This document shows, one piece after another, positions 1 to 64,000 of a stretch of DNA of 64,000 nucleotides. The stretch spans positions 1 through 64,000 of the forward strand of contig NZ_WOCA01000003.1 of the NCBI RefSeq assembly GCF_009728145.1. Direction: 5' to 3'. Every line of letters starts with the position of its first letter. Within the stretch, counting starts at the first letter, position 1. The position numbers and the translations under genes were made by a program. Under the pieces are notes generated by a model, which worked only from the letters and a program-made list of their open reading frames with translations, ran no database searches and had not been told where the DNA came from. Source of the DNA: Ornithinibacillus caprae. Lineage in GTDB: Bacteria > Bacillota > Bacilli > Bacillales > Amphibacillaceae.

Positions 1-474
1 TTTGGAGTAATTGCCCATCGTAGATACCATCCAACAAAAGGTCTGTTTCCAAAGTGGAAGTTTAAATATGATAAGTATAAAGACATTTACATTTGTCCGA
101 ACGGACAAAATTTAACCTATTCTACTACCAGTAGAGATGGATACAGGGAATATAAATCAGATCCCAAATTGTGTGCAAGTTGCCCATTATTAGACCAATG
201 TACAAGATCGAAGAACCATCAAAAAGTAATTACTCGGCATGTTTGGGAAGAATTCAAGGAAAAAGTTAGATTGAATAGGTTATCACAATCTGGAAAAATG
301 CTTTATAAATATAGAAAAGAAAAAGTTGAGCGGAGCTTCGCAGATTCGAAAGAACTGCATGGGCTTCGCTACTGCAGGTTAAGGGGATTGCACAATGCGA
401 GTGAGCAAGTACTACTCACAGCAGCGTGCCAGAACATGAAGAAGATTGCCACACACCTAGCAAAGCTAGGCTAG
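1..474 (+). mobile_element. IS1182-family transposase, C-terminal part (5' end outside window)
   Basis: The frame is open from base 1 to the stop at 472-474, so this is the 3' part of a gene that begins before the window. The readable 157 residues hold the features of IS1182-type DDE transposase ends: an ICPNGQ stretch, DGYREYKS, a Cys cluster (CASCPLLDQC), the KNHQKVITRH motif and the late ERSFADSKELHG block that carries the last acidic catalytic residue. The enzyme would cut and join the ends of its own element. Whether the element is complete cannot be judged, because its left side is missing. The hairpins just downstream probably belong to its right end. Confidence 0.85.
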
Positions 475-540
475 TTGTGTGGGAGTTTATTTTCAATAAA
501 AATTTCTTACTTAATAAAACAGTTATGACAGAATTAAAAA

Positions 541-605
541 AGCTTGTAGAGAAAAAACACCTACTTTCTCTACAAGCTGAAAAAACATCCACATGGATGT
601 TTTTT
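541..605. terminator. two adjacent hairpins, bidirectional terminator
   Basis: Bases 541-554 pair with 565-578 (14 bp). A second stem, 581-590 with 595-604, has a 4-base loop and is flanked by A and T runs, so it can stop transcripts from both sides: the transposase on plus and the epimerase gene on minus. Hairpins of this kind are commonly attached to IS1182 ends, so they may mark the right boundary of the element. Confidence 0.7.
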
Positions 606-610
606 CATCT

Positions 611-1474
611 CTATTTAGCTAAATACGTAATTAACCCTGGTAACCAATCATTTAGGTTAGTAAACGAATATCCTAATTTTGTAGCTTTCTCATTACTTAA
701 TGACCATGTATTTGAAATGCCATATGGGGATTCAAGCTGTTGGTCGGTTGTAATTGTTACTTCTTTCTCTAGTTGCTCTCCAATCAAATCCATTAAATCC
801 TTTATGGCAATATGTCCATTTGCACAAGCATTAATTGGTCCATTGAAATCCTTACCCGATATCCATGACAGGAATTTCCCTGCTTCACGTTGATGAATAA
901 AACACATTTCTGCATCTGGATTTGGAAAGTAGACAGGCTTGCCTGCTTTAGTACTTCTAACATAATGGAGCAATCTATCCGTATAATCTTCTTCTCCTAA
1001 TACGATAGGAATTCGAACAGCTACTACTGGAAAAGATGCCTTTTGAAAGAAATAAGCCTCTGCCTGTCTTTTACCTTCTTGATAAGAAACCTCTTCCTTA
1101 GAAACCATCTTTAATTCATATGTATATGGATCGAATTTTTCCTCTGGATTTTCTTTCCTATCATCATAAACGGATAACGTCGACGTAAAAACATACCGCT
1201 TGATTTTATCTTCCAATGCTTTGACAGCAATCTCAGCATCCGCGGAAGAAAAACACAGTTGATCAAATACGACATCCCAATTTTTCCCCTCTACTGCCTC
1301 CGTTAGAGAATCTTTATTAAATCGGTCTAGCTTCAACCGTTCGACCTGATCACCAAACGGATCGGCGCTATTTTGTCTCGTAGCAATGGTTACCACTACA
1401 CCTTTATCTAATAACGACTGGACTAGATTAACGCCAAAAAACCTAGTTCCACCGAAAACTAACGCTTTTTCCAT
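611..1474 (-). CDS. NAD-dependent epimerase/dehydratase family protein
   Basis: The product is 287 residues of extended short-chain dehydrogenase type. The N-terminus has the Rossmann dinucleotide motif GGTRFFG (8-14). A YxxxK catalytic pair is visible at Y131/K135, preceded by a TSTLSVY strand end. These enzymes act on nucleotide sugars or similar substrates in the cytoplasm; the exact substrate cannot be told. The ATG is preceded by a good AGAGGAG ribosome site. The gene stands alone between the transposase remnant and the Tyr-rich gene, and its transcript ends at the 541-605 hairpins. Confidence 0.8.
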   Translation of the reverse strand: MEKALVFGGTRFFGVNLVQSLLDKGVVVTIATRQNSADPFGDQVERLKLDRFNKDSLTEAVEGKNWDVVFDQLCFSSADAEIAVKALEDKIKRYVFTSTLSVYDDRKENPEEKFDPYTYELKMVSKEEVSYQEGKRQAEAYFFQKASFPVVAVRIPIVLGEEDYTDRLLHYVRSTKAGKPVYFPNPDAEMCFIHQREAGKFLSWISGKDFNGPINACANGHIAIKDLMDLIGEQLEKEVTITTDQQLESPYGISNTWSLSNEKATKLGYSFTNLNDWLPGLITYLAK

Positions 1475-1593
1475 TTCACTGGCTCCTCTCTTCTTTCTAT
1501 AAAATTATACTTGATTATGAGTATTTTTAGAATAGTTTGATGCAGATTCGAGGGCTGAACGTTTCTACAATCGTTTTACGAATAAAAGGAAAC

Positions 1594-1625
1594 AGGCTAC
1601 ATTTCTAAACTCCTGTCATAAAATG
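1594..1625 (+). promoter_or_regulatory. possible sigma-K-type promoter
   Basis: AC at 1599-1600 is followed after 16 bases by CATAAAATG at 1617-1625. This resembles the sigma-K pattern AC-N16/17-CATAnnnTA, with a mismatch in the last base. It lies about 30 bases before the start of the Tyr-rich protein gene, which would fit mother-cell expression late in sporulation. It is a pattern match only. Confidence 0.35.
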
Positions 1626-1656
1626 AAGAATGGATTTAACGAAAAGAGGTTATGTT

Positions 1657-1899
1657 ATGAGCAATGAGATTCAAGAAATTCCCGCGTACCACGTACAAGC
1701 AAATCAAATGGATGAGAGAATCTTTGGCAGACCATTCTACGGCTTCCCACGTCCATTTTATTATTATCCCCGACCATTCTATGCGGCACCTTTTCTTGGC
1801 GGCGTATTAGGAGGGCTCTTGGGGAGTACACTTTTGTACCCGCCTTACGGTTATCCATATTATTATGGCTACCCTCCATACTATTACGGATATTATTAA
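1657..1899 (+). CDS. small Tyr/Gly/Pro-rich protein, possible spore coat component
   Basis: The start chosen is the ATG at 1657, because an AAAGAGG ribosome site lies 7 bases before it; an in-frame ATG at 1630 has none. The 80-residue product has a short polar N-terminus, repeated RPFY units, a hydrophobic GGVLGGLLGS patch and a tail made almost only of Tyr, Pro and Gly. Such composition is typical of spore coat or surface proteins of Bacillaceae that become cross-linked through tyrosine. No family is recognised with certainty. The sigma-K-like sequence upstream supports the coat idea. Confidence 0.65.
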   Translation: MSNEIQEIPAYHVQANQMDERIFGRPFYGFPRPFYYYPRPFYAAPFLGGVLGGLLGSTLLYPPYGYPYYYGYPPYYYGYY

Positions 1900-1931
1900 A
1901 TAGAAATTTGAATGGTCTTCGTCTGAGATTT

Positions 1932-2130
1932 GTCCTTCATTTTTTGAATGAAGGACATTTCTTTTGGATATGGGGGTTGTTTTGTTCTTCATAGCCTTTG
2001 TCATGGACACTTTGCCCTCAATCTGTATTCTTTTCGTCCATGACAATCTCTCTCATGGACGTTTCGCTCTCGCTCTAAAAAAACAAATCCGTGACAGCCA
2101 TTGTCACGGACATTTCACTCTCGATTCATT
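1932..2130. repeat. degenerate 52-nt-period array with covarying hairpins
   Basis: The core GGACnTTTC-like motif recurs with its GGAC at 1953, 2005, 2057 and 2108, that is every 52, 52 and 51 bases. Before the first, third and fourth copies, the arm of the motif pairs with the sequence just upstream: 1932-1940 with 1948-1956, 2035-2043 with 2053-2061, and 2089-2096 with 2102-2109. The arms differ in sequence yet remain perfectly complementary. The first hairpin is followed by a T-rich run and may end the Tyr-rich gene. No protein is encoded. Confidence 0.7.
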
Positions 2131-2153
2131 TTGCTTTTGCCCTTCATAATCCC

Positions 2154-3056
2154 TTATTCATCATCTTCTGGTCGATATGGATTAATATGTACAAATACCT
2201 TATTCACATCATCATGATGCTCGAGTAACGCATCCTTTACATCCTTAGAGATGGTATGCCCTGCTTCTACCGTAATATACGGATCCACACTAACCCTAAT
2301 ATCGATAACGATATAGTGTCCGTGGTTTCTTGCTAATAGTTCATCAATTCGTTTAACCCCTGGAACATTCATCACTGTATCCATAAAAGGTTTGATCTTC
2401 TCAGGCTCTAGTACTTGCTCCATCATAATAGAACTTGATTCCTTCACCAAAGAGAAGCCGATCTTAATAACAATTAATGAAACGAACAAACCTGCCAGTG
2501 GATCTAAATAAACAAGAATCGGAATGTTAAAATATTGACCTAATATCGCACCAAGAACACCTACAAATGCTGCCATAGATGAAAGTGCATCGGAACGGTG
2601 ATGCCAAGCTTCTGCGAGTAAGGCAGAACTATTTATTTTTTTTGCAAGACGAAATTTATATTGAAATAACAATTCCTTCACTAGTATTGAAACAATGATC
2701 GCAACCAATGCCAACCCTTTAGGTGCTGTTGGAGCTTCACCTAAAAATACTTCAAAGGATGACATAGCAACCTCAAAACCAACAAAAATTAAAAGAATTG
2801 CTACAATGATCGTTGCAACATTCTCTGCCTTACCATGACCATAAGGATGATCTTCATCAGGTGGTTTTCTTGCAGTACGCAGTCCAGCAAGAACTGCAAT
2901 AGAACCCGCTACATCGGAAGCTGAATGAGCTGCATCCGCGATTAATGCCCTACTTCCCGATAACCAACCAATGATACCTTTCATAACTGCTAATAAACCG
3001 TTAACAACCATCCCTATCCATGTTGCGATCTCTGCTTGTTTAAAACGATTATCCAT
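2154..3056 (-). CDS. cation diffusion facilitator (CDF) metal exporter
   Basis: The product is 300 residues with six predicted membrane helices and a cytoplasmic C-terminal domain. Metal-site residues of the CDF family are visible in helix 2 (D41, H44, D48 in DAAHSASD) and helix 5 (H152/H153, D156 in HHRSD), as is the loop motif DEDHPYGHGKAEN. CDF proteins expel divalent metals in exchange for protons. The sequence most resembles the Bacillus manganese exporters MneS/MneP, with the DAAHSASD form of motif A nearer MneS as recalled; metal choice is therefore inferred. A GGTGGTG ribosome site precedes the ATG. No riboswitch was seen upstream. Confidence 0.85.
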   Translation of the reverse strand: MDNRFKQAEIATWIGMVVNGLLAVMKGIIGWLSGSRALIADAAHSASDVAGSIAVLAGLRTARKPPDEDHPYGHGKAENVATIIVAILLIFVGFEVAMSSFEVFLGEAPTAPKGLALVAIIVSILVKELLFQYKFRLAKKINSSALLAEAWHHRSDALSSMAAFVGVLGAILGQYFNIPILVYLDPLAGLFVSLIVIKIGFSLVKESSSIMMEQVLEPEKIKPFMDTVMNVPGVKRIDELLARNHGHYIVIDIRVSVDPYITVEAGHTISKDVKDALLEHHDDVNKVFVHINPYRPEDDE

Positions 3057-3298
3057 CTAAACACCACCGTCATTTATGTATATACAATTACTTATTATTG
3101 CTTTTATATCCTATCAAATACATATCAAATGAGTCTAGAGCAACGTTTTTGTGAGGTATGAAGTAAATTAGTAGGATGAAACTTCCAATTATTAGCTCTA
3201 TTTTTTTGCCTACGGGAAACTCCAGAAAAAAATAATGTTTATATTTTTGTGATTTGGAAAAGATAGATATGAAAAATAATAGATTAGAGGTGATTTAT

Positions 3299-4468
3299 TT
3301 GAAAAAATCTATGTATCTGTATTTAAGTTTACTAGGACTTATACTTGCAATCGGACTTGTATTTTTAATAAATACAGGTGATGATGATACAACAGAAGAA
3401 ACCAATGAATCTACAAATACGGATGAAGAATTATTTAATCAGGATGCAGTAGAAGCATTAGAAGAATCTATTGAAGTGGTAGCTTCTGATGATGGAAGTG
3501 TACAAGTGAATAACTTATTTATTCCTTGGACGATCAACAAAAGTGGAAATACATTTTTCTTAAGCCAACGAGACGGAACCGTTATTCAAATTGATGGTGA
3601 TTTCGGATTAGTTGACGTACAGCATGTAGATGTAATGGAAGAAATTCTTCATGAAGGAGAAGGTGGATTTTTAGGGTTTACTCTAGCACCAGATTTCGAG
3701 ACATCAAATCGCGCGCTTGCTTATCATACGTATGAGAAAGATAGTGTACCATTAAACCGGATCGTTTCCCTAATATTAGAAGGCGATACGTGGAAGGAAG
3801 AAGATGTACTTGTAGATGGAATCCCTGGTGGCGAAATTAATAATGGAGGTCGAATCCAAGTTGGTCCAGACGGTTTGTTATATGCCACAACTGGTGATAC
3901 GGGACAGGCAAATTTCTCACAGGACTTGGATAGCTTAGCGGGAAAAATTTTACGCATGGAATTAGACGGTACAATCCCTGAGGACAATCCATTTAATGAT
4001 TCCTATGTTTTTTCCTATGGACATCGCAACCCACAAGGATTTGCTTGGGATAGTGAAGGAACACTATATAGCTCTGAGCATGGAGACGATGGGCATGATG
4101 AAATTAATGTTATCGAAGCAGGGAAAAACTACGGTTGGCCACTGGTCCAAGGTGATGAAAAAGAAGTAAATATGGTGTCACCAATTTTTCATTCAGGTGA
4201 GGACACATGGGCTCCTTCAGGAATGGCTTACAACGATGGACAGCTTTACATCGCTTCTTTAGCTGGCCAAAAAATATTTACCTATGACATTGCAGATGGT
4301 ACCATTAATGATTTCTTCGATAATGTAGGAAGACTAAGGGATGTTATGATTGAAGATGACGCATTATATACGATCACCAATAACCATGATAGCCGTGGTA
4401 ATCCAGAACATAAAGACGATCGTTTAATTAATTTATCATTAACGGAAAAAGCAAATACAACGGAATAA
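3299..4468 (+). CDS. PQQ-dependent sugar dehydrogenase (GSDH family), membrane-anchored
   Basis: The start chosen is TTG at 3299, because AGAGGTG lies 6 bases upstream; the longer frame from 3254 lacks a ribosome site. The 389-residue product has an N-terminal hydrophobic anchor followed by an acidic, Thr-rich linker. It then has the soluble glucose/sorbosone dehydrogenase propeller, with GGRIQVGPDG, ATTGDTG, YGHRNPQGFAW and SSEHGDDGHDEIN. These are the sugar- and PQQ-binding segments of the family. It would oxidise aldoses outside the membrane. Whether PQQ is really its cofactor in this organism is not shown by sequence. It has no close operon partner, but the next gene downstream is a second quinoprotein on the opposite strand. 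Confidence 0.85.
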   Translation: MKKSMYLYLSLLGLILAIGLVFLINTGDDDTTEETNESTNTDEELFNQDAVEALEESIEVVASDDGSVQVNNLFIPWTINKSGNTFFLSQRDGTVIQIDGDFGLVDVQHVDVMEEILHEGEGGFLGFTLAPDFETSNRALAYHTYEKDSVPLNRIVSLILEGDTWKEEDVLVDGIPGGEINNGGRIQVGPDGLLYATTGDTGQANFSQDLDSLAGKILRMELDGTIPEDNPFNDSYVFSYGHRNPQGFAWDSEGTLYSSEHGDDGHDEINVIEAGKNYGWPLVQGDEKEVNMVSPIFHSGEDTWAPSGMAYNDGQLYIASLAGQKIFTYDIADGTINDFFDNVGRLRDVMIEDDALYTITNNHDSRGNPEHKDDRLINLSLTEKANTTE

Positions 4469-4476
4469 AGTGAATC

Positions 4477-4670
4477 TTCAATCAGTGGGGGTTTTTATCT
4501 ATCCCCACACTGGTTGTTAGATGAACGAATCGGACATTTACTGGCAGTTGTTCCCCACTTAACCTCCTTGGTTTTACGTCATTTGAAGTGGGGGTCTTAA
4601 TGCCTGTTATATTTGGGATAAAGTAAAAGGCAATCGTTCAACTCCATATAGGAACGATTGCCTTTTGTTA
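4477..4670. terminator. terminator hairpins after the sugar dehydrogenase gene
   Basis: Several inverted repeats follow the stop codon. Two contain runs of G pairing with runs of C (about 4482-4515 and 4551-4595). The clearest is a 15-bp stem, 4625-4639 with 4652-4666, with a 12-base loop and a T-rich 3' side. That one is a typical intrinsic terminator able to work in both directions. Confidence 0.75.
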
Positions 4671-4701
4671 TTGGAGAAGTATTTTCGAGTTCATATCATA
4701 T

Positions 4702-5095
4702 GATGAGTTACCGTTTTGTTTTTTTCGATTGGTATTTGGGCACTCATGTGGCCGATGAGTTACCGTTTCTTGTTTTCTGATTGGCATTTGGGCACTCATG
4801 TGGCCGATGAGTTACCGTTTCTTGTTTTCTGATTAACATTTGGGCACTCATAACTCCGATGAGTTACCGTTTCTTGTCTTCTGATTGGCATTTGGGCACT
4901 CATAACACTGATGAGTTACCGTTTTTGATTTTACGATTGGCATTTGGGCACTCATAACTCCGATGAGTTACCGTTTCTTGTCTTCCGATTGGCATTTGGG
5001 CACTCATAACTCCGATGAGTTACCGTTTCTTGTTTTCTGATTGGCATTTGGGCACTCATAACTCCGATGAGCAGTTGGGCACTCACTCATCCCCA
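4702..5095. repeat. 52-bp tandem repeat array (8 copies)
   Basis: The sequence GATGAGTTACCGTTT recurs starting at 4702, 4754, 4806, 4858, 4910, 4962 and 5014, and an eighth truncated copy starts GATGAG at 5066. The spacing is exactly 52 bases each time. Every unit ends in GGGCACTCAT, so ACTCAT of one unit can pair with ATGAGT of the next across a 7-base loop (AACTCCG or GTGGCCG). The period is not a multiple of three and no frame stays open, so this is not a protein repeat. The array fills the space between two convergent quinoprotein genes, together with the terminators around it. Confidence 0.9.
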
Positions 5096-5117
5096 CCCCC
5101 CCCCTTAATCAAACAGC

Positions 5118-5156
5118 TATAAAACGCATGGACCATAATTATCCACGCGTTTTATA
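5118..5156 (-). terminator. terminator for the PQQ alcohol dehydrogenase gene
   Basis: Bases 5118-5127 pair with 5147-5156, extended by a further 4 bp after one mismatch. The minus-strand 3' arm is U-rich. It lies about 60 bases beyond the stop codon of the dehydrogenase gene. Confidence 0.6.
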
Positions 5157-5214
5157 TTACTTAATCAAGTGATACCTTCTACATTACATAAACACCACAA
5201 CACACCCTGAAATA

Positions 5215-7491
5215 TCATCCTTCATTAGCAAGACTCTGTAAATACTCGACTAATGAGTTAATTTCCTCTTCGGATAATGAATCTTCAAATCCTGGCATTG
5301 CTCCACTTCCATTTTTAATTTGTTCAATCAATGCTTCAGGATCAGCAAGCATTGGACTGTTTTCTAAGTTAGGTCCATTATGACCACCAACACCCTCAGC
5401 GCCATGACAAGCTAAACAGTTGTTTTCATATACGTTAAGACCGTTTTGGACAACATCGTCTTGGGCATTTTGTTCTTCTTCCACCTCTTCTGTTTCATCA
5501 GACTGGATGGGTGAAGTATTGATATCCTCATCTGTGATATCGTCTAACGACTCAAACTCACCCTCAAGGGAGAACGTATAAATTTTATCTCCATGCTGAG
5601 TACCGGCAAGTGAGTTTCCAGCTGAGAAGATTGAGATGTACTGTTTCCCATCTATTTCATACGTGATCGGTGGTGCATTCGCGCCGGCATCCGTCATAAA
5701 CTCCCATACATCCTCACCAGTTTCTGCATCGTATGCGATAATTCGACCATCATTATGACCTACAAAAACGAGATTGCCTTTAGTCGTTAAAATTCCGCTA
5801 TAAGCAATAGTGTCCCAGTTACGTTGCCATACAATTTTATTCGTTTTAATGTCTAAGGCAGTAACCGTACCCCGGAATGGTGCGTTGGATACGGGTTGCC
5901 AAACACTTCCGATCCATTCCTTACCTTCTTCAAATACATTCGCTTCGTCCTCTGCATAATGTGCATAAGCAAAATAATTGTCATTACCTAACACATAGAA
6001 TAATTCGGTATCCGGATTATACGCAGATGGAGGCCAGTTGGCTCCACCTTGTGGAGATGGTTTTACCGTAACTGGTTCATCCCAGAACGGGGTAAAAATA
6101 CTTCCAACTTCCCCTTCAAAATCCTCTGGTAAATCCCGTTCAATATCTTCTTCAGTAATATCCTGTGGAACAAAATTATCACCAACCGGGAATGGCTGTG
6201 TCGGAGATGTTTTTTGATTCTCATTCTGTGGAACCGGTTTTTCCTCAATACCAAGGAGCGGTTCCCCATTGGTTCGATCCAACATGTATACCCAGCCTGT
6301 TTTACCAGCTTGGGCTATGCCTTTTCGCATCTTCCCATCTATTTCCACATCATATAAAACAACAGGGTTTGCTGGGTCTAAATCCCAGATATCATGATGA
6401 ACTTGTTGAAAATGCCATTCATATTCACCGGTGTTTGCATCGAGTGCTAACATCGAATCGGCATATAAATTATCCCCTTCCCGGTTACTACCATCAAGGT
6501 CAGGTGAAGTATTACCGGTTGCAAAATAAATTAATCCTAACTCTGGATCAATAGCTGGTGTTTGCCATACTGGTGCTCCACCTTTGATCCATGCATCATT
6601 ATCATCCGGCCACGTTTCATGTCCAGGCTCACCAGGAGCAGGAATCGTATAGGTTCGCCAAATTTGTCTACCTAAATTTGCATCATAAGCAGCGACATAC
6701 CCTCGAATTCCATATTCACCTCCTGCAATTCCAGTATAGACCTTCCCATCATAGTACAGCGGTGCGCTAGTGATGGTATATCCTTTTTCCCATTCATCTA
6801 CTTGTGTTTCCCAAACGACATCGCCTGTTTTTTGATCGAGCGCTACTAGTCTTGCATCTAATAAAGCAACATACACTTTTCCATCCCCTAAAGCAACACC
6901 ACGACTAGCCCAGCCACAACATAGCGTGTCTAAACCTTCCGCTAGTTTTGGGCGAAACTCCCATATAATCTCTCCCGTCGTTGCATCTAGTGCAGAGACA
7001 TTATTGGCACCAGTAATCGTGAACATCACACCGTCATAGACTAGTGGGGTCGCTTCACCAGAATATTTAAACTCATAACCAGACCCAAGACTAGTAACCC
7101 AATCCGCTTTTAAGTCACTCGCATTGGAAGTATCTATCTGGTCTAATGGTGAATATCTGCCGTTGTAGATATTCCCACCAAATGTGATCCAGTTACTTGT
7201 TGGAGGCTCCATTAGATCCTTTGCAGAAAACTTTGGTGCAGTATCCCACGTATAGTCTATATGCTGCCAAGATTGATGATCTGAAGCGGATCGTTCCTCC
7301 ACTTCCTCACCTTCAGCCCCCTCTTGTTGTTCCCCTTCTTCAGGAACCGATTCTTCTTGATCTGTATCTTCTTCAACAGGAGACTCTGCATGATCATCTT
7401 GAGTGACACTTTGAAAAATAAAATACCCACCAATCGATATAATTGCGACGGCAGCAATGACGATCCACATCACATTTTCCAATCTTTTCAT
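5215..7491 (-). CDS. PQQ-dependent alcohol dehydrogenase with C-terminal cytochrome c domain
   Basis: The product is 758 residues. It has an N-terminal membrane anchor (about 8-28), an acidic linker to about 75, an eight-bladed quinoprotein propeller (about 95-640), a second acidic linker and a class I cytochrome c domain (CLACH at 692-696, likely Met ligand M732). In the propeller the adjacent cysteines C191-C192 form the disulfide typical of this family. The expected metal/PQQ ligands are E259 (GGEYGIRGY), N327 (ATGNTSP) and D370. An additional aspartate, D372 (WDLDPAN), occupies the position that marks lanthanide-dependent members such as XoxF and PedH. The protein would oxidise alcohols on the outer face of the membrane and pass electrons to its own haem. 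This is an uncommon enzyme for a Gram-positive bacterium. Confidence 0.9.
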   Translation of the reverse strand: MKRLENVMWIVIAAVAIISIGGYFIFQSVTQDDHAESPVEEDTDQEESVPEEGEQQEGAEGEEVEERSASDHQSWQHIDYTWDTAPKFSAKDLMEPPTSNWITFGGNIYNGRYSPLDQIDTSNASDLKADWVTSLGSGYEFKYSGEATPLVYDGVMFTITGANNVSALDATTGEIIWEFRPKLAEGLDTLCCGWASRGVALGDGKVYVALLDARLVALDQKTGDVVWETQVDEWEKGYTITSAPLYYDGKVYTGIAGGEYGIRGYVAAYDANLGRQIWRTYTIPAPGEPGHETWPDDNDAWIKGGAPVWQTPAIDPELGLIYFATGNTSPDLDGSNREGDNLYADSMLALDANTGEYEWHFQQVHHDIWDLDPANPVVLYDVEIDGKMRKGIAQAGKTGWVYMLDRTNGEPLLGIEEKPVPQNENQKTSPTQPFPVGDNFVPQDITEEDIERDLPEDFEGEVGSIFTPFWDEPVTVKPSPQGGANWPPSAYNPDTELFYVLGNDNYFAYAHYAEDEANVFEEGKEWIGSVWQPVSNAPFRGTVTALDIKTNKIVWQRNWDTIAYSGILTTKGNLVFVGHNDGRIIAYDAETGEDVWEFMTDAGANAPPITYEIDGKQYISIFSAGNSLAGTQHGDKIYTFSLEGEFESLDDITDEDINTSPIQSDETEEVEEEQNAQDDVVQNGLNVYENNCLACHGAEGVGGHNGPNLENSPMLADPEALIEQIKNGSGAMPGFEDSLSEEEINSLVEYLQSLANEG

Positions 7492-7723
7492 TCACTCAAA
7501 GCTCCTTTCTCAATCTTGTAAAATATTCATTGGTAATTTGCCCTAATATGAAAAAAATAACCAAATAAATATGAAAGTGGCAGAATAAAACGTCAGATTT
7601 TGATGACTATGAAGTTTTGAATTTAATCTGTGAAAATAGTATTTTTTCTATGAAAATACATGTTTATTATTTATATACTTGGAAATAATGCTTACTATAC
7701 AGTTAAAATATGGAGGTTTTATT

Positions 7724-8212
7724 ATGAAAAAGCTAGTAATGTCTGCTATATTTCTAGCAGCTATTTTTATGATTTCAGCTTGTGCAGCTGACAACGAGAA
7801 CGAGGATGAAAATACATCTGAACATACAGAAAATCACAGTCAAGATGTTGAAAGCCAACCAGCTATGAGCCAAACAGATTTGGTGGATAAAATGTCTGAG
7901 CTAGATTATGTCGTTTACGATTTTGATGTAATTTATGAAGAAACAGAATTTGAAGGGGAAATTGAAGACGACGATGGAATCATCGAAGCTGAATTCTACA
8001 ATCCTTTTGAAGACGTACAGTCTCGAGGCTCAGAGGCATTTGAAGCGATGTTCCCTATCTTATTGGAATTAGAACTAAACCCAGACATGTCAGACGAAGA
8101 AGCCATATCCACTTCACTAGAAGCATTTAACCTACCAGAAGATTTCCTAAAAGCAACCCTAGAAGTAGTATTCACAGACGGAACAGAAGTAGACTATGTA
8201 GTAAAAAGATAA
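7724..8212 (+). CDS. YusW-like lipoprotein
   Basis: The start at 7724 follows TGGAGG by 7 bases; the longer frame from 7679 has no ribosome site. The 162-residue product has a signal peptide with lipobox ISAC, an acidic, Asn/His-rich linker, and then a YusW-type domain: a FDV..YEETEFEGEIE strand region, a helix with MSDEEAISTSLEAF, and a final LEVVFTDGTEVDY strand. It would be anchored to the outer side of the membrane. The function of YusW is unknown. Transcription ends at the palindrome just downstream. Confidence 0.8.
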   Translation: MKKLVMSAIFLAAIFMISACAADNENEDENTSEHTENHSQDVESQPAMSQTDLVDKMSELDYVVYDFDVIYEETEFEGEIEDDDGIIEAEFYNPFEDVQSRGSEAFEAMFPILLELELNPDMSDEEAISTSLEAFNLPEDFLKATLEVVFTDGTEVDYVVKR

Positions 8213-8221
8213 CTAAAAAAA

Positions 8222-8252
8222 TCGACAAGTGCCTGTCACTTGTCGATTTTTG
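8222..8252. terminator. CGACAAGTG..CACTTGTCG palindrome acting as bidirectional terminator
   Basis: Bases 8223-8231 pair with 8237-8245 around a 5-base loop, and a T run follows. It stands between the YusW gene and the small basic protein gene, which converge on it. The same palindrome recurs at 10925-10971 and 45390-45410. Confidence 0.75.
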
Positions 8253-8417
8253 TCATACTGCTTTTCTTAAGCGAAATAATGTATGTTGGTGTTTTTTCAT
8301 TTTCGTCTTTTTCTTATTTTCACGCTTGACGTTTGCATATTGTTTATGTTCCGCGGCTGATCTTCTTAATTGATCCATGTGGTCTTCCACTACATTTCTA
8401 TAATATTGGTTATACAT
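8253..8417 (-). CDS. small basic protein of 54 residues, unknown function
   Basis: A 54-codon frame starts with ATG at 8417, preceded by the very strong ribosome site GAGGAGG 7 bases away, and ends with TGA at 8253-8255. The product begins MYNQYYRNVVEDHMDQLRR and continues as a Lys/Arg-rich helix (KRENKKKTKMKKHQH). It has no hydrophobic segment and no Cys. The composition suggests a small cytoplasmic protein, possibly nucleic-acid or spore associated, but no family is recognised. It is real because of the ribosome site and the fitting terminator, not because of similarity. Confidence 0.65.
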   Translation of the reverse strand: MYNQYYRNVVEDHMDQLRRSAAEHKQYANVKRENKKKTKMKKHQHTLFRLRKAV

Positions 8418-8555
8418 TTTATCTCCTCCTCGGTTATCTTATATTTCTATCATACTCTCCTGACAGCTTTTTAACCTCGGCACCACGACTGAAATTACCG
8501 CACAAAAAATCCCAACTTAAAATGTAGAGATTTTCAGTCTGAAGTCTTAGGAACA

Positions 8556-9305
8556 CTATGAAGGATTCATCACTCGTTGAATAAACTGACTTGTTCGCTC
8601 TTGAGTTGGATTTCGTAACACTTGGCTAGGTGGTCCTTGTTCGACAATTTGACCTTGATCCATAAAGATTATCGTATCAGCAACCTCCTCGGCAAATCGC
8701 AATTCATGAGTGACAATCACCATTGTCCATCCCTCTTTTGCCAAATCCTTCATGACCTTCAACACATCTCCGACCAACTCAGGATCTAATGCGGAAGTTG
8801 GTTCATCAAATAGCATTAATTCTGGTTCAATTGCTAATGCTCTCGCTATCCCTACACGCTGTTGTTGTCCACCTGATAGCTGGTGAGGGTATAGATCCTT
8901 CTTGTCTGCTAATCCAACTTTTTTCAAAATACTCTCTGCCAGTTGTAAAACTTCCAGCTTGTTTCTTTTTTGGACAAATAACGGTCCTTCCGTTACATTT
9001 TGCAATGCTGATTTATGGGGAAACAAGTTATAGGATTGAAACACCATTCCTGATTTACGACTTAACTCCATGAGTTGTTTCTTTTTCAAGGTTTGACCAA
9101 ATTCCACTTCAAAACCATCATGAAACACAAGCCTTCCCTGATCAGGGATCTCCAGTCCATTCAAACACCGGAGTAACGTAGTTTTCCCAGATCCGGATGG
9201 ACCGATAATCGTGATAATATTGCCTTCATCAATAGCTATATCTATATTTTTTAATACATTTAAATCCCCAAACGACTTTGATAATCCCTTTACGGATAAA
9301 AACAA
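8556..9305 (-). CDS. tcyC: L-cystine ABC transporter ATP-binding protein TcyC
   Basis: This is a 249-residue polar amino acid ABC ATPase with Walker A GPSGSGKTT, Q-loop region, signature LSGGQQQR, Walker B LMLFDEP and a switch histidine in VTHELRF. Length and operon order match Bacillus TcyC (about 247 residues). It powers uptake of cystine and related compounds with TcyA and TcyB, whose genes lie immediately upstream on the same strand (15-base gap). Assignment to cystine rests mainly on TcyA, because ATPases of this class are alike. Confidence 0.85.
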   Translation of the reverse strand: MFLSVKGLSKSFGDLNVLKNIDIAIDEGNIITIIGPSGSGKTTLLRCLNGLEIPDQGRLVFHDGFEVEFGQTLKKKQLMELSRKSGMVFQSYNLFPHKSALQNVTEGPLFVQKRNKLEVLQLAESILKKVGLADKKDLYPHQLSGGQQQRVGIARALAIEPELMLFDEPTSALDPELVGDVLKVMKDLAKEGWTMVIVTHELRFAEEVADTIIFMDQGQIVEQGPPSQVLRNPTQERTSQFIQRVMNPS

Positions 9306-9320
9306 TCTGACTCCTCCTCC

Positions 9321-10031
9321 CTAACGAGCTACATAACGGTCAAGTCGGTTTTCGATTTGGTCTTGAACGATAGACAGAGCAAAACAAACAATCCAATATA
9401 AAATAGCAGCTTCTACATAAAGAAGCATGAATTCATACGTTCGTGCAGCTATTTCTTGTGCTTTTCGGAATAATTCCGCTACCAAAATAAGTGATGCTAG
9501 TGATGTATCTTTAACTAAACTAATAAATGTATTAGATAAAGGCGGAATCGAAACTCTCGCGGCCTGTGGTAAAATAATTCTCCTCAGTGCCTGACCATAA
9601 TTCATTCCGATTGTCTGTGCCGCTTCCCACTGTCCTTTTGGAATCGAGGAAATCGAAGCACGAATGATTTCCGAACCATAAGCACCAACATTAAGAGAAA
9701 ATGCAATTACTGCACTAGGAAATGGATCGATCGTTAACCCTATGCTCCCCAATCCAAAAAATACGATAAATAGCTGAACTAGTAATGGGGTACCTCTAAT
9801 TGCTGATACATAGACTCTAGCTGGAGCGGTTAGGATTTTAGATTTCGATAGACGCATAATAGCTGTAAGGAGCGCAAGACATATTCCAACTGTAAAAGAA
9901 ACTAATGTGAGCGGAATGGTATATTTAATTGCTCCTTGAATCATAGGAAGAAGAGAATTTTGGAATAACTCCCATCCCTCCATATTCGCTGTAATAGCAA
10001 AAACAATATTATTGAGAAACATCTTCACCAA
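9321..10031 (-). CDS. tcyB: L-cystine ABC transporter permease TcyB
   Basis: The product is 236 residues of the His/Glu/Gln/Arg/opine transporter permease class. It has about five membrane helices and the cytoplasmic EAA loop ([23 protein letters not shown]). The frame opens with TTG at 10031; ATG at 10022 is an alternative start. Either one overlaps the end of tcyA, so the genes are translationally coupled. Bacillus TcyB has about 234 residues. It forms the membrane channel of the TcyABC importer. Confidence 0.85.
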
Positions 10032-10836
10032 ACCACTTTTCCGAGATTTCAGCTAATGTCCCGTCTTCCTTCATTGCCTCTAATTGTTTATTAACTGCCT
10101 CTACTAATTCTTCATTTCCTTTCCGAAACGCAAATGCATTTTCCGATGAACTTTCCGTGCGTGCAGCAATTTTCATTCCTGCCTCTGGTTGTGCTTGCAT
10201 AAAATCAAGTACTGCTAAGCGATCATTAACTGTAACCTCAACACGACCTTGTCTTATTAGTTCGATTGCCTGTGCTAGTCCCTCAACAGAAACCAGCTCA
10301 GCACCATATTCTTCAGCAATATCTCCATAATTACTGGTTAGAGACTGTGCCGATTGTTTTCCTTCTAAATCCTCAAACGAATTAATATCTGTATTATCCT
10401 CAGGTACAACGATAACCGGAGAAGAAATCGTATACGGAATGGAAAAATCATAATTTTCAAGTCGATCCTCTCTGATTCCTACTTGATTTGCAATCAAATC
10501 AAACCGTTCGGAGTTCAAACCAGCAAACATAGCATCCCACTGTGTTTCCTGAAATTCGACTTCTAAGCCCATACGGTCAGCTACTTCTCTAATCACTTCC
10601 ACATCATAACCAGTTAATTCATCCTGTTCATTGTGGAAAGTAAATGGAGGATACGTCCCTTCTGTTCCAACAGTTAGAACCCCTCTTTCCATTATTTCTT
10701 CATATGAATTGGCTGGGCCATCAGCATCCCTCCCTGCCTGACCACCATTATCTGTAGGCTCGTCTTCCGTATCCGTACCACAACCTGAAAAAATTACCAT
10801 AAACGCGATAAATACCACCCACATAAACTTCTTCAT
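10009..10836 (-). CDS. tcyA: L-cystine-binding lipoprotein TcyA
   Basis: The start at 10836 is preferred among several consecutive ATGs, because GGGAG lies 8 bases before it; upstream in-frame ATGs exist to 10851. The 275-residue product has a lipobox with Cys19 (FSGC), a Gly/Asp-rich linker and a type 3 periplasmic binding fold. Long stretches follow Bacillus TcyA closely, as recalled: [71 protein letters not shown]. It captures cystine outside the membrane for TcyB/TcyC. A long palindrome (10925-10971) lies upstream; no S-box or T-box leader was recognised. Confidence 0.9.
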
Positions 10837-10924
10837 CATCATAACTCCCATCCAAAAATAAATTCTCTCCTGACTATTTTTTTAAGAAACCACGGAATTA
10901 TTCATAAACCAATGAAAAGGGGTT

Positions 10925-10971
10925 AAATCGACAAATCGACAAGTGACAGGCACTTGTCGATTTGTCGATTT
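10925..10971. repeat. 21-bp-stem palindrome (CGACAAGTG family)
   Basis: Bases 10925-10945 pair perfectly with 10951-10971 around a 5-base loop. The inner part is the same palindrome as at 8223-8245 and 45390-45410, but here the outer CGACAAAT arm is duplicated to make a longer stem. It lies between the divergent tcyA and EAL genes, so it cannot be a simple end-of-gene terminator for either. Confidence 0.85.
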
Positions 10972-11067
10972 TGGAGCTCTGTATCAATTTTTACAAAGAA
11001 ATAATACTAGGTTAATAATTCTCCAGTATGCTTAAACTAATTACTTAAAATAGATGGGGCGCTTATT

Positions 11068-11931
11068 ATGGATACTTCGTTATTTTCAAAGATTAGCATC
11101 AATGACCTGTTTTCCTATTTAAATTACGCAAAAAGGAAAAATTTAGCTAAAACGAATGATTTTTTGAAGTTTATTGAACTTAAAAAAATCATAAAAAACA
11201 AATTGTTAACCACCTTTTATCAACCAATCTTTCATTTACGTACAAATCAAATCATAGGTTATGAGGCATTAAATCGCCCACAAAATTCTAAGCAGTTCCC
11301 AACAACCGAGGGTTTTTATAGTTATATTGGACAAACCAACCAAGTGTTTCACCTTGAAAAGCTCACTAGGAATTTAGCCATTCAGAAATTCCATGATCAG
11401 GTAAAAGAACACCCCGAACAGAAAGATTGCTTATTATTTATTAATATACATCCAAACGTATTAGTGGACGCCAACTACAAAAGTGGTGAAACATTAGAGT
11501 TGCTACAAAACTATAATATTTCACCTAATCAAATCGTTTTTGAACTAACAGAAAAAACCGCGGTCACGGACTTTACGATGTTTGAACGGATCTTATCCAA
11601 TTACCGCTCTCAAGGATTTAGAATTGCCATTGACGATGCTGGGAGTGGCTATAACAGCTTAAAAACACTCGTTCATCTAAAACCTGAATTTATTAAATTT
11701 GACCGGACATTAATCGATAATATTCACTGTAATGAGCCACAGCAACAACTAATTCACTTACTGGTTGAATTTGCAAACCAATCAAACACGACCGTATTAG
11801 CAGAAGGGATAGAAAAATTAGAAGACCTTACCTATCTAAAAAATTTAGGTGTACATCTAGGTCAAGGTTATGGTTTAGCGATACCACGCAAGGAATTTAT
11901 TAAAAACTTGGCATACGCCAAACCTTTATGA
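11068..11931 (+). CDS. EAL-domain c-di-GMP phosphodiesterase
   Basis: The product is 287 residues: about 45 residues of N-terminal helix, then a single EAL domain. The residues needed for hydrolysis of cyclic di-GMP are all present: E66 in the EAL triplet (YEALNR), the Asn of NIHP, the Glu of FELTE, the Asp pair in DDAGSG, the Lys of IKFDR, the Glu of AEGIE and the Gln of LGQGYG. It is therefore probably an active cytoplasmic phosphodiesterase. It has no sensor domain and no membrane segment. The ribosome site (TGGGGCG) is weak. The gene stands alone. Confidence 0.85.
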   Translation: MDTSLFSKISINDLFSYLNYAKRKNLAKTNDFLKFIELKKIIKNKLLTTFYQPIFHLRTNQIIGYEALNRPQNSKQFPTTEGFYSYIGQTNQVFHLEKLTRNLAIQKFHDQVKEHPEQKDCLLFINIHPNVLVDANYKSGETLELLQNYNISPNQIVFELTEKTAVTDFTMFERILSNYRSQGFRIAIDDAGSGYNSLKTLVHLKPEFIKFDRTLIDNIHCNEPQQQLIHLLVEFANQSNTTVLAEGIEKLEDLTYLKNLGVHLGQGYGLAIPRKEFIKNLAYAKPL

Positions 11932-12083
11932 CAGATGTTTTTCGTTAATTTTTTGCAGGATAAAAAACTTTTTATGCTTTTCCTCTCATCTACAAAACTT
12001 CAAACAATCCATACAAGATATTAATTCTGCCTTTACAATCAAATGGTATGATGAACGTAGAAGAATAAAGGGGGCACTAAAAA

Positions 12084-12872
12084 ATGAAAGTACGTGCGAT
12101 GTTTATTGATATGGATGGAACGCTGTTAACAGCTAAGAACAACATTTCCAGACGCAATACAGAAGCAATTAACAAGCTGATGAATCAGGGTGTCAAAGTT
12201 TTTCTAGCAACTGGTAGACACTATGACGTTACGGTACCCTATCATAAACAACTTGGCCTTCAAACACCGATGATTTGCTTAAACGGTGCATCAATTCACG
12301 ATGCAATAACAGGAAAAGTAATGCAAATGAAACCTGTCAAATTGGATGAAGATCGGTTCCTCCGTTTGACTGCAGAAATTCCTTGCAATGTGCTTATACA
12401 CGCAAGTAATGGACTATATTGTAAAGAGATGAATGAAGAGATTGAAAGCTGGATAACGGAAGGACAAATTTCTCCTCGTTACATTGGTGATTTACGGAAT
12501 GCAAATTATCCAGACGTCCTTAAATATAGTGTTCGAACGGGTATACCGTGCCCAGAATTTTCTGTTCTTTTTAAAGATGAGGCCGATGTAATTGATTGGC
12601 ACGATGGATTTGAAATTGTTTCTCGAGGAGTCTCCAAATGGTCAGCAATTGAGACATTACTACATGCATTTGGAATTAACACAGATGAAGTTGTAACCAT
12701 TGGGGATGGACCAAATGACATACAAATGCTTCAACATGCTGGAATGGGCGTCGCCATGGATAATGCAAGTGATGCAGTCAAAGAGGTAGCCGACTTCATC
12801 ACCGGACATCACCAAAACGATGGCTTAGCAGCATTTATCGAACAACACCTAATCCACTCCTATTCTATTTGA
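12084..12872 (+). CDS. Cof-type HAD-superfamily phosphatase
   Basis: The product is 262 residues. The catalytic motif FIDMDGTLLT holds D9 and D11. Motif II lies in LATGR, and the late motif GDGPNDIQML marks subclass IIB with its inserted cap domain. Enzymes of this group remove phosphate from sugar phosphates, flavin precursors or pyridoxal phosphate; the substrate cannot be assigned. A strong AAGGGGG ribosome site precedes the ATG. It is a single gene followed by a pair of GGGGTC palindromes. Confidence 0.85.
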   Translation: MKVRAMFIDMDGTLLTAKNNISRRNTEAINKLMNQGVKVFLATGRHYDVTVPYHKQLGLQTPMICLNGASIHDAITGKVMQMKPVKLDEDRFLRLTAEIPCNVLIHASNGLYCKEMNEEIESWITEGQISPRYIGDLRNANYPDVLKYSVRTGIPCPEFSVLFKDEADVIDWHDGFEIVSRGVSKWSAIETLLHAFGINTDEVVTIGDGPNDIQMLQHAGMGVAMDNASDAVKEVADFITGHHQNDGLAAFIEQHLIHSYSI

Positions 12873-12883
12873 AGATAAAACGG

Positions 12884-12945
12884 AATTTGGGGTCAGACCC
12901 TGATTTGCATTTTTGGTGATGCAATTTGGGGTCTGACCCCTGTTT
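12884..12945. repeat. dispersed GGGGTCWGACCCC palindromes (two copies)
   Basis: Two copies of the palindrome lie just after the HAD gene, one reading GGGGTCAGACCC and one GGGGTCTGACCCC, each preceded by AATTT. They can pair with each other or fold alone. A degenerate copy (TCAGGACCTTACTTCTGA) follows at about 12962. The position suggests a role at the 3' end of the transcript. The family recurs at about eleven other places in this window. Confidence 0.75.
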
Positions 12946-13112
12946 AGCGTTTTGGATGCAATTCAGGACCTTACTTCTGATTTGTGTTTTGAGTTGCAAT
13001 TTCGGACCTGAATCCAATTGGTACCCTATCCAAATAAACCAATAATTTAATAAATAATTAATTACATTTTAGGCATACTAACAACTAGGAAACTTACTAG
13101 GGAGGAACAACC

Positions 13113-14114
13113 ATGCCCGAAAAATCCAAAATAACTTCATCGGAGCTTGGAACGTTATGGCTAACTTACCAACAAAAAACCATGATTCTAAGATTTTTGG
13201 AATACTTTATCGAAAAGGCTGATGATGAAAAAGCAAAAACAATTATGACGGAATTATACCATGAAATTGATCCGTATGTAGAAAAAATCATGGTTATTTT
13301 CCAGGAGGAAGTTGCAGTAATACCGGTAGGGTTTACGACCGAAGATGTAAATAAAGAAGTGCCTAAACTGTATGACAATGGTTTCGATATCATGTTCGTT
13401 CGCTTGATTAAGGAAATTAGTATGGCTATGCATACATTAAATATTACCATGTCATCTCGCGAAGATATTATTTTGTTGTATAAAGACCTCACAGCAATTA
13501 CACAAAAATACTATAACCAATGTACGCAATATTTAATTGAAAAAGGCATGCTCGCCCGGCCACCTTATGTTTCCATGCCACAATCCGTACAGTATGTAAA
13601 GGATGCATCGTATTTAGGTGGATTAAATCCATTTCGAAATAACAGAACGATTAATACGGTGGAAGTAGCGAACATATTTCATGCAATAGAATCAAACATA
13701 GTCGGAATGCAGATGATCACTGGATTTGCTCAATGTGCTAGTGAGCAGGATACAAAGAAATATTTCTCCAAAGGAGTTGAATTATCAAAAAGTTTTATCA
13801 AGGAATTAAATGAAGTCCTTTTACAGGATGGAGTCCAAACTCCTGCCCCATCTGGTGGTAATGCTACACGTTCAGTTATAGCTCCATTTTCCGATAAGAT
13901 GATGATGTATTGCACAAGTCTGTTTTGTAGCTTTGCGATCGGAGGAAACTCAGTAGGAACCTCCTTTAGCTTAAGGAATGATTTATCAGCAAAAATCACG
14001 ACGATCATGAAGGATGTCTTCGAATATGCCCATGAAGGTGCAAGAGTCATGATTAAGCATGGGTGGATGGAAGAACCTCCACAGATGGAGAATCGAGATG
14101 AGTTGAGAAAATAA
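13113..14114 (+). CDS. DUF3231 family protein
   Basis: This 333-residue, mostly helical protein contains two similar halves of about 160 residues. Each starts with a helix pair like LGTLWLTYQQKTMILRFLEYF and contains an IPVGFTTEDVN-type or matching segment, the form expected of DUF3231. The fold is probably a pair of four-helix bundles. The function is unknown. A good GGGAGG ribosome site precedes the ATG. A CATACTA box at 13074-13080 could be the -10 of a forespore promoter, but no convincing -35 is present. A second family member begins at 63032. Confidence 0.8.
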   Translation: MPEKSKITSSELGTLWLTYQQKTMILRFLEYFIEKADDEKAKTIMTELYHEIDPYVEKIMVIFQEEVAVIPVGFTTEDVNKEVPKLYDNGFDIMFVRLIKEISMAMHTLNITMSSREDIILLYKDLTAITQKYYNQCTQYLIEKGMLARPPYVSMPQSVQYVKDASYLGGLNPFRNNRTINTVEVANIFHAIESNIVGMQMITGFAQCASEQDTKKYFSKGVELSKSFIKELNEVLLQDGVQTPAPSGGNATRSVIAPFSDKMMMYCTSLFCSFAIGGNSVGTSFSLRNDLSAKITTIMKDVFEYAHEGARVMIKHGWMEEPPQMENRDELRK

Positions 14115-14256
14115 AGAAGTGATCTTCAAGTGACCTAGCGGAGGTCCTGGAGATCATTTTTTACGTTTACAAAATACAGCTTTTAACAAAAATCTATTAC
14201 TTCTTTTCAATCTATCCGAATTCATTTATACTATTCAAAAGGAGGTGAACGATAAC

Positions 14257-14616
14257 ATGGAACAAGAAACTATACTGAAAGAAATTTTACATGTATTAAG
14301 ATCCCATTCAGATCAGGTTAACAAGAGATTTAAAGAGATGGATGATAGGTTTGAAAAGAAATTCGAACAATTGGATGATAAGTTTGAGAGAAAATTTCAA
14401 CAGATGGATGATAAATTCGAGAAGAGATTTGTTCAAATGGAGCAAAAGTTCGAGAAGAAGTTTGACCATATGGACAAGCGTTTCGATCGACTTGAACAAA
14501 AAGTTGATGGAATACGCATAGATTTAACAGATACACAAAAAACTACAAATTTCTTATTATCTAAAGTAGCCCAACATGAGGAAAAACTTCTACAACTTTC
14601 CGAGCAGCAAACCTAA
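14257..14616 (+). CDS. small coiled-coil protein with 11-residue repeats
   Basis: The start is ATG 14257, 9 bases after GGAGGTG; the frame can be extended to a GTG inside that ribosome site. The 119-residue product is one long charged helix. Residues about 25-80 consist of five or so tandem 11-residue units of the form DDKFEKRFxQM, matched in the DNA by a 33-base repeat. Hendecad spacing predicts a coiled coil, so the protein probably oligomerises or bridges partners. There is no membrane segment. Function unknown. A terminator follows at 14645-14688. Confidence 0.75.
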   Translation: MEQETILKEILHVLRSHSDQVNKRFKEMDDRFEKKFEQLDDKFERKFQQMDDKFEKRFVQMEQKFEKKFDHMDKRFDRLEQKVDGIRIDLTDTQKTTNFLLSKVAQHEEKLLQLSEQQT

Positions 14617-14644
14617 TTCCTCGCGCTGCATAAACCCTAAAACC

Positions 14645-14688
14645 AATAACACCTCCACACCAAAAACAGGATGGAGGTGTTATTTTTG
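14645..14688. terminator. intrinsic terminator
   Basis: Bases 14645-14657 pair with 14672-14684 (13 bp), followed by a T run. It ends the coiled-coil gene; a GGGGTC palindrome pair follows immediately at 14694-14742. Confidence 0.85.
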
Positions 14689-14693
14689 TACAT

Positions 14694-14745
14694 TTGGGGT
14701 CTGACCCCAAGTTGCGTGTCACTCAGGGTCTGACCCCAAATCACA
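14694..14745. repeat. dispersed GGGGTCTGACCCC palindromes (two copies)
   Basis: Two copies in the same orientation, about 32 bases apart. The second borders the DMT transporter gene: the TGA stop codon of that gene (minus strand) is part of the repeat edge TGTGATTTGGGG. Confidence 0.75.
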
Positions 14746-15634
14746 CAGAAACTCTCCCCTTTCCTTTTGCTTTCTTAACTGTAACCTCACTTATTAGGGT
14801 GGATCCTAATATACAAATTCCACCTATAATTTGAATAATACTCATACTTTCATGCAAAATGATCGCAGCCATGATTACAGCGGAGATCGGATCAATGTAA
14901 CTAAATACTCCAATAGTTTGTCCCTTTAATTTTTTCATTGCTGAGAAGTACAATAAATAAGCAACTCCAGTATGAATGATCCCTAGGATAACGATCAAGA
15001 TAAGTGACTGCATATCCAATTCAGCGTAATACATGCTCTCGGTCAATCCTACATAAGGAAACAATACAATTGAGGCAATTGATAGCTGCATGACTGTTGT
15101 CTCAAAATCCGATAAATTTTTAATAAATTTATTCATTAAAATAACACTCGCATAAAATGCTGCAGCTAATAATCCGTAACCTATACCAACTGGATGATTA
15201 TAGGATCCACTACCCAACCCTGTATCGGGTTGGACAACCAAAAATAACCCGGTAACGGCTATGATAATGCTGAGTCCTTTCTTCCATGACAAGCTTTCCT
15301 TCAGTAACAAAGGTGCCAAGACCATGACAAAAACAGGTGCAAAGTAGTAGCTAAGCGTAGCATTCGAAATGGTCGTATACTGATACGATTCAAATAAGAA
15401 TATCCAGTTAAATCCCAATGCAGACCCAGATAAAACTAGCATCAATAGATTTCGCTTCGTAGTTTTAAGATTAAATCTCTGCTTCACAAAAAAACTAGCA
15501 CTAATTAAAAAAATGCTTCCAATAGCTCCTCTAAAAAGAGCGATCTCACTGGAAGAAAGATCAATATTCCTCACAAACAACCCAATACTCCCAAAAATAA
15601 GCATTACTAAAATAAACGTAGCCTTAGCCCTCAC
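14741..15634 (-). CDS. EamA/DMT-family transporter
   Basis: The product is 297 residues with ten predicted membrane helices formed by two EamA repeats (halves joined near residue 150). The start is GTG at 15634 with GGGGGAG 6 bases upstream. Members export amino acids, metabolites or drugs; the substrate is unknown. The last residues are basic (KKAKGKGR). The stop codon falls in the flank of a dispersed GGGGTC repeat, and another repeat pair lies just before the start (15651-15705), so the gene is bracketed by copies. Confidence 0.85.
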   Translation of the reverse strand: MRAKATFILVMLIFGSIGLFVRNIDLSSSEIALFRGAIGSIFLISASFFVKQRFNLKTTKRNLLMLVLSGSALGFNWIFLFESYQYTTISNATLSYYFAPVFVMVLAPLLLKESLSWKKGLSIIIAVTGLFLVVQPDTGLGSGSYNHPVGIGYGLLAAAFYASVILMNKFIKNLSDFETTVMQLSIASIVLFPYVGLTESMYYAELDMQSLILIVILGIIHTGVAYLLYFSAMKKLKGQTIGVFSYIDPISAVIMAAIILHESMSIIQIIGGICILGSTLISEVTVKKAKGKGRVSV

Positions 15635-15650
15635 GTATCGCTCCCCCTCG

Positions 15651-15705
15651 ATTTGGGGTCAGGTCCCTTGTCCCAAATAATAAAACAGAGGGTCTGACCC
15701 CAATG
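15651..15705. repeat. dispersed GGGGTCAGGTCCC repeat pair
   Basis: One copy reads GGGGTCAGGTCCCTTGTCCC, the other GGGTCTGACCCCAATGTCCC. They are separated by an AT-rich 15-base spacer. They lie upstream of the DMT transporter and before the DUF3892 gene. Confidence 0.7.
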
Positions 15706-15834
15706 TCCCAAAAATGATAGTTATTATTATCTCATGTTCAGTTGAGAAAAGAAATTCTTCTGATTTTAGGATTGAATATCTCCTGTTAGAACAAAATAAG
15801 GATGAGGTTCTAGCATGATTAGGAGGTTAAAACA

Positions 15835-16143
15835 ATGCCTGAAAAAGATTTCGAACAAATTTACAATGAGTACCGAAACCAGAGTGAAGTCCAAGCTAAT
15901 GATCATCAAGAAGAAACCAATGGTAAGGAAGAAATTGTTGCAGTTAGAAAAAATGACGATGGAGATATCATCGCTTTTAAAACCAATTCTGGACGAGAGC
16001 TAGATTATGTTACAGCGTTGGAAGAAGCAAAGACTGGAAATATTGCACATATTGATGTATTTCATAAATATGGACGGGATATCATACGAAGTGAACCAGA
16101 TGGAATCAAGGAGAATAATTTGGATAATTTACCAGAATTTTAG
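15835..16143 (+). CDS. DUF3892-containing small protein
   Basis: The product is 102 residues. About 35 charged N-terminal residues are followed by a DUF3892 domain: IVAVRKNDDGDIIAFKTNSG, then the helix with DYVTALEEAKTGNI and RDIIRSEPDG. The domain is found widely in Bacillaceae and has no known biochemical role. AGGAGG lies 7 bases before the ATG. The protein is soluble and acidic. Confidence 0.75.
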   Translation: MPEKDFEQIYNEYRNQSEVQANDHQEETNGKEEIVAVRKNDDGDIIAFKTNSGRELDYVTALEEAKTGNIAHIDVFHKYGRDIIRSEPDGIKENNLDNLPEF

Positions 16144-16149
16144 TGATCT

Positions 16150-16202
16150 AGGGTCAGGTTCGTTGTCCCAGGTGAAGGTGTTGGTTGGGACAGCCTGTCC
16201 CT
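16150..16202. repeat. dispersed GGGTCAGGTTCGTTGTCCC repeat
   Basis: A copy of the family follows the stop of the DUF3892 gene within 10 bases, with an inverted GGGACAGCCTGTCCC element at 16187-16201. Both could form hairpins at the transcript end. Confidence 0.6.
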
Positions 16203-16236
16203 CTCATCTCTCAACAAACTAGTTTCAGGAGGAAAT

Positions 16237-17079
16237 ATGATGCATCAACCAAAAACCTACTGCAACAATGAGTACGATGAACTAAAAAAAGTAATATTAT
16301 GTGAGCCCCAATACATGACTACCAGACAAGTAATACATGATTCAAGCCAGCAGTTTAATGATGTCAAAGGTCATGTCAACTTAGCGTTAAAGCAGCATCG
16401 TAAATTTGTTGATGCGTTAAACAGACACGGGATTGAACCAATTATGCTTCCGTATCATAAAGAATTTCCAGAACAAGTCTTCACACGAGATATTGGTTTT
16501 ACGCTTGGTCAAACCCTTTTTGTAGCAGAGATGGCCCATGACGTACGAAAAGGCGAAGAAAATATTTTAAAGTTTTGGCTGAAGGATGAGGAGATTTCTT
16601 ACTATAACTTAATCGGTGATAAAATTGAAGGTGGAGATGTGATTATTGACCGTGATACGATTTATATCGGAATTAGTAATCGGACTAACCAAGCTGCAAT
16701 TGACCATATTCAAAGCTTATTAGGACAATACGACGTAAAAGCCATCCCATTTAAACAAAAATACTTACATTTAGACTGTGTGTTCAATATACTGTCACCT
16801 AAAGTTGCTATCATATATCCAGAAGCATTAACAAAAGAAGACATCCAATTATTTTCTTCACGATACGAACTTATTGAAGTATCCTATGAAGAGCAGCACG
16901 CTTTAGCAACCAATGTACTAAGCATTGGAAATAGAAAAGTTTTCAGTTTGCCGATGAATAAAGACGTAAACAACCAAATGTGTAATAAAGGATTTGAAGT
17001 CATTGAAGTGGATATTTCAGAAATTGTTAAATCAGGCGGCTCCTTTCGATGCTCCACCCTTCCACTGTTAAGAGCATAG
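16237..17079 (+). CDS. amidinotransferase-fold dimethylarginine dimethylaminohydrolase-like protein
   Basis: The product is 280 residues of the guanidino-group-modifying superfamily. The recognisable catalytic parts are FTRDIGF, the EGGDVI substrate loop, the histidine segment YLHLDCVFN and the nucleophile C272 in SFRCSTLPL. Such enzymes hydrolyse arginine-like guanidines (dimethylarginine, arginine or agmatine-like compounds); the sequence is close to Bacillus YkgA-type proteins, whose substrate is not settled. AGGAGG precedes an ATGATG start. No other arginine-metabolism gene is nearby. Confidence 0.8.
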   Translation: MMHQPKTYCNNEYDELKKVILCEPQYMTTRQVIHDSSQQFNDVKGHVNLALKQHRKFVDALNRHGIEPIMLPYHKEFPEQVFTRDIGFTLGQTLFVAEMAHDVRKGEENILKFWLKDEEISYYNLIGDKIEGGDVIIDRDTIYIGISNRTNQAAIDHIQSLLGQYDVKAIPFKQKYLHLDCVFNILSPKVAIIYPEALTKEDIQLFSSRYELIEVSYEEQHALATNVLSIGNRKVFSLPMNKDVNNQMCNKGFEVIEVDISEIVKSGGSFRCSTLPLLRA

Positions 17080-17083
17080 CTAC

Positions 17084-17138
17084 TTGGGGTCAGGTCTGTT
17101 GTCCCAGCCACGATACAATCCAGGGTCTGACCCCAAGT
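17084..17138. repeat. dispersed GGGGTCAGGTCTGTTGTCCC repeat pair
   Basis: Two copies in inverted order (GGGGTCAGGTC.. and GGGTCTGACCCC), starting within 10 bases of the stop codon of the preceding gene. They fit the pattern of family copies at gene ends. Confidence 0.7.
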
Positions 17139-17210
17139 TACAGCCTAAACCACATCCAAAGTTACACATACTTGAAATCGAGTGAGGTACGATGCCCCAC
17201 TCGATTAGTT

Positions 17211-17366
17211 CTAGATATCTCGTCCTTCTGCTCCTGGGTGTTGATTAGAAACTTTACGATTATTTGTTTTTGGATCTGTATTTTGGGCACGCTCTCCATG
17301 TCCAGGATAAATCGCCTTTTCCCTTTTCTGATTTTTAATGAATTTGTCAAAGTCTTGGTTTACCAT
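17211..17366 (-). CDS. small hydrophilic protein of 51 residues
   Basis: ATG at 17366 has GAGGAGGG 7 bases upstream, and the frame ends with TAG at 17211. The product starts MVNQDFDKFIKNQKREKAI and is hydrophilic, with PGHGERAQNTDPK and a Pro/Gly/Asn-rich tail. The gene follows the hydrolase gene after 19 bases, so the two form an operon. No family is recognised; such proteins in Bacillaceae are often spore-associated, but that is a guess. A hairpin at 17176-17204 can end the transcript. Confidence 0.6.
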   Translation of the reverse strand: MVNQDFDKFIKNQKREKAIYPGHGERAQNTDPKTNNRKVSNQHPGAEGRDI

Positions 17367-17385
17367 TACTGACCCTCCTCGTTCA

Positions 17386-18207
17386 TTAAAATACCCATTC
17401 ATTCATTGCTCTATCCAACCACTCACCCATAAGATTGTTAAATAAGCCAGCCTGTTCGATTTGCAGGTAGTGACCCGCTCGATCTAATACAGCAAAAGAA
17501 GCTCTCGGATAATGATCTAGAAGTTGAAAGGCATCTTTGTAGCCGACAGTGGAGTCCTGTTTGCCTAAGATAAAGACACTTGGTTTGTCAAAAATCCCTT
17601 CATCAACATCAAAACTTAAGCTATAGTTTTGCACAATTTTTCCAAGAAATCCTTCATCTGCGATATTCAATCCTTTGTAAATTTCATCTCGAAATCGGTT
17701 CCAATTCTGCTCGTCCAACACAACACTTTCTGAACGAAACGCCTGTTTTTCCTTCTCAGTTAATCGATTCATCAAGTCATCATCTCTATGTAAAATTGTC
17801 TTGGTTGGAAGTGCCCTCTCCTGCTTCTTAGGTTTTATGACCGGACAAAGAAGGGCCAGTCCCCCAATATGTTCCGGTTGCTTCGCAATTACTCCACGAG
17901 CTAAATAGCCGCCATAGGATTCTCCAGCAAGCAAAAAGGGGTGATTCGGTATCATTTTTTGAATAAAATCTAACACTGTTTCCAACATATCATCTGCATG
18001 CTGAATCTCTCCGTAATCCTTCGTCTTCCCCATACCTGGTAGATCAAAGTATATCCTTCTGACACCAGAGTTTTCATCAAAAATCGGCTCCATACATCCC
18101 TTCATGAGTCGGTGGTCTATCCCAAACCCATGAATCATCACCATTGGAATCCCTTCACCGATAGCCTCATAATATATAGATGCTTTGTTTACTTCACAAA
18201 ATGGCAT
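17386..18207 (-). CDS. alpha/beta hydrolase
   Basis: The product is 273 residues. The oxyanion-hole motif HGFG (26-29), nucleophile elbow GESYGG with S97, an acidic residue in KQDSTVG and the catalytic His in AGHYLQIEQ are all in the order of the fold. The closest general type is the esterase/proline-iminopeptidase-like group; the substrate is unknown. It is cytoplasmic, with no signal peptide. It shares an operon with the 51-residue protein downstream. Confidence 0.85.
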   Translation of the reverse strand: MPFCEVNKASIYYEAIGEGIPMVMIHGFGIDHRLMKGCMEPIFDENSGVRRIYFDLPGMGKTKDYGEIQHADDMLETVLDFIQKMIPNHPFLLAGESYGGYLARGVIAKQPEHIGGLALLCPVIKPKKQERALPTKTILHRDDDLMNRLTEKEKQAFRSESVVLDEQNWNRFRDEIYKGLNIADEGFLGKIVQNYSLSFDVDEGIFDKPSVFILGKQDSTVGYKDAFQLLDHYPRASFAVLDRAGHYLQIEQAGLFNNLMGEWLDRAMNEWVF

Positions 18208-18426
18208 ACAATAATCCTCCTATCTATTATTAGAGTACACAATGCTATCCATAAATAACAACATTTTTGAGTCCGTGCCATATGGGGTACATGCAATTCG
18301 GGGTCTGACTCCAAATGACATCCCAAATCATATACATCTTGCAACATTTTCCCATTTCATTCCGTCTTACATGAAAGGTATAATGTTAAATTTGTGTGAA
18401 TAGAAAATAGACAAAGGGGTGTCAAG

Positions 18427-19356
18427 ATGAGAAAAATCCTATTTTTAATCGTACTTAGTATTAGCATTTTTGTTGTTGCCTGCAGCAATGATTCAGGTGA
18501 GAGTGAAGCAATTAGTGATATGGAAGTTATTCATGAAGAAGAGAAAAGCAGTTTTTCCAATTCAGTGGGAAATGATAGTAGTAGTGACAAAGCGGACGAA
18601 GCAGAGGAAGCGCAAGATGAAGAAGCCACATCCACCGATGGGCTGGATGGTCAAGTTGATCGAAAAATCATCTATACAGCCAACCTAACTATCGAAGTAA
18701 AGGATTATCAACAAACACTAGATCAGATTCAGACTCAAGTATCCGATCGCGGTGGATATATAGTGGAATCCAATTCACACGGAGGACAAGGGGATGAAAT
18801 GACAAGTGGATATATAACCGTACGAATTCCGCAGGATCTCTTTCATGAATTTGTACGCCTAGTAGAAGAAGGTAGCAATAAAGTATTGGAAAGTTCGACA
18901 TCTGGCCAAGATGTGACAGAAGAATATGTTGATTTGGAATCACGCTTGAAGTCCAAACGAGTAGTAGAAGAGCGTTTGCTATCCTTCATGGAACAGGCAG
19001 AAAAAACAGAAGACCTGTTAACCATCTCGAATGATTTAGCAACTGTTCAAGAAGACATTGAAGAAATAATGGGTCGGATGAAATACCTAGAAAACAAATC
19101 TGACCTAGCAACTGTTACGATTCATATCCAAGAAAATAATGTGACTTTATCAAGCATGGATGAAGATAATTTAGACACATGGGATCGCACGAAGCAACAA
19201 TTCTTAAAAAGTATCAATATGCTTCTATCGTTCTTTTCTAGCCTAGTTGTCCTCCTGATTGGAAATCTACCAGTGCTTCTATTGCTGGCGGTTATTGGGC
19301 TGGTTCTTTACTGGATTATTAGGAAGAAAATGAAGAACAACCATAGTGACTTATAA
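18427..19356 (+). CDS. DUF4349 lipoprotein
   Basis: The product is 309 residues: signal peptide with lipobox VVAC (Cys19), an acidic Ser-rich linker to about 75, then a DUF4349 domain with a beta-rich first half (IIYTANLTIEV, GGYIVESNS) and a long coiled-coil helix (about 160-215), and a C-terminal membrane helix followed by RKKMKNNH. It is thus attached to the membrane at both ends. The function of DUF4349 is unknown. AAAGGGGTG precedes the ATG. It ends at the convergent terminator 19384-19414. Confidence 0.85.
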   Translation: MRKILFLIVLSISIFVVACSNDSGESEAISDMEVIHEEEKSSFSNSVGNDSSSDKADEAEEAQDEEATSTDGLDGQVDRKIIYTANLTIEVKDYQQTLDQIQTQVSDRGGYIVESNSHGGQGDEMTSGYITVRIPQDLFHEFVRLVEEGSNKVLESSTSGQDVTEEYVDLESRLKSKRVVEERLLSFMEQAEKTEDLLTISNDLATVQEDIEEIMGRMKYLENKSDLATVTIHIQENNVTLSSMDEDNLDTWDRTKQQFLKSINMLLSFFSSLVVLLIGNLPVLLLLAVIGLVLYWIIRKKMKNNHSDL

Positions 19357-19379
19357 CTCACTTTCATTTTCAATCCAAA

Positions 19380-19420
19380 AAAAGGTGCCACTCTCAACTG
19401 ATGAGACTGGCACCATCTTT
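19380..19420. terminator. convergent terminator
   Basis: GGTGCCA at 19384-19390 pairs with TGGCACC at 19408-19414, with an inner 5-bp stem after one mismatch. A and T runs flank it, so it serves the DUF4349 gene on plus and the membrane protein gene on minus. Confidence 0.8.
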
Positions 19421-20461
19421 TCACGCAACTTTTTCTAGAATTACTTTCATAAACTTCTCCGGTTCATCTACTCGAATAGCAATCCGACTATATTTCCTCT
19501 TCACGCCCAAAAACAGCGCTGCGTATGTAGGTTGTTTTAGTTGAAGAATAACCGTATACTGTAGCTTTTCTAGATCTTTTGCGATGAATTCTATCGTTTC
19601 CTTTGTTGGCTTCTCTCCCAACACTTGTGGATCATCTATTAACTTTTCCACATTAGACCATTCAATTTCCATACGTTTCATGAACCCCAAGGAAATATAT
19701 AGCTTTTTGTCAGTTACAAGAACAGGATTTAATCGTACTGCTTGGATATCTCCTACTAATAGGATTACAGAATAGATATTTAATATCAATAAAATGTACG
19801 AAAGAATTGGCGACCAATGATGTAGCCACCAGTGAATACCAATTGTCTCAATAATAATTGCATGAATTAGCATTACTTGAAAAGCTATAAAACTCGTTTT
19901 TCGATGTAATGTAAATGTGGAATCATCCAAGCGAGGCTGTTTTTTCCAACAAGCAAAGGCAAAATACAACATCAGCATCCCAGAGCAAATAACCTGGATT
20001 ACTGGTGAGTGCTTCACATTCGCAGCTACTGCATGATGAAATGAAAATATAACCGGTAATGTACTTTGCTTCACGGTTTGAATAATACGTGGCAGATATT
20101 TTACTAGAGAAACAATGATAAATAACTCTACTGCCACAAGTAATCCTTCAATGGCGAACCCTACCCATGTAATCGTCGCAAAAGGTTCTAGGTATTGCAT
20201 CGGTATAAGAAACCGCATCAGAATTAGACCTGCAGCCATCGTCATTAAAATATACTTCCAGCTCCACTTTCTCATCCAGGTAACATAAAGGATAGGAGAT
20301 ATAATCGCTAAATCAATCATAGACCCAATGACAACTCCATTAGAATCCTGAGGAATGATACGGACCCCAAACGTTGTATGGTATAACACGACATTAGAAC
20401 CAACCACTGCAAATAGAAATAATAGCCAACCATGATGCAGAAGCTCCCGCTTAAGAACCAT
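19421..20461 (-). CDS. uncharacterised multi-pass membrane protein
   Basis: The start at 20461 is chosen because GAGGGGAG lies 7 bases upstream; the frame extends to 20503 without a ribosome site. The 346-residue product has about eight membrane helices in the first 235 residues. A soluble C-terminal domain of about 110 residues follows (from KKLYISLGFMKRMEIEW), resembling a membrane-attached beta domain with a WSNVEKL turn. Similar proteins in Bacillus are annotated inconsistently. No function can be stated. Confidence 0.65.
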   Translation of the reverse strand: MVLKRELLHHGWLLFLFAVVGSNVVLYHTTFGVRIIPQDSNGVVIGSMIDLAIISPILYVTWMRKWSWKYILMTMAAGLILMRFLIPMQYLEPFATITWVGFAIEGLLVAVELFIIVSLVKYLPRIIQTVKQSTLPVIFSFHHAVAANVKHSPVIQVICSGMLMLYFAFACWKKQPRLDDSTFTLHRKTSFIAFQVMLIHAIIIETIGIHWWLHHWSPILSYILLILNIYSVILLVGDIQAVRLNPVLVTDKKLYISLGFMKRMEIEWSNVEKLIDDPQVLGEKPTKETIEFIAKDLEKLQYTVILQLKQPTYAALFLGVKRKYSRIAIRVDEPEKFMKVILEKVA

Positions 20462-20503
20462 AAATTTTCTCCCCTCACCACCATCGAATGATGTTAAAAC
20501 CAT

Positions 20504-20829
20504 GTAGATAAAATTCTCTATTTAAATTTTACCATAATTAGCCATGAATCTAATCAAGTAATTATGATTTTCTCTAAAATCGCTGTCTACAGTTTCTATC
20601 AGATAATTCCACACTAGACATTATCTACAACTGCACTAAAGAGTTGATAAGTAACATAACTTCCTAATAAATCGTTTAAAATAGACTATTGAGACATGTA
20701 ATACTGCACAATTTCTCTTAATTTGTCCTGGTAAAGGGTAGCAGCCTGAACAAGCATACGGATCTGACATAGTATAATCTTGAGTTTCAATACTAGAAAA
20801 ATCTGGTAGAGAAACAATTTTCATTTGCA
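20504..20829. other. intergenic region without a supported gene
   Basis: AT-rich sequence holds the promoter region of the membrane protein gene on its left. A minus-strand open frame (start about 20824, MKIVSLPDFSSIETQ..) has no ribosome site and no recognised relatives. No hairpin terminator or operator was seen. Confidence 0.5.
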
Positions 20830-21890
20830 AAGGAGCCAATCAATAATCTAATTATAAATGGTAGTTTTGAAACTGGTGACTTTACAGCTTGGGAAACAAT
20901 CAACGCAAATGTTATTACTGAATATGCTCATTCTGGAAATTATTCAGCTCGACTTGCTAATAGTTCATTTACCGCTTCTGTATCACAAATTGTACCAGCA
21001 GAACCAGATACAGGCTATGAGTTATTAGTTTCTCTTGCTAAAAGTAACCTTCAACAAAGTCCAATAATAAATCTCCAAGTACTATTTTTAAATGATATGA
21101 ACAATGTTCTCGCAGTGGGACTAGAAACGGAGATTGAATATGGTAGTATTTCTGTAGTTTTGGATGATACATGGTTAGAAATATACCAAACAACAGAAAT
21201 TTCCCCTGCTGGAACCACTCAAGCGCAAGTTATAATTAGTAAGCCTGTAAGTGCATTGACTGCTCCGTTTGTATATATAGACGATATCGCTTTATTGGAA
21301 GCAGGTGGTACAGGATCACCTGGACCTACAGGCGCCACCGGGCCTACTGGAGCAACGGGACCTCGGTCGTTACCGGCCCTACAGGGGCTACTGGAACGGG
21401 TGGAGGAATAATTACGTTCGCTACAGGTAATACTGTGACACTTGCCTCAAACGCTACTGGGGAATCATCAACCATTTTGGTTTCTGGATTTGGTAATTTT
21501 AGCCCTGCTATTTCTATAACAGACGGAAGTACTTTTAGTTTTCCTGCAGGAGATGCATATTCATTTATTATGCCATTTGATAGCATTATCGAAAGCATTT
21601 ATATGAGTGTAACAAACCTAGCATTTACTCCACCAGCAGGACAAGAGATTTTTCCTTATGTAGCTCTAGCAACAGCACCTTCAGGTAGTAATACTTTCAC
21701 TTTGATTCCAGAAACTCAAACATTTGTCGATACGCCATATGTTGGAGGTACATCCTATCCAGCCAATACAATCCTATCGGGTTCACTACCTGGTATTGAT
21801 GTACCCATTTCCGAAGGTACAAGAATTGCTATCGTTTGCGGATTTGAAACTACAGGTTCTCCGTTAGCAGACACCTATTTATTTTATTAA
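20830..21890 (+). pseudogene. BclB-type exosporium collagen-like protein, frameshifted
   Basis: Reading frame 1 from about 20830 gives an NTTRR-F1-like domain (NLIINGSFETGDFTAW, SGNYSARL, TWLEIYQTTEISPAGTTQA, YIDDIALLEAGG) that runs into collagen-type GPTGATGPTGATG repeats. At about 21360 the frame is lost. One base over, SVVTGPTGATGTGGG continues into a complete BclB-type C-terminal domain (GGGIITFATGN.. to DTYLFY) ending at 21890. One missing base in the collagen stretch explains this. No ATG, GTG or TTG start is present either: upstream in-frame codons run back to a stop at 20794, although AAAGGAG sits at 20829-20835. Intact relatives form hair-like exosporium filaments on spores. Confidence 0.8.
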
Positions 21891-22198
21891 ACAGGAGGTA
21901 TTTCCTTAAGCTAATAAAAAAGCAAGGATATACTTTGCTAAAGCTGTAGTTGATTATTCATAACCAGCAAAAAAATCCACTTATATTTAAAGTATTAGCA
22001 AATATATTAATACTAAAAGGCTCGGTCAAATCCGAGCCTTTTTTTCCCTTTACTGAAAGTTAAAAGTTGTTCCCAAGTTATATGGACTTTTCATTTAGAA
22101 AACTTGCCTTATGCAAAATTGCACTTATGATGGATAGGAAAATTTATTCTTTCCTACCTGCCACCCAGGAAGTAAATACCTTCTCCCATTACAATATC
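21891..22198 (+). terminator. intergenic region with intrinsic terminator at 22015-22042
   Basis: Bases 22015-22025 pair with 22032-22042 (11 bp, 6-base loop), followed by a run of seven T. It would end the transcript of the exosporium gene, which shows that gene was once expressed as a unit. Nothing else was found in these 308 bases. Confidence 0.8.
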
Positions 22199-22630
22199 TC
22201 ACCTAACATAATAATAATGCCACCTTAAAAACGGAAAAATTAGTATATAAAAAATAGATGAATACCACAAATTCCAACCAGTATATGTTATATAGTCAAA
22301 ATACACAGCTGTCCACTCAAAGAAAATAGTAAATGCTGTCCAGAGTACCCAATACGCGATAAAACGGGAAAAACTATCCGGCATATAATTTAGAAATAGA
22401 ATTCCAAATATAGGAGCTGTAAGAAACTTAATCAACATTACCCCAAAATCAAACTGTCTATCTCCTGCAAAATAATATAACTCCATAATATTCCACAGAA
22501 TTAAATCAGCTACTAGTTCGATACAAATAATCGTAACCCAAACATTGTAGATAGTGCGCCGTTCCATATGTTTGGTTATCACCAAATAAACCAATAAAAT
22601 GATTCCAGTAATAACATACATGTAAATCAT
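22199..22630 (-). CDS. CBO0543-like small membrane protein
   Basis: The product is 143 residues with four to five membrane helices rich in aromatic residues and the segments MERRTIYNVWVT and FDYITYTGWNLWYS, as in the CBO0543 family of Firmicute membrane proteins. Function unknown. It is the last gene of a three-gene operon (spacers 19 and 1 bases) of uncharacterised membrane proteins on the minus strand. Confidence 0.65.
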   Translation of the reverse strand: MIYMYVITGIILLVYLVITKHMERRTIYNVWVTIICIELVADLILWNIMELYYFAGDRQFDFGVMLIKFLTAPIFGILFLNYMPDSFSRFIAYWVLWTAFTIFFEWTAVYFDYITYTGWNLWYSSIFYILIFPFLRWHYYYVR

Positions 22631-22649
22631 AAGGCTACCCCTTCCCTAT

Positions 22650-23111
22650 TTACACTTCAATTCTAGCAACTCCCAATGCAAGGTGATCCCATAGTATTTT
22701 TTCCACCTTTTCCGCTTGTTCTTTAGGACACTCAATCACTAAAACCACTTCTGATTTTTTACCTCTTAATATTCTTTTTCTTTTATGGAGAACTTTATAA
22801 ATAAACAAATCAATAAGAAAACCGACAAGGAATCCAATCGTACCTGCAATCAGCCCCCAATAGATCGGTCCCCATTCCAACACAAACCCAATGCTCGTGC
22901 CAATGACCGAAAATGCCACTGCGATAGCTGCTCCTTTATCAAACAAGCTGATACCGTCTGAACGGTGAAGCGTATCAAACAATTTTCGTTCCTCTGTGCG
23001 ATTATTCATTGGAACAGCCATAATTTGATGTTGATCAATTCCTATTTCTTTTAAAACGGAAAGGACTAGCTCCAAATAGGAGGAATGTTCAAAAGTGGAA
23101 AAAATTTGCAT
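22650..23111 (-). CDS. membrane protein with glycine-zipper hairpin, unknown function
   Basis: The product is 153 residues. A soluble N-terminal part of about 60 residues (FSTFEHSSYLELVLSVLKEIGI) looks like a small alpha/beta domain. Two Gly-rich membrane helices follow (63-105), then a basic loop and a C-terminal ferredoxin-like strand segment (SEVVLVIECPKEQAEKVEKILW). The pattern resembles small Bacillaceae proteins annotated only as hypothetical. GAGGTGA precedes the ATG, one base after the preceding gene. Confidence 0.6.
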   Translation of the reverse strand: MQIFSTFEHSSYLELVLSVLKEIGIDQHQIMAVPMNNRTEERKLFDTLHRSDGISLFDKGAAIAVAFSVIGTSIGFVLEWGPIYWGLIAGTIGFLVGFLIDLFIYKVLHKRKRILRGKKSEVVLVIECPKEQAEKVEKILWDHLALGVARIEV

Positions 23112-23112
23112 G

Positions 23113-23901
23113 TTAATTCACCTCATGATGAGCAGGGATTTTCACACGGTATTGTTGGTAATTCTTTTTCAAAAACTTCCTCTGTTCGCTTTCAAATAAC
23201 TTATTATTTTCTACCGTATTGACATAAGAGTCGTATACAGCAAATCCATATATGGAAGGTAAAAAGAGTAACCAAAAAGGATCTAAGGCTTCTGTCGCTA
23301 GATTAATCTGCCCTAAAAAAAGATGGTGAACAGCTTTAAGAAGCCCTGAAAAATAAACATATATAATAAACCACGATGTCACGAAAATAGCCGTTATAAT
23401 TCGATGAATATACAGTTGCCCTAACCCAGGCGTTAGTAGCGACCAAATGACTGCCATAAACGGTCTTCGTTTGTCAAGGTAATTAATTTCCATCCCTGTA
23501 ATATTAAAAGAAGTATAATCAGCATTTTCCCGTTCGGCCAGTAAGTATACTTTATTCAAATCGACAGATGTTCGATAACTATCCCATATCGCGTATATAT
23601 AAACTGGCAGATATAACAGTAACCACCTAGGATCTAATACACTCTTCGCCATTTCTATATTTCCTGTAAAGGAATAGAAAATACCGAGATTTAAGTTTGA
23701 CATTATATTAATAAACATTTCCCATAGGAACAAAGCAAATCCCCTGAGGTATTTGGACAAAAGGAGATGTCCAAACCCCGGAAACGCTGCAGACCACCAA
23801 GCAATAATATACGGATTACGTAAATGTAATTGCGTCGTTCCAAGCGTGCTTACATACGCCTTAAAACGACGTTCTTGGTTTGTTGATGAATAATTCTTCA
23901 T
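23113..23901 (-). CDS. multi-pass membrane protein with two internal repeats
   Basis: ATG 23901 follows AGGAGAG and is preferred over the frame start at 23925. The 262-residue product contains two related halves, each with a P-G-F/L-G hairpin (SAAFPGFGHLLLSKYLRG; LLTPGLGQLYIHRI), a helix, and a DPxWLL(L/F)xP..YxxxxxDSY motif. This recalls TM2-like or DUF-type membrane proteins of Bacillaceae. Function unknown. It heads the three-gene operon. Confidence 0.65.
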   Translation of the reverse strand: MKNYSSTNQERRFKAYVSTLGTTQLHLRNPYIIAWWSAAFPGFGHLLLSKYLRGFALFLWEMFINIMSNLNLGIFYSFTGNIEMAKSVLDPRWLLLYLPVYIYAIWDSYRTSVDLNKVYLLAERENADYTSFNITGMEINYLDKRRPFMAVIWSLLTPGLGQLYIHRIITAIFVTSWFIIYVYFSGLLKAVHHLFLGQINLATEALDPFWLLFLPSIYGFAVYDSYVNTVENNKLFESEQRKFLKKNYQQYRVKIPAHHEVN

Positions 23902-23995
23902 GATTGTCTCTCCTACAGAAGTCAAATGATAACCTTCAATTAGTCTGCTATATTCTGCTAAAAAATATCCAAATCCCCCATATTTTCACTAGAAA

Positions 23996-24033
23996 ACTCG
24001 GCATTCACCAAGCCTTTATGGTGAATGCCGAGT
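23996..24033. repeat. 14-bp-stem palindrome, terminator-like, related to one at 50341-50365
   Basis: Bases 23996-24009 pair with 24020-24033. The stem-loop core ATTCACCAAGCCTTTATGGT also occurs, with two changes, near 50341-50365. It lies upstream of the membrane-protein operon and after the MFS pump promoter side, so it is not an obvious terminator. Confidence 0.65.
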
Positions 24034-24113
24034 TGCACTTACGCAAAATCGGTCTGCCCAAAAAAAGCAACCGCTTTTGCTATAGCGATTACTTCTAGCG
24101 TCATTTATTCGAT

Positions 24114-25550
24114 TTAATTATTTCCACTTTCATCATAATCCGGAGAAACAGCCCTGCGAATAAATAGCGCAACAACAAAAGCAATACAAGCGAGTGTTAA
24201 CGCAAACCAATAAGCATGATGAACACCTAATGTCATCGCTTCATTCATAGTTTCTTGCGTAATTGGACCAGATACTTCTTGTAAATATGAATTTTCACCG
24301 TGTGTCATAATACTTACAAACACAGATACCCCTAATGCACCTGCGACAGGCTGCAATGTATTCGAGATCGCTGTTCCATGTGGATATAAACGTTTCGGCA
24401 ATTCATTTAATGCATTGGTTTGAGACGGCATCATAATTGCAGATATAGACACCATCAATAAGATATAAACAAGGATGAACGCCCAAATTGGTACAGAAGG
24501 GGAAATATTGCTAAAGAAGATCATCACTCCAATGATCACAATCGTTCCCGGAATAATCAGCTTCCTAGGTCCAAATTTATCAAACAACGTCCCCATCACC
24601 GGTGACATCATTCCATTTAAGATCGCTCCAGGTAACAGCAATAACCCTGTCAGTTTAGCCGAATAGCCAAGTGGTCCTTGTAAGTACATAGGCATGACAA
24701 TCTCAGAGGCAAACATGGCCATGATAACTATAACAAATATAATAATTCCTCTTGTGTAATTTTTATATTTGAACACACGGACATCTAATAATGGTTCCTC
24801 TAGCTTCAATTGGCGGATAACAAATAACACCAAGCTCAGCAAACTGACCGCAATGATCATGATGATATTCGTAGAGAAAAGTCCTGCCGATTCATGTCCT
24901 GCACTACTAAACCCGTAAACGATCCCACCAATCCCAATTGATGAAAATACTATAGAAATCACATCTACTTTCGGACGTGTCACTTCCCCTACATTCTCTA
25001 AGTATTTCCACGCAAATAAAATAGAAAATAATGCAAACGGGATAACCAAAATAAATAACCAACGCCAGCCTAATAAGTCAACAATAACTCCAGACAATGT
25101 TGGTCCAATTGCAGGAGCAAACATGATCACTAATCCAAACGTTCCCATAATCTTCCCGCGAACCTCAGGTCGATACAGTAATAATAAGGTATTCATAATG
25201 ACTGGAATCAATAGTCCCGTGCCAACTGCCTGAATCATTCGTCCAACCAATAACATAGGAAAATTAATCGCACATGCAGCAATCGTTGTTCCAATTAAAA
25301 AAATCGTCATTACACTAATAAACATTCTTCGTGTTGTAAACCACTGAATTAATAAGGCAGAGATCGGCATTAAAACACCCATCACTAACATGAACCCTGT
25401 CGCCATCCATTGTACCGTTGGTCGCCCTACATCAAACACGTTCATTAACTCGGTTAAAGCTATATTCAATAACGTTTCATTCAGTATGGCAAAAAACGCA
25501 CCAATCATGAACGTTATTAATATCAACTTAGAATTTATTTTTACTTCCAT
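24114..25550 (-). CDS. DHA2-type (14-TM) multidrug MFS transporter
   Basis: The product is 478 residues with fourteen predicted membrane helices. Family marks are LNETLLNIAL in helix 1, the motif-C-like PAIGPTLSGVIVDLLGWRW in helix 5, and GRMIQAVGTGLLIP. It would expel drugs or other amphiphiles using protons, like LmrB/EmrB/QacA. The tail is short and acidic. GGAGG lies before the ATG. There is no neighbouring regulator, so control is unknown. Confidence 0.85.
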   Translation of the reverse strand: MEVKINSKLILITFMIGAFFAILNETLLNIALTELMNVFDVGRPTVQWMATGFMLVMGVLMPISALLIQWFTTRRMFISVMTIFLIGTTIAACAINFPMLLVGRMIQAVGTGLLIPVIMNTLLLLYRPEVRGKIMGTFGLVIMFAPAIGPTLSGVIVDLLGWRWLFILVIPFALFSILFAWKYLENVGEVTRPKVDVISIVFSSIGIGGIVYGFSSAGHESAGLFSTNIIMIIAVSLLSLVLFVIRQLKLEEPLLDVRVFKYKNYTRGIIIFVIVIMAMFASEIVMPMYLQGPLGYSAKLTGLLLLPGAILNGMMSPVMGTLFDKFGPRKLIIPGTIVIIGVMIFFSNISPSVPIWAFILVYILLMVSISAIMMPSQTNALNELPKRLYPHGTAISNTLQPVAGALGVSVFVSIMTHGENSYLQEVSGPITQETMNEAMTLGVHHAYWFALTLACIAFVVALFIRRAVSPDYDESGNN

Positions 25551-25756
25551 CTGTATTCCTCCAACCTACTTAACCTGTAGTATTACTACTGAAGTCAACA
25601 GTATACCTCAATTAAGAAGCTCTGTCATGTTAATAATTTGTAAATAATCATGTCAGGTGATTGATTGGAATTTTCAACAAAAAAGAAGCCCCAAATCTAT
25701 TAACGGCTTCTTTTAAACGTAACTGGTATGGAATTAACAGCAACATCTTCACATCA

Positions 25757-26059
25757 TCATAAAAATTCACCATTATAGGGCTTCTCCCTCCTTGACAGAA
25801 AGTGACTGGCAACAGTAACTAGACCATGGATGAATAAAAACAACCCCCATAATGCTGTAACACCATTTAACTGCTGACTATCATATAGTTGAACATATTG
25901 TGTTAGTAGATTTAGGTTAACCACCACCCATTCCCCACCAGGATTCAGGTTAAAAATATGCCAACCAGTATAGCCATCAAATAGTAAGAAAGCAAGTTGA
26001 GCAACAACGAAAATGATAATATGGATAATCAAGCCACGAAATGTTTTCCTTATCTTCAA
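25757..26059 (-). CDS. small membrane protein, 2TM-like
   Basis: The product is 100 residues with two or three membrane helices (about 8-27 and 65-85), joined by a loop rich in Asn and Leu (NPGGEWVVVNLNLLTQYVQLYDSQQ). The C-terminus is basic, then NGEFL. It resembles 2TM-domain proteins often found next to sensor kinases, but no such partner is here. It begins one base after the FlaR-like gene and is cotranscribed with it. Confidence 0.55.
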   Translation of the reverse strand: MKIRKTFRGLIIHIIIFVVAQLAFLLFDGYTGWHIFNLNPGGEWVVVNLNLLTQYVQLYDSQQLNGVTALWGLFLFIHGLVTVASHFLSRREKPYNGEFL

Positions 26060-26060
26060 T

Positions 26061-26642
26061 TTATTTACTTTTTTTCTGGTTCTTTAGACATTTCATTTCC
26101 CCCTCCCAATTTATCTCGTTTTCCCTTTTTATATGGTCTATAAAAGAAGCGATAGCCTTTTTACTCTTTAAGGTAATAATAACTTTTTTAGAACCGACTG
26201 ATTGAAGTGACTGAAATCGTTTGTCCATGTTTTTCTTTCGAGGATAATAAGTCGTATAGATAAATTTAATAAAGTCCCAATCTAGTTTTTCCTTACACCC
26301 TTTTCCCATATCAGGTCGTGTCTTTCCTATGTTCCTTAACCATCTCTTTACAACACGAAACATACAAATGTAGAGTGGTAGTTCTAAATAAATAATCGTA
26401 TCCGCATGTTTAGCGCGAATCTCAAGTGTACTGCTGTAATTTCCTTCAATAATCCATTGACGCTGATTGACAATTTCTTGCTGCGCGTTAGAAAATTCCT
26501 CTAATGATGCTTCGATCCAGTTCGGCTTCCAATAAAAAGCATCTAAATGATAAACATTTAAATGTAAGGCAGCTCCTAATTTCCGTGCAAATGTTGACTT
26601 CCCTACACCAGCAGAAACCCCCAATACCATAATTCGTTCCAC
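26061..26642 (-). CDS. FlaR-type P-loop kinase (DNA topology modulation protein family)
   Basis: The product is 193 residues with a Walker A loop GVSAGVGKST at 8-17, the YHLDAFYWKPNW segment, WIIEGNYSSTL and a lid-like region with basic residues (KRWLRNIGKTRPDMG). This is the adenylate-kinase-like family named after FlaR; its members are probably small-molecule kinases and the topology role is doubtful. The C-terminal 25 residues are very Lys-rich. It sits one base before the 2TM-like gene. Confidence 0.75.
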   Translation of the reverse strand: MERIMVLGVSAGVGKSTFARKLGAALHLNVYHLDAFYWKPNWIEASLEEFSNAQQEIVNQRQWIIEGNYSSTLEIRAKHADTIIYLELPLYICMFRVVKRWLRNIGKTRPDMGKGCKEKLDWDFIKFIYTTYYPRKKNMDKRFQSLQSVGSKKVIITLKSKKAIASFIDHIKRENEINWEGEMKCLKNQKKSK

Positions 26643-26897
26643 ACCGTCACCCTCTTAACCGTATTTTTACCACATGCTCTGCAATAGAATCAATTTTACA
26701 GTAATCATAACATGATTACTAATATTCAGAAAAGTGAAGAGGAATAGACCCATTCTCCTATCAGATAAGGAAAATCCATTTCACGAATCCCCCCTTTCAT
26801 TTGTCAAGTTGTTTATACAAATTTCAAAAAATGTTAAATTAAATTTGACAAATTTGTGTACGGATTGAATAATATACTATAAGGAGGATTGATGATC

Positions 26898-27122
26898 ATG
26901 CAATCTAATCCACGGATCTTACATGTAACGAAGTATGTTTGTGTACCAATATTAGTAGTTGGAGTTATTTTATTTTTCTATGGATTTGTAAACGATTTCG
27001 CCAACATAGTTGGAATTGGCTACGGTACCATTATGGGTGGAGTGTTTATTTTTATTATGGGATTATTTTTAGTAGCAACTGAAGAGGTATTGGAACGGAA
27101 TAAGAACGAAAATAACTCGTAA
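26898..27122 (+). CDS. small two-helix membrane protein
   Basis: AAGGAGG at 26881-26887 best fits the ATG at 26898 (10 bases), although ATG 26892 and TTG 26889 are in frame. The 74-residue product has two membrane helices (about 14-31 and 37-58) and a charged C-terminus. TTGACA at 26845-26850 with TAATAT at 26870-26875 may be its promoter, with a long 19-base spacer. No function is known. The following 294 bases hold only a hairpin (27225-27236 with 27267-27278) and a duplicated TTCGTTCCGTTATT sequence. Confidence 0.6.
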   Translation: MQSNPRILHVTKYVCVPILVVGVILFFYGFVNDFANIVGIGYGTIMGGVFIFIMGLFLVATEEVLERNKNENNS

Positions 27123-27416
27123 CGAAACCGGAATGAGGGGCCACTAAATCAGCTCGACAGACCCTACCTCTAAAAGGAAAATTTCCAAGACTACAAAACT
27201 GAAACTAGGTTGTTTAAATCAAAAAAATCCGTACTATCCTTCGAAATTCTAAAGTAGAATTTGAATTAGTACGGATTTCTTCTGTCTAATCTAAAATGAA
27301 TATTCACAACAACATTAGAAGTGAATCCTCGTTCCGTTATTTTACTCAATTGCGCTTATTAAAGGGACCGCCAAAACAGTCGGCATGAATCTTCGTTCCG
27401 TTATTAGTATTAATTT

Positions 27417-27701
27417 TTACATATACCCCCACACCATTGCCAATAAAGAACCAAATACGGTAAACAATGCAATAATAATCCCGTACAGTGTACTAGTATA
27501 AATAGCACTTTTATCTTCGCTTTCTCCAGCATGCATAAATACGACTAACTGAACGGTAGCTTGAACGAATGCTGTTATGAGAAGAATGGTCATCCCTAAC
27601 TCAAATGACAGATCCATGAAATACACGCTAAGTGCAATAACCGTAAGCAGCAAGGAGAATATAAAGCCATTTACTTGTTTCAAAGGAAATAATTCTTTCA
27701 T
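27417..27701 (-). CDS. qoxD: cytochrome aa3 quinol oxidase subunit IV
   Basis: The product is 94 residues with three membrane helices, the small subunit of the haem-copper oxidase (COX4_pro type). It matches the usual length of QoxD and ends the qoxABCD operon, with a 1-base gap after qoxC. It stabilises the CuB region of subunit I during assembly in related oxidases. Confidence 0.9.
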   Translation of the reverse strand: MKELFPLKQVNGFIFSLLLTVIALSVYFMDLSFELGMTILLITAFVQATVQLVVFMHAGESEDKSAIYTSTLYGIIIALFTVFGSLLAMVWGYM

Positions 27702-27702
27702 A

Positions 27703-28299
27703 TTACATCATTCCTTTCAAATAAACGAAGCTGAAGATAAAGATCCAAACCACGTCTAGAAAGTGCCAATACAATGAGAAAATAAATGATTTATTTGCCG
27801 TTTCTGGAGTTAATCCACGCTTTCTGATTTGCAGGATAATGAATAATCCCCAGAAAAGCCCAAACGTGACGTGTGCACCATGTGTTCCTAATGTGGTTAA
27901 CAGGATGGCAGTAAACGCACTTGTCTGAAGTGTTGCACCCACGTGATAGTAATGGGTAAATTCATATATTTCAATGCCAAGGAATGCAGCTCCAAGCAGT
28001 AGCGTAATGCCTAAGAACACAAGCATCGCTTTGGTACGTTGGATACGCATCGCATGAATGGCAAGCCCAATCGTAAAACTACTTGTCAACAGGATAAACG
28101 TTTCGAATAAAACAGGTGTGATCCCAAAAATTTCTGCTCCTGCTGGGCCACTTCCGATTCGATCCTCATAAACAAAATAAGAAGTAAATAAGGTTGCAAA
28201 AAGCATAATTTCTGCACCAAGGAATATCCAGAACCCAAGGATATTCATCTTATTTTGTTCGGTGCTATATTCAAGAGGCTGCGAGTGATCTATCTTCAT
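27703..28299 (-). CDS. qoxC: cytochrome aa3 quinol oxidase subunit III
   Basis: The product is 198 residues with five membrane helices and the COX3 marks LGTHGAHVTFGLFWG and SLYWHFLDVVWIFIFSF. The start overlaps the qoxB stop by four bases (ATGA type), which implies translational coupling. It is part of the proton-pumping menaquinol oxidase. Confidence 0.92.
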   Translation of the reverse strand: MKIDHSQPLEYSTEQNKMNILGFWIFLGAEIMLFATLFTSYFVYEDRIGSGPAGAEIFGITPVLFETFILLTSSFTIGLAIHAMRIQRTKAMLVFLGITLLLGAAFLGIEIYEFTHYYHVGATLQTSAFTAILLTTLGTHGAHVTFGLFWGLFIILQIRKRGLTPETANKSFIFSLYWHFLDVVWIFIFSFVYLKGMM

Positions 28300-30245
28300 T
28301 TCTTAGCACCTCCAAATTTTTCTTCTGTCTCTTTTACTTCCTTCACTGGGATATGATATCCATCGTCTTTCTCAAACGAACGGTAAGCCATACAAGCTAA
28401 AATACCTATGCCTGAAAGGATGACACCAGCCCAAATAAAGAAGACAAATGAGAAACCAAAGATAAAGAATAATCCGGCCATAATAATTGGTAATCCACTA
28501 TTATTTGGCATATGAATATCTTTTAAATCATCCTTAAATAACTGATATCCATGTTTCTTGGAATCCCAGAACGCCTGTGATGAATCAACTTGCGGTGTAA
28601 TTGCAAAGTTATACTCTGGAACAGGGTTATGTGTTGCCCATTCCAACGTACGTGCGTTCCATGGATCATCTCCAACATTTCGAGGAGCATGACGAAAGCT
28701 ATAATATACGTTATATACAATTAGGACAAAACCGATAGCCATAATTCCAGCACCTAGGAACGACAGCATATTTAACGGACCAAACCCAGTTGCTTCCGAA
28801 TACGTGTACATACGACGAGCCTGACCATCTAAACCAGTGATATACATTGGGAAGAATGCTAAACAAAATCCGATGGCAAGATTCCAAAATGCCCATTTTC
28901 CGATCCGTTCATTAAGCATAAACCCGAACATTTTTGGCCACCAGTAGGTAAGTCCAGCTAACATAGCAAAGACAACTCCTGGAATAATTACGTTGTGGAA
29001 GTGAGCTACCAAGAACATTGTATTATGGTATTGGTAGTCCGCACTCGCCATAGCAAGCATAACCCCAGTAACCCCACCAATCGTAAATAGTGGAATAAAC
29101 GCTACGGAGTAGAGCATTGGAACGGTAAACGTAATCTTCCCTTTCCACATCGTCAGAAGCCAGTTAAAGATTTTTATCCCCGTCGGCACAGCAATAGCCA
29201 TTGTCGTAATGGAGAAAATACTATTTGTTAGTGCCCCGTGTCCCATGGTAAAGAAATGGTGTACCCACACTAAGAAGGATAACAGCGATATGATGGCCAT
29301 CGAACTCACCATCGAATTGTATCCATACAAATTACGTCGTGAGAAGGTAGAAATAATCTCACTGTATATACCAAATGCCGGTAAAATTAAAATGTACACT
29401 TCCGGATGGCCCCAAACCCAAAATAGGTTGGCCCACATCATGTCCATCCCACCATTTACAGATGTAAAGAAGTTCGTTCCAAACTGACGGTCGAATGTCC
29501 CCATTAGAAGTGCAATCGTTAAGACAGGAAAAGCAAATACAATAATAATGTTTGTGATCAGAGCAGACCATGTAAACATTGGCATTTTCATTAATTTCAT
29601 GCCTGGTGCTCTCATTTTAAGGATGGTAACAATAAAGTTAATCCCAGTCATTAGCGTACCGATCCCAGAAATCTGTAATGCCCAATTATAGTAGTTGACG
29701 CCTACAGAGGTACTAAAATCAGTACTTGCCAGTGGATAATAATTCGTCCATCCTGCATCAGGTGATCCACCAATAACAAAGGAAATATTAAAAAGCATTG
29801 CCCCGGCAAAATATAACCAGAAGCTAATCGCGTTCAAGCGTGGAAATGCTACATCCCGTGCTCCAATTTGAAGCGGAACGACAAAGTTCATTAATCCAAT
29901 AACAAACGCCATTGCCATAAAGAATATCATGACAACCCCGTGCGTTGTAAAAACTTCATTATAATGCTGCGCATCTAAAAACGCGTTATCTGGAACCGAG
30001 GTTTGCAAACGCATCATAACGGCGTCTGCACCACCACGGAAAAGCATCAGCAAAGCAGAAATGATATACATAATTCCGATTCGCTTGTGATCAACGGTTG
30101 TTAACCATTCCCGCCATAGATATCCCCACTTTTTGAAATACGTAATACCTAAGATAATTGCCATGACGGTAAGACCAATCGCAACCATTGATGCATAAAT
30201 CAATGGACTGGGATGTGGCACGGCGAATCTATCAAAAAATTCCAT
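28296..30245 (-). CDS. qoxB: cytochrome aa3 quinol oxidase subunit I
   Basis: The product is 649 residues with about fourteen membrane helices. The catalytic motifs are visible: TTHGVVMIFF (haem a ligand), WGHPEVYILILPAFG (CuB His with cross-linked Tyr), VWVHHFFTMGH (CuB His pair) and VAHFHNVI (haem ligands). It reduces oxygen to water with electrons from menaquinol and pumps protons. GAAAGGAG precedes the ATG. It follows qoxA after a 59-base gap. Confidence 0.95.
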   Translation of the reverse strand: MEFFDRFAVPHPSPLIYASMVAIGLTVMAIILGITYFKKWGYLWREWLTTVDHKRIGIMYIISALLMLFRGGADAVMMRLQTSVPDNAFLDAQHYNEVFTTHGVVMIFFMAMAFVIGLMNFVVPLQIGARDVAFPRLNAISFWLYFAGAMLFNISFVIGGSPDAGWTNYYPLASTDFSTSVGVNYYNWALQISGIGTLMTGINFIVTILKMRAPGMKLMKMPMFTWSALITNIIIVFAFPVLTIALLMGTFDRQFGTNFFTSVNGGMDMMWANLFWVWGHPEVYILILPAFGIYSEIISTFSRRNLYGYNSMVSSMAIISLLSFLVWVHHFFTMGHGALTNSIFSITTMAIAVPTGIKIFNWLLTMWKGKITFTVPMLYSVAFIPLFTIGGVTGVMLAMASADYQYHNTMFLVAHFHNVIIPGVVFAMLAGLTYWWPKMFGFMLNERIGKWAFWNLAIGFCLAFFPMYITGLDGQARRMYTYSEATGFGPLNMLSFLGAGIMAIGFVLIVYNVYYSFRHAPRNVGDDPWNARTLEWATHNPVPEYNFAITPQVDSSQAFWDSKKHGYQLFKDDLKDIHMPNNSGLPIIMAGLFFIFGFSFVFFIWAGVILSGIGILACMAYRSFEKDDGYHIPVKEVKETEEKFGGAKK

Positions 30246-30304
30246 GTTCCTTACTCCTTTCGAGGTACCGTAATTTAGTCAATCTAGTTGTCTCAAACTC
30301 GACC

Positions 30305-31258
30305 TTATTCGTGACTGTCATGATTATCATGCTCCCCATGATCATGATGTTCATGATCTTCATGGTCGGAATATTCGTGCTCCATATGGGATGGTGATTC
30401 GGATTCACTTGGTCCATGATTGTGTCCACCATGTTCTCCCTCAGGAGGTGGTAAGAAATCTAAATGTGTTCCTGTAAATGTCATTTGCCCAAGATGTCCT
30501 GGTTCTAATAATCTATCAAACTCATCTTCTGTGAGAGGTTCTGCAGTAGCATGGATCTCATCTATCCATGTATCAAATTCCTCTTGTGACATGGCAGTAA
30601 CATTGAATATGTTTTCGGCAAACCCCTCCCCGCTGAAGTTTGCATTACGTCCCATATATTCTCCAGGCACTTCCGCTGCTAGATGTAAGGTAGTTACCAT
30701 ATCAGCCATGGCGTATTTTTGCCCAGCAAGCTGTGGTACCCAAAAACTAGTAATCGGTCCAAATGAATAGAGCTTAAACTCGACCGGACGATCCGTCGGT
30801 ATAAATACATAGTTTACTGTTTCAATGTCTTCTTCCGGATAACTGAAATGCCACTTCCAGTTTGAAGATGAAGCATAAATCACTAGTGGTTCCTGGTCCT
30901 CATATCCTTTAGGCACTGATTCAACTTCATACGTTGATTTCACCGATACAACAGAAAGGAAAATGATGATTAACACAGGGATCCCAACGATAATTCCTTC
31001 CACAATATGATTTCCTTCAATGTGTGGAGGTTCATAATCTTCACTTTGCTTCGAAGCTCGATACTTAAATAAAATAATCACTAAAAGTGTAAAAACAACA
31101 ATGACAATAACTGCCATGGTTGCGATGGATAGCCAAATAACATTTGCTGTCGTCTCCGCTTGTGGACCTTTTGGATCCAAAACGAGAACCGGTTCACAAC
31201 CTATTAGCACTGTGGATATAGTGAAAACTAGCGATAACAATGCCCATTTGAATTTCAT
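30305..31258 (-). CDS. qoxA: cytochrome aa3 quinol oxidase subunit II with His-rich tail
   Basis: ATG 31258 follows GGAGAGGAG and is preferred over the frame start at 31276. The 317-residue product has a lipobox-type Cys (LIGCEP), two membrane helices and a cupredoxin domain (WKWHFSYPEEDIETVNY, FWVPQLAGQKYAM). This domain lacks the CuA cysteines of cytochrome c oxidases, as expected for a quinol oxidase. It is unusual in carrying a C-terminal tail of about 44 residues with 13 histidines plus many Asp/Glu, which usual QoxA proteins lack as far as recalled. The tail would face outside and could bind copper or other metal. It heads qoxABCD. Confidence 0.92.
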   Translation of the reverse strand: MKFKWALLSLVFTISTVLIGCEPVLVLDPKGPQAETTANVIWLSIATMAVIVIVVFTLLVIILFKYRASKQSEDYEPPHIEGNHIVEGIIVGIPVLIIIFLSVVSVKSTYEVESVPKGYEDQEPLVIYASSSNWKWHFSYPEEDIETVNYVFIPTDRPVEFKLYSFGPITSFWVPQLAGQKYAMADMVTTLHLAAEVPGEYMGRNANFSGEGFAENIFNVTAMSQEEFDTWIDEIHATAEPLTEDEFDRLLEPGHLGQMTFTGTHLDFLPPPEGEHGGHNHGPSESESPSHMEHEYSDHEDHEHHDHGEHDNHDSHE

Positions 31259-31443
31259 GTCGTTACTCCTCTCCAAAAGTTGCCTATATATACTGTTCTT
31301 CTAAATTATTTCTATCTTGATTTTTATATACTATTATTCTCACAGGAGAAAAACAATAGTTTGAGAAATATTTCACAAATTCTTCAATAAGGTGTGTATA
31401 TTTTATGGACGTATAGTAAAAATTTACACAATAGTTGTGAAGA

Positions 31444-31550
31444 GTGGATCGATTTTGTGGGATGGTGGATCGACTTTAGTGGGTTGTAGATCAATTTTGG
31501 TGGGTGGTGGATCGACTTTGGTGGGGAGTGGATCAACTTTTGGTGGGGAT
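31444..31550. repeat. 21-bp tandem repeat array (5 copies)
   Basis: The unit GTGGATCGACTTTGGTGGG-like repeats with GTGGATC (or GTAGATC) beginning at 31444, 31465, 31486, 31507 and 31528, exactly 21 bases apart. Copies differ at 2-5 positions. The minus strand keeps an open frame across it (seven-residue units such as KSIHHPP), but that frame has no ribosome site. The array lies upstream of qoxA and downstream of the next minus-strand gene, followed by a terminator at 31559-31605. Confidence 0.85.
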
Positions 31551-31558
31551 TCATGAAG

Positions 31559-31605
31559 AAAAACACTTCCATGTTTGTTCACTCTAATGAACTGGAAGTG
31601 TTTTT
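31559..31605. terminator. bidirectional intrinsic terminator
   Basis: Bases 31559-31570 pair with 31594-31605 (12 bp) with A and T runs at both ends. It ends the membrane protein gene that lies to its right on the minus strand. Confidence 0.75.
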
Positions 31606-31653
31606 ATAAGAGTTCAGGGAAACTGTGGGCAAAATCACATATTGTTCAACAAA

Positions 31654-32382
31654 CTATTCCCAATCTATCTCAATCTCTTCTAGCATTCTATAAAGATCAT
31701 TGTCACCTACAACTTTATAATCTTCAAAATCAATGCTCAAATAATCCTCATATACTGCGATGTAATAAAACTCGCTTTCCCTAATATATAAACCATAGTG
31801 ACTATCCCGTTTGTCAAAACCAAACAAGCTATTTCTAACTTCAACCTGAGACAGTTCAGAAAGTATTTCATCAATCAGTTTCTTATCTTCCAAGTATGTT
31901 TTACGGCTATACATCATTTCCTCTTCTTTCCAAGCATCATTTTCTATTTCCAATTGTTCGATAAGCTCAGGGTTAAACGTTTCATAATCTTGTAGGACAT
32001 CATCAACCGTTTTTGTTGGTAAGGTGAATATCATAAAACCCACCAAAATGACTAAAGAGGCTGTCATCCAGACCAAACTAATCATATAATCATTCTCTTC
32101 GCGTTCATGTTTATACTCCATATAAGCACTAAACCCATTTTGAATGATGATCAGAATAATACATATTAAGATATAGTTCTCCGCAGCATAAGAAAAAACA
32201 AATGCTCCGATTACGCTCAAGGCAATAAAAAGTATGAGTATTCGATTTACCCATTTGTGGGTGTTGTTTATTGGTGGGTACCGATGACCAGTGTCGTACG
32301 TATATTTATTTCTTATGTAACGAGCCATAATAGATGTAACGATAAAAACTAGCAAAATAAAAAGGAGAAGAAAATCAAACAT
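31654..32382 (-). CDS. uncharacterised membrane protein
   Basis: The product is 242 residues with four membrane helices in the first 125 residues (about 3-18, 50-68, 72-92, 107-124). A soluble acidic C-terminal domain follows (LEIENDAWKEEEMMYSRKTYLEDKKL, then a beta-rich part with YGLYIRESEFYYIAVYED). AAGGGGG precedes the ATG. No family is recognised. It lies at the edge of the defence island but has no known defence domain. Confidence 0.6.
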   Translation of the reverse strand: MFDFLLLFILLVFIVTSIMARYIRNKYTYDTGHRYPPINNTHKWVNRILILFIALSVIGAFVFSYAAENYILICIILIIIQNGFSAYMEYKHEREENDYMISLVWMTASLVILVGFMIFTLPTKTVDDVLQDYETFNPELIEQLEIENDAWKEEEMMYSRKTYLEDKKLIDEILSELSQVEVRNSLFGFDKRDSHYGLYIRESEFYYIAVYEDYLSIDFEDYKVVGDNDLYRMLEEIEIDWE

Positions 32383-32523
32383 CTAGTAACCCCCTTAGAA
32401 ATACGTCCAATAGTTTAGTTGATAATCTTTTAGAAAGCGGTATCATTCCACCTTGTAATTCCTTTTCACATTTAGTACATTCATGAACTGGGGTCAAAAT
32501 CTTTCAGTTACTAACTTTATAAC

Positions 32524-33351
32524 CTAACACTTATCATTTAATTTCTGATGATCATAACAATATATCTTGCCGTTAAACTTTTTATTAGATAAACAATATA
32601 TAGCAACCTTTTGCGACACTGCTTGATTGCATACCACACATTTCGAATTATTTATTATTCCGTTATTAGTTTTCTTCTTTTCTTTAATTCTAGTAGTGTG
32701 AGCCTCTCTGGCTTTTGGATCGATAATGTTTGCTTTCATTAAAGCATTAAAAATTGCCAATTGATCTTTTTCCGTCAGTAATGGCTCTTTATGTTTCATT
32801 TTTAAAATAGATACTTTTCTATTTATAGATTCGATTAGGTAAATATCATAGATTACTAGTTCATCTGAATGGATATCTCTGAGTTCGAAGTCAATTTTTA
32901 ACGTACAACGTTTGGTAAACGAGACAATGGATATAAACTTTTCGTGATATTTTTTATCGATATACTTTTTTAGTGCCTCTATGTGACCATAGTTTTGAAT
33001 GATTGGACTCAACATCTTAAACTTTCCATTAACAAGCCACGTTTTTCGATCCTTTCCGCCATAAATTGTTCCCTGATAATTCTTTGTTTCAATTCCAAAA
33101 ATACCATATGGAGTAATTACAAGATGGTCTATTTGAGAGTAACTAGATATAGACTTTGGATTTTCGATCATTATGTCGTTTAGGTATCTGTACTCTTTTG
33201 GGAGTTGAGAGAGTTGGATATCTATTTTATATTCTCCAATTTCTCCTTTTCTGGCTGCGACTTTTGGGTTGTCATGTTTCTTCTTGTAACTATCAATATA
33301 TTGATTATTCTTAGACGCTTTTTCCTTTTTCTTAAATAAGTTAAACAGCAT
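32524..33351 (-). CDS. NERD-domain nuclease-related protein with C-terminal zinc-finger-like motif
   Basis: The product is 275 residues. The NERD domain spans about 33-150. It has GEIGE (36-40), QIDHLV with D75, PYGIFGIETKNY with the E88-T-K90 pair, and later the IVSFTKRCTLKI strand. These acidic and lysine residues match the PD-(D/E)XK-like core proposed for NERD. The C-terminal 40 residues hold C238, C241, C253, C265, H268 and C275, an apparent zinc-binding module of the type seen with nucleic-acid proteins. It probably acts on DNA. It stands next to decayed and intact restriction-type genes. Confidence 0.8.
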   Translation of the reverse strand: MLFNLFKKKEKASKNNQYIDSYKKKHDNPKVAARKGEIGEYKIDIQLSQLPKEYRYLNDIMIENPKSISSYSQIDHLVITPYGIFGIETKNYQGTIYGGKDRKTWLVNGKFKMLSPIIQNYGHIEALKKYIDKKYHEKFISIVSFTKRCTLKIDFELRDIHSDELVIYDIYLIESINRKVSILKMKHKEPLLTEKDQLAIFNALMKANIIDPKAREAHTTRIKEKKKTNNGIINNSKCVVCNQAVSQKVAIYCLSNKKFNGKIYCYDHQKLNDKC

Positions 33352-34001
33352 GAATTTTCTCCTTATTTTTTCTCATTACTATTCAATAATAATATCGGTT
33401 CTAAATAGGAAAAACATAATAGTAATAGTGAAATCTAAGAAAATCATGTGTATAAGCTAATGACATGATCCAGTTCTATCAACCGATCTTGTGTTAACCA
33501 ACAACAACATCCAATTTTATTCAAAATAATTTTCTTGAATAAAAGCTAAATAATGCCATGTTGTTGCACTTCCAGCTTCAATGTAAGACAATACTCTTTC
33601 TATGTCCTTATAATATATATTTTCACTTACATATGCGCTTTTTAGTTTCATTTCAACTATCACAATTATATTTCATACAGACACCTAAATAATTCTCTTC
33701 TGTCTTATCAGGATCTATAGTCGCTACAACTAAACCAATCCTTCTCCTTGTGTATAGTACTCCGTATAAATACGCACATTGTTACGAATGAGAAATTCTT
33801 CTCCTAGTCTTCTTCTCAAATGAAAATAAAAGCATTTTTCATTGAATCTTCTTTTAATAAACACTAAATATCAGAGTCCTGTTTAATGTCTTCCATCTCA
33901 ACTTTTATATTGTTTTTATCTACTATTTCAATTTTGAATGATCATCCACTGAAACATTAGCACCTACTTGTTTTGTACCTTGTGCTAATAAATCGCAGTA
34001 C
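33352..34001 (-). pseudogene. decayed coding remnants, PD-(D/E)XK-like
   Basis: No intact gene is present. On the minus strand, fragments in shifting frames read coherently: FHLRRRLGEEFLIRNNVRIY (about 33760-33835), RIGLVVATIDPDKTEENYLG (about 33680-33750) and IVEMKLKSAYVSENIYYKDI through SATTWHYLAFIQENYFE, ending with TAA at 33517-33519. Joined, they give a spacing of I-[D]-LVV then VEMK, as in PD-(D/E)XK nuclease cores, but the expected Asp is Gly here. A further fragment (about 33870-33960, KIEIVDKNNIKVEMEDI) lies upstream. At least two frameshifts separate them. Assignment to a nuclease is inference from the pattern only. Confidence 0.5.
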
Positions 34002-34313
34002 TTAGTACTTTATATTACATATCTGATCCCCCTGCCTATTTTTACAACTTAAATCATTATCATTAACCTTCTTAATCCATTCTATTGCTTCTTCAATGGT
34101 ATTAATACTTAATTTGTTTTTGGATATCCATTCCCCATCTTTATACAATCTAAAGTAACTTCCTTCTGGATTGATATCACCTATTACGTTCTTTCTACGA
34201 CTCTTTGGATTTCTTGTGATACATTCACCATTAATACGTTCGCTTTTAAGATGTTTGTTGAGTATGATTTGTGGTATATCTGCAAGTCTTTCTAATAAAA
34301 TCTTATTTTCCAT
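34002..34313 (-). CDS. small protein of unknown function downstream of HNH nuclease
   Basis: The product is 103 residues. The first 35 look helical (LLERLADIPQIILNKHLKSERI). A beta-rich middle follows (GSYFRLYKDGEWISKNKLSI), then a helix with EEAIEWIKKV. Two Cys near the end (C94, C101 approximately) are not in a clear motif. GGGAG lies about 10 bases before the ATG. The gene starts 35 bases after the HNH gene, so they are likely cotranscribed; it may be a partner or immunity factor, which is inference. Confidence 0.55.
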   Translation of the reverse strand: MENKILLERLADIPQIILNKHLKSERINGECITRNPKSRRKNVIGDINPEGSYFRLYKDGEWISKNKLSINTIEEAIEWIKKVNDNDLSCKNRQGDQICNIKY

Positions 34314-34348
34314 TTATTTTGTACTCCCACTCTTAAATATTATTAGAT

Positions 34349-35296
34349 CTATATACTATTCTCTTCAATCCATTTCAACAAAAATTCTCGATTATTCTCA
34401 TACCATTGTGAACACAGATAATATTTCTTTCCAAAAATGGTTAATGGATCCTTATAGTATCTATTTCTGCCTTTAGAGTCTTGTTTTTGCACATCAAAAT
34501 CCTTTGTTTCATCTATTTCTTTTAATAATGGAAAGTTTAATTTAAATACTTCCTTAGAGTATTCTAATGTTTGAAATAACTCAATTTGATTAATAGGAAC
34601 CCGATTACTGACTAATACTCTTTTCAATTCTTCTTTTACAATGACACTAACTTTACGTTTATTTTTGATAGTATCTGACTTAACACTAACCTTTTCTGAT
34701 TCATTAGTTTTTGCTGAACTAAGTCCAAATGATGGATTTATGCTTCTACTAACCGTATGCTTAATTTCATCTGATAAAATTTGACTCTTTCGCATCATGT
34801 TATGTAAGTTATCACAGTTCTTCCAATGCTCTTCCCAAGCCTCTTTACCTACAATTTCTTCAAAACTAACTTTTATAGGTTTGCTCCATCTCTCATACTC
34901 TTCAAGTCTAGTAATTATCAATTGTAACTGATCAACATTACGTGTTTTGGGAGATAACTGTGCATCCCCCATGATCCAGTCTTTCCAATATGAATTTCCT
35001 TTTGATTGATTACACTTCCCGCAAGAAGGCACTAAATTATTAATCTCAGAGATATATCCGGTTGGTCTTTTATTTTGAATCAGTGGCCTAAAGTGGTCCC
35101 ATTCAGTATAGCTCCCACCACAATAAGCACATCGTATGAAATCAGACATTCCTAATATATTTAGCACTTCCATTATTTCCACTTCAGAAGGTTCAATACA
35201 AGGAATAACTCCATTAACAAATGCATTCGTAATACTAGATGTACGACCAGTTATTTTAACTGGTGTAGGCATTCTAAATACCAATGTTCCCTTCAT
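34349..35296 (-). CDS. HNH endonuclease, restriction-type
   Basis: ATG 35296 follows GGGGGAG by 7 bases and is preferred over the frame start at 35323. The 315-residue product has an HNH/zinc core at 56-101: CAYCGG (C56, C59), the D67-H68 pair in EWDHF, LVPSCGKCNQSKGN (C92, C95, N96, N101). This is the two-CxxC beta-beta-alpha-metal nuclease form. The C-terminal half is basic and includes FGKKYYLCSQWYENNREFLLKWI, probably for DNA or target recognition. It could be a stand-alone restriction enzyme or an effector of the adjacent McrB/DUF2357 pair. No methyltransferase is nearby. Confidence 0.8.
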   Translation of the reverse strand: MKGTLVFRMPTPVKITGRTSSITNAFVNGVIPCIEPSEVEIMEVLNILGMSDFIRCAYCGGSYTEWDHFRPLIQNKRPTGYISEINNLVPSCGKCNQSKGNSYWKDWIMGDAQLSPKTRNVDQLQLIITRLEEYERWSKPIKVSFEEIVGKEAWEEHWKNCDNLHNMMRKSQILSDEIKHTVSRSINPSFGLSSAKTNESEKVSVKSDTIKNKRKVSVIVKEELKRVLVSNRVPINQIELFQTLEYSKEVFKLNFPLLKEIDETKDFDVQKQDSKGRNRYYKDPLTIFGKKYYLCSQWYENNREFLLKWIEENSI

Positions 35297-35522
35297 TACT
35301 TTACTCCCCCTCATTATGAACAAAGATAAAGATTTGATTAGAGTATCTTTTCTATAAAGAACATTAACTTTGAATACTTCCGGATTGTATGCTAGCTACT
35401 CCTGTAAATGTTCTCTTTCTCTAAATCCTAACTCATTAAATGTTTTTTTGTTCTAGTTTAGAGATCCTGTTCTTATCCCTATCAATCAAAAACATAATGT
35501 TCCACTCCCAAATTTACTATTT

Positions 35523-38027
35523 TCATCTAACCAATAGTTCACTTACCACCCGAAACACCTTAGAAGGCTGCTCCCTCAATAACTTTAATGAAATTTCAGT
35601 ATCAGTCTCTCCCCTAGTTATTACAACCTTCTCTTCTTTTTGATCGATCATAACTATCAAACCAAGCACTTCAAATTGAGATACTTTTTCAGCCAAATCA
35701 ACACTCGCACTATCTAATTGAAGACTTGAACGCTTGGAGATTCTTCTTAACATTTTCCATATCTTCATTTCTTCGGGTGATTTCATAAAAAGTTCAGGAA
35801 GTTCAGTAGCTTCTTTTAAGTTATATAAGGTAGTCATCATATAATGCATAATCCCATACTTAACTGGCTTAATAGCTTTATCGAGTGACTTCCATAACTT
35901 AACTTCAAACACAACATACTTTCCAGTGCTACTAACAACGCTAAAATCATTACCGTTACTAAATTTTATTTCCTCGATTTCACCAAATAAGGAAACTCCA
36001 TCTTGATTCCCGAATTCTTTCTTTGGAAGATACAGTCCAACATACTTAGCTTCCTGCCAGCCCGCTCTTAAATTTTCTAACGGGATAATAAATCTTTTGT
36101 TCTTCAGACTGTCTTGATAAGTGGCATCGTTTTCCACTTTTCCTATTAAAACCTTCTCTTCTAAAGAAGACTGCCACGTGTCTAATGTACCTTTTGGAAG
36201 AATCCCCTCTTCTTGCAATTCCTCTGGACTTTTCTCAATCAACCTTTCGATAAATTGCTCTACTAATCGTGTGCTATTTGGTAAGAAAGGAAATCCACCA
36301 ATATTTACCTGGTCTATACTTTTATAAAAGTCATGCTCCTCATAACCCTCTTCATCAAACCAAGGAAATAAAACATACGCTCCAAATGAGTATCTTTCGT
36401 ATGGCCCATTCTCTTTTTGAACCAATGCATCCCTATAGCGGTGCATCGTATTGATATCTTCTTCTAAAGGTCCGGGTTGTAGGTAATTTCGCTTATAATA
36501 GGTACCTTCCGCTGCAAAATCAATTCGGTACTTCGCATCAAAAATATAATGATAGGCGTGATTTTTACCATTTTTCTCGATACTTAGTATGGAATCAGGC
36601 TTTTGTGATACAGTAGGAAGTTTCCGGTTTGCCTTTTGAAAATGCAAGGTGACCTTCTCACTAGTAACTGGATGTTTAAATACTCTTTTAGCAGAAGCAG
36701 TTTCATCCAACCGCACAATTAGCCCGCTACGTTTTACCTTTATAATATCTTGACTGACCATTGGGTATTTTGCAGCTAGGATTTGTCCCAACTTTATAAA
36801 TGTCCAATATTCATATAAGGTAGCAACATCTTTAACAGACATATTATAAAGTTGTCCATGAAGAATAAGTCCGCGAGATACTGTTAAATAAATTTTATAA
36901 ACATCCCTATAACCTGGTGCCATCTGCATAACTAAGCTCATAACAGAACGATCAAGTTCATCCACTTGTCTCCAAATGGGGGACCTAATTTTCCCTTCAA
37001 GCTTTGTCCTCATCTGACTTATTTTTTGAAGGAGATCAGCATCATTTTCTTTTTTATAAGGATGATTTGGTGATTCGATCGTATCTAGTAGACCATCTAA
37101 TTTATTCACTAACCGCTTCATCATATATTTAATAAATTGATTTTCTAACGTATTATAAGACAATTCCTTTTTCACATTAAGACCGTGTTCAGGCATCATC
37201 TTCTGCCCATTTATTGATAGTCCGTCTAAAACTTTTCGAAACAGTTGGGGTCGTTTCCTTAAATAGTTACGCCCTAAAGCATCTACTTTCTTCAGTTGAT
37301 CTCCCCTCACCTTTTTATAGGTTTTGATTAATTGGTGGTGAGGTTGTCTCTCAATCACGTTGATCGAATTCATCAGACTGGTGAAATGATTATCAAATAA
37401 ACGATAAAATTCTGACCACGTAGGTTGTGAAGTTATCGAAGTCGTCGCACCTAAATAAGTCTTTTTAATAAAATCGTACGCTAGATTGTATACTTCTTCG
37501 TTCACTTCTTCTAATAGCTTTTTGTAATCCTCTTTATAATTTAACTTAATGGGATAAATCTCCATCGTAACTTGAAGTAAAACAGTCTTATTTTCATCAT
37601 GAATTTCAAAAGTCGAATATCCTACTTCATTTTGAAACTGAAGGTTTCCCATCAACACTTGGTGTGGGTGTGTGCCAACACTTGTAACAGCTTTACGTAA
37701 AGCCGGATGCTCATGATAGAAGGATAGCTTCTTATCACTTTTTGGTGTAATTACTAATTGATAGACTCGATTTTCAAAAAATATAGGAGCTACATGTAAA
37801 TTACTTGTCAATTTTTCCTCTTTCAAATCATAGATTAATACCGATTGAACACCTTCTCCTGTTGCGGAAAACTCCATCGTTTCTTCTATTTCAATCATTT
37901 TATAGTTTTGTAAACCCTCATACCTATCGTGAAAAGGTTTACCCTTTATATATAAATGGAAATCGTTCGTTTCTATTTCTACTAATTCCGTATCCTCATT
38001 AACCGATCCAGAAAGAAGTGAAGCCAT
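35523..38027 (-). CDS. DUF2357 McrC-like nuclease subunit
   Basis: ATG 38027 follows AAGGGGG by 7 bases, giving 834 residues; it overlaps the McrB-like gene by 29 bases. The first part (to about 190) is a beta-rich DUF2357 domain (FHLYIKGKPFHDRYEG, HPHQVLMGNLQFQNEVGYSTF). A long helical region follows (LGRNYLRKRPQLF, LENQFIKYMMKRL). A PD-(D/E)XK core is visible: P477-D478 in KPDSIL and D497-A-K499 in FDAKYR. It is the nuclease that would be driven by the AAA+ partner, as McrC is by McrB. The C-terminal 200 residues have a second beta-rich region of unknown role. Confidence 0.8.
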   Translation of the reverse strand: MASLLSGSVNEDTELVEIETNDFHLYIKGKPFHDRYEGLQNYKMIEIEETMEFSATGEGVQSVLIYDLKEEKLTSNLHVAPIFFENRVYQLVITPKSDKKLSFYHEHPALRKAVTSVGTHPHQVLMGNLQFQNEVGYSTFEIHDENKTVLLQVTMEIYPIKLNYKEDYKKLLEEVNEEVYNLAYDFIKKTYLGATTSITSQPTWSEFYRLFDNHFTSLMNSINVIERQPHHQLIKTYKKVRGDQLKKVDALGRNYLRKRPQLFRKVLDGLSINGQKMMPEHGLNVKKELSYNTLENQFIKYMMKRLVNKLDGLLDTIESPNHPYKKENDADLLQKISQMRTKLEGKIRSPIWRQVDELDRSVMSLVMQMAPGYRDVYKIYLTVSRGLILHGQLYNMSVKDVATLYEYWTFIKLGQILAAKYPMVSQDIIKVKRSGLIVRLDETASAKRVFKHPVTSEKVTLHFQKANRKLPTVSQKPDSILSIEKNGKNHAYHYIFDAKYRIDFAAEGTYYKRNYLQPGPLEEDINTMHRYRDALVQKENGPYERYSFGAYVLFPWFDEEGYEEHDFYKSIDQVNIGGFPFLPNSTRLVEQFIERLIEKSPEELQEEGILPKGTLDTWQSSLEEKVLIGKVENDATYQDSLKNKRFIIPLENLRAGWQEAKYVGLYLPKKEFGNQDGVSLFGEIEEIKFSNGNDFSVVSSTGKYVVFEVKLWKSLDKAIKPVKYGIMHYMMTTLYNLKEATELPELFMKSPEEMKIWKMLRRISKRSSLQLDSASVDLAEKVSQFEVLGLIVMIDQKEEKVVITRGETDTEISLKLLREQPSKVFRVVSELLVR

Positions 38028-40071
38028 CAATCTGCCCCCTTCTAAGCATCTCATGTACTTTCTTCGCAGATTTTGGATATTTGGCGTTTTCTAAAATCTC
38101 TGCTTGATTTTCCGGTTCTTCCTCTTCAAATTGATGATTCGTGCAGTATTCATAAATACTTTCCAATACTTTAAAAGCTCTAGGTTCACTTGCAGTGATT
38201 CTTGGTAATATCTTTTGATGTAATTGATAATCAAATGCATTATCAAATCCCATCAAATACCTACTGTAAATTAAATAGAAACAAATTTCATCGCGAACCC
38301 TGTATCCGATGTGAGCCTGAATTGGAGTAAGAATCTTATTTATTTCTAGCAGCCTATCCGTGACATCATGGATAATTTGTTGGTGTTTGTCATATGCATC
38401 TTTTAAATAAAGGTATTGCGATTGAATTCGTTCATTTGGTAACTGTATCGAACCAACATCACTCGCACTAGAAAAATTAAACCCATCTAATTTTACTTCA
38501 TTGAATTCAATCGTATTTGCGCGATCCAATACCTTCTTACTAAATGGATGAGTCGTTTCATCCATATTAACCGTACCTATAACATACAAGTTTGGTGGAA
38601 TAGTTATTTCTTCATTTAACTGCTCCTGTGGTATTAAAGCAGAAGTTTTTATTTCTCCGTCTTTCCACTTTCTACTTTCTATTACACTTAAAAAATCACT
38701 AAAATAGTATTCTACTCGTGCAAGATTCATCTCATCTAATACAACAAAATATGGTCTAGATTCATCATTCTGAGCATCTTGTATGAATGTTGTTAGAGGA
38801 CCAGCTTGGAAGTCCCCCTTAATATCGACATATCCTAATAGGTCTGAACCATCACTCCAGTCCGGCCTAACAGGTACTAACTTAAATCGTCCATTTTCTT
38901 CTGTTGCTCCTATACTTTCCGCAAACAATTCTACTATTTTTGTCTTCCCTGTCCCAGAAATCCCAGACAAGATGACAAACGGTTTTGTTCTTAGCGAGAG
39001 GAAAAGATTCTTTACCTCATCTTCTTTATAATAAAAACCTTTCGAAGATATATAATTATGTATATGATCAACCATTTCCTTATCCGACAGGTATTCCTTT
39101 GAACTTTCACTAGTTTTCTCTTTTGAGGAATCTAAGTTATATTCAGTCATTATTGTTCGCACCTCCACTGGAAAACGATCCGAAAATTGCTGGTATAGAT
39201 TTTGAGCAAATGTGTTGGAAACTGGATAAAAGTATCCTTGGTTAATATCCCCTTTTCTATTAAAAGGGCCAAGTTCATCTAAGCGCCACTGGATAGGAAT
39301 CTCTTCTTTAGCAATGGTCGGTTGTAATTCATAATAACCAAGTGCTAACTTATATCCATTTACTTGCCATTCATCACTGGTAATTTCAGTAGGTTTCTGG
39401 GCTTCAAACGCCTGTTCTTTAACTATTCCAATTGCCCTCACTTCTTTGGCCGAATAGCAAAGCACAATGTCACCAGCTTTGGCTTCTAATAGTCGTTTAT
39501 GATGATCTACCTCTCTCCCATGTTTAGCTTTCTGTGGCGCCCAAAGATAGCCCCCATCTTTTTCCTGATTATGTGTCTTCCCCTGGTTCACCCACCAAAA
39601 AGATGGTTTTCTTGATTTCTTCTTTTTGGTACGAAACTTTACTTTATATACATAAGGCTCATTTGTTTGATAGAAATCGATAAATTCTGCTTTATCTTCA
39701 GGAGTGAAAACAGGTTTCTTAGACTTTTCTTCACGATTTTCTAGTAAATAATTATAAGAAACTGAAAATGATTCTCTTAGATTCTCCTTTAGATTTTTGT
39801 TTTGATCGTATCTTAGTTGCAGAGAACCTTTCTCATAATCTTTTCTTCTGTTATTTACTATCTTAGCTTGGTAAGGTTGATCATTAATTATTAACTTTAC
39901 ATTGGCTTCCTCACCAACTTCTAAAGAATTATTTCCGTTAGCAGTGATAAAATCTCTATGAAACTCATTAGGTATTTGTGAACCATACTCGAAAATAGAC
40001 CAATCTACTTTTTTTGTTGCGATCAAATCTTGTCTTTCGTCCTTTGACCAACTTCTTACTTGTTTAATCAT
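37999..40071 (-). CDS. EVE-domain McrB-type AAA+ GTPase (type IV restriction)
   Basis: Start at ATG 40071, 8 bases after GGTGA; a TTG 15 bases further up is in frame. The 690-residue product has an N-terminal domain of about 150 residues resembling MrcB-N/B3-like DNA readers (FHRDFITANGNNSL). An EVE domain follows at about 158-295 (FWWVNQGKTH, GGYLWAPQKA, AGDIVLCYSAKEVRAIGIV), then a McrB AAA+ module. Its Walker A is GISGTGKT (370-377), Walker B is VVLDEMN (443-449) and the McrB signature is NMDETT (502-507). EVE domains bind modified bases. The protein would recognise modified foreign DNA, move on it and activate the DUF2357 nuclease, whose gene it overlaps. Confidence 0.88.
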   Translation of the reverse strand: MIKQVRSWSKDERQDLIATKKVDWSIFEYGSQIPNEFHRDFITANGNNSLEVGEEANVKLIINDQPYQAKIVNNRRKDYEKGSLQLRYDQNKNLKENLRESFSVSYNYLLENREEKSKKPVFTPEDKAEFIDFYQTNEPYVYKVKFRTKKKKSRKPSFWWVNQGKTHNQEKDGGYLWAPQKAKHGREVDHHKRLLEAKAGDIVLCYSAKEVRAIGIVKEQAFEAQKPTEITSDEWQVNGYKLALGYYELQPTIAKEEIPIQWRLDELGPFNRKGDINQGYFYPVSNTFAQNLYQQFSDRFPVEVRTIMTEYNLDSSKEKTSESSKEYLSDKEMVDHIHNYISSKGFYYKEDEVKNLFLSLRTKPFVILSGISGTGKTKIVELFAESIGATEENGRFKLVPVRPDWSDGSDLLGYVDIKGDFQAGPLTTFIQDAQNDESRPYFVVLDEMNLARVEYYFSDFLSVIESRKWKDGEIKTSALIPQEQLNEEITIPPNLYVIGTVNMDETTHPFSKKVLDRANTIEFNEVKLDGFNFSSASDVGSIQLPNERIQSQYLYLKDAYDKHQQIIHDVTDRLLEINKILTPIQAHIGYRVRDEICFYLIYSRYLMGFDNAFDYQLHQKILPRITASEPRAFKVLESIYEYCTNHQFEEEEPENQAEILENAKYPKSAKKVHEMLRRGQIDGFTSFWIG

Positions 40072-40618
40072 AATTTTTGTCACCAACTTATAATATTTTT
40101 CGTTTCTGTACTGGCTATTCCATGGAGTTTATACAATTAAATATAGAGAGTTAAATTACCCTTCTTCTTAATGTGAATGTTCTGGTTAGTTTGCAAAAGG
40201 GAAAACCACGCTATATCCGATAACAACTGTTTTATACTTTCCAATAGCTTAAATATCCTATCAAAATGTAATATAATATATAAATAATATTTGAAGTATG
40301 TTTAGAACCTTGCCATTACCAATTAATTGTAAACAATCAACTAAAAATAAACTCCTATTTTCATTTCTTTCAAGAACATAGACAGAGCATTTATTATTTC
40401 ACTTGCTAGACAACTATAACTCCGATCACTTTTCCTACAGCTTATATAAGCTACTTTGTTTTTCAGCTTTTCCTCCGAATTCTGTGAGATTATTTAGTAT
40501 ACATTTCGACATTATAATGTAAAATCCCTCCTAAAAGCACTATTAAAAAATAGACCTGATCTTTGGGTTTCCATTACAAAGACCAGGTTCTAATCATTAA
40601 AGAATATAATTTTATACA
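40072..40618. other. AT-rich intergenic region upstream of the mcrB-like gene
   Basis: No open frame with a ribosome site was found. A hairpin at about 40552-40591 (GACCTGATCTTTG with CAAAGACCAGGTT) ends the nuclease-like fragment gene on its right. The promoter of the mcrB-like operon should lie near 40090-40250, but no clear boxes were chosen. Confidence 0.5.
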
Positions 40619-40963
40619 TTAATATGCCTGTATTCCAATTTTCAACAATTTCTTTGGCAAAATATCATCTAGATTTTGTATGTCCCAGTCCTGAATTTCT
40701 ATCAAATTAAACCCATACTTTTCATATATTTTTAACTTTTCTTCTTTTCTTTTTTGATATTTTGGATCATTTTCCAGTCCCCAGTATTCTATGTATACTT
40801 TTCCAACTGGTAAGTAAAAATCAGTGTATACACCTTCTTCTATAGGTAACTTTCTTTCATAAGCATGTATAATTTCAGACATATATAACCAGTTGTCGAT
40901 TAACATCTCAACCCTCGATATATAAAATGATTGGAGGGTTGGAGTATGAATAAAACCAACCAA
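40619..40963 (-). CDS. truncated Vsr/DUF559-like nuclease-fold fragment
   Basis: The product is 114 residues. The readable core is YERKLPIEEGVYTDFYLPVG, KVYIEYWGLENDPKYQKRKEE and KYGFNLIEIQDW. This has the Asp..Glu-x-x pattern of very-short-patch-like PD-(D/E)XK domains (D in TDFYLP, E in YIEYWG), where a W or K follows Glu. Relatives usually carry an N-terminal DNA-binding or zinc region that is missing here, and no ribosome site is evident, so this may be the surviving C-terminal part of a larger protein. A hairpin follows its stop. Confidence 0.5.
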   Translation of the reverse strand: MVGFIHTPTLQSFYISRVEMLIDNWLYMSEIIHAYERKLPIEEGVYTDFYLPVGKVYIEYWGLENDPKYQKRKEEKLKIYEKYGFNLIEIQDWDIQNLDDILPKKLLKIGIQAY

Positions 40964-41206
40964 GATAAAATATTAGATAAAAGAAAGTAATTGTACGAAT
41001 TGCTGAAACTCCTAGTTCACTCTCTAACCAATTAACTCATTCGTATCTAAAGAATATTATCCATGAAAGAAATACTCTTCTGGAGAAACTTTCATCTTTA
41101 CCTAATATTAATGAATATCAAAAATAAATAAGTAATGATAACCCTAAAGATTATTGGATCTGGGCGGTTTTTTTACAAGTTCTCCAAATAAACTAAATCA
41201 CTCCCC
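40964..41206 (+). other. intergenic region with a short orphan coding-like frame
   Basis: On plus, about 40988-41127, the frame reads VIVRIAETPSSLSNQLTHSY, then LKNIIHERNTLLEKLSSLP, to a stop at 41125-41127. The composition looks protein-like, but it has no start codon and a stop lies three codons upstream, so it could be a gene remnant or chance. No other feature was seen. Confidence 0.25.
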
Positions 41207-41533
41207 TCAATCACCAAATGGGTTTTTAAGTTGGTGCCAAAAGCTCTCGCCATTTTTATCCAAACTACTTGAGGTTATCGTATATGTATCCGAGTCACTT
41301 GTTAAATTCAGGGATACTACATCAAACTGATGACCGTCATAAAATTGATATTGGCCAAAGTTTGTCCGTTCTAAAAGCTCAAATTGTTGATTTTCTTTCA
41401 ACGTATTGAAATCATTAGTTAGCATACCCTCTAAATAAAATGTATACTGGCGTGAAAAAGGATAGGCTGGTGATTCAAAAACATTTAAGTACTCCTTAAC
41501 ATTTAATACCATTACTTTACCATATTTCACCAA
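41207..41533 (-). CDS. small protein of unknown function
   Basis: The product is up to 108 residues (ATG 41533, 3 bases after GGTGA); a later ATG at 41512 is possible. It is a soluble, beta-rich acidic protein (YTFYLEGMLTNDF, TNFGQYQFYDGHQFDVVSLNL, SDTYTITSSSLDKN). No Cys, signal or membrane segment. No family is recognised. It is the last small gene before the histidine kinase. Confidence 0.45.
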   Translation of the reverse strand: MVKYGKVMVLNVKEYLNVFESPAYPFSRQYTFYLEGMLTNDFNTLKENQQFELLERTNFGQYQFYDGHQFDVVSLNLTSDSDTYTITSSSLDKNGESFWHQLKNPFGD

Positions 41534-42063
41534 TCATAACGCAGTTTAAATATACTTCTTTCACAAAAAAAGAAACACCTTCGTATTATTGTTCTCAAGT
41601 TGTTGAGAAACCCTTGACAGAAGTTATTTAAAATTAAAATACTACTGCGCTGTTAACTAACGCTTAAAATCACTTTCTGTAGAGTAAAATGAATCATCAT
41701 ACTATCAATAGCTTAAACAAAGAAATATACAGAGCCTGACATAGGCAAAATCGCCTTAGAATGAATAAAACACATGTAATCTATAAATAAATTAATTCAT
41801 GCGTTTTATTTTTCGAGATTTGTGCTTCAATTAATTATTTCACCCTTATACCCGATCTCGTTTATTATTTAATAAGTCTTTACAAGGTATAGGCAGACTT
41901 TCTAATCATATTATTCTGGAGCTAGACGTACAGGGCTATACTAGTTTAATCACTTAATTTATACTTTCCATGTTTTTAGTGGTAGACATTTATGAAGATC
42001 CACTTATAACGACTTTTTTATTTACTTACCTGAAATTTCGAGATGAGGCTCTTTTTACCCATT
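41534..42063. other. intergenic region with no recognised feature
   Basis: These 530 AT-rich bases contain stops in all frames at short intervals. A weak inverted repeat (AAACACATGTAATC.. with TTCATGCGTTTTATTT, about 41766-41815) could end a transcript. No promoter, operator or RNA gene could be supported. Confidence 0.4.
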
Positions 42064-45000
42064 TCACACGGGATAAATAGGTAATTGAACAAAAAATGTG
42101 CTCCCTTTATGTAACTCACTTTCAGCCCAAACATCCCCCTCGTGCGAAAGGATAATTTCCTTTACAATTGATAATCCTAATCCCATACTTCCTAAATTTG
42201 TTTCATTCAAAGGTTTAGCTCCTTGATAGAAACGGTTAAAAATATGCTGCAAAACATCTTCGTTCATTCCTTTGCCATTATCATGAATCTCAACGATAAT
42301 ATGATTGCTAGCTTGATCCAAATGAACGGCGAACATAATTTTTCCATTTGTAGAAGTATACTTAATAGCATTGGAAACTAAATTGGAAAAAACCTGATCC
42401 ATTCTATCTAAGTCTACATAACACACATAGTTATTTAATTGATTGCTAGATTTAATCGATTCGAATTGTCTTCCTGTTTGCATTATCTCTAGCCCAAACT
42501 TATTACAAACCCCTTCAATCCAGTACGCAAGATTAACTTCCTTTTTATTCACATTAATTTTACCAAGCTGTAATTTGGATAACTCAAATAAATCACTAAT
42601 CAAACGATTCAACAGCTGAATCTTGTTCTTAACCATTCCCAAATAGTGGGTGTCATTAGCTGGAATTACTTCTTCTTCTATAGCATGAACATAGCCTTGG
42701 ATAACAGCAACTGGAGTCCCTAAATCATGTGCAATATTTCCCAATAGCTGACGTCTCGACTGTTCCATTCGACTCAACTCAGCATTTGCCTTCTCTAGGT
42801 CGGTGTTTGCTGTTTGCAATTTACGAGTTCGATCATGAACTTTTTCTTCTAATAGCGCATTCATATTTAAAAGCTCTCGATTAATTTGACTTAATTGAAT
42901 CAACGTCTTAACTCTCGCTAATAACTCCTGCTTTTCACTTGGTTTTACCAAATAATCATTAGCACCTACTTGAAATGAAGTAAGCTTGTCGTACAACTGA
43001 TTCTTTGCGGTTAACATTAATATGGGCAGTTCTATTAGTGAATATTTTTTTCGTAGCTCCTTACAAACCTCAAAACCCGACATTTTTGGCATCATAATAT
43101 CAACAATTAATAAATCAACTAAATGATCCTGTTGTATAATTTCCATAACCTCTTCCCCACCTGTAGCAGTTATTACTTCATAACCATCAAGTCTCAATTG
43201 GTTTGATAAAACTTGCAAGTTAACAGGTTCATCATCTGCTATCAATATTTTCGCTTTATTTGTATGATCGGGACTTGAACTTGGGACGTCTAGCTCAATT
43301 ACTTGTTCTGTACGTAATAAAGGTATGATAGAAGCAGATATTTCTTCTAATGATGATTTAGCATTACTATAAGAAATTGGTAGAGTAAAGCTGAATTCCG
43401 AACCAACACCAACCTTGGATGTCACACTAATTTCCCCTCCCTGAAGCTCTACCAATTGCTTCGTTATACTTAAGCCTATACCTGTTCCACTTCTATTTCT
43501 TGTCTTTCCCAATTCTACCTGATAAAAATAATCAAAAATGGACTCTAATTGGTTAGGAGGTATTCCAATTCCCTGATCGGAAATAGTAAATTTTATATGT
43601 TCCTGGACCTTTTCAGCTGTGATCGTAATGTCTCCACTATCTGTGAATTTAATTGCATTTCCTATTAAATTGTAAAAGATTTGTAGCAAGCGATCTCCAT
43701 CAGCATACACATTTGGAATACTAGAATTAACTTGATTCATAAGCTTAACAGGTTTGTTTTTTACTAGAGGCTCACAAATTGTTATGGCTACATTTATTAA
43801 ATCCCTCATATTGACGGAATTTAAATGAATGGTCAAATCATTATTTTTTAACTTCGTAAAGTCTAAAATATCGTTCACCAAATTATTTAATCTTCTTCCA
43901 CTAGTGATAATCATAGAAAGGTGATCCTGCATATCCTTTGATATTTTGTCAGTTGCCCCGTCTCTTAACGTTTCAGCAATTCCAATTATTCCATGCAGAG
44001 GTGTTCGCAATTCGTGCGAAGTAGTTGCGAGAAACTCGTCCTTTAATTTATCAGCGTGCCTTAAATTAGCCAACGCTAGTTCCTGATTCTTTTGTGATTC
44101 TTGTACAGCCTTTTCTTTATCCGCTCGAAGCATATTAATCCGATCTGCAAGAGCTAGAGACAACAGGATAATTTCTAGACAGGCTGCTATCTGCCACACG
44201 TTTTGCGTAAATGCAGTAAGCGCAATGATCCCAGCATCAGCTAATAACGAAAGGATGACTCCAAAGAAGAACAAAAACCAACCAAGAATAAAGAACCTGG
44301 CTTGTCGTACTCCATTTTTTAAACAGAGGATTGCTGAACTTAACACAAAAATAATTGAGCCAATGTAACCGATAACCATAATGTTTAGAGCGAGTTGATA
44401 GAAAAATAACACCAGTACAGCATTACCAAGATTAAACACAATCAGCCCTTTTAAAATCTTTATTCCATTTGGTAATCGCTTCGGTAAATTAAGAAAGCTA
44501 TTGGCAAATAAAAGAGTAGCTATCGCCGCAATATTCATAAAAAAGACGATGGACCTAGTATTCCACCAAGGAGAATTTGGCCATAGATACTGGAAGGCAA
44601 TTCCCTTTAAAGCTAAGGTCACTAGTATGATTAAGATAATATAAAAGACGTAATACAAGTAGCTCATGTGGCGCAATGAGAAATAGAGAAATAGATTATA
44701 GAATGCCATAATGCCTGTTACACCATAAAAAATGCCTTGGAGTAAGAAACTTTGCTGTTTTTCCATAACTAGCCCTGACTGACTTCTAACATAAATTGGC
44801 ATTTGCATAGAGCCTTCCGTTTCAAACCGAAAATAAAATGTTAATTTTTCTCCCGGTTCAATAGAAAACGGATACAAAAAAGTAGGTTGGTGTAGGATTC
44901 TATCATAGAATGGGTACTTAGCACCTAAATGCTGGCTGTCCTCAAGGAGGCCTGACTCATTAAAAACATATATATCTATTTCATGTATAGGTGGATAATC

Positions 45001-45333
45001 TATCTCTAAATATTGATCCGTATAATTTGTATTGTTTATTAATTGAAAGCTAATCCAATACGCAGAGGTGGTGTATCCAAAATTCGGTATTTTTTGTGAG
45101 CTATGGATGAATTGATCTTTTAATGGGGCTTTCCGTACATCTTCTATTGTCCACTTTTTATCTTTATCCTCTAATATAAATAAGTTATTGCTTACTAATG
45201 TTTCATCTTCCCCCATCTGTAGTTTAATCGTATCCATCACGTCATCAGCCAAAACAGATGTACCAAGAAAACATTGACTAATCAAAAATATAATAATAAA
45301 GGCAATAGGCAAATTCAACCGGAAATTCAACAC
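42064..45333 (-). CDS. hybrid sensor histidine kinase with two kinase cores and a receiver
   Basis: The frame is open to an ATG at 45348, but GGGGGGA fits a start at GTG 45333 (or TTG 45330), giving 1,089 residues. Order: signal peptide/anchor, extracellular 7TMR-DISM ligand domain (about 40-175), seven membrane helices (about 185-390), HisKA with H440 (SHELRTP) and HATPase (GTGIGLSI), receiver with D745 (IVDIMMPK), a helix linker, then a second HisKA with H869 (AHDLGTP) and a second HATPase (GMGLGLSIVKEI). It can accept a signal at the surface and pass phosphate internally. No separate response regulator is adjacent; the neighbouring gene is an MFS pump. Confidence 0.88.
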   Translation of the reverse strand: MLNFRLNLPIAFIIIFLISQCFLGTSVLADDVMDTIKLQMGEDETLVSNNLFILEDKDKKWTIEDVRKAPLKDQFIHSSQKIPNFGYTTSAYWISFQLINNTNYTDQYLEIDYPPIHEIDIYVFNESGLLEDSQHLGAKYPFYDRILHQPTFLYPFSIEPGEKLTFYFRFETEGSMQMPIYVRSQSGLVMEKQQSFLLQGIFYGVTGIMAFYNLFLYFSLRHMSYLYYVFYIILIILVTLALKGIAFQYLWPNSPWWNTRSIVFFMNIAAIATLLFANSFLNLPKRLPNGIKILKGLIVFNLGNAVLVLFFYQLALNIMVIGYIGSIIFVLSSAILCLKNGVRQARFFILGWFLFFFGVILSLLADAGIIALTAFTQNVWQIAACLEIILLSLALADRINMLRADKEKAVQESQKNQELALANLRHADKLKDEFLATTSHELRTPLHGIIGIAETLRDGATDKISKDMQDHLSMIITSGRRLNNLVNDILDFTKLKNNDLTIHLNSVNMRDLINVAITICEPLVKNKPVKLMNQVNSSIPNVYADGDRLLQIFYNLIGNAIKFTDSGDITITAEKVQEHIKFTISDQGIGIPPNQLESIFDYFYQVELGKTRNRSGTGIGLSITKQLVELQGGEISVTSKVGVGSEFSFTLPISYSNAKSSLEEISASIIPLLRTEQVIELDVPSSSPDHTNKAKILIADDEPVNLQVLSNQLRLDGYEVITATGGEEVMEIIQQDHLVDLLIVDIMMPKMSGFEVCKELRKKYSLIELPILMLTAKNQLYDKLTSFQVGANDYLVKPSEKQELLARVKTLIQLSQINRELLNMNALLEEKVHDRTRKLQTANTDLEKANAELSRMEQSRRQLLGNIAHDLGTPVAVIQGYVHAIEEEVIPANDTHYLGMVKNKIQLLNRLISDLFELSKLQLGKINVNKKEVNLAYWIEGVCNKFGLEIMQTGRQFESIKSSNQLNNYVCYVDLDRMDQVFSNLVSNAIKYTSTNGKIMFAVHLDQASNHIIVEIHDNGKGMNEDVLQHIFNRFYQGAKPLNETNLGSMGLGLSIVKEIILSHEGDVWAESELHKGSTFFVQLPIYPV

Positions 45334-45389
45334 ACAATATCCCCCCATATATAAAATATATAAAAATTCAGAAAAATAATCAATTTAAT

Positions 45390-45490
45390 GACAAGTGCCT
45401 GTCACTTGTCGGATTTTGTCGATAATTTACCCTTGAGAAATTTAGGGGACAAGGAACTTACGGAGAATGGGACGAGGGACCTGTCCCCAC
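45390..45490. repeat. CGACAAGTG palindrome followed by GGGACAAGG..CCTGTCCCC inverted repeat
   Basis: GACAAGTG at 45390-45397 pairs with CACTTGTC at 45403-45410. A GGGGACAAGGAACTT copy (45447-45461) and its inverse GGGACGAGGGACCTGTCCCC (45469-45488) follow, belonging to the same dispersed family as the GGGTCAGGTCCC repeats. Both lie in the leader region of the MFS gene. Confidence 0.65.
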
Positions 45491-45555
45491 ATAATTTCTC
45501 CAGAAGCTCGTCTATTTCGTTCACCTTTGTCATACATTTTCTTGAGGTGAAAAAA

Positions 45556-46731
45556 TTGAGACAAACAGCTGTGAATAAGTTACACATTTTTATGGTCATG
45601 TTTTTAATAAGTTTAGTGATGAGTATTCAGTCACCTATCTTCACTCCATATGCAGCAAAGCTGGGAGCATCCAGTGTTTTGATTGGAATCATGCTTAGTA
45701 TTGCATCCTTTACTAATTTAACGGGGAACTTGATCGCTGGTCCATTATCCGACCGATTTGGTAAGAAAGTGTTTATCATCATTTCATTATTTTTATCGGG
45801 AATACTATTCATTTTCCATGCACTCGTATCCAGTACCATGAATCTATTCGTACTCCGTGCATTAAATGGATTTTCACTAGCATTTTTAGTGCCATCTGGT
45901 TTAGCTTTACTATCGGGGTATGCGAAGAATAGCCATCAACAAGGAAAGAATATGGCGATTAATGGAATTCTTGGAACCAGCGCCAGTATTATTGCACCAT
46001 TAATTGGGGGAAAACTAGGGGCTACCATTGGCTATGCAAACACATATTTAATCATTGGAGGATCACTAATTTTAACAGCAATCTACGCTACTTCCTTTAT
46101 AAAAGAAACACAACATACGGTCGTTGTAAAAGGGAATCAATCAAATAGATTAAGTTTCCTAAATATATTACAAATGCCACAGTTACAGGTTGTATTTGTA
46201 ACTGGCTTTGCATTGATGTATATACACGGTGTCATTATATATGAGGTTCCATATCTAACCGTTGAAAAAGGACTTTCTACAGCTACTACCGGGCAATTAT
46301 TCAGCTTTATGGGGATTGGAACGTTCTTATCGTTATCCCTACTTTTCATCAACCGTTTTAATCCAATAAAACGGATAATGTTTGGCTTATTTGGGATGAA
46401 TATGGTCGTATTCATTATTTTACAGGGATTATTATCATTGCCAGTGTCCCTATTCCTCGTTGGATTCTTTTTTGGTATCATCATGCCAGCAATTGCTACT
46501 GCACTTACAGATTCTGTTTCCAATAATGGATATGGTCGGGCATTCGGGGTCATGTCTGCCATTTACTCACTTGGGATGATCACCAGCTCATTTATTACAG
46601 GCGTCATTCGCGATTTCATTTCTCCATACTTTATCGCGTTTACAATAGGAATGCTGGCTCTTACATTGATAGGGTATTCAAGATTCCAGACAAAGACCAG
46701 TTCTCCTTTTCAAGCACCTATTGAGTATTGA
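45556..46731 (+). CDS. 12-TM MFS transporter
   Basis: TTG at 45556 follows GAGGTG by 6 bases; upstream codons in frame encode only repeat sequence. The 391-residue product has twelve membrane helices, the loop 2-3 motif GPLSDRFGKK and a motif-C-like helix 5 (GTSASIIAPLIGGKLG). DHA1-type pump of unknown substrate, probably a drug or metabolite exporter. It is not followed closely by another gene; repeats lie after the stop. Confidence 0.8.
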   Translation: MRQTAVNKLHIFMVMFLISLVMSIQSPIFTPYAAKLGASSVLIGIMLSIASFTNLTGNLIAGPLSDRFGKKVFIIISLFLSGILFIFHALVSSTMNLFVLRALNGFSLAFLVPSGLALLSGYAKNSHQQGKNMAINGILGTSASIIAPLIGGKLGATIGYANTYLIIGGSLILTAIYATSFIKETQHTVVVKGNQSNRLSFLNILQMPQLQVVFVTGFALMYIHGVIIYEVPYLTVEKGLSTATTGQLFSFMGIGTFLSLSLLFINRFNPIKRIMFGLFGMNMVVFIILQGLLSLPVSLFLVGFFFGIIMPAIATALTDSVSNNGYGRAFGVMSAIYSLGMITSSFITGVIRDFISPYFIAFTIGMLALTLIGYSRFQTKTSSPFQAPIEY

Positions 46732-46739
46732 TTGCAACT

Positions 46740-46824
46740 TGGGGTCAGGTCCACTGTCCCAGAGTGCAACTTGGGGTCAGACCCACTGTCCCATGCAATC
46801 AGGGACCCGACCCCATTGTCCCAC
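46740..46824. repeat. dispersed GGGGTCAGGTCC..TGTCCC repeats (three copies)
   Basis: Three copies run directly after the MFS stop codon: two of type CTTGGGGTCAG and one inverted (GGGACCCGACCCC). They can form alternative hairpins. Confidence 0.7.
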
Positions 46825-46898
46825 TTTCCTTTTCACCAATCATTAATCTATAATAATAGTAATCACAAAAATCAGACTAATTATTCGAGGGGTAGTTT

Positions 46899-47585
46899 AT
46901 GACAAAACAATCGATGAAAGAATATGTATATCAAACAGTAAAAGCTGCTATATACAAGCAGAAGCTGGCTCCAGGACAGAAACTGGTAGAGAATGAGATA
47001 TCGGAATCCCTTTCCATTAGCCGTACCCCCATTCGCCAAGCATTTTCTAAGTTACAGGAGGAAGGTTTCTTAACGATCTCACCAAATAAAGGAGCACACG
47101 TCATTAATCCTACTGTGGATGAGATTTCCGAAGCCTTTACCCATCGTAAACAACTCGAGTTACTAGCATCAAACAATATTATGGAATGGATTACTACAGA
47201 TGACATCGCAAAATTAAAGGAATTGAACCAGCTCGAAAAAGAAAGCTACCAACAATCCGATTTTTTAGCCTATATGGATATGAACAAAGCATTCCACTCC
47301 ACCCTAATTGAAGGCTGCAATAATAGATTTTTAAAAAATAATACGATCAAGATGATTAATCAAACCCATATTTACCTCGCGTTGTATGACCATTTTTATC
47401 ATAATATCAGTCATCAAAAAAAAGACACCCGAGGCTCCAATGAGCATCAGATGCTAGTAAACTATCTTATTCATCAAGATCAATCATCCTTTTCCAGCTT
47501 GTTAGCCACTCATATTAGTACCACCATTGATGAATACAAAACTAGAGTGAAAAGCTTTCACCAAGCTCGTGATTTATTTAGCTGA
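46899..47585 (+). CDS. GntR-family (FCD) transcriptional regulator
   Basis: The product is 228 residues with an N-terminal winged helix (KLVENEISESLSISRTPIRQAFSKLQEEG) and a C-terminal FCD helical domain (from about 80), of the FadR type with metal or small-acid sensing. It converges on, and overlaps by 12 bases, the saccharopine-dehydrogenase-like gene. A palindrome TTGTACTACA-N4-TGTAGTACAA before the nhaC gene (50228-50251) fits the sites of this class. It may therefore control that operon; this is inference. Confidence 0.8.
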   Translation: MTKQSMKEYVYQTVKAAIYKQKLAPGQKLVENEISESLSISRTPIRQAFSKLQEEGFLTISPNKGAHVINPTVDEISEAFTHRKQLELLASNNIMEWITTDDIAKLKELNQLEKESYQQSDFLAYMDMNKAFHSTLIEGCNNRFLKNNTIKMINQTHIYLALYDHFYHNISHQKKDTRGSNEHQMLVNYLIHQDQSSFSSLLATHISTTIDEYKTRVKSFHQARDLFS

Positions 47586-48752
47586 CGCTTCTTTTTCATG
47601 AATTCTAATTCCCTTCTTGCCGATTTCTTCTATAAATAATTGATAGGGTATATCGGTTGTCGGCGAGAGTACCCCTTTTTTCGTAATCGTTTGATTGCCA
47701 ATCATTTGTGCTACGATGCTTGCTGTATACCCAACGGTTCGGTTCATGGCAAATAATCCCGATTCTACATCTCGCTCATCCATTAGTTCATAGATTAGTT
47801 CGATATCCTTTCCATCTTTTTTGCCACGAATAACATTTTTCATCAGCACCAGATCTTTCTCATTCTCTTTGTATTGCAGGCGAGGCTCTAAATGCTTCAA
47901 CATAAAGTTATAAGGTGTGATTTCTCCCTCCAGTCCAGGAACTGGTTCTCTCTCCAGAAAACCTAACCCAACCATATTTCTCCAAAATTGCGCATGACCC
48001 TGCCACCGGATCGTTCTTCGTTCGGTGTTAATGACTTCATCCTCGATCCCTAGTAATCTAGCAAACTTCATGGCATTACCATTTGGAATCGTCTCTAGTC
48101 CCTTAATACCTGCAAGGGTGATATCGGTACGCCACGTTTCATTATGTTGGTCATCTGCAGGTATATCTATGAGTTCTCGATTGCGCATGAACAAGGCTGG
48201 TCGCTTATACGACATTAACGTGCTATCAAAATTCCAGGTGATTTTATATTTTAATGGATTATCGGCTGCTTCTGCTGCTGGAATCCCACCACAATACGAA
48301 TATAATTCATGAACTTCGTCTAGTTGACTAACTCCATAGCCACATAATACCAAATCAATTCCAGGATCTAGACCTGCTTCTGGCATAATTGCAACGTCTT
48401 TTTCTTTTGCTTTCTCAAACACCGCATCGGAAAGCCCACTCGCATACGAGCAATTCACGAGTGGAACCCCTGCTTCAATTGCAGCTAGTGCCGCTATTTC
48501 GTTAAACTGCTTCGGTAACAAATCGATAACCACATCAGTACCTTCTTGAAAAAGTGCAACCAAGTTTTCTTGTGATGTGGCATCTATTTTTCTTTTTGTA
48601 ATCAGATCCATGTTCAAGTATTCTTGAAAACTGTCTACACCAGTAAAGGAAACATCGGCACAAATTATCTCCGTAACCTGTGAACTATTCCCTAAGTCTT
48701 GTAACGCTGCCCTTCCCTGTAATCCAGATCCACCTAGTACAACAACCTTCAT
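47574..48752 (-). CDS. saccharopine dehydrogenase-like oxidoreductase
   Basis: The product is 392 residues. The N-terminal Rossmann motif is VVLGGSGLQGRAA (4-16), followed by VIDLLP and PEAGLDPGIDLVLCGYG, typical of the saccharopine-reductase/dehydrogenase superfamily. Such enzymes handle amino acid imines with NAD(P). The exact substrate is unknown. It follows the NhaC gene after 16 bases, which suggests that a transported amino acid or carboxylate is its substrate. Its last 12 bases overlap the regulator gene on the other strand. Confidence 0.75.
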   Translation of the reverse strand: MKVVVLGGSGLQGRAALQDLGNSSQVTEIICADVSFTGVDSFQEYLNMDLITKRKIDATSQENLVALFQEGTDVVIDLLPKQFNEIAALAAIEAGVPLVNCSYASGLSDAVFEKAKEKDVAIMPEAGLDPGIDLVLCGYGVSQLDEVHELYSYCGGIPAAEAADNPLKYKITWNFDSTLMSYKRPALFMRNRELIDIPADDQHNETWRTDITLAGIKGLETIPNGNAMKFARLLGIEDEVINTERRTIRWQGHAQFWRNMVGLGFLEREPVPGLEGEITPYNFMLKHLEPRLQYKENEKDLVLMKNVIRGKKDGKDIELIYELMDERDVESGLFAMNRTVGYTASIVAQMIGNQTITKKGVLSPTTDIPYQLFIEEIGKKGIRIHEKEASAK

Positions 48753-48768
48753 CGTAAAAATCCTCCTC

Positions 48769-50190
48769 CTATGATCCTACTAATCCAAGCACCAAGTAGA
48801 TTGATAATCCGATACAACCTACTAGGATAGAATATGGAATTTGCGTGCGAACATGATCGATATGGTCCACAGCTGCACCTGTAGAAGCTAATATGGTTGT
48901 GTCCGATAATGGAGAACAATGATCTCCAAACACGCCACCACCAGCAACAGCAGCAATCGTTGCTAGAACAACAGTGTTGATATCTCCACCGGCAAATCCA
49001 ATAGCAATCGGAACTGCTATCGGAATCATTATTCCAAATGTTCCCCAAGACGTGCCAGTGGAAAAAGCAATTAATCCTGCTAGTAAGAATGTGATCGCAG
49101 GGAGTAATCCTGGATTTAACCACGATTCCGTTACTTGAATGAGGTAGTTTGCAGTTCCCATCTGCTCACTAAGCGCATTAATGGTGTAAGCAAAAACTAA
49201 AATCATTATCGCTGGCATAATCCCTTTAATCCCATTCATTGCGGTATTCATGATGTCTTTTACTGGAATTCCTTGCATACGCATGACGATGCCTAGGAAA
49301 ATAACAGCAGCTAGGAAAGCTTCCATGGTTTTTGCTGATCCAAGACCAATATATGTTCCAACTGCAATGGTAATGATGAGTAACACGGGTAAAAAGAAAT
49401 TCCATACGATACTAAGTAATCGATCTTTAAAATAGGGCTGAATACTCGTTAATTCCTTGGATACTAAAGGTGTTGAGCCATCGCGAATTAATTTTCCTTC
49501 CTTTTGGGCTCTCTCTTCCGCTTTTTTCATTGGACCAAAATCTTTTACAACACCTGTTGCAATAAGCCCAACTAGCAATACGGATAAAACTGCATAAAAG
49601 TTAAAAGGTATTGATTTTGTGAACACAGCAATGGCATCGGATTCCGTTTGGATCGGTCCTAGTCCAATTAACAAACCCGATATAAATACCGCCCAGCCTG
49701 TAATCGGTACAATCACACTTACTGGCGCTGAAGTAGAATCACAGATATAAGCCAGTTTTTCGCGCGACATTTTTACCTTGTCCGTCACTTTTCTCATGGT
49801 GGAACCAACAAATACCGGGCTAAAATAATCACTAAAAAATACAAACAATCCCATGAACCATGTCGTAGCTCCAATCTTTTTTCTCGATGCATTCCGTTTA
49901 CCGATAGTTTCTGCAAAGCTTTGAATCGCACCTGTTCGTTGGAAAAAAGCAATTAAGATACCAATAAAAATTTCTAAAAGAAAGATCCAAGAGAAGCTCT
50001 CATTACCTAAAGCTTCCTTCATTAAATTAGGAAACCCAAGCAATCCTCCACCAGCTAATAACCCCCCTACCACACATGCTATACCTAAGGACAAAATCGT
50101 ATCCCTTGTCCAAAAAGCAAGTACAATAGCAATTAGTGGAGGTAAAACCGATATAAAACCTAACGTCGTTACACCATCCAATGTAATCAT
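48769..50190 (-). CDS. NhaC-family Na+/H+ antiporter-like transporter
   Basis: The product is 473 residues with about twelve membrane helices. Marks of the NhaC/YqkI-type group are FSDYFSPVFVGSTMRKVTDK, STSAPVSVIVPITGWAVF and FGDHCSPLSDTTILASTGAAVDHIDHV. Members exchange Na+ for protons or for organic acids such as malate/lactate. Given its operon with an amino-acid-type dehydrogenase, it may import a substrate; that is inference. The palindromic operator lies just upstream of its start. Confidence 0.82.
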   Translation of the reverse strand: MITLDGVTTLGFISVLPPLIAIVLAFWTRDTILSLGIACVVGGLLAGGGLLGFPNLMKEALGNESFSWIFLLEIFIGILIAFFQRTGAIQSFAETIGKRNASRKKIGATTWFMGLFVFFSDYFSPVFVGSTMRKVTDKVKMSREKLAYICDSTSAPVSVIVPITGWAVFISGLLIGLGPIQTESDAIAVFTKSIPFNFYAVLSVLLVGLIATGVVKDFGPMKKAEERAQKEGKLIRDGSTPLVSKELTSIQPYFKDRLLSIVWNFFLPVLLIITIAVGTYIGLGSAKTMEAFLAAVIFLGIVMRMQGIPVKDIMNTAMNGIKGIMPAIMILVFAYTINALSEQMGTANYLIQVTESWLNPGLLPAITFLLAGLIAFSTGTSWGTFGIMIPIAVPIAIGFAGGDINTVVLATIAAVAGGGVFGDHCSPLSDTTILASTGAAVDHIDHVRTQIPYSILVGCIGLSIYLVLGLVGS

Positions 50191-50227
50191 TCCTCCCTCA
50201 TAAAGAAAGCGTTTACAAAATATTATG

Positions 50228-50251
50228 TTGTACTACAGGATTGTAGTACAA
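50228..50251. promoter_or_regulatory. palindromic operator, probable GntR/FCD site
   Basis: TTGTACTACA (50228-50237) is followed by GGAT and the exact inverse TGTAGTACAA (50242-50251). It is 38 bases upstream of the nhaC start on the minus strand. A perfect 10-bp-arm palindrome at this distance is where a repressor would act; the nearby GntR protein is the likely ligand. No second copy was noticed before the GntR gene. Confidence 0.6.
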
Positions 50252-50339
50252 TTTTTATAAGGGATTTTTTTAAGGATACATAACAACTACATTTGATCCG
50301 TATACCAATCTATCGAAACACCTAAGGAGATTTCTTATA

Positions 50340-50366
50340 AATTCGCCAAGCCCTTTATGGTGAATT
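50340..50366. repeat. ATTCGCCAAGCCCTTTATGGTGAATT hairpin
   Basis: An imperfect palindrome (AATTCGCC pairing with GGTGAATT) sharing its loop sequence with the palindrome at 23996-24033. It lies between the nhaC promoter and the SDR gene end. Confidence 0.5.
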
Positions 50367-50453
50367 TAGGGAAGTTTATAATTTCCTACCTGTGAACGGA
50401 AAAAGAATCCATTCTGAACTAATTCAAAATGGATTCCCTCTTACTATTCCAAT

Positions 50454-51191
50454 CTATTGTGCTGTATATCCACCATCAACTACTAAAGAGTTACCAGTCA
50501 TGAACGAAGAATCATCGCTAGCCATGAATAATACAGCTTTTGCCATTTCTTCTGGTTTACCTAGTCGCTTCATTGGTGTTGCGTTTGTTAGGAATTCTCG
50601 ATCTGTATCACCTAGAATAGGTGTTTCAATAAATCCTGGGCATAGTGCGTTTATACGAATATTACGTTCTGCATATTCAAGGCCAAGAGAACGAGTTAAG
50701 TTAACTACACCGCCTTTTGCTGCGTTATATGCTGCGCTTCCTGGTGATCCAACCCAACCATACATGGACGCTGTATTGACAATTACACCACTGCCGGCCT
50801 TCAAAAATTCTTTGATTGCAGCTTGTGCAACTAAGAATACACCATCTAAATCAACTTCCACCGTTTTTCTCCATTCAGCGTACGTTAGCTCTTCTGTTGG
50901 TTTTACAGCACCAATCCCTGCATTATTAAATAGGACATCTACTTTCCCAAACGTAGATAATGTCGTTTCAAAAATATTATTCACTTCTTCTTCACTAGTT
51001 ACATCAGCTTTTACAAAAATAGCTTCAGAACCTTGAGATTTTAACTCTTCTTCAATAACAGTACCTTTTTCCTCATTCATATCTACTAATACTAATTTTG
51101 CCCCTTCAGATGCAAATAAACGCGCTGTTGCAGCACCGATACCAGATACTCCACCAGTGATTACGGCTACTTTATCTTGTAATTTTCCCAT
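50454..51191 (-). CDS. SDR family NAD(P)-dependent oxidoreductase
   Basis: The product is 245 residues with the classical pattern: GGVSGIGAAT (13-22), NNAGIG, a Ser in NTASMYG, the YNAAKGG active-site Tyr/Lys, and the CPGFIETPI loop. Cytoplasmic dehydrogenase or reductase of unknown substrate; glucose-1-dehydrogenase-like in general form. It is divergent from the TetR gene, and two TetR-type operator sites lie between them, so it is likely to be the regulated gene. Confidence 0.85.
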   Translation of the reverse strand: MGKLQDKVAVITGGVSGIGAATARLFASEGAKLVLVDMNEEKGTVIEEELKSQGSEAIFVKADVTSEEEVNNIFETTLSTFGKVDVLFNNAGIGAVKPTEELTYAEWRKTVEVDLDGVFLVAQAAIKEFLKAGSGVIVNTASMYGWVGSPGSAAYNAAKGGVVNLTRSLGLEYAERNIRINALCPGFIETPILGDTDREFLTNATPMKRLGKPEEMAKAVLFMASDDSSFMTGNSLVVDGGYTAQ

Positions 51192-51301
51192 TGTCGATTC
51201 CCCCTGTTATAATGTTTATGATAACCTATTAGCCTTGAAAAGGTTTACAGCTTTATTGTAGTATCTTTATGGAGCGAATCCAATCATTAAAAAATTCATA
51301 A

Positions 51302-51348
51302 TGTCTACTAGGTAGACACATCCTGAGTTTTTGTCTATTAGCTATACA
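51302..51348. promoter_or_regulatory. twin palindromic operators between SDR and TetR genes
   Basis: TGTCTACTAGGTAGACA (51302-51318) is a 17-bp palindrome. TGTCTATTAGCTATACA (51332-51348) is a slightly imperfect second copy. Their centres are 30 bases apart, about three helix turns, so two dimers could bind one face. Such sites are usual for TetR repressors controlling both themselves and a divergent gene. Confidence 0.7.
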
Positions 51349-51384
51349 TTTGATAGAAAACTGATTATTATTGGGGGTATTCTA

Positions 51385-51984
51385 ATGGAAGAACGTCTTG
51401 AAACTCCACGTAAAAACCGAACGAAAGAACATTTCCAATTAGCACTCATTGACTTGATAAAAGAAAAAGGCTTCCAATCTATTAAAGTGAAAGATATTGT
51501 TCAATACTCCAAGTACAATCGAAGTACCTTTTATATACATTACCAGGATAAATTCGATTTAGCTGAAGATTTACTTCATCGTATGCTTAAAGGAATTGAG
51601 GAATCTGTCGGAAAAGCCTATCAATCTAGTAGAAAAATAAGTACCGTTAAGCTAAATGCAAAGTCCTTTGAGATCATTAGCTATATTTATGAAAACCGTA
51701 ATTTTTTTGCGTTAATAAACTATCAAGATACTATTCCAGAGTTTCATACAAGATTTCCGCAAACCATCTTAAAAATCTACCAAGAAAAATTTCAATTTAG
51801 CACAATTAACAATAAACCAGTTAATATGGATTACTTCACACGCTACACGGCATATGGCTTTTATGGTCTTTTAACCAATTGGATTAACACGGATTTTGCC
51901 GCTACTCAGGATGAGTTTATTGAAGAGGTTATTAAGCTGTCACAAACGCATATCGAAATGGTTATGTATGTTGGCCATGCATGA
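51385..51984 (+). CDS. TetR/AcrR-family regulator
   Basis: ATG 51385 lies 7 bases after GGGGG; the frame opens at 51331 inside an operator. The 199-residue product has an N-terminal helix-turn-helix (KVKDIVQYSKYNRSTFYIHYQDK) and a helical C-terminal ligand domain. It likely represses itself and the SDR gene through the twin palindromes upstream. The inducing ligand is unknown. Confidence 0.85.
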   Translation: MEERLETPRKNRTKEHFQLALIDLIKEKGFQSIKVKDIVQYSKYNRSTFYIHYQDKFDLAEDLLHRMLKGIEESVGKAYQSSRKISTVKLNAKSFEIISYIYENRNFFALINYQDTIPEFHTRFPQTILKIYQEKFQFSTINNKPVNMDYFTRYTAYGFYGLLTNWINTDFAATQDEFIEEVIKLSQTHIEMVMYVGHA

Positions 51985-52062
51985 AGTCAGCAATATATAA
52001 GAAATACATCTGATTATCAGTGATATAATCGACGTATCTATGAATGAGAAAGGATGTTTTCT

Positions 52063-52455
52063 ATGATTGGTAGTACTTGTCAAATTATTCTCTTTGTAAA
52101 TGACAAAGAAGAAGCAAAAGCATTTTATACTCAAAAATTAGGTTTTATTATTCGAGATGAAGAAGAATTCAGTGACAATTGGAATTATTTAACCGTTGCA
52201 CCACAAACTAATAGCGAGGTCGTTATTGAACTAGTAGAGGCGGAAACCGATGAGGAAAAACAACTGGTTGGTAGACAAGCTGCTAAGCAAGTTTTCCTTA
52301 TGTTTAAGGTAGATGATATTCATCAAACATATCAAAAGTTGAAGGCTAAAGGTGTAAATTTTTATGGTGAGCCCAAAGAAGTACCAGGAGGTAAAGGTGT
52401 TTGTTTTGAGGATCTTTACGGAAACAAACTTGATCTATTTGAGGAGCATTCCTGA
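52063..52455 (+). CDS. VOC-family (glyoxalase/bleomycin resistance fold) protein
   Basis: ATG 52063 is spaced 8 bases from AAAGGA; the frame start at 52054 overlaps that site. The 130-residue product has the two beta-alpha-beta-beta-beta halves of a VOC domain (CQIILFVNDKEEAKAFY and VFLMFKVDDIHQTYQKLKAKGV) and ends in FEDLYGNKLDLFE. It could be a metal-dependent enzyme or a binding protein; the substrate is unknown. A terminator follows. Confidence 0.8.
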   Translation: MIGSTCQIILFVNDKEEAKAFYTQKLGFIIRDEEEFSDNWNYLTVAPQTNSEVVIELVEAETDEEKQLVGRQAAKQVFLMFKVDDIHQTYQKLKAKGVNFYGEPKEVPGGKGVCFEDLYGNKLDLFEEHS

Positions 52456-52487
52456 TACAAGTTCCTCAAGTGAAGATAAATGAACAG

Positions 52488-52552
52488 AGTCTCCCTTAGT
52501 AGTATAGACAAGAAGGTGTAACGGATGTTTTTCCATACAAGGGAGACTTATC
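52488..52552. terminator. convergent intrinsic terminator
   Basis: AGTCTCCCTT (52488-52497) pairs with AAGGGAGACT (52539-52548) around a 41-base loop that contains weaker pairs. A T-rich sequence follows. It separates the two convergent VOC genes. Confidence 0.6.
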
Positions 52553-52560
52553 TTTTAAAA

Positions 52561-52923
52561 TTATTTATCTGGATTGACTCTTAAGATCGTCCCACTTGGG
52601 TCCGAAATCCAGTAACCTTCTGAGTTCTCATGTACTTCCACTTCATCTCTTCTATGAATATGATTCGCATGTAAGTACTCTGCTGCTGTTTTTACATTTT
52701 CCGTTTGAATCTCCAGCCATACATCTTGTTGGGAGTAATTTTCCATACAATCTAACCACAGCGTTACATCACCAAACTGAAAGGCATGAGACCCAGACAT
52801 GAAACCTACATACGGTAGCTTAAGCACCTCCTTATAAAAATGTACCGTTTCGGTATACTTGAATTTGGGAATCTTTAAGGCAATGTTATTTCCACCTTTG
52901 AATTCCGTCCTTGTCACTTCCAT
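52561..52923 (-). CDS. VOC-family protein
   Basis: ATG 52923 follows GGAGG by 8 bases; the frame is open to 52938. The 120-residue product has ALKIPKFKYTETVHFYKEVL and a C-terminal GYWISDPSGTILRVNP, typical of glyoxalase-fold proteins. Histidines that often bind metal (HFY, H in VHENSEG) are present but not proven ligands. Not closely similar to the neighbouring VOC gene, so not a recent duplicate. Confidence 0.75.
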   Translation of the reverse strand: MEVTRTEFKGGNNIALKIPKFKYTETVHFYKEVLKLPYVGFMSGSHAFQFGDVTLWLDCMENYSQQDVWLEIQTENVKTAAEYLHANHIHRRDEVEVHENSEGYWISDPSGTILRVNPDK

Positions 52924-53326
52924 TTTGATTACCTCCATGATTTTTATCTTTACTGTATCATTTGCGGCTTTGTTCTGTTTCTTCTGGATTGCTTTTTAAC
53001 CTGATGAGTCACAAATTTTCTTAACAGATCTCTCCACGAGAAGAGCGGGCGTGTGTTCAAAGTCGGAGATTTGGCCAAAGAGTATCAGTTCACAGATATA
53101 GATGGTCGTTTAATTCCTGCCTTTACTATATAGAGGTTGACTTTCTGAATTTACTAGTTTCTCGTATATAGGAATATATAAAAAGAGGGATCTCCTTAAA
53201 CTTCCATATTTCCCTTCTCCTCCTCTAGATGGAGAAGAATTCAATCGACAGTAGGTTGTAGCAACATGTATGTTTAAACTACAATGAAGCTAAGCTTAAA
53301 TAATTTAATTAATGGGGAATGCGATA
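52924..53326. other. intergenic region with a small coding remnant
   Basis: Between about 53020 and 53132 the plus strand reads RSLHEKSGRVFKVGDLAKEY followed by QFTDIDGRLIPAFTI and a TAG stop at 53130-53132, with no start. The sequence looks like the C-terminal end of a lost enzyme gene. No identity is certain. A hairpin (53166-53230 region, AGGGATCTCC.. with GGAGAAG) is weak. Nothing else was seen. Confidence 0.35.
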
Positions 53327-54400
53327 ATGAAAAATTCAGAGGAATCTCTTATTTCGAGAATATGGAAATCAGTTAGAAGGGCTGTTGGTTATAAAGAAGT
53401 TGTCCAAAAAGAATCGATTAATGTACGTACATTAAATGAACTTGCCATTACAACTTCAAGCATAAAGATAGAAATTCTTACTCATGATGAACCAAGAATA
53501 GATATGATATTAGATACCTATGAAAGCGGGCCAATTCTTTCAATTAATCAAAGAAGTGATTCCGTTGAGATTAAAGCGCAAAAAATTGGTGGGACTAGTA
53601 TTAGCTTTTTTAGGACAATACCTCCGTGTCACCTCAAGGTAATTGTTCCAAATGATATTGCTAATCTATGGAGATTAAGAACTGCCTCAGCAAAAGTTAC
53701 TGTTAGCAATTTAGTAGCTGATACAATCCATATGGGTACTAACTCGGGGTCTATTCAAGTAAAAGATATCAAAGCAAATCAGGTAGATGTAAAGGCATCA
53801 TCTGGAAGAATTAAAGCAACTAATTTCACGGTAGACAAATTCAGATTTTCTGCTTCCTCAGGGGTTGTAGCAATAGATACCGTTTATGGCGATGTCCAAG
53901 GCGGAGCTAATTCGGGATCCATTACGTTAAAAAATATCCATGGAGATAAACTTGACGTGAAGGCATCCTCAGGATCGATTCGTTTACAGGAAGTCTATGT
54001 CGACCATGCCTCAGCAAGGGCTTCATCCGGAAATGTCGCACTAGTCCGGTGTAGAATCAAAAACCTTGAAACCTATATTTCATCAGGAAATTTAAAGATC
54101 GATCAATGTTTAGGGAATGTGAAAGGCACCTCAACATCGGGGAATGTAAATCTAACGTTAACGAATGGTAATTCAATAGATTTTAAAGCACATAGCGGGA
54201 ATATCACCGTGCATGCCGATAGCAAGCAGCTAAATACCGCACTTGATATTCAATCACGATCAGGTCAGATTATCACCAATATACCAATCAAGTTTGACCA
54301 CAAATCCAACCGAGGAATGTCCGGCTCCATCGGAAAAGGAGAAAACCAAATACACCTACAAACCAACTCTGGAAACATAAGACTACAAGAAATAGGATAA
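53327..54400 (+). CDS. DUF4097 beta-strand-repeat protein
   Basis: ATG 53327 is 8 bases after GGGGA and preferred over 53312. The 357-residue product has about 90 N-terminal residues and then at least six repeats of 20-22 residues built on a V-K-A-S-S-G-x-I/V pattern (VKASSGRIKATNF, VKASSGSIRLQEV, ARASSGNVAL, FKAHSGNITV). This predicts a parallel beta-helix as in DUF4097/YvlB-type proteins. No signal peptide is present. Function is unknown; relatives are linked to cell-envelope stress. Confidence 0.75.
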   Translation: MKNSEESLISRIWKSVRRAVGYKEVVQKESINVRTLNELAITTSSIKIEILTHDEPRIDMILDTYESGPILSINQRSDSVEIKAQKIGGTSISFFRTIPPCHLKVIVPNDIANLWRLRTASAKVTVSNLVADTIHMGTNSGSIQVKDIKANQVDVKASSGRIKATNFTVDKFRFSASSGVVAIDTVYGDVQGGANSGSITLKNIHGDKLDVKASSGSIRLQEVYVDHASARASSGNVALVRCRIKNLETYISSGNLKIDQCLGNVKGTSTSGNVNLTLTNGNSIDFKAHSGNITVHADSKQLNTALDIQSRSGQIITNIPIKFDHKSNRGMSGSIGKGENQIHLQTNSGNIRLQEIG

Positions 54401-54408
54401 ATCGGACA

Positions 54409-54547
54409 TGGGTGGGACATGGGGTCAGGTCCCTCATTGGCATTTGGTGTGACACGGGGTCAGGTCCCAAATCGCATTGTTTCGACTGGGACGCGGGACC
54501 TGACCCCAAATTGCACTCACACTGGGACGAGGGATCTGACCCCAAAT
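54409..54547. repeat. cluster of GGGTCAGGTCCC/GGGACCTGACCCC repeats (four or more copies)
   Basis: Four copies in both orientations occupy 54409-54547: GGGGTCAGGTCCCTCATTGG, GGGGTCAGGTCCC, GGGACCTGACCCC and GGGATCTGACCCC. They fill the gap between two convergent genes. A minus-strand frame across them is only translated repeat. Confidence 0.8.
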
Positions 54548-55306
54548 TAGTTTGAAATGATTAGTCGGAGTGCTCCGTTAAAGTAGGGCATGTTTCGATG
54601 TGTTCCGAATTTTTCATCCCATTTTCCTGATTGAAGATCATCTTCTAATCTGTTAACAAGTTTTTGTTCAAGCTCATCTGATAGGAATCCCCAAGCAGAT
54701 TGGGATAAACGCACTTCTTTTTGCAGGAATGCTTCTGGTCGCCCATAGAAAGCCTCTTGAAAACCATCCTTACAATCTAGTGGAATTGGAATTTGTTTTA
54801 CTTCGGAATTTCCCCCAGTATATCAGTGATACGCTTTATCCCCGGATAACGGGACCTTTCCACCTCAATCAACTCGGAAAAATAATAGGTATTCCAAAAG
54901 ACATCAAGTGCATATGGATCATATGTCATGATTATAATTTGGCCTCGAGTAACTCTCTTGAGCTCCTTCAATCCTTTTTCAAGGTCTGGCCAATGATGGA
55001 CCGTGAGCATAGCCATAGAAGCATCAAAGGCATCCTCATCAAATGGCAATGAATCTGCTGTTCCAATAACAGCAGGAACCTTATTAGCATTAATTCGCTG
55101 CATCCTCATAGAACTTGAGGGTTCAACTGCAACAACATAACGATCTGATGGTTCATAGGATCTGCCCCCGCCCCAACATTAAGCACTGTTTTTGCTGTTC
55201 CTAAGGCATCAAATACATACCGTTCAATTCGTGGATCCGTTTGTCTGTAATTGGAGTATTTCTTTCCATGTTCATCATAATTAAAACCTGGATTCTCTAT
55301 TTTCAT
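54547..55306 (-). pseudogene. class I SAM-dependent methyltransferase, two frameshifts
   Basis: Three successive minus-strand frames join into one protein. From ATG 55306: MKIENPGFNYDEHGKKYSNY.. to VLNVGAGA (SAM motif I). After a shift at about 55150-55165: SYEPSDRYVVAVEPS.. MRMQRINANKVPAVIGTADS, FDASMAMLTVHHW and IKRITDILG. After a second shift in a G run at about 54810: NSEVKQIPIPLDCKDGFQEA.. to RNMPYFNGALRLIISN, with stop TAA at 54547-54549. Both events change one base and the second is in a GGGGG tract, so real decay and reading error are both possible. Confidence 0.75.
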
Positions 55307-55574
55307 TGATTTCCTCCTTTATAAGACTTCTATAATAAAGTATAATATAACTTTTTAATTTAGTCTGATTATTTGACACATAATTCCTAAAATTTAACTG
55401 TATACATCATTATCAATTTACTCAACTAGTTTGGAGTGAAATATAGCCCACGACTAAAGTTTCATCAACAATTTAAGCCCGTGTCTTTAGCACCATTTTT
55501 TAGAAGATTTTGTTTTTGCGTTGACTTCACTGGTAATGATTGTTAATTTTAGTACTTGATGGGAGGAGATAGTA

Positions 55575-56858
55575 ATGAATAAATATTACAAACTAGCTAT
55601 GATTATTTTATTCTCCGGATTACTTTTAATAGGTTGTGGATCAGATGATGATGCTGCAGAACCTAATCAAGGGGATTCATATCCGGTTAATAATAAAGAC
55701 GAATCAGATTCGAACGCTGAAAATGATTCCGAATCGGATGTAAGTGGATCAAAAGTTACTGAAATTCATACACTTGAGGAAGAGGATGATATTACTCGAG
55801 AAAATATTTCCATTAATTATGATGGGAGTGTTGTATATTTTGATTTAGTTGACGATTCAGGTGAAGATGAAACGAATACACCCTATTTTTATTATAATGG
55901 GGATATGTTTGATGCTTCGTCTGTAGATAGTTTTTCAGATTGTAAATACAATGTAAACGCAGCAGATACTATCTATTTTACAGGTACGTGTAAAGATGAG
56001 AAAGATACCAGGGTATCTGTTGTTTATGATATTACGGAAAATACCATTACACATTCAACCGATAGAGATAGAAACGTACATGTACTGAATGACGGTAGAG
56101 TCTTATATACAACTGAGTTCAGTGAAGATGGAACAATTTATGAACTAACAGAAGATGGAGAAGAGCCTTTTATTGAAATCGAAGACATGCCAACTATTTT
56201 AAACTTTAGTGTGGACCAAAATAATGAAGTTTTCTTTATCTACGGAGCGAATGATGAATATTGGAATTCGTATGTTTTCGATACAACAAGTGATTCAGAG
56301 CCCGTACCATTTCAATCTGTACCAGATGATGATGAGGCAACTACAGTCGAAGGTAGAATATCACCGGACGGAAAATATATTATGTATCGTTATCGCGGAG
56401 TAACCGGCGGAAAACATTATAATTATGTTGACAGTTACATTTATAATCGAGATTCTGAGGAAGAAATCCATTTAGGACACGGTTTTGATATGAATTTTGT
56501 TCGTTCAAATGGATTTGTATTTGATGAAGTAAGAGAATATGGTCAAGTTATTTATAATATGGAAACAGATACATGGCTAGCACCTGATACGGCCGATATT
56601 ACTTATTTTGATTCAACCTATAAAGATGAATACCTAGACGAAGCAGATCAGGAAGATTTCCAAAGATCCAGTTTTGTTGCAATTTCTGGGGATGGTGAGA
56701 CAGTTCTTACATTGGACCGTTTTAGACCATTAAGTGAAGATCGTGTGGAATATTCAAAACTACATACTATTTCAACAGAAGATTACATAAAGTTCTTAGA
56801 AGAATATGACATTGAAATCGATTTCGAACCATCACCATTTGATGAAAAAGGCGCCTAA
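55575..56858 (+). CDS. lipoprotein with beta-propeller-like domain
   Basis: The product is 427 residues. The lipobox is LIGC, followed by an acidic Ser/Asn/Asp-rich linker to about 75. The rest is a beta-rich domain made of weak repeats of the WD40/TolB-like type (ISINYDGSVVYFDL, VLNDGRVLYTTEF, GRISPDGKYIMYRY). Very acidic, as is common for surface proteins of salt-tolerant Bacillaceae. No specific function can be assigned. GGGAGGAG precedes the ATG. Confidence 0.65.
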   Translation: MNKYYKLAMIILFSGLLLIGCGSDDDAAEPNQGDSYPVNNKDESDSNAENDSESDVSGSKVTEIHTLEEEDDITRENISINYDGSVVYFDLVDDSGEDETNTPYFYYNGDMFDASSVDSFSDCKYNVNAADTIYFTGTCKDEKDTRVSVVYDITENTITHSTDRDRNVHVLNDGRVLYTTEFSEDGTIYELTEDGEEPFIEIEDMPTILNFSVDQNNEVFFIYGANDEYWNSYVFDTTSDSEPVPFQSVPDDDEATTVEGRISPDGKYIMYRYRGVTGGKHYNYVDSYIYNRDSEEEIHLGHGFDMNFVRSNGFVFDEVREYGQVIYNMETDTWLAPDTADITYFDSTYKDEYLDEADQEDFQRSSFVAISGDGETVLTLDRFRPLSEDRVEYSKLHTISTEDYIKFLEEYDIEIDFEPSPFDEKGA

Positions 56859-56860
56859 AA

Positions 56861-56905
56861 GTGAACTGGGACGTAGGGTCAGGTCCCTCGTCCCAGTTCA
56901 CTTTT
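56861..56905. terminator. terminator formed around a dispersed repeat
   Basis: GTGAACTGGGACG (56861-56873) pairs with CGTCCCAGTTCAC further right around the palindromic TAGGGTCAGGTCCCT loop region; a T-rich run follows. It shows a repeat copy working as a transcription terminator for the lipoprotein gene. Confidence 0.75.
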
Positions 56906-56982
56906 ATTTATCAAAAACTTCCCCAAATGTAACTAACAGAAAATATTCCTATTCCTTCATCTAACTATATGGGGAAATTTTA

Positions 56983-57519
56983 TTATGTTTGGGACAAGGG
57001 ACCTGACCCCCGCCTTTCCAATTCCAAAAGCTGTTTTTTCATTTCTAGGCCGCCTCGATAGCCAGTCAACGAACCATTTTTTGCTACGACTCGATGACAT
57101 GGTACGGTAATTAATAGTGGATTCGCTCCAATTGCTGCCCCTACAGCACGAACGGCAGTTGGTTTATCAATTTTGTTTGCAATGTCAGAATAAGATGTAG
57201 TCTGTCCGTATGGAATCTCACGCAGTGCCTCCCAGACTACATGCTGAAAAGCTGTACCATTCAAGTCAATTGGACATGTAAAGGTTTTACGTTTACCTTG
57301 TTGATATTCTAGGATTTCATCCACATAATACTTCAGCTTCTCCTTATTCTCTGTGAGGGAACTTCCTGGATAATGCTTTTTTACCCACTCTGTTAATTCC
57401 TCAAATGATTTATTCTGCGAACCTACAAAGCATAGTCCTGTAGTAGTTGCAGCAATATACATATGCCCATCCATTCCATCTAATAACGTCCAATAAATTT
57501 CCACTTGATCCGTCTTCAT
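56983..57519 (-). CDS. adaB: O6-alkylguanine-DNA alkyltransferase AdaB
   Basis: The product is 178 residues with the N-terminal alkyltransferase-like domain and the C-terminal active domain: helix-turn-helix (SDIANKIDKPTAVRAVGAAIG), active Cys C141 in PCHRV, then GYRGGLEMKKQLLELE. It removes alkyl groups from O6-alkylguanine by self-alkylation. It follows adaA after 15 bases. The last residues, 171-178 (GSGPLSQT), are encoded by a copy of the dispersed GGGGTCAGGTCCC repeat, which also provides the region of the stop codon. The family usually ends close to this point, so the tail is probably harmless. Confidence 0.9.
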   Translation of the reverse strand: MKTDQVEIYWTLLDGMDGHMYIAATTTGLCFVGSQNKSFEELTEWVKKHYPGSSLTENKEKLKYYVDEILEYQQGKRKTFTCPIDLNGTAFQHVVWEALREIPYGQTTSYSDIANKIDKPTAVRAVGAAIGANPLLITVPCHRVVAKNGSLTGYRGGLEMKKQLLELERRGSGPLSQT

Positions 57520-57534
57520 ATGACCCCTCCCCTC

Positions 57535-58098
57535 TTATCCAAAATTTTTTTGATGGTACTGGCGAAATTGTGTTGGAGTTTGTCCTATTTTCTGTTTAAA
57601 TAACGTTGTGAAATAAGCTATGTTCGGAATGCCTACACTTTGGCAGATATCTGCTATTGCAACATTTGTTTGCCTTAGATACTCCTTAGACTTCTTGATT
57701 CGTAGTTCCTGTACATACATACTAGGAGTTATTCCTTTGATTCTTTTGAAGGTGCGTTGTAAATGGTAGGGACTCCCATGAGCGATTTCTGCCAATGTAG
57801 CTAATGTTAGTTTTTCTGTAAAATGGTTATCGATATATTCGGTGATCAGTGCTACCCATTCCTGATCGGGTAACATTTCATTCGTCGGTTTACAACGTTT
57901 ACAAGGACGAAAATTTGCACGGATAGCTTGTTCTGCAGTATGAAAAATACACACATTCACCTTTTTCGGGATTCGTGATTTACATGAAGGTTTACAAAAA
58001 ATCCGTGTCGTCTTTACCGCATAGAAAAACTGATCATTATAGGTAGCATCATTCGTTACTATCGCTTGCCACATTTCATCCTCTACATCATGTAACAT
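57535..58098 (-). CDS. adaA: AdaA, methyl-phosphotriester sensor and AraC-type activator
   Basis: ATG 58098 follows GAGGTGAGG; the frame is open to 58119. The 187-residue product has the Ada zinc domain with C35, C39 (FCKPSCKSR) and C66, C69 (FRPCKRC), one of which accepts methyl groups from phosphotriesters. An AraC helix-turn-helix domain follows (GITPSMYVQELRIKKSKEYL, SVGIPNIAYFTTLFKQKIGQTPTQFR). Methylated AdaA activates adaAB and the divergent alkA. C50 is an extra Cys. Confidence 0.92.
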   Translation of the reverse strand: MLHDVEDEMWQAIVTNDATYNDQFFYAVKTTRIFCKPSCKSRIPKKVNVCIFHTAEQAIRANFRPCKRCKPTNEMLPDQEWVALITEYIDNHFTEKLTLATLAEIAHGSPYHLQRTFKRIKGITPSMYVQELRIKKSKEYLRQTNVAIADICQSVGIPNIAYFTTLFKQKIGQTPTQFRQYHQKNFG

Positions 58099-58247
58099 AT
58101 TCCTCACCTCTGCAACCAATTCTCACTCCAATTGTATCTCCTCTGTTTGGGGATTGGAAGGCTTTTGGGATGTAAAAGCAAGATTTCAAAATAATTTTTG
58201 TGATAAGATGAGGTTTAGAAAAACTTGCTGTAAAGGGGGAAGTAAAA

Positions 58248-59162
58248 TTGACGTGGTATGAAGGTCAAGAGGATATTATTATTATTCCATTACCCAATGA
58301 TTTTGACATAGATATAAATTTAGACTACTTAACAAGAGAAAAAAATGAGTTGCTGTATGAAATCGATAACGGAAACATTAGAAGAGCGATAGCCATCGGG
58401 GAAGATCGATTTTTAATACAGATCAGCGTGATCGACAATAAAGAAATGGTTGTTCAGATTTTAAATGAAACTAAACCCACAGAGCCATGGCAACAGGATA
58501 CAATCGTAATGTATATCCGCGAATGGTTTGACCTTGACACAGATTTAACACCATTTTATGAAATGGCTAAAGCAGATCCACTACTCCAAAAACCTGCTCA
58601 AGATTATGTTGGATTACGAATTATTGGGATCCATGATTTATTTGAAGCCTTATGTTGGGGGGTTTTAGGACAACAAATTAACTTAGCGTTTGCTTATTCC
58701 TTAAAAAGACAATTTGTAGAGCAATTTGGTGATTTCATTGAGTGGAATGGGAAACAGTATTGGATGTTTCCTTCCCATGAAAAAATTGCACAACTAAACC
58801 CATCTGATTTGGAGACTGTCCAAATGACTGCTAGAAAAAGAGAATTTATCGTTGGCATAGCCAGATTAATTGCAAGTGGAGTATTATCGAAGCAAAATTT
58901 ATTGTCGTTGAATTTTAAAGATGCGGAAAAAAAGTTGATCAATATACGAGGCATTGGTCCTTGGACTGCTAATTACGTGCTCATGCGCTGCCTCCGTTTT
59001 CCAACAGCTTTTCCAATCGATGATGTAGGCCTGATTAACTCGATAAAAGCATTACGAAATATGGACCGAAAACCTACAAAAGAAGAGATATTGAAACTTG
59101 CTTCCCCATGGAAAGACTGGGAAGCATACGCAACCTTTTATTTATGGCGCGTACTGTATTAA
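58248..59162 (+). CDS. alkA: DNA-3-methyladenine glycosylase AlkA
   Basis: Starts with TTG 58248, with AAAGGGGGA upstream. The 304-residue product has an N-terminal AlkA-type domain and the HhH-GPD fold: LINIRGIGPWTANYVLMRC is the helix-hairpin-helix and the catalytic Asp follows in FPIDDVGLI. It excises alkylated purines. The gene is divergent from adaAB, as in Bacillus subtilis, so the adaptive response operator should lie in 58120-58247. Confidence 0.9.
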   Translation: MTWYEGQEDIIIIPLPNDFDIDINLDYLTREKNELLYEIDNGNIRRAIAIGEDRFLIQISVIDNKEMVVQILNETKPTEPWQQDTIVMYIREWFDLDTDLTPFYEMAKADPLLQKPAQDYVGLRIIGIHDLFEALCWGVLGQQINLAFAYSLKRQFVEQFGDFIEWNGKQYWMFPSHEKIAQLNPSDLETVQMTARKREFIVGIARLIASGVLSKQNLLSLNFKDAEKKLINIRGIGPWTANYVLMRCLRFPTAFPIDDVGLINSIKALRNMDRKPTKEEILKLASPWKDWEAYATFYLWRVLY

Positions 59163-59302
59163 TAAGTTGGCAATACTTTACAACAATTAATACTATTGCT
59201 ATGATGAAGAAGAATATGAAAGCACTAGGGGAGCCATCATTGGCTGAGAATAACATTTTTGTTTAAACCCTTTGCACCCGATATAGGTAATACTAGCGTG
59301 GG

Positions 59303-59390
59303 TAAGTGCAGTTTTTTCGGTTATTTGTGTATGGATTTTTTATGTACACATCGACTGCACTCACATGTTGAGTGCAGTTTTTTTGTGGCT
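59303..59390 (+). promoter_or_regulatory. possible transcription attenuator in the lipM leader
   Basis: ACTGCACTCA (59354-59363) pairs with TGAGTGCAGT (59369-59378), with a 5-base loop and a following run of seven T: a classic intrinsic terminator, 50 bases before the lipM start. The sequence AGTGCAGTTTTTT occurs also at 59305-59317, so the same ACTGCACT arm can instead pair with the upstream copy. The two folds exclude each other, as in attenuators. The signal or protein that would choose between them is not apparent. Confidence 0.55.
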
Positions 59391-59427
59391 GCACAAAATT
59401 AATTTTTTTCAAGAAGGAGGTGATTGT

Positions 59428-60273
59428 TTGCGAGAAGATTGGTTTTTTTTAGATAGTGGACACCAGGATGCTGCTATTAATATGGCATTAGATGAGTCCT
59501 TATTAAATTGGCACAGCAAAGGTGAAATCCCACCAACATTACGCTTTTACGGATGGTCCACACCCACTTTATCAGTTGGTCATTATCAAAGGGTCCATGA
59601 CTCCATTAATTTTAATGCCATGAAGAACTATCGTTGTCAGTTTGTACGTCGCTTAACTGGAGGCAGTGCTGTGTTGCATGATAATGAACTTACATACAGT
59701 ATCGTCATTTCCGAAGATCATCCAGCTATCCCTGCTTCCGTTCGAGAAGCGTACTATGTGTTATCAAAAGGACTTTATGAAGGATTTAAGAACTTAACTA
59801 TCACGGTTGATTATGCAACCCCGGAGAACAGTGAAAAAAAAGATCGTTCAGCTGTCTGTTTTGAGAAAGCAGCCTTTTACGAAATGATTGTTGATGGTAA
59901 AAAATTATCTGGAAATGCACAAACAAGAAAAAAGGGATGCCTTTTACAACATGGATCGATTCCAATGAGTATGAATGCCAAGATGCTCTATGACCTGTTT
60001 CGTTTCCCTTCTGAAAAAATAAAACAGCGGAAGCTTGCTGCTTTTCAAAATAAGGCAATTACTGTGGATCAACTAAAAAATAAAGTACACACATTTGACA
60101 TGATGAAGAATGCTTTTTATCAAGGTTTTGAAAAAGGATTACATATCAACCTCCATCCTTTTGAGCTTTCAGACAGCAGGTGGCAAGAAGTTTATCATTT
60201 AGCCGAGACAAAATATAGATCAGAAGAATGGAATTACAATCGCTTATTAAAGGAGTCTATACAAAATGTCTAA
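59428..60273 (+). CDS. lipM: octanoyl-[acyl-carrier] : GcvH octanoyltransferase LipM
   Basis: TTG 59428 follows AAGGAGGTGAT; the frame is open to 59365. The 281-residue product matches LipM (usual length about 278) through [65 protein letters not shown] with active C144, and [17 protein letters not shown]. It transfers octanoate from acyl carrier protein to the glycine-cleavage H protein for lipoate synthesis. Its last 8 bases overlap lipA. Confidence 0.9.
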
Positions 60274-61201
60274 ACAAGATGAATATATTCGTAAACCAGA
60301 ATGGCTCAAAATTAAACTAAATACGAACAAATCGTATACGGGGCTAAAAAAGTTAATGCGTGAAAAAAGCTTAAACACCGTTTGTGAAGAAGCTAGATGC
60401 CCTAATATTCATGAATGCTGGAGTGAACGCCAAACAGCTACTTTTATGATTTTAGGTGATACGTGTACACGTGGTTGCCGCTTCTGTGCGGTAAAAACAG
60501 GACTACCGAATGAGCTTGATTGGGGAGAACCAAAACGAGTGGCTGAATCCGTAAAGGTCATGGGATTAAAACATGTCGTCGTGACAGCTGTTGCGCGTGA
60601 TGATTTAAATGATGGTGGTGCGGCAGTTTTCGCTGAAACCGTACGGGCAATTCGCACGTTAAACCCTGGTTGTACCATCGAGGTTTTACCTTCTGATATG
60701 AAGGGAGATTACGAAAGTCTGCACACCTTAATGGATAGTGAACCAGATATTTTCAACCATAATATAGAAACCGTACGTAGATTAACAAAAAAGGTTCGCG
60801 CTATTGCTAGGTATGACCGTTCATTGCAGTTATTAAAACGGGTAAAAGAAATTGCCCCAAACACCCCAACAAAATCTAGCATTATGGTTGGATTAGGAGA
60901 GACAAAAGAAGAAATCATCGAAGCAATGGACGATTTACTTGCTCATGATGTAGAAATAATGACAATCGGCCAATACTTACAACCAACAAAAAAACATTTA
61001 AAAGTAGAACGTTATTATCACCCGGATGAGTTTGATGAATTAAAGAAAGTTGCACTGAAAAAGGGGTTCAAGCATTGCGAAGCTGGTCCTTTAGTTAGAT
61101 CCTCTTATCACGCAGACGAACAAGTAAGTAATGCATCCAAACAAAACAGAATCAAATATATGAAAGGCATTGAAGAACAAGAAGAAAAACAAATTTTCTA
61201 A
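60266..61201 (+). CDS. lipA: lipoyl synthase LipA
   Basis: The product is 311 residues, a radical-SAM enzyme. Auxiliary cluster cysteines C40, C45, C51 ([12 protein letters not shown]) and the SAM cluster CxxxCxxC at C67, C71, C74 (CTRGCRFC) are all present, as is RSSYHADEQ near the C-terminus, whose serine binds the auxiliary cluster. It inserts sulfur into octanoyl chains made by LipM. The overlap with lipM places both steps in one transcript. Confidence 0.95.
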
Positions 61202-61210
61202 TCAAATAAG

Positions 61211-61245
61211 GTTCAGTGGGGGCTTTCCTCCCCCACTGATAGTAG
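61211..61245 (+). terminator. hairpin after lipA
   Basis: TCAGTGGGGG pairs with CCCCCACTGA (61213-61239 region) with a short loop. The following bases are not T-rich. A GGGACCCGACCCC repeat follows at 61272-61332, so transcription probably ends here. Confidence 0.6.
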
Positions 61246-61264
61246 ACTGATCCCAAGGCATTGA

Positions 61265-61335
61265 GGGATTAAAAATGCGATTTGGGATGCGATTTGGGAC
61301 CCGACCCCAAATCACATAACCCCAAATCACATATT
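61265..61335. repeat. dispersed GATTTGGGACCCGACCCCAAATC repeats
   Basis: Repeated GCGATTTGGGA units lead into GGGACCCGACCCCAAATCACATA and a second CCCCAAATCACATA. The last part overlaps the end of the kinase-like gene on the minus strand, whose TGA stop is in TGTGATTTGGGG. Confidence 0.65.
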
Positions 61336-62184
61336 CCAAGCTAAAGCTAACTCTTCAACGGAGGAAAATCGTAAGTTTCTATCTTCTTCCACTGCCTTTT
61401 GAGCTACTTCATATAGTGCTTCACCTGCATCCCATTTAGAATAGGAGCGATCAAGCTCGCCTCCAAATAGGCTAAATGCGATCGCCCCCATGTTAAACAC
61501 ATTGGTTTTTGAGTCTATCTCTGCACCTAGTTCAAATTCCTCTGGCGACATAAATCTTGAAGAGCCCCATAGTCTTCCCATTGTATTGGTATATGGCTTT
61601 TTCTGGTATAAATCAATGTCACAAATCTTTGTGGTATGAGAGTTAAAATCATATAGAATACTGCCATCATAAAAATCAACCGCCACGTAATTCATCTTTT
61701 CTACATGTACATGAAATTCCAATATACTTCGAAAGGATCGTAATCGTAACTCAACAGGTAAATGTTTAAAACGATAATAAGGTGAATCAGGGTGTATGTA
61801 TTTCTGTGGTGGTGGAAAAGCCCAATGTGAATGTAAACATTCACCATCAAACCAATCGAATACTACTGCATATCCTTTATCCGTTTCGAAATGATCCAAC
61901 ACTGTCACTAAATGTGGATGCTGTAAGTTTTGATATAGCGTAATCGAATTTATCAGCGTCTCTATCGCATCTATTGATTGACCCGAAAACGCTATGGTTC
62001 TAGCTCCTGCATATTTTACAAACTTTTTAACCCCATCCTTCTCCACACCAAAGCATATATTCCCAGAATCTTGTTCATCAAAAACACAAAACACCTTACC
62101 AAGAGCTCTTAACCATTGAAAATCATGTTCTTCTTTTAGTCGATATGGAATATTATCGATTTGAAATACGTTGGGGTTATCCAT
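61327..62184 (-). CDS. protein-kinase-like protein with altered catalytic motifs
   Basis: The product is 285 residues with a kinase-fold outline: K57 in KFVKYAG, HPHLVTVLDHF, the hinge region VVFDWFDGE, a catalytic-loop equivalent VAVDFYDGSILYDF (D170), CDIDLY in place of DFG (D189 and D191), and SPEEF with later helices. The glycine-rich loop is not obvious, HRD is replaced by VAVD and the usual Asn is Ser. Activity is therefore uncertain. No transmembrane or PASTA region. It follows the gene for a membrane protein on the same strand. Confidence 0.75.
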   Translation of the reverse strand: MDNPNVFQIDNIPYRLKEEHDFQWLRALGKVFCVFDEQDSGNICFGVEKDGVKKFVKYAGARTIAFSGQSIDAIETLINSITLYQNLQHPHLVTVLDHFETDKGYAVVFDWFDGECLHSHWAFPPPQKYIHPDSPYYRFKHLPVELRLRSFRSILEFHVHVEKMNYVAVDFYDGSILYDFNSHTTKICDIDLYQKKPYTNTMGRLWGSSRFMSPEEFELGAEIDSKTNVFNMGAIAFSLFGGELDRSYSKWDAGEALYEVAQKAVEEDRNLRFSSVEELALAWNM

Positions 62185-62208
62185 AGATTACCTCCAATTT
62201 AAAGTCCG

Positions 62209-62847
62209 TTATTTTTTACTAGGAAACAATGTATACGACCAAGAATAGAGAAAATCTGCAATAAATACAATCCCCCAAATAACGCCAACTGCAAAAATAG
62301 TATCATTGGGATAAGGAGTACCCTCTGATTCCCCATTTTCTAGCCATGTAAAATCAGTTAGATACATTTTCAATTCGGAAATACTATCCGTTCCCATTAG
62401 CCAGAAAATAGATTGACCGATCACAAAAATCACAAGATGAATAAAGGAAGAAATTCGATATTTTTTTGCGATATATTTAGGGTTTCGATTTCTTTCCATT
62501 ATCTCATAATCTTTTGTAGTCAATAATTCAACGCCACGTAACTTTCCAATTTTCTCACGCATCCACCGATCCAGTCTAATAAAGTCAAACACACCAAATG
62601 TACAAGCGTAAATGATAAAAATAACAATAATTATTATAAATGTCGAAATTTCACCTGTATGTCTATAGACATATAATCCTAATAGTGCCTCAAGTGCCAT
62701 GAGAAGTAAGAAAAGAAGAATAAACAGCATGCTTAATCGTTTTTTATTGAAAAAGTAACGAAAAACACAAAATAAAATCAGTGCTCCTACAGACAAAATC
62801 TCAGCAGCAATAAACAATTCCCAATTATAATCAAGGAAAAAATTCAT
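62209..62847 (-). CDS. uncharacterised membrane protein
   Basis: The preferred start is ATG 62847 (AGAGGTG 11 bases upstream); the frame is open to 62982. The 212-residue product has five or six membrane helices with a basic central loop (RLDRWMREKIGKLRGVEL, NRNPKYIAKKYR). No family is recognised. It is 24 bases from the kinase-like gene, so the two probably act together. Confidence 0.55.
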   Translation of the reverse strand: MNFFLDYNWELFIAAEILSVGALILFCVFRYFFNKKRLSMLFILLFLLLMALEALLGLYVYRHTGEISTFIIIIVIFIIYACTFGVFDFIRLDRWMREKIGKLRGVELLTTKDYEIMERNRNPKYIAKKYRISSFIHLVIFVIGQSIFWLMGTDSISELKMYLTDFTWLENGESEGTPYPNDTIFAVGVIWGIVFIADFLYSWSYTLFPSKK

Positions 62848-62995
62848 GAATCGTTTCACACCTCTCCCATCAGTCCTATCTATTTTAATCATACTCCATT
62901 CATTACCAATATTAAATATTAAGTTTAGAAAGGAAAGACTATAGTAGGTGCTACTAGTTATTATCTGTATATTCCACCACATCTTTCATAAAATA

Positions 62996-63013
62996 ATTGA
63001 TACATGTATCAAT
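62996..63013. promoter_or_regulatory. 18-bp perfect palindrome before the second DUF3231 gene
   Basis: ATTGATACATGTATCAAT is an exact palindrome directly before the ribosome site of the DUF3231 gene (TTGGAGG, 63017-63023). Such symmetry just upstream of a start is what a dimeric repressor such as a MarR or TetR protein would bind. No regulator gene is adjacent. Confidence 0.55.
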
Positions 63014-63031
63014 CAATTGGAGGTATTTCTA

Positions 63032-64000
63032 TTGTGGAAGAATTCCTTTTTAACTAACTATTTAGGGGACAAAAATAAGGTCAATAACTTAACTGCAGCT
63101 GAAGTATCCGGGCTATGGCTTCAGTATATGGGCGATACGATGGCAATTTGTGTTTATAAATACTTTCTTAAAATTGTTGAAGATGATGAGATAAAATCCA
63201 TATTACGATTTGCATTACGGTTAGCTAAGGACCATGTCGAAAAAATTAAGGACTTTTTCGAAAGGGAAAATTTCCAAGTTCCTATAGGATTTACAGAGAA
63301 TGATGTGAATCTGAATGCCCCACGACTATTTTCTGACCGTTTTTTACTTTTTTATTCCTATATAATGACCATACATGGGTTGACAGCTTATAGCTTAGCT
63401 ATTATAAACTCAGAGCGAAAAGACATCCAAGATTATTTTATGGAATGTACAATAACATCGAAGGAATTGTTCCAAAAAATAGATGAAGTCGCTAAGAAAC
63501 AGCATATTTTTTCTAGCGTTCCCTCCATTCCTTCCCCTCCTAAGGCGGAGTTTATTGATTCAACCGGAATAATTGCCAATCTTTTTGGAGAGAAAAGACT
63601 ACTTAATGGTTCGGAAATAAGCAATCTTTTCTTTAATTCTAAGAAAACGGGATTTGTTCGATCGTTAAGTTTAGGATTTAATCAGGTGGCAGTACGAGAA
63701 GACGTTCGTAATTTCATGTTAAAAAATGTGAAATTAGCAGGCAAAGATGCGGACAGTTTTGATAAGATATTACAACAAGAAAATCTACCAGTACCAGAAA
63801 ATTGGGATGGCGAGGTCACTAATTCTACGATAAGCCCTTTTTCGGACAAGTTAATGATGTTTCATGCAGCGTTCTTAATAAACACAGCTCTCTCTTATTA
63901 TGGTGCTGCAATAGGTTCAAGCTTAAGATCTGATTTGGTAGTAAACTACTATGTTGTCAATAACCATGCAATGGAAGCTGGCGTAATCTGTTACAACCTT
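63032..64000 (+). CDS. DUF3231 family protein (3' end beyond window)
   Basis: TTG at 63032 follows TTGGAGG by 8 bases. The frame is open to the end of the window and has 323 residues so far. It reads MWKNSFLTNYLGDKN, then LTAAEVSGLWLQYMGDTMA, RLAKDHVEKIKDFFERENFQ, VPIGFTENDVNLNAP, and in the second half SPFSDKLMMFHAAFL and AIGSSLRSDL. The two-halved helical plan is that of the gene at 13113-14114 (PVGFTTEDVN, APFSDKMMMY, GTSFSLRNDL). Function unknown. Confidence 0.8.
   Translation, partial: MWKNSFLTNYLGDKNKVNNLTAAEVSGLWLQYMGDTMAICVYKYFLKIVEDDEIKSILRFALRLAKDHVEKIKDFFERENFQVPIGFTENDVNLNAPRLFSDRFLLFYSYIMTIHGLTAYSLAIINSERKDIQDYFMECTITSKELFQKIDEVAKKQHIFSSVPSIPSPPKAEFIDSTGIIANLFGEKRLLNGSEISNLFFNSKKTGFVRSLSLGFNQVAVREDVRNFMLKNVKLAGKDADSFDKILQQENLPVPENWDGEVTNSTISPFSDKLMMFHAAFLINTALSYYGAAIGSSLRSDLVVNYYVVNNHAMEAGVICYNL

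Follow-up and report, generated by a model that had tools for sequence, protein, structure and literature searches.

Four neighbouring genes on one strand of the Ornithinibacillus caprae genome raise the question of whether they constitute a single defence system or a known pair that has acquired company. They lie in a contig stretch of 64,000 nucleotides (hereafter, the window) and encode an McrB-type AAA+ protein, an McrC-like protein with a DUF2357 domain, an HNH nuclease, and a protein of 103 residues. A sequence-only reading had grouped all four as one cassette, in which the first two genes would be a type IV restriction arrangement and the HNH gene and its small partner an addition outside the standard layout. 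Here we examined the domains and motifs of these genes and their recurrence in other genomes.

Gene content and setting of the block

The ORF listing of the window places the four ORFs on the minus strand, in the single direction and at the coordinates that had been read from the sequence (Table 1). The McrB ORF extends from a TTG at 40086 to 37999, and the in-frame ATG at 40071 is its likely start. The DUF2357 ORF was listed from 38054; the ATG at 38027, with GGGGGC just upstream, is likelier, and the overlap with the McrB gene reported earlier is kept with this start. The HNH ORF was listed from a TTG at 35323, and its likely ATG at 35296 is preceded by GGGGGAG. Counted from this ATG, the gap between the DUF2357 and HNH genes is exactly the 226 bases given before, but this stretch is no plain spacer: remnants of a broken gene can be read in two of its frames, interrupted by stops. 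The likely start of the 103-residue gene is 34313. G-rich ribosome-site-like stretches were found upstream of the DUF2357, HNH, and 103-residue genes. Neither promoter-like sites (38 versus 36.3 expected) nor terminator-like sites (5, all on the opposite strand, versus 2.9 expected) were clearly above shuffles. A scan that took in eight ORFs around the block revealed no methyltransferase, as the sequence-only reading had noted.

Table 1 Features of the block and its edges in the window.
Feature	Position	Strand	Basis
NERD-domain protein	32524..33351	-	Pfam scan
Second broken gene, in pieces, downstream of the 103-residue gene	33352..34001	-	No DNA match in the plasmid collection
103-residue protein	34002..34313	-	No Pfam match; probably a passenger
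HNH nuclease with a separate C-terminal domain	34349..35296	-	Pfam HNH, four invariant cysteines, AlphaFold2
C-terminal domain of the HNH protein	34355..34660	-	Common to other proteins behind McrB/DUF2357 pairs of the clade
Broken-gene remnant between DUF2357 and HNH	35324..35522	-	Weakly NucS-type nuclease-like
McrC-like protein, DUF2357 and PD-(D/E)XK_7	35523..38027	-	Overlaps the end of McrB
EVE-McrB-type AAA+ GTPase	37999..40071	-	AAA_5, PDB 6yex match, motifs, PDC-M26A
Predicted EVE modified-base reader domain within McrB	39190..39603	-	Residues 162-299 of the 695-residue ORF; phmmer to PDB 6yex
PDC-S69 / HEAT-CxxC-PDDEXK candidate defence gene, C-terminal fragment	40619..40963	-	Model positions 190-289 of 289

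The GC content was 0.30–0.36 in the 2-kb bins at 32–42 kb versus 0.34–0.41 in the rest of the window. With its low GC content and the fragments at its edges, the block has the appearance of a reworked defence island. The remnant in the gap gave a 29-residue match (E 0.016) to a protein that is itself NucS-like (E 1.6e-8). Neither this remnant nor the second one had a DNA match in the plasmid collection, and the second also lacked a match in the proteins encoded by the collected loci. The broken pieces flank the HNH and 103-residue genes, which suggests that one or more earlier occupants of the slot behind DUF2357 have been overwritten. The PDC-S69 piece upstream of McrB comprises the last 100 residues of the model, and its front part is absent.

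The McrB/DUF2357 pair

Pfam assigned AAA_5 (E 3.3e-8) to the McrB protein, and DUF2357 (E 1.3e-78) and PDDEXK_7 (E 3.4e-52) to its partner. Pfam listed no EVE domain in McrB; residues 162–299 matched PDB 6yex in a phmmer search (E 6.3e-17), the entry of the EVE-HNH enzyme VcaM4I. The AAA+ part matched McrB chains such as 6hz4 and 6ut6 in a PDB sequence search, and the protein matched the PADLOC candidate model PDC-M26A with E 1.3e-54. It carries the Walker A motif GISGTGKT, the Walker B motif VVLDEMN, and VNMDE. In the McrC-like protein, the PD...DAK nuclease residues are in place, and the 843-residue ORF continues for approximately 270 residues beyond the nuclease domain. VNMDE is an NxD motif in the naming of a 2024 survey, passages of which describe this form as defining an McrB branch without any characterised GTPase and place the CoCoNuTs in the same branch (PMC11090510).

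The window thus holds an McrB with Walker and Nx(x)D motifs, an adjacent McrC with DUF2357 and PD-(D/E)XK domains, and an EVE reader recognised by sequence match. With its domains, NxD motif, and PD...DAK residues intact, the first pair is what the sequence-only reading took it for: the two genes are an intact type IV (McrBC-class) pair, predicted from their sequences to cut modified DNA. The pair adds a new member to a known kind of system, within the uncharacterised NxD branch. It resembles McrBC of Escherichia coli in that an AAA+ McrB with a fused reader accompanies a DUF2357-PD-(D/E)XK McrC. In contrast, the E. coli reader is DUF3578 according to passages of PMC7641849 and that of the window is EVE, the window has NxD where E. 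coli has NxxD, and the size of the McrC-like ORF and its extension after the nuclease domain also set it apart.

We searched 397 genomes of the same order and found a DUF2357 match in 113; the 65 matches with E 4e-61 or better, window included, were taken as the long-form set. McrB was located directly upstream of DUF2357 in 63 of these 65 loci. In the 64th (L120), the contig start cuts McrB down to its last 29 residues; L119 lacks a close McrB and has a distant AAA match further upstream. Frame breaks split some of the 65 pair loci (e.g., L035, L133, and L136). VNMDE or INMDE was found in 63 of 64 McrB ORFs, L126 included, the exception being a second, different McrB. An EVE-type reader was detected in only 21 of the 64 McrB ORFs by a model seeded on the window, and the McrB proteins of two Sutcliffiella-type loci did not match this model. 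Therefore, the reader domain varies and the pair is constant. In plasmids, long DUF2357 gave one record at E ≤ 1e-50, from Caballeronia (62% match, 28.5% identity).

The HNH protein and its neighbourhoods

The third gene had been called a zinc HNH nuclease. Pfam found the HNH domain (E 7.5e-6), and the four cysteines of the predicted zinc site were invariant in 19 of 19 aligned proteins; a conserved His is residue 77 of the 324-residue ORF. The AlphaFold2 model of the whole protein had a mean pLDDT of 85.7. The best Foldseek matches of this model (lowest E 0.059) were Cas9 chains and Cas9 HNH domains, and CBASS Cap5 appeared further down the list.

Two identifications of the protein were rejected. 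Its HNH core is like that of PADLOC PDC-M01B (E 2.9e-7) and Septu PtuB (E 1.9e-6), but the match is limited to the core and its surroundings, and the block holds no recognised PtuA partner; with both a full-length PtuB match and the PtuA ATPase missing, the protein is not assigned to Septu. VcaM4I resembles the window in the EVE domain of McrB described above, but here EVE and HNH are on separate proteins. No EVE match to the HNH protein was obtained by Pfam or PDB profile search, and its C-terminal domain gave no alignment with an EVE profile (hhalign probability 0.2).

The N-terminal HNH part was found in 7 of the 397 genomes, a count that includes a truncated copy and a fragmented gene. It lies behind the pair in three of the seven, namely the window's genome, G010, and G224, the last two of one genus; among the 65 pair loci, with two duplicates removed, HNH thus comes behind the pair in three. 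In the second genus (Sutcliffiella-type loci), a MazG-like gene is located between DUF2357 and HNH. An HNH gene behind the pair is a real variant of this layout, and an uncommon one.

In one-genome-per-species contigs, we collected 23 other HNH-family loci with up to 8 kb on each side, five of them from genomes already in the set of 397. The McrB pair was near HNH in only two of these, from Sutcliffiella horikoshii and 'Bacillus horikoshii'. Other loci contained a SauUSI-like type IV enzyme (L142), an McrA-like HNH protein (L146, L153, and L162 of Rossellomorea, one in fragments), GmrSD (L158), or the Lamassu-type LmuB (L143), and the remaining ones had housekeeping, metal-efflux, or unassigned neighbours, some ending at contig ends. 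A predicted modification-dependent nuclease adjoins HNH in at least 7 of the 23 loci, and the family searches covered the neighbours in six to seven of the 23. A MazG-like gene was found on the same strand within 8 kb of HNH in eight loci (L142, L144, L146, L147, L148, L153, L155, and L162). The outcome named beforehand as speaking against a single system is the one obtained: HNH occurs mostly alone or with other partners.

The C-terminal HNH of the McrA-like partner in Rossellomorea matched PDB 6ghc (E 2.5e-4), and an EVE domain in this partner was not supported (hhalign probability 5.6). The plasmid collection contained five partial matches to the HNH protein, three of which cover the C-terminal domain alone, and the phage collection contained none. 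The Hymenobacter loci L002 and L003 contain a short HNH relative that lacks the C-terminal domain and lies inside annotated heavy-metal efflux operons; the neighbours in L163 and L164 have the same sizes as those in L002 and L003 and no annotation.

These neighbourhoods are what would be expected if the HNH protein were an independent solo defence nuclease, working alone or with other partners and carried behind the pair by island shuffling, and the broken gene between DUF2357 and HNH points the same way. We regard this as a serious possibility short of even odds. Against it stand the same position of HNH in a second genus and the distribution of the C-terminal domain, which occurs beside the long-DUF2357 clade far above chance placement.

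The C-terminal domain of the HNH protein

The HNH protein has a modular build, and its last ca. 100 residues recur on otherwise unlike proteins. This domain is fused to a MazG-like domain in L033, forms stand-alone proteins of 160 residues in L035, L036, L038, and L043, and ends a 296-residue protein behind the pair in L037. The AlphaFold2 model of the domain had a mean pLDDT of 91.7. No convincing relative was found in Pfam, no PDB sequence fell below E 0.018, and Foldseek against the PDB gave no match with E ≤ 0.001 (best E 1.2).

A profile search detected the domain in 20 of the 397 genomes. In eight of these carriers, a long DUF2357 gene lies no more than 6 kb away on the same strand (L027/L147 and L029/L148 each taken once), and in 12 the domain is not beside the pair. 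Nine genomes contain both long DUF2357 and the domain; the two are close in eight and approximately 16 kb apart in the ninth (G339). The chance of eight of nine falling within 10 kb under uniform placement is ca. 2e-18. This value takes no account of island clustering or shared descent (of the carriers near the pair, three belong to one genus and two to another), and the adjacency is therefore strong support for an association and not proof of joint function. The C-terminal domain is strongly tied to this McrB-pair clade, and it is the interesting part of the HNH gene.

The domain also ends proteins of ca. 320–344 residues away from the pair (L032, L034, L039, L040, and L041), and that of L039 belongs to no Pfam or NCBIfam family. 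In L035, L036, L038, and L043, a protein of 280 to 304 residues with a MazG-like end precedes the stand-alone protein; its front part has no assigned family, and no McrB pair was seen in L038.

Proposed role of the HNH protein

On the gene content, domains, motifs, and co-occurrence numbers observed, we favour, with a probability of roughly 0.55, a predicted type IV restriction pair that has recruited a swappable HNH accessory nuclease. The EVE domain would read a modified base of incoming DNA, and the AAA+ ring of McrB would assemble and move along the DNA by nucleotide hydrolysis. The DUF2357 protein would stimulate McrB and cut through its PD-(D/E)XK domain. Behind the pair there would be an exchangeable slot, filled here by the HNH protein as an accessory nuclease that is possibly co-transcribed with the pair and would add a second cutting activity. 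The C-terminal domain of the HNH protein most probably binds either the McrB/DUF2357 complex or the DNA that this complex acts on, because this domain ties otherwise unlike proteins (HNH, MazG-like, and stand-alone) to the clade. Several points count against an accessory role: HNH is rare behind the pair, most of its relatives occur elsewhere, more than half of the carriers of the C-terminal domain do not have it beside the pair, the broken gene in the gap fits chance replacement as well as selection, and the adjacency statistics are weakened because defence islands cluster unrelated genes.

Passages of the two main surveys (PMC11090510 and PMC7641849) contain no description of an HNH gene behind such a pair, and the words HNH and MazG are absent from the main text of PMC11090510. 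To this extent, the earlier remark that the layout is not a standard one stands. However, an extra nuclease as such is not new, because passages of PMC11090510 report HEPN or other predicted nucleases beside CoCoNuTs whose own nuclease is lost, and call the loss of the McrC nuclease in CoCoNuT frequent, not universal.

The 103-residue gene and the weaker alternatives

That all four genes act as one system, as had been proposed, is very improbable. It has in its favour the shared strand and close spacing of the genes, with 35 bases between HNH and the 103-residue gene. On the other side, HNH occurs in few pair loci and the 103-residue gene accompanies the other genes in the window alone. This protein had no Pfam match; its relatives were found in five other genomes of the 397 (one with an internal stop), and none of them is beside HNH or McrB in stretches of 9.5–13 kb. 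Likewise, no relative was found in the 23 other HNH loci (E ≤ 1e-6, ORFs of at least 60 residues), the plasmid and phage collections contained no match, and none was confirmed in viral contigs. The matches of the relatives end at residues 72–82, indicating that the last 20 residues of the window protein are not shared. In L139 the neighbours of the relative include a type I restriction subunit and a GIY-YIG protein, in L137 an SNF2 helicase, and in L141 genes whose sequence reads as integrase-like. The 103-residue gene is probably an island passenger, as the nearby gene fragments would also be.

The window shares with the CoCoNuTs of the NxD branch an NxD motif followed by E and a large McrC partner; unlike many of them, it keeps the PD...DAK residues within a well-matched PDDEXK_7 domain and, with an HNH nuclease close by, has no HEPN nuclease among the eight ORFs scanned. 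By analogy with this group, for which passages of PMC11090510 predict RNA or modified RNA as the target, the pair could act on RNA with HNH as its DNA-cutting complement, which the VNMDE motif and the shared branch favour, but we consider this highly doubtful in view of the retained nuclease residues, the lack of a HEPN gene in the scanned ORFs, and the closeness of the EVE reader to that of an EVE-HNH endonuclease (6yex).

MazG-like NTP pyrophosphohydrolase beside predicted modification-dependent nucleases

A MazG-like gene was found on the same strand within 6 kb in 16 of the 65 pair loci (L027, L029, L033, L035, L036, L043, L082, L085, L088, L095, L105, L111, L116, L121, L124, and L131). 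MazG and the C-terminal domain occurred together in 6 of the 65 (Fisher p 0.002, with related genomes included uncorrected). At E ≤ 1e-15, the MazG family was present in 244 of the 397 genomes, mostly in a single copy, and absent from the window's own genome; the window has the HNH part without the MazG partner. A search of PDB sequences with the MazG profile gave nothing at E ≤ 0.01. A NERD-domain gene was observed near the pair in four of the 65 loci (the window, L100, L110, and L120), all among the 49 pair loci without MazG.

We also inspected 40 MazG loci away from the pair (L186–L225), a non-random draw with 20 from the top of the list and 20 lower. In 16 of the 40, a SauUSI-like or PLD-helicase nuclease, of predicted type IV, was located no more than 300 bases away on the same strand, and with the limit widened to 2 kb the number rose to 20; an HNH gene of another kind was within 300 bases in seven. 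Fourteen had, on the same strand, none of the five searched types up to a distance of 6 kb, though L204, L215, and L219 among them had one nearby on the other strand. The SauUSI-like queries had no match in the 65 pair loci, which argues that SauUSI-like genes are not common in just any island. From their PADLOC label, the SauUSI-like helicases are predicted to depend on modification. MazG was observed to recur beside varied predicted modification-dependent nucleases, namely the NxD-McrBC pair, SauUSI-like PLD-helicases, and an McrA-like HNH protein.

Parts of two papers report mammalian MazG-like enzymes acting on 5-methyl-dCTP (PMC10742078 and PMC4491611), and a figure legend in PMC7641849 shows MutT homologues beside SauUSI homologues. 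Among the titles and abstract starts of open-licence PubMed Central, we found no paper linking MazG to type IV restriction or McrBC, and nothing relevant on McrB with EVE and MazG or on PDC-M26. In open-licence PubMed Central, 'modification-dependent restriction' with pyrophosphohydrolase returned PMC7641849 alone, and SauUSI with MazG, pyrophosphohydrolase, or pyrophosphatase returned none with SauUSI among the matches listed.

One conceivable, though unlikely, extension is that the modification-dependent nucleases of this order share an exchangeable kit consisting of a dNTP-clearing MazG and proteins that, like this HNH nuclease, end in a docking C-terminal domain. Modified dNTPs, for example 5-methyl- or 5-hydroxymethyl-dCTP, would then be the target of the MazG-like enzyme, which by destroying them would keep host DNA free of the mark that its own nuclease attacks or starve the phage of it; this cleaning role is our own suggestion. 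The new domain would dock a second nuclease onto the McrB/DUF2357 complex.

Implications

The pair belongs to an McrBC branch whose GTPases are called uncharacterised in passages of the 2024 survey (PMC11090510). If the MazG link is functional, it would answer how a cell that has a modification-dependent nuclease and no protecting methyltransferase spares its own DNA. The C-terminal domain of the HNH protein provides a concrete handle on this branch, whose accessory proteins it marks, and it may allow bacteria to swap effectors by serving as a docking module.
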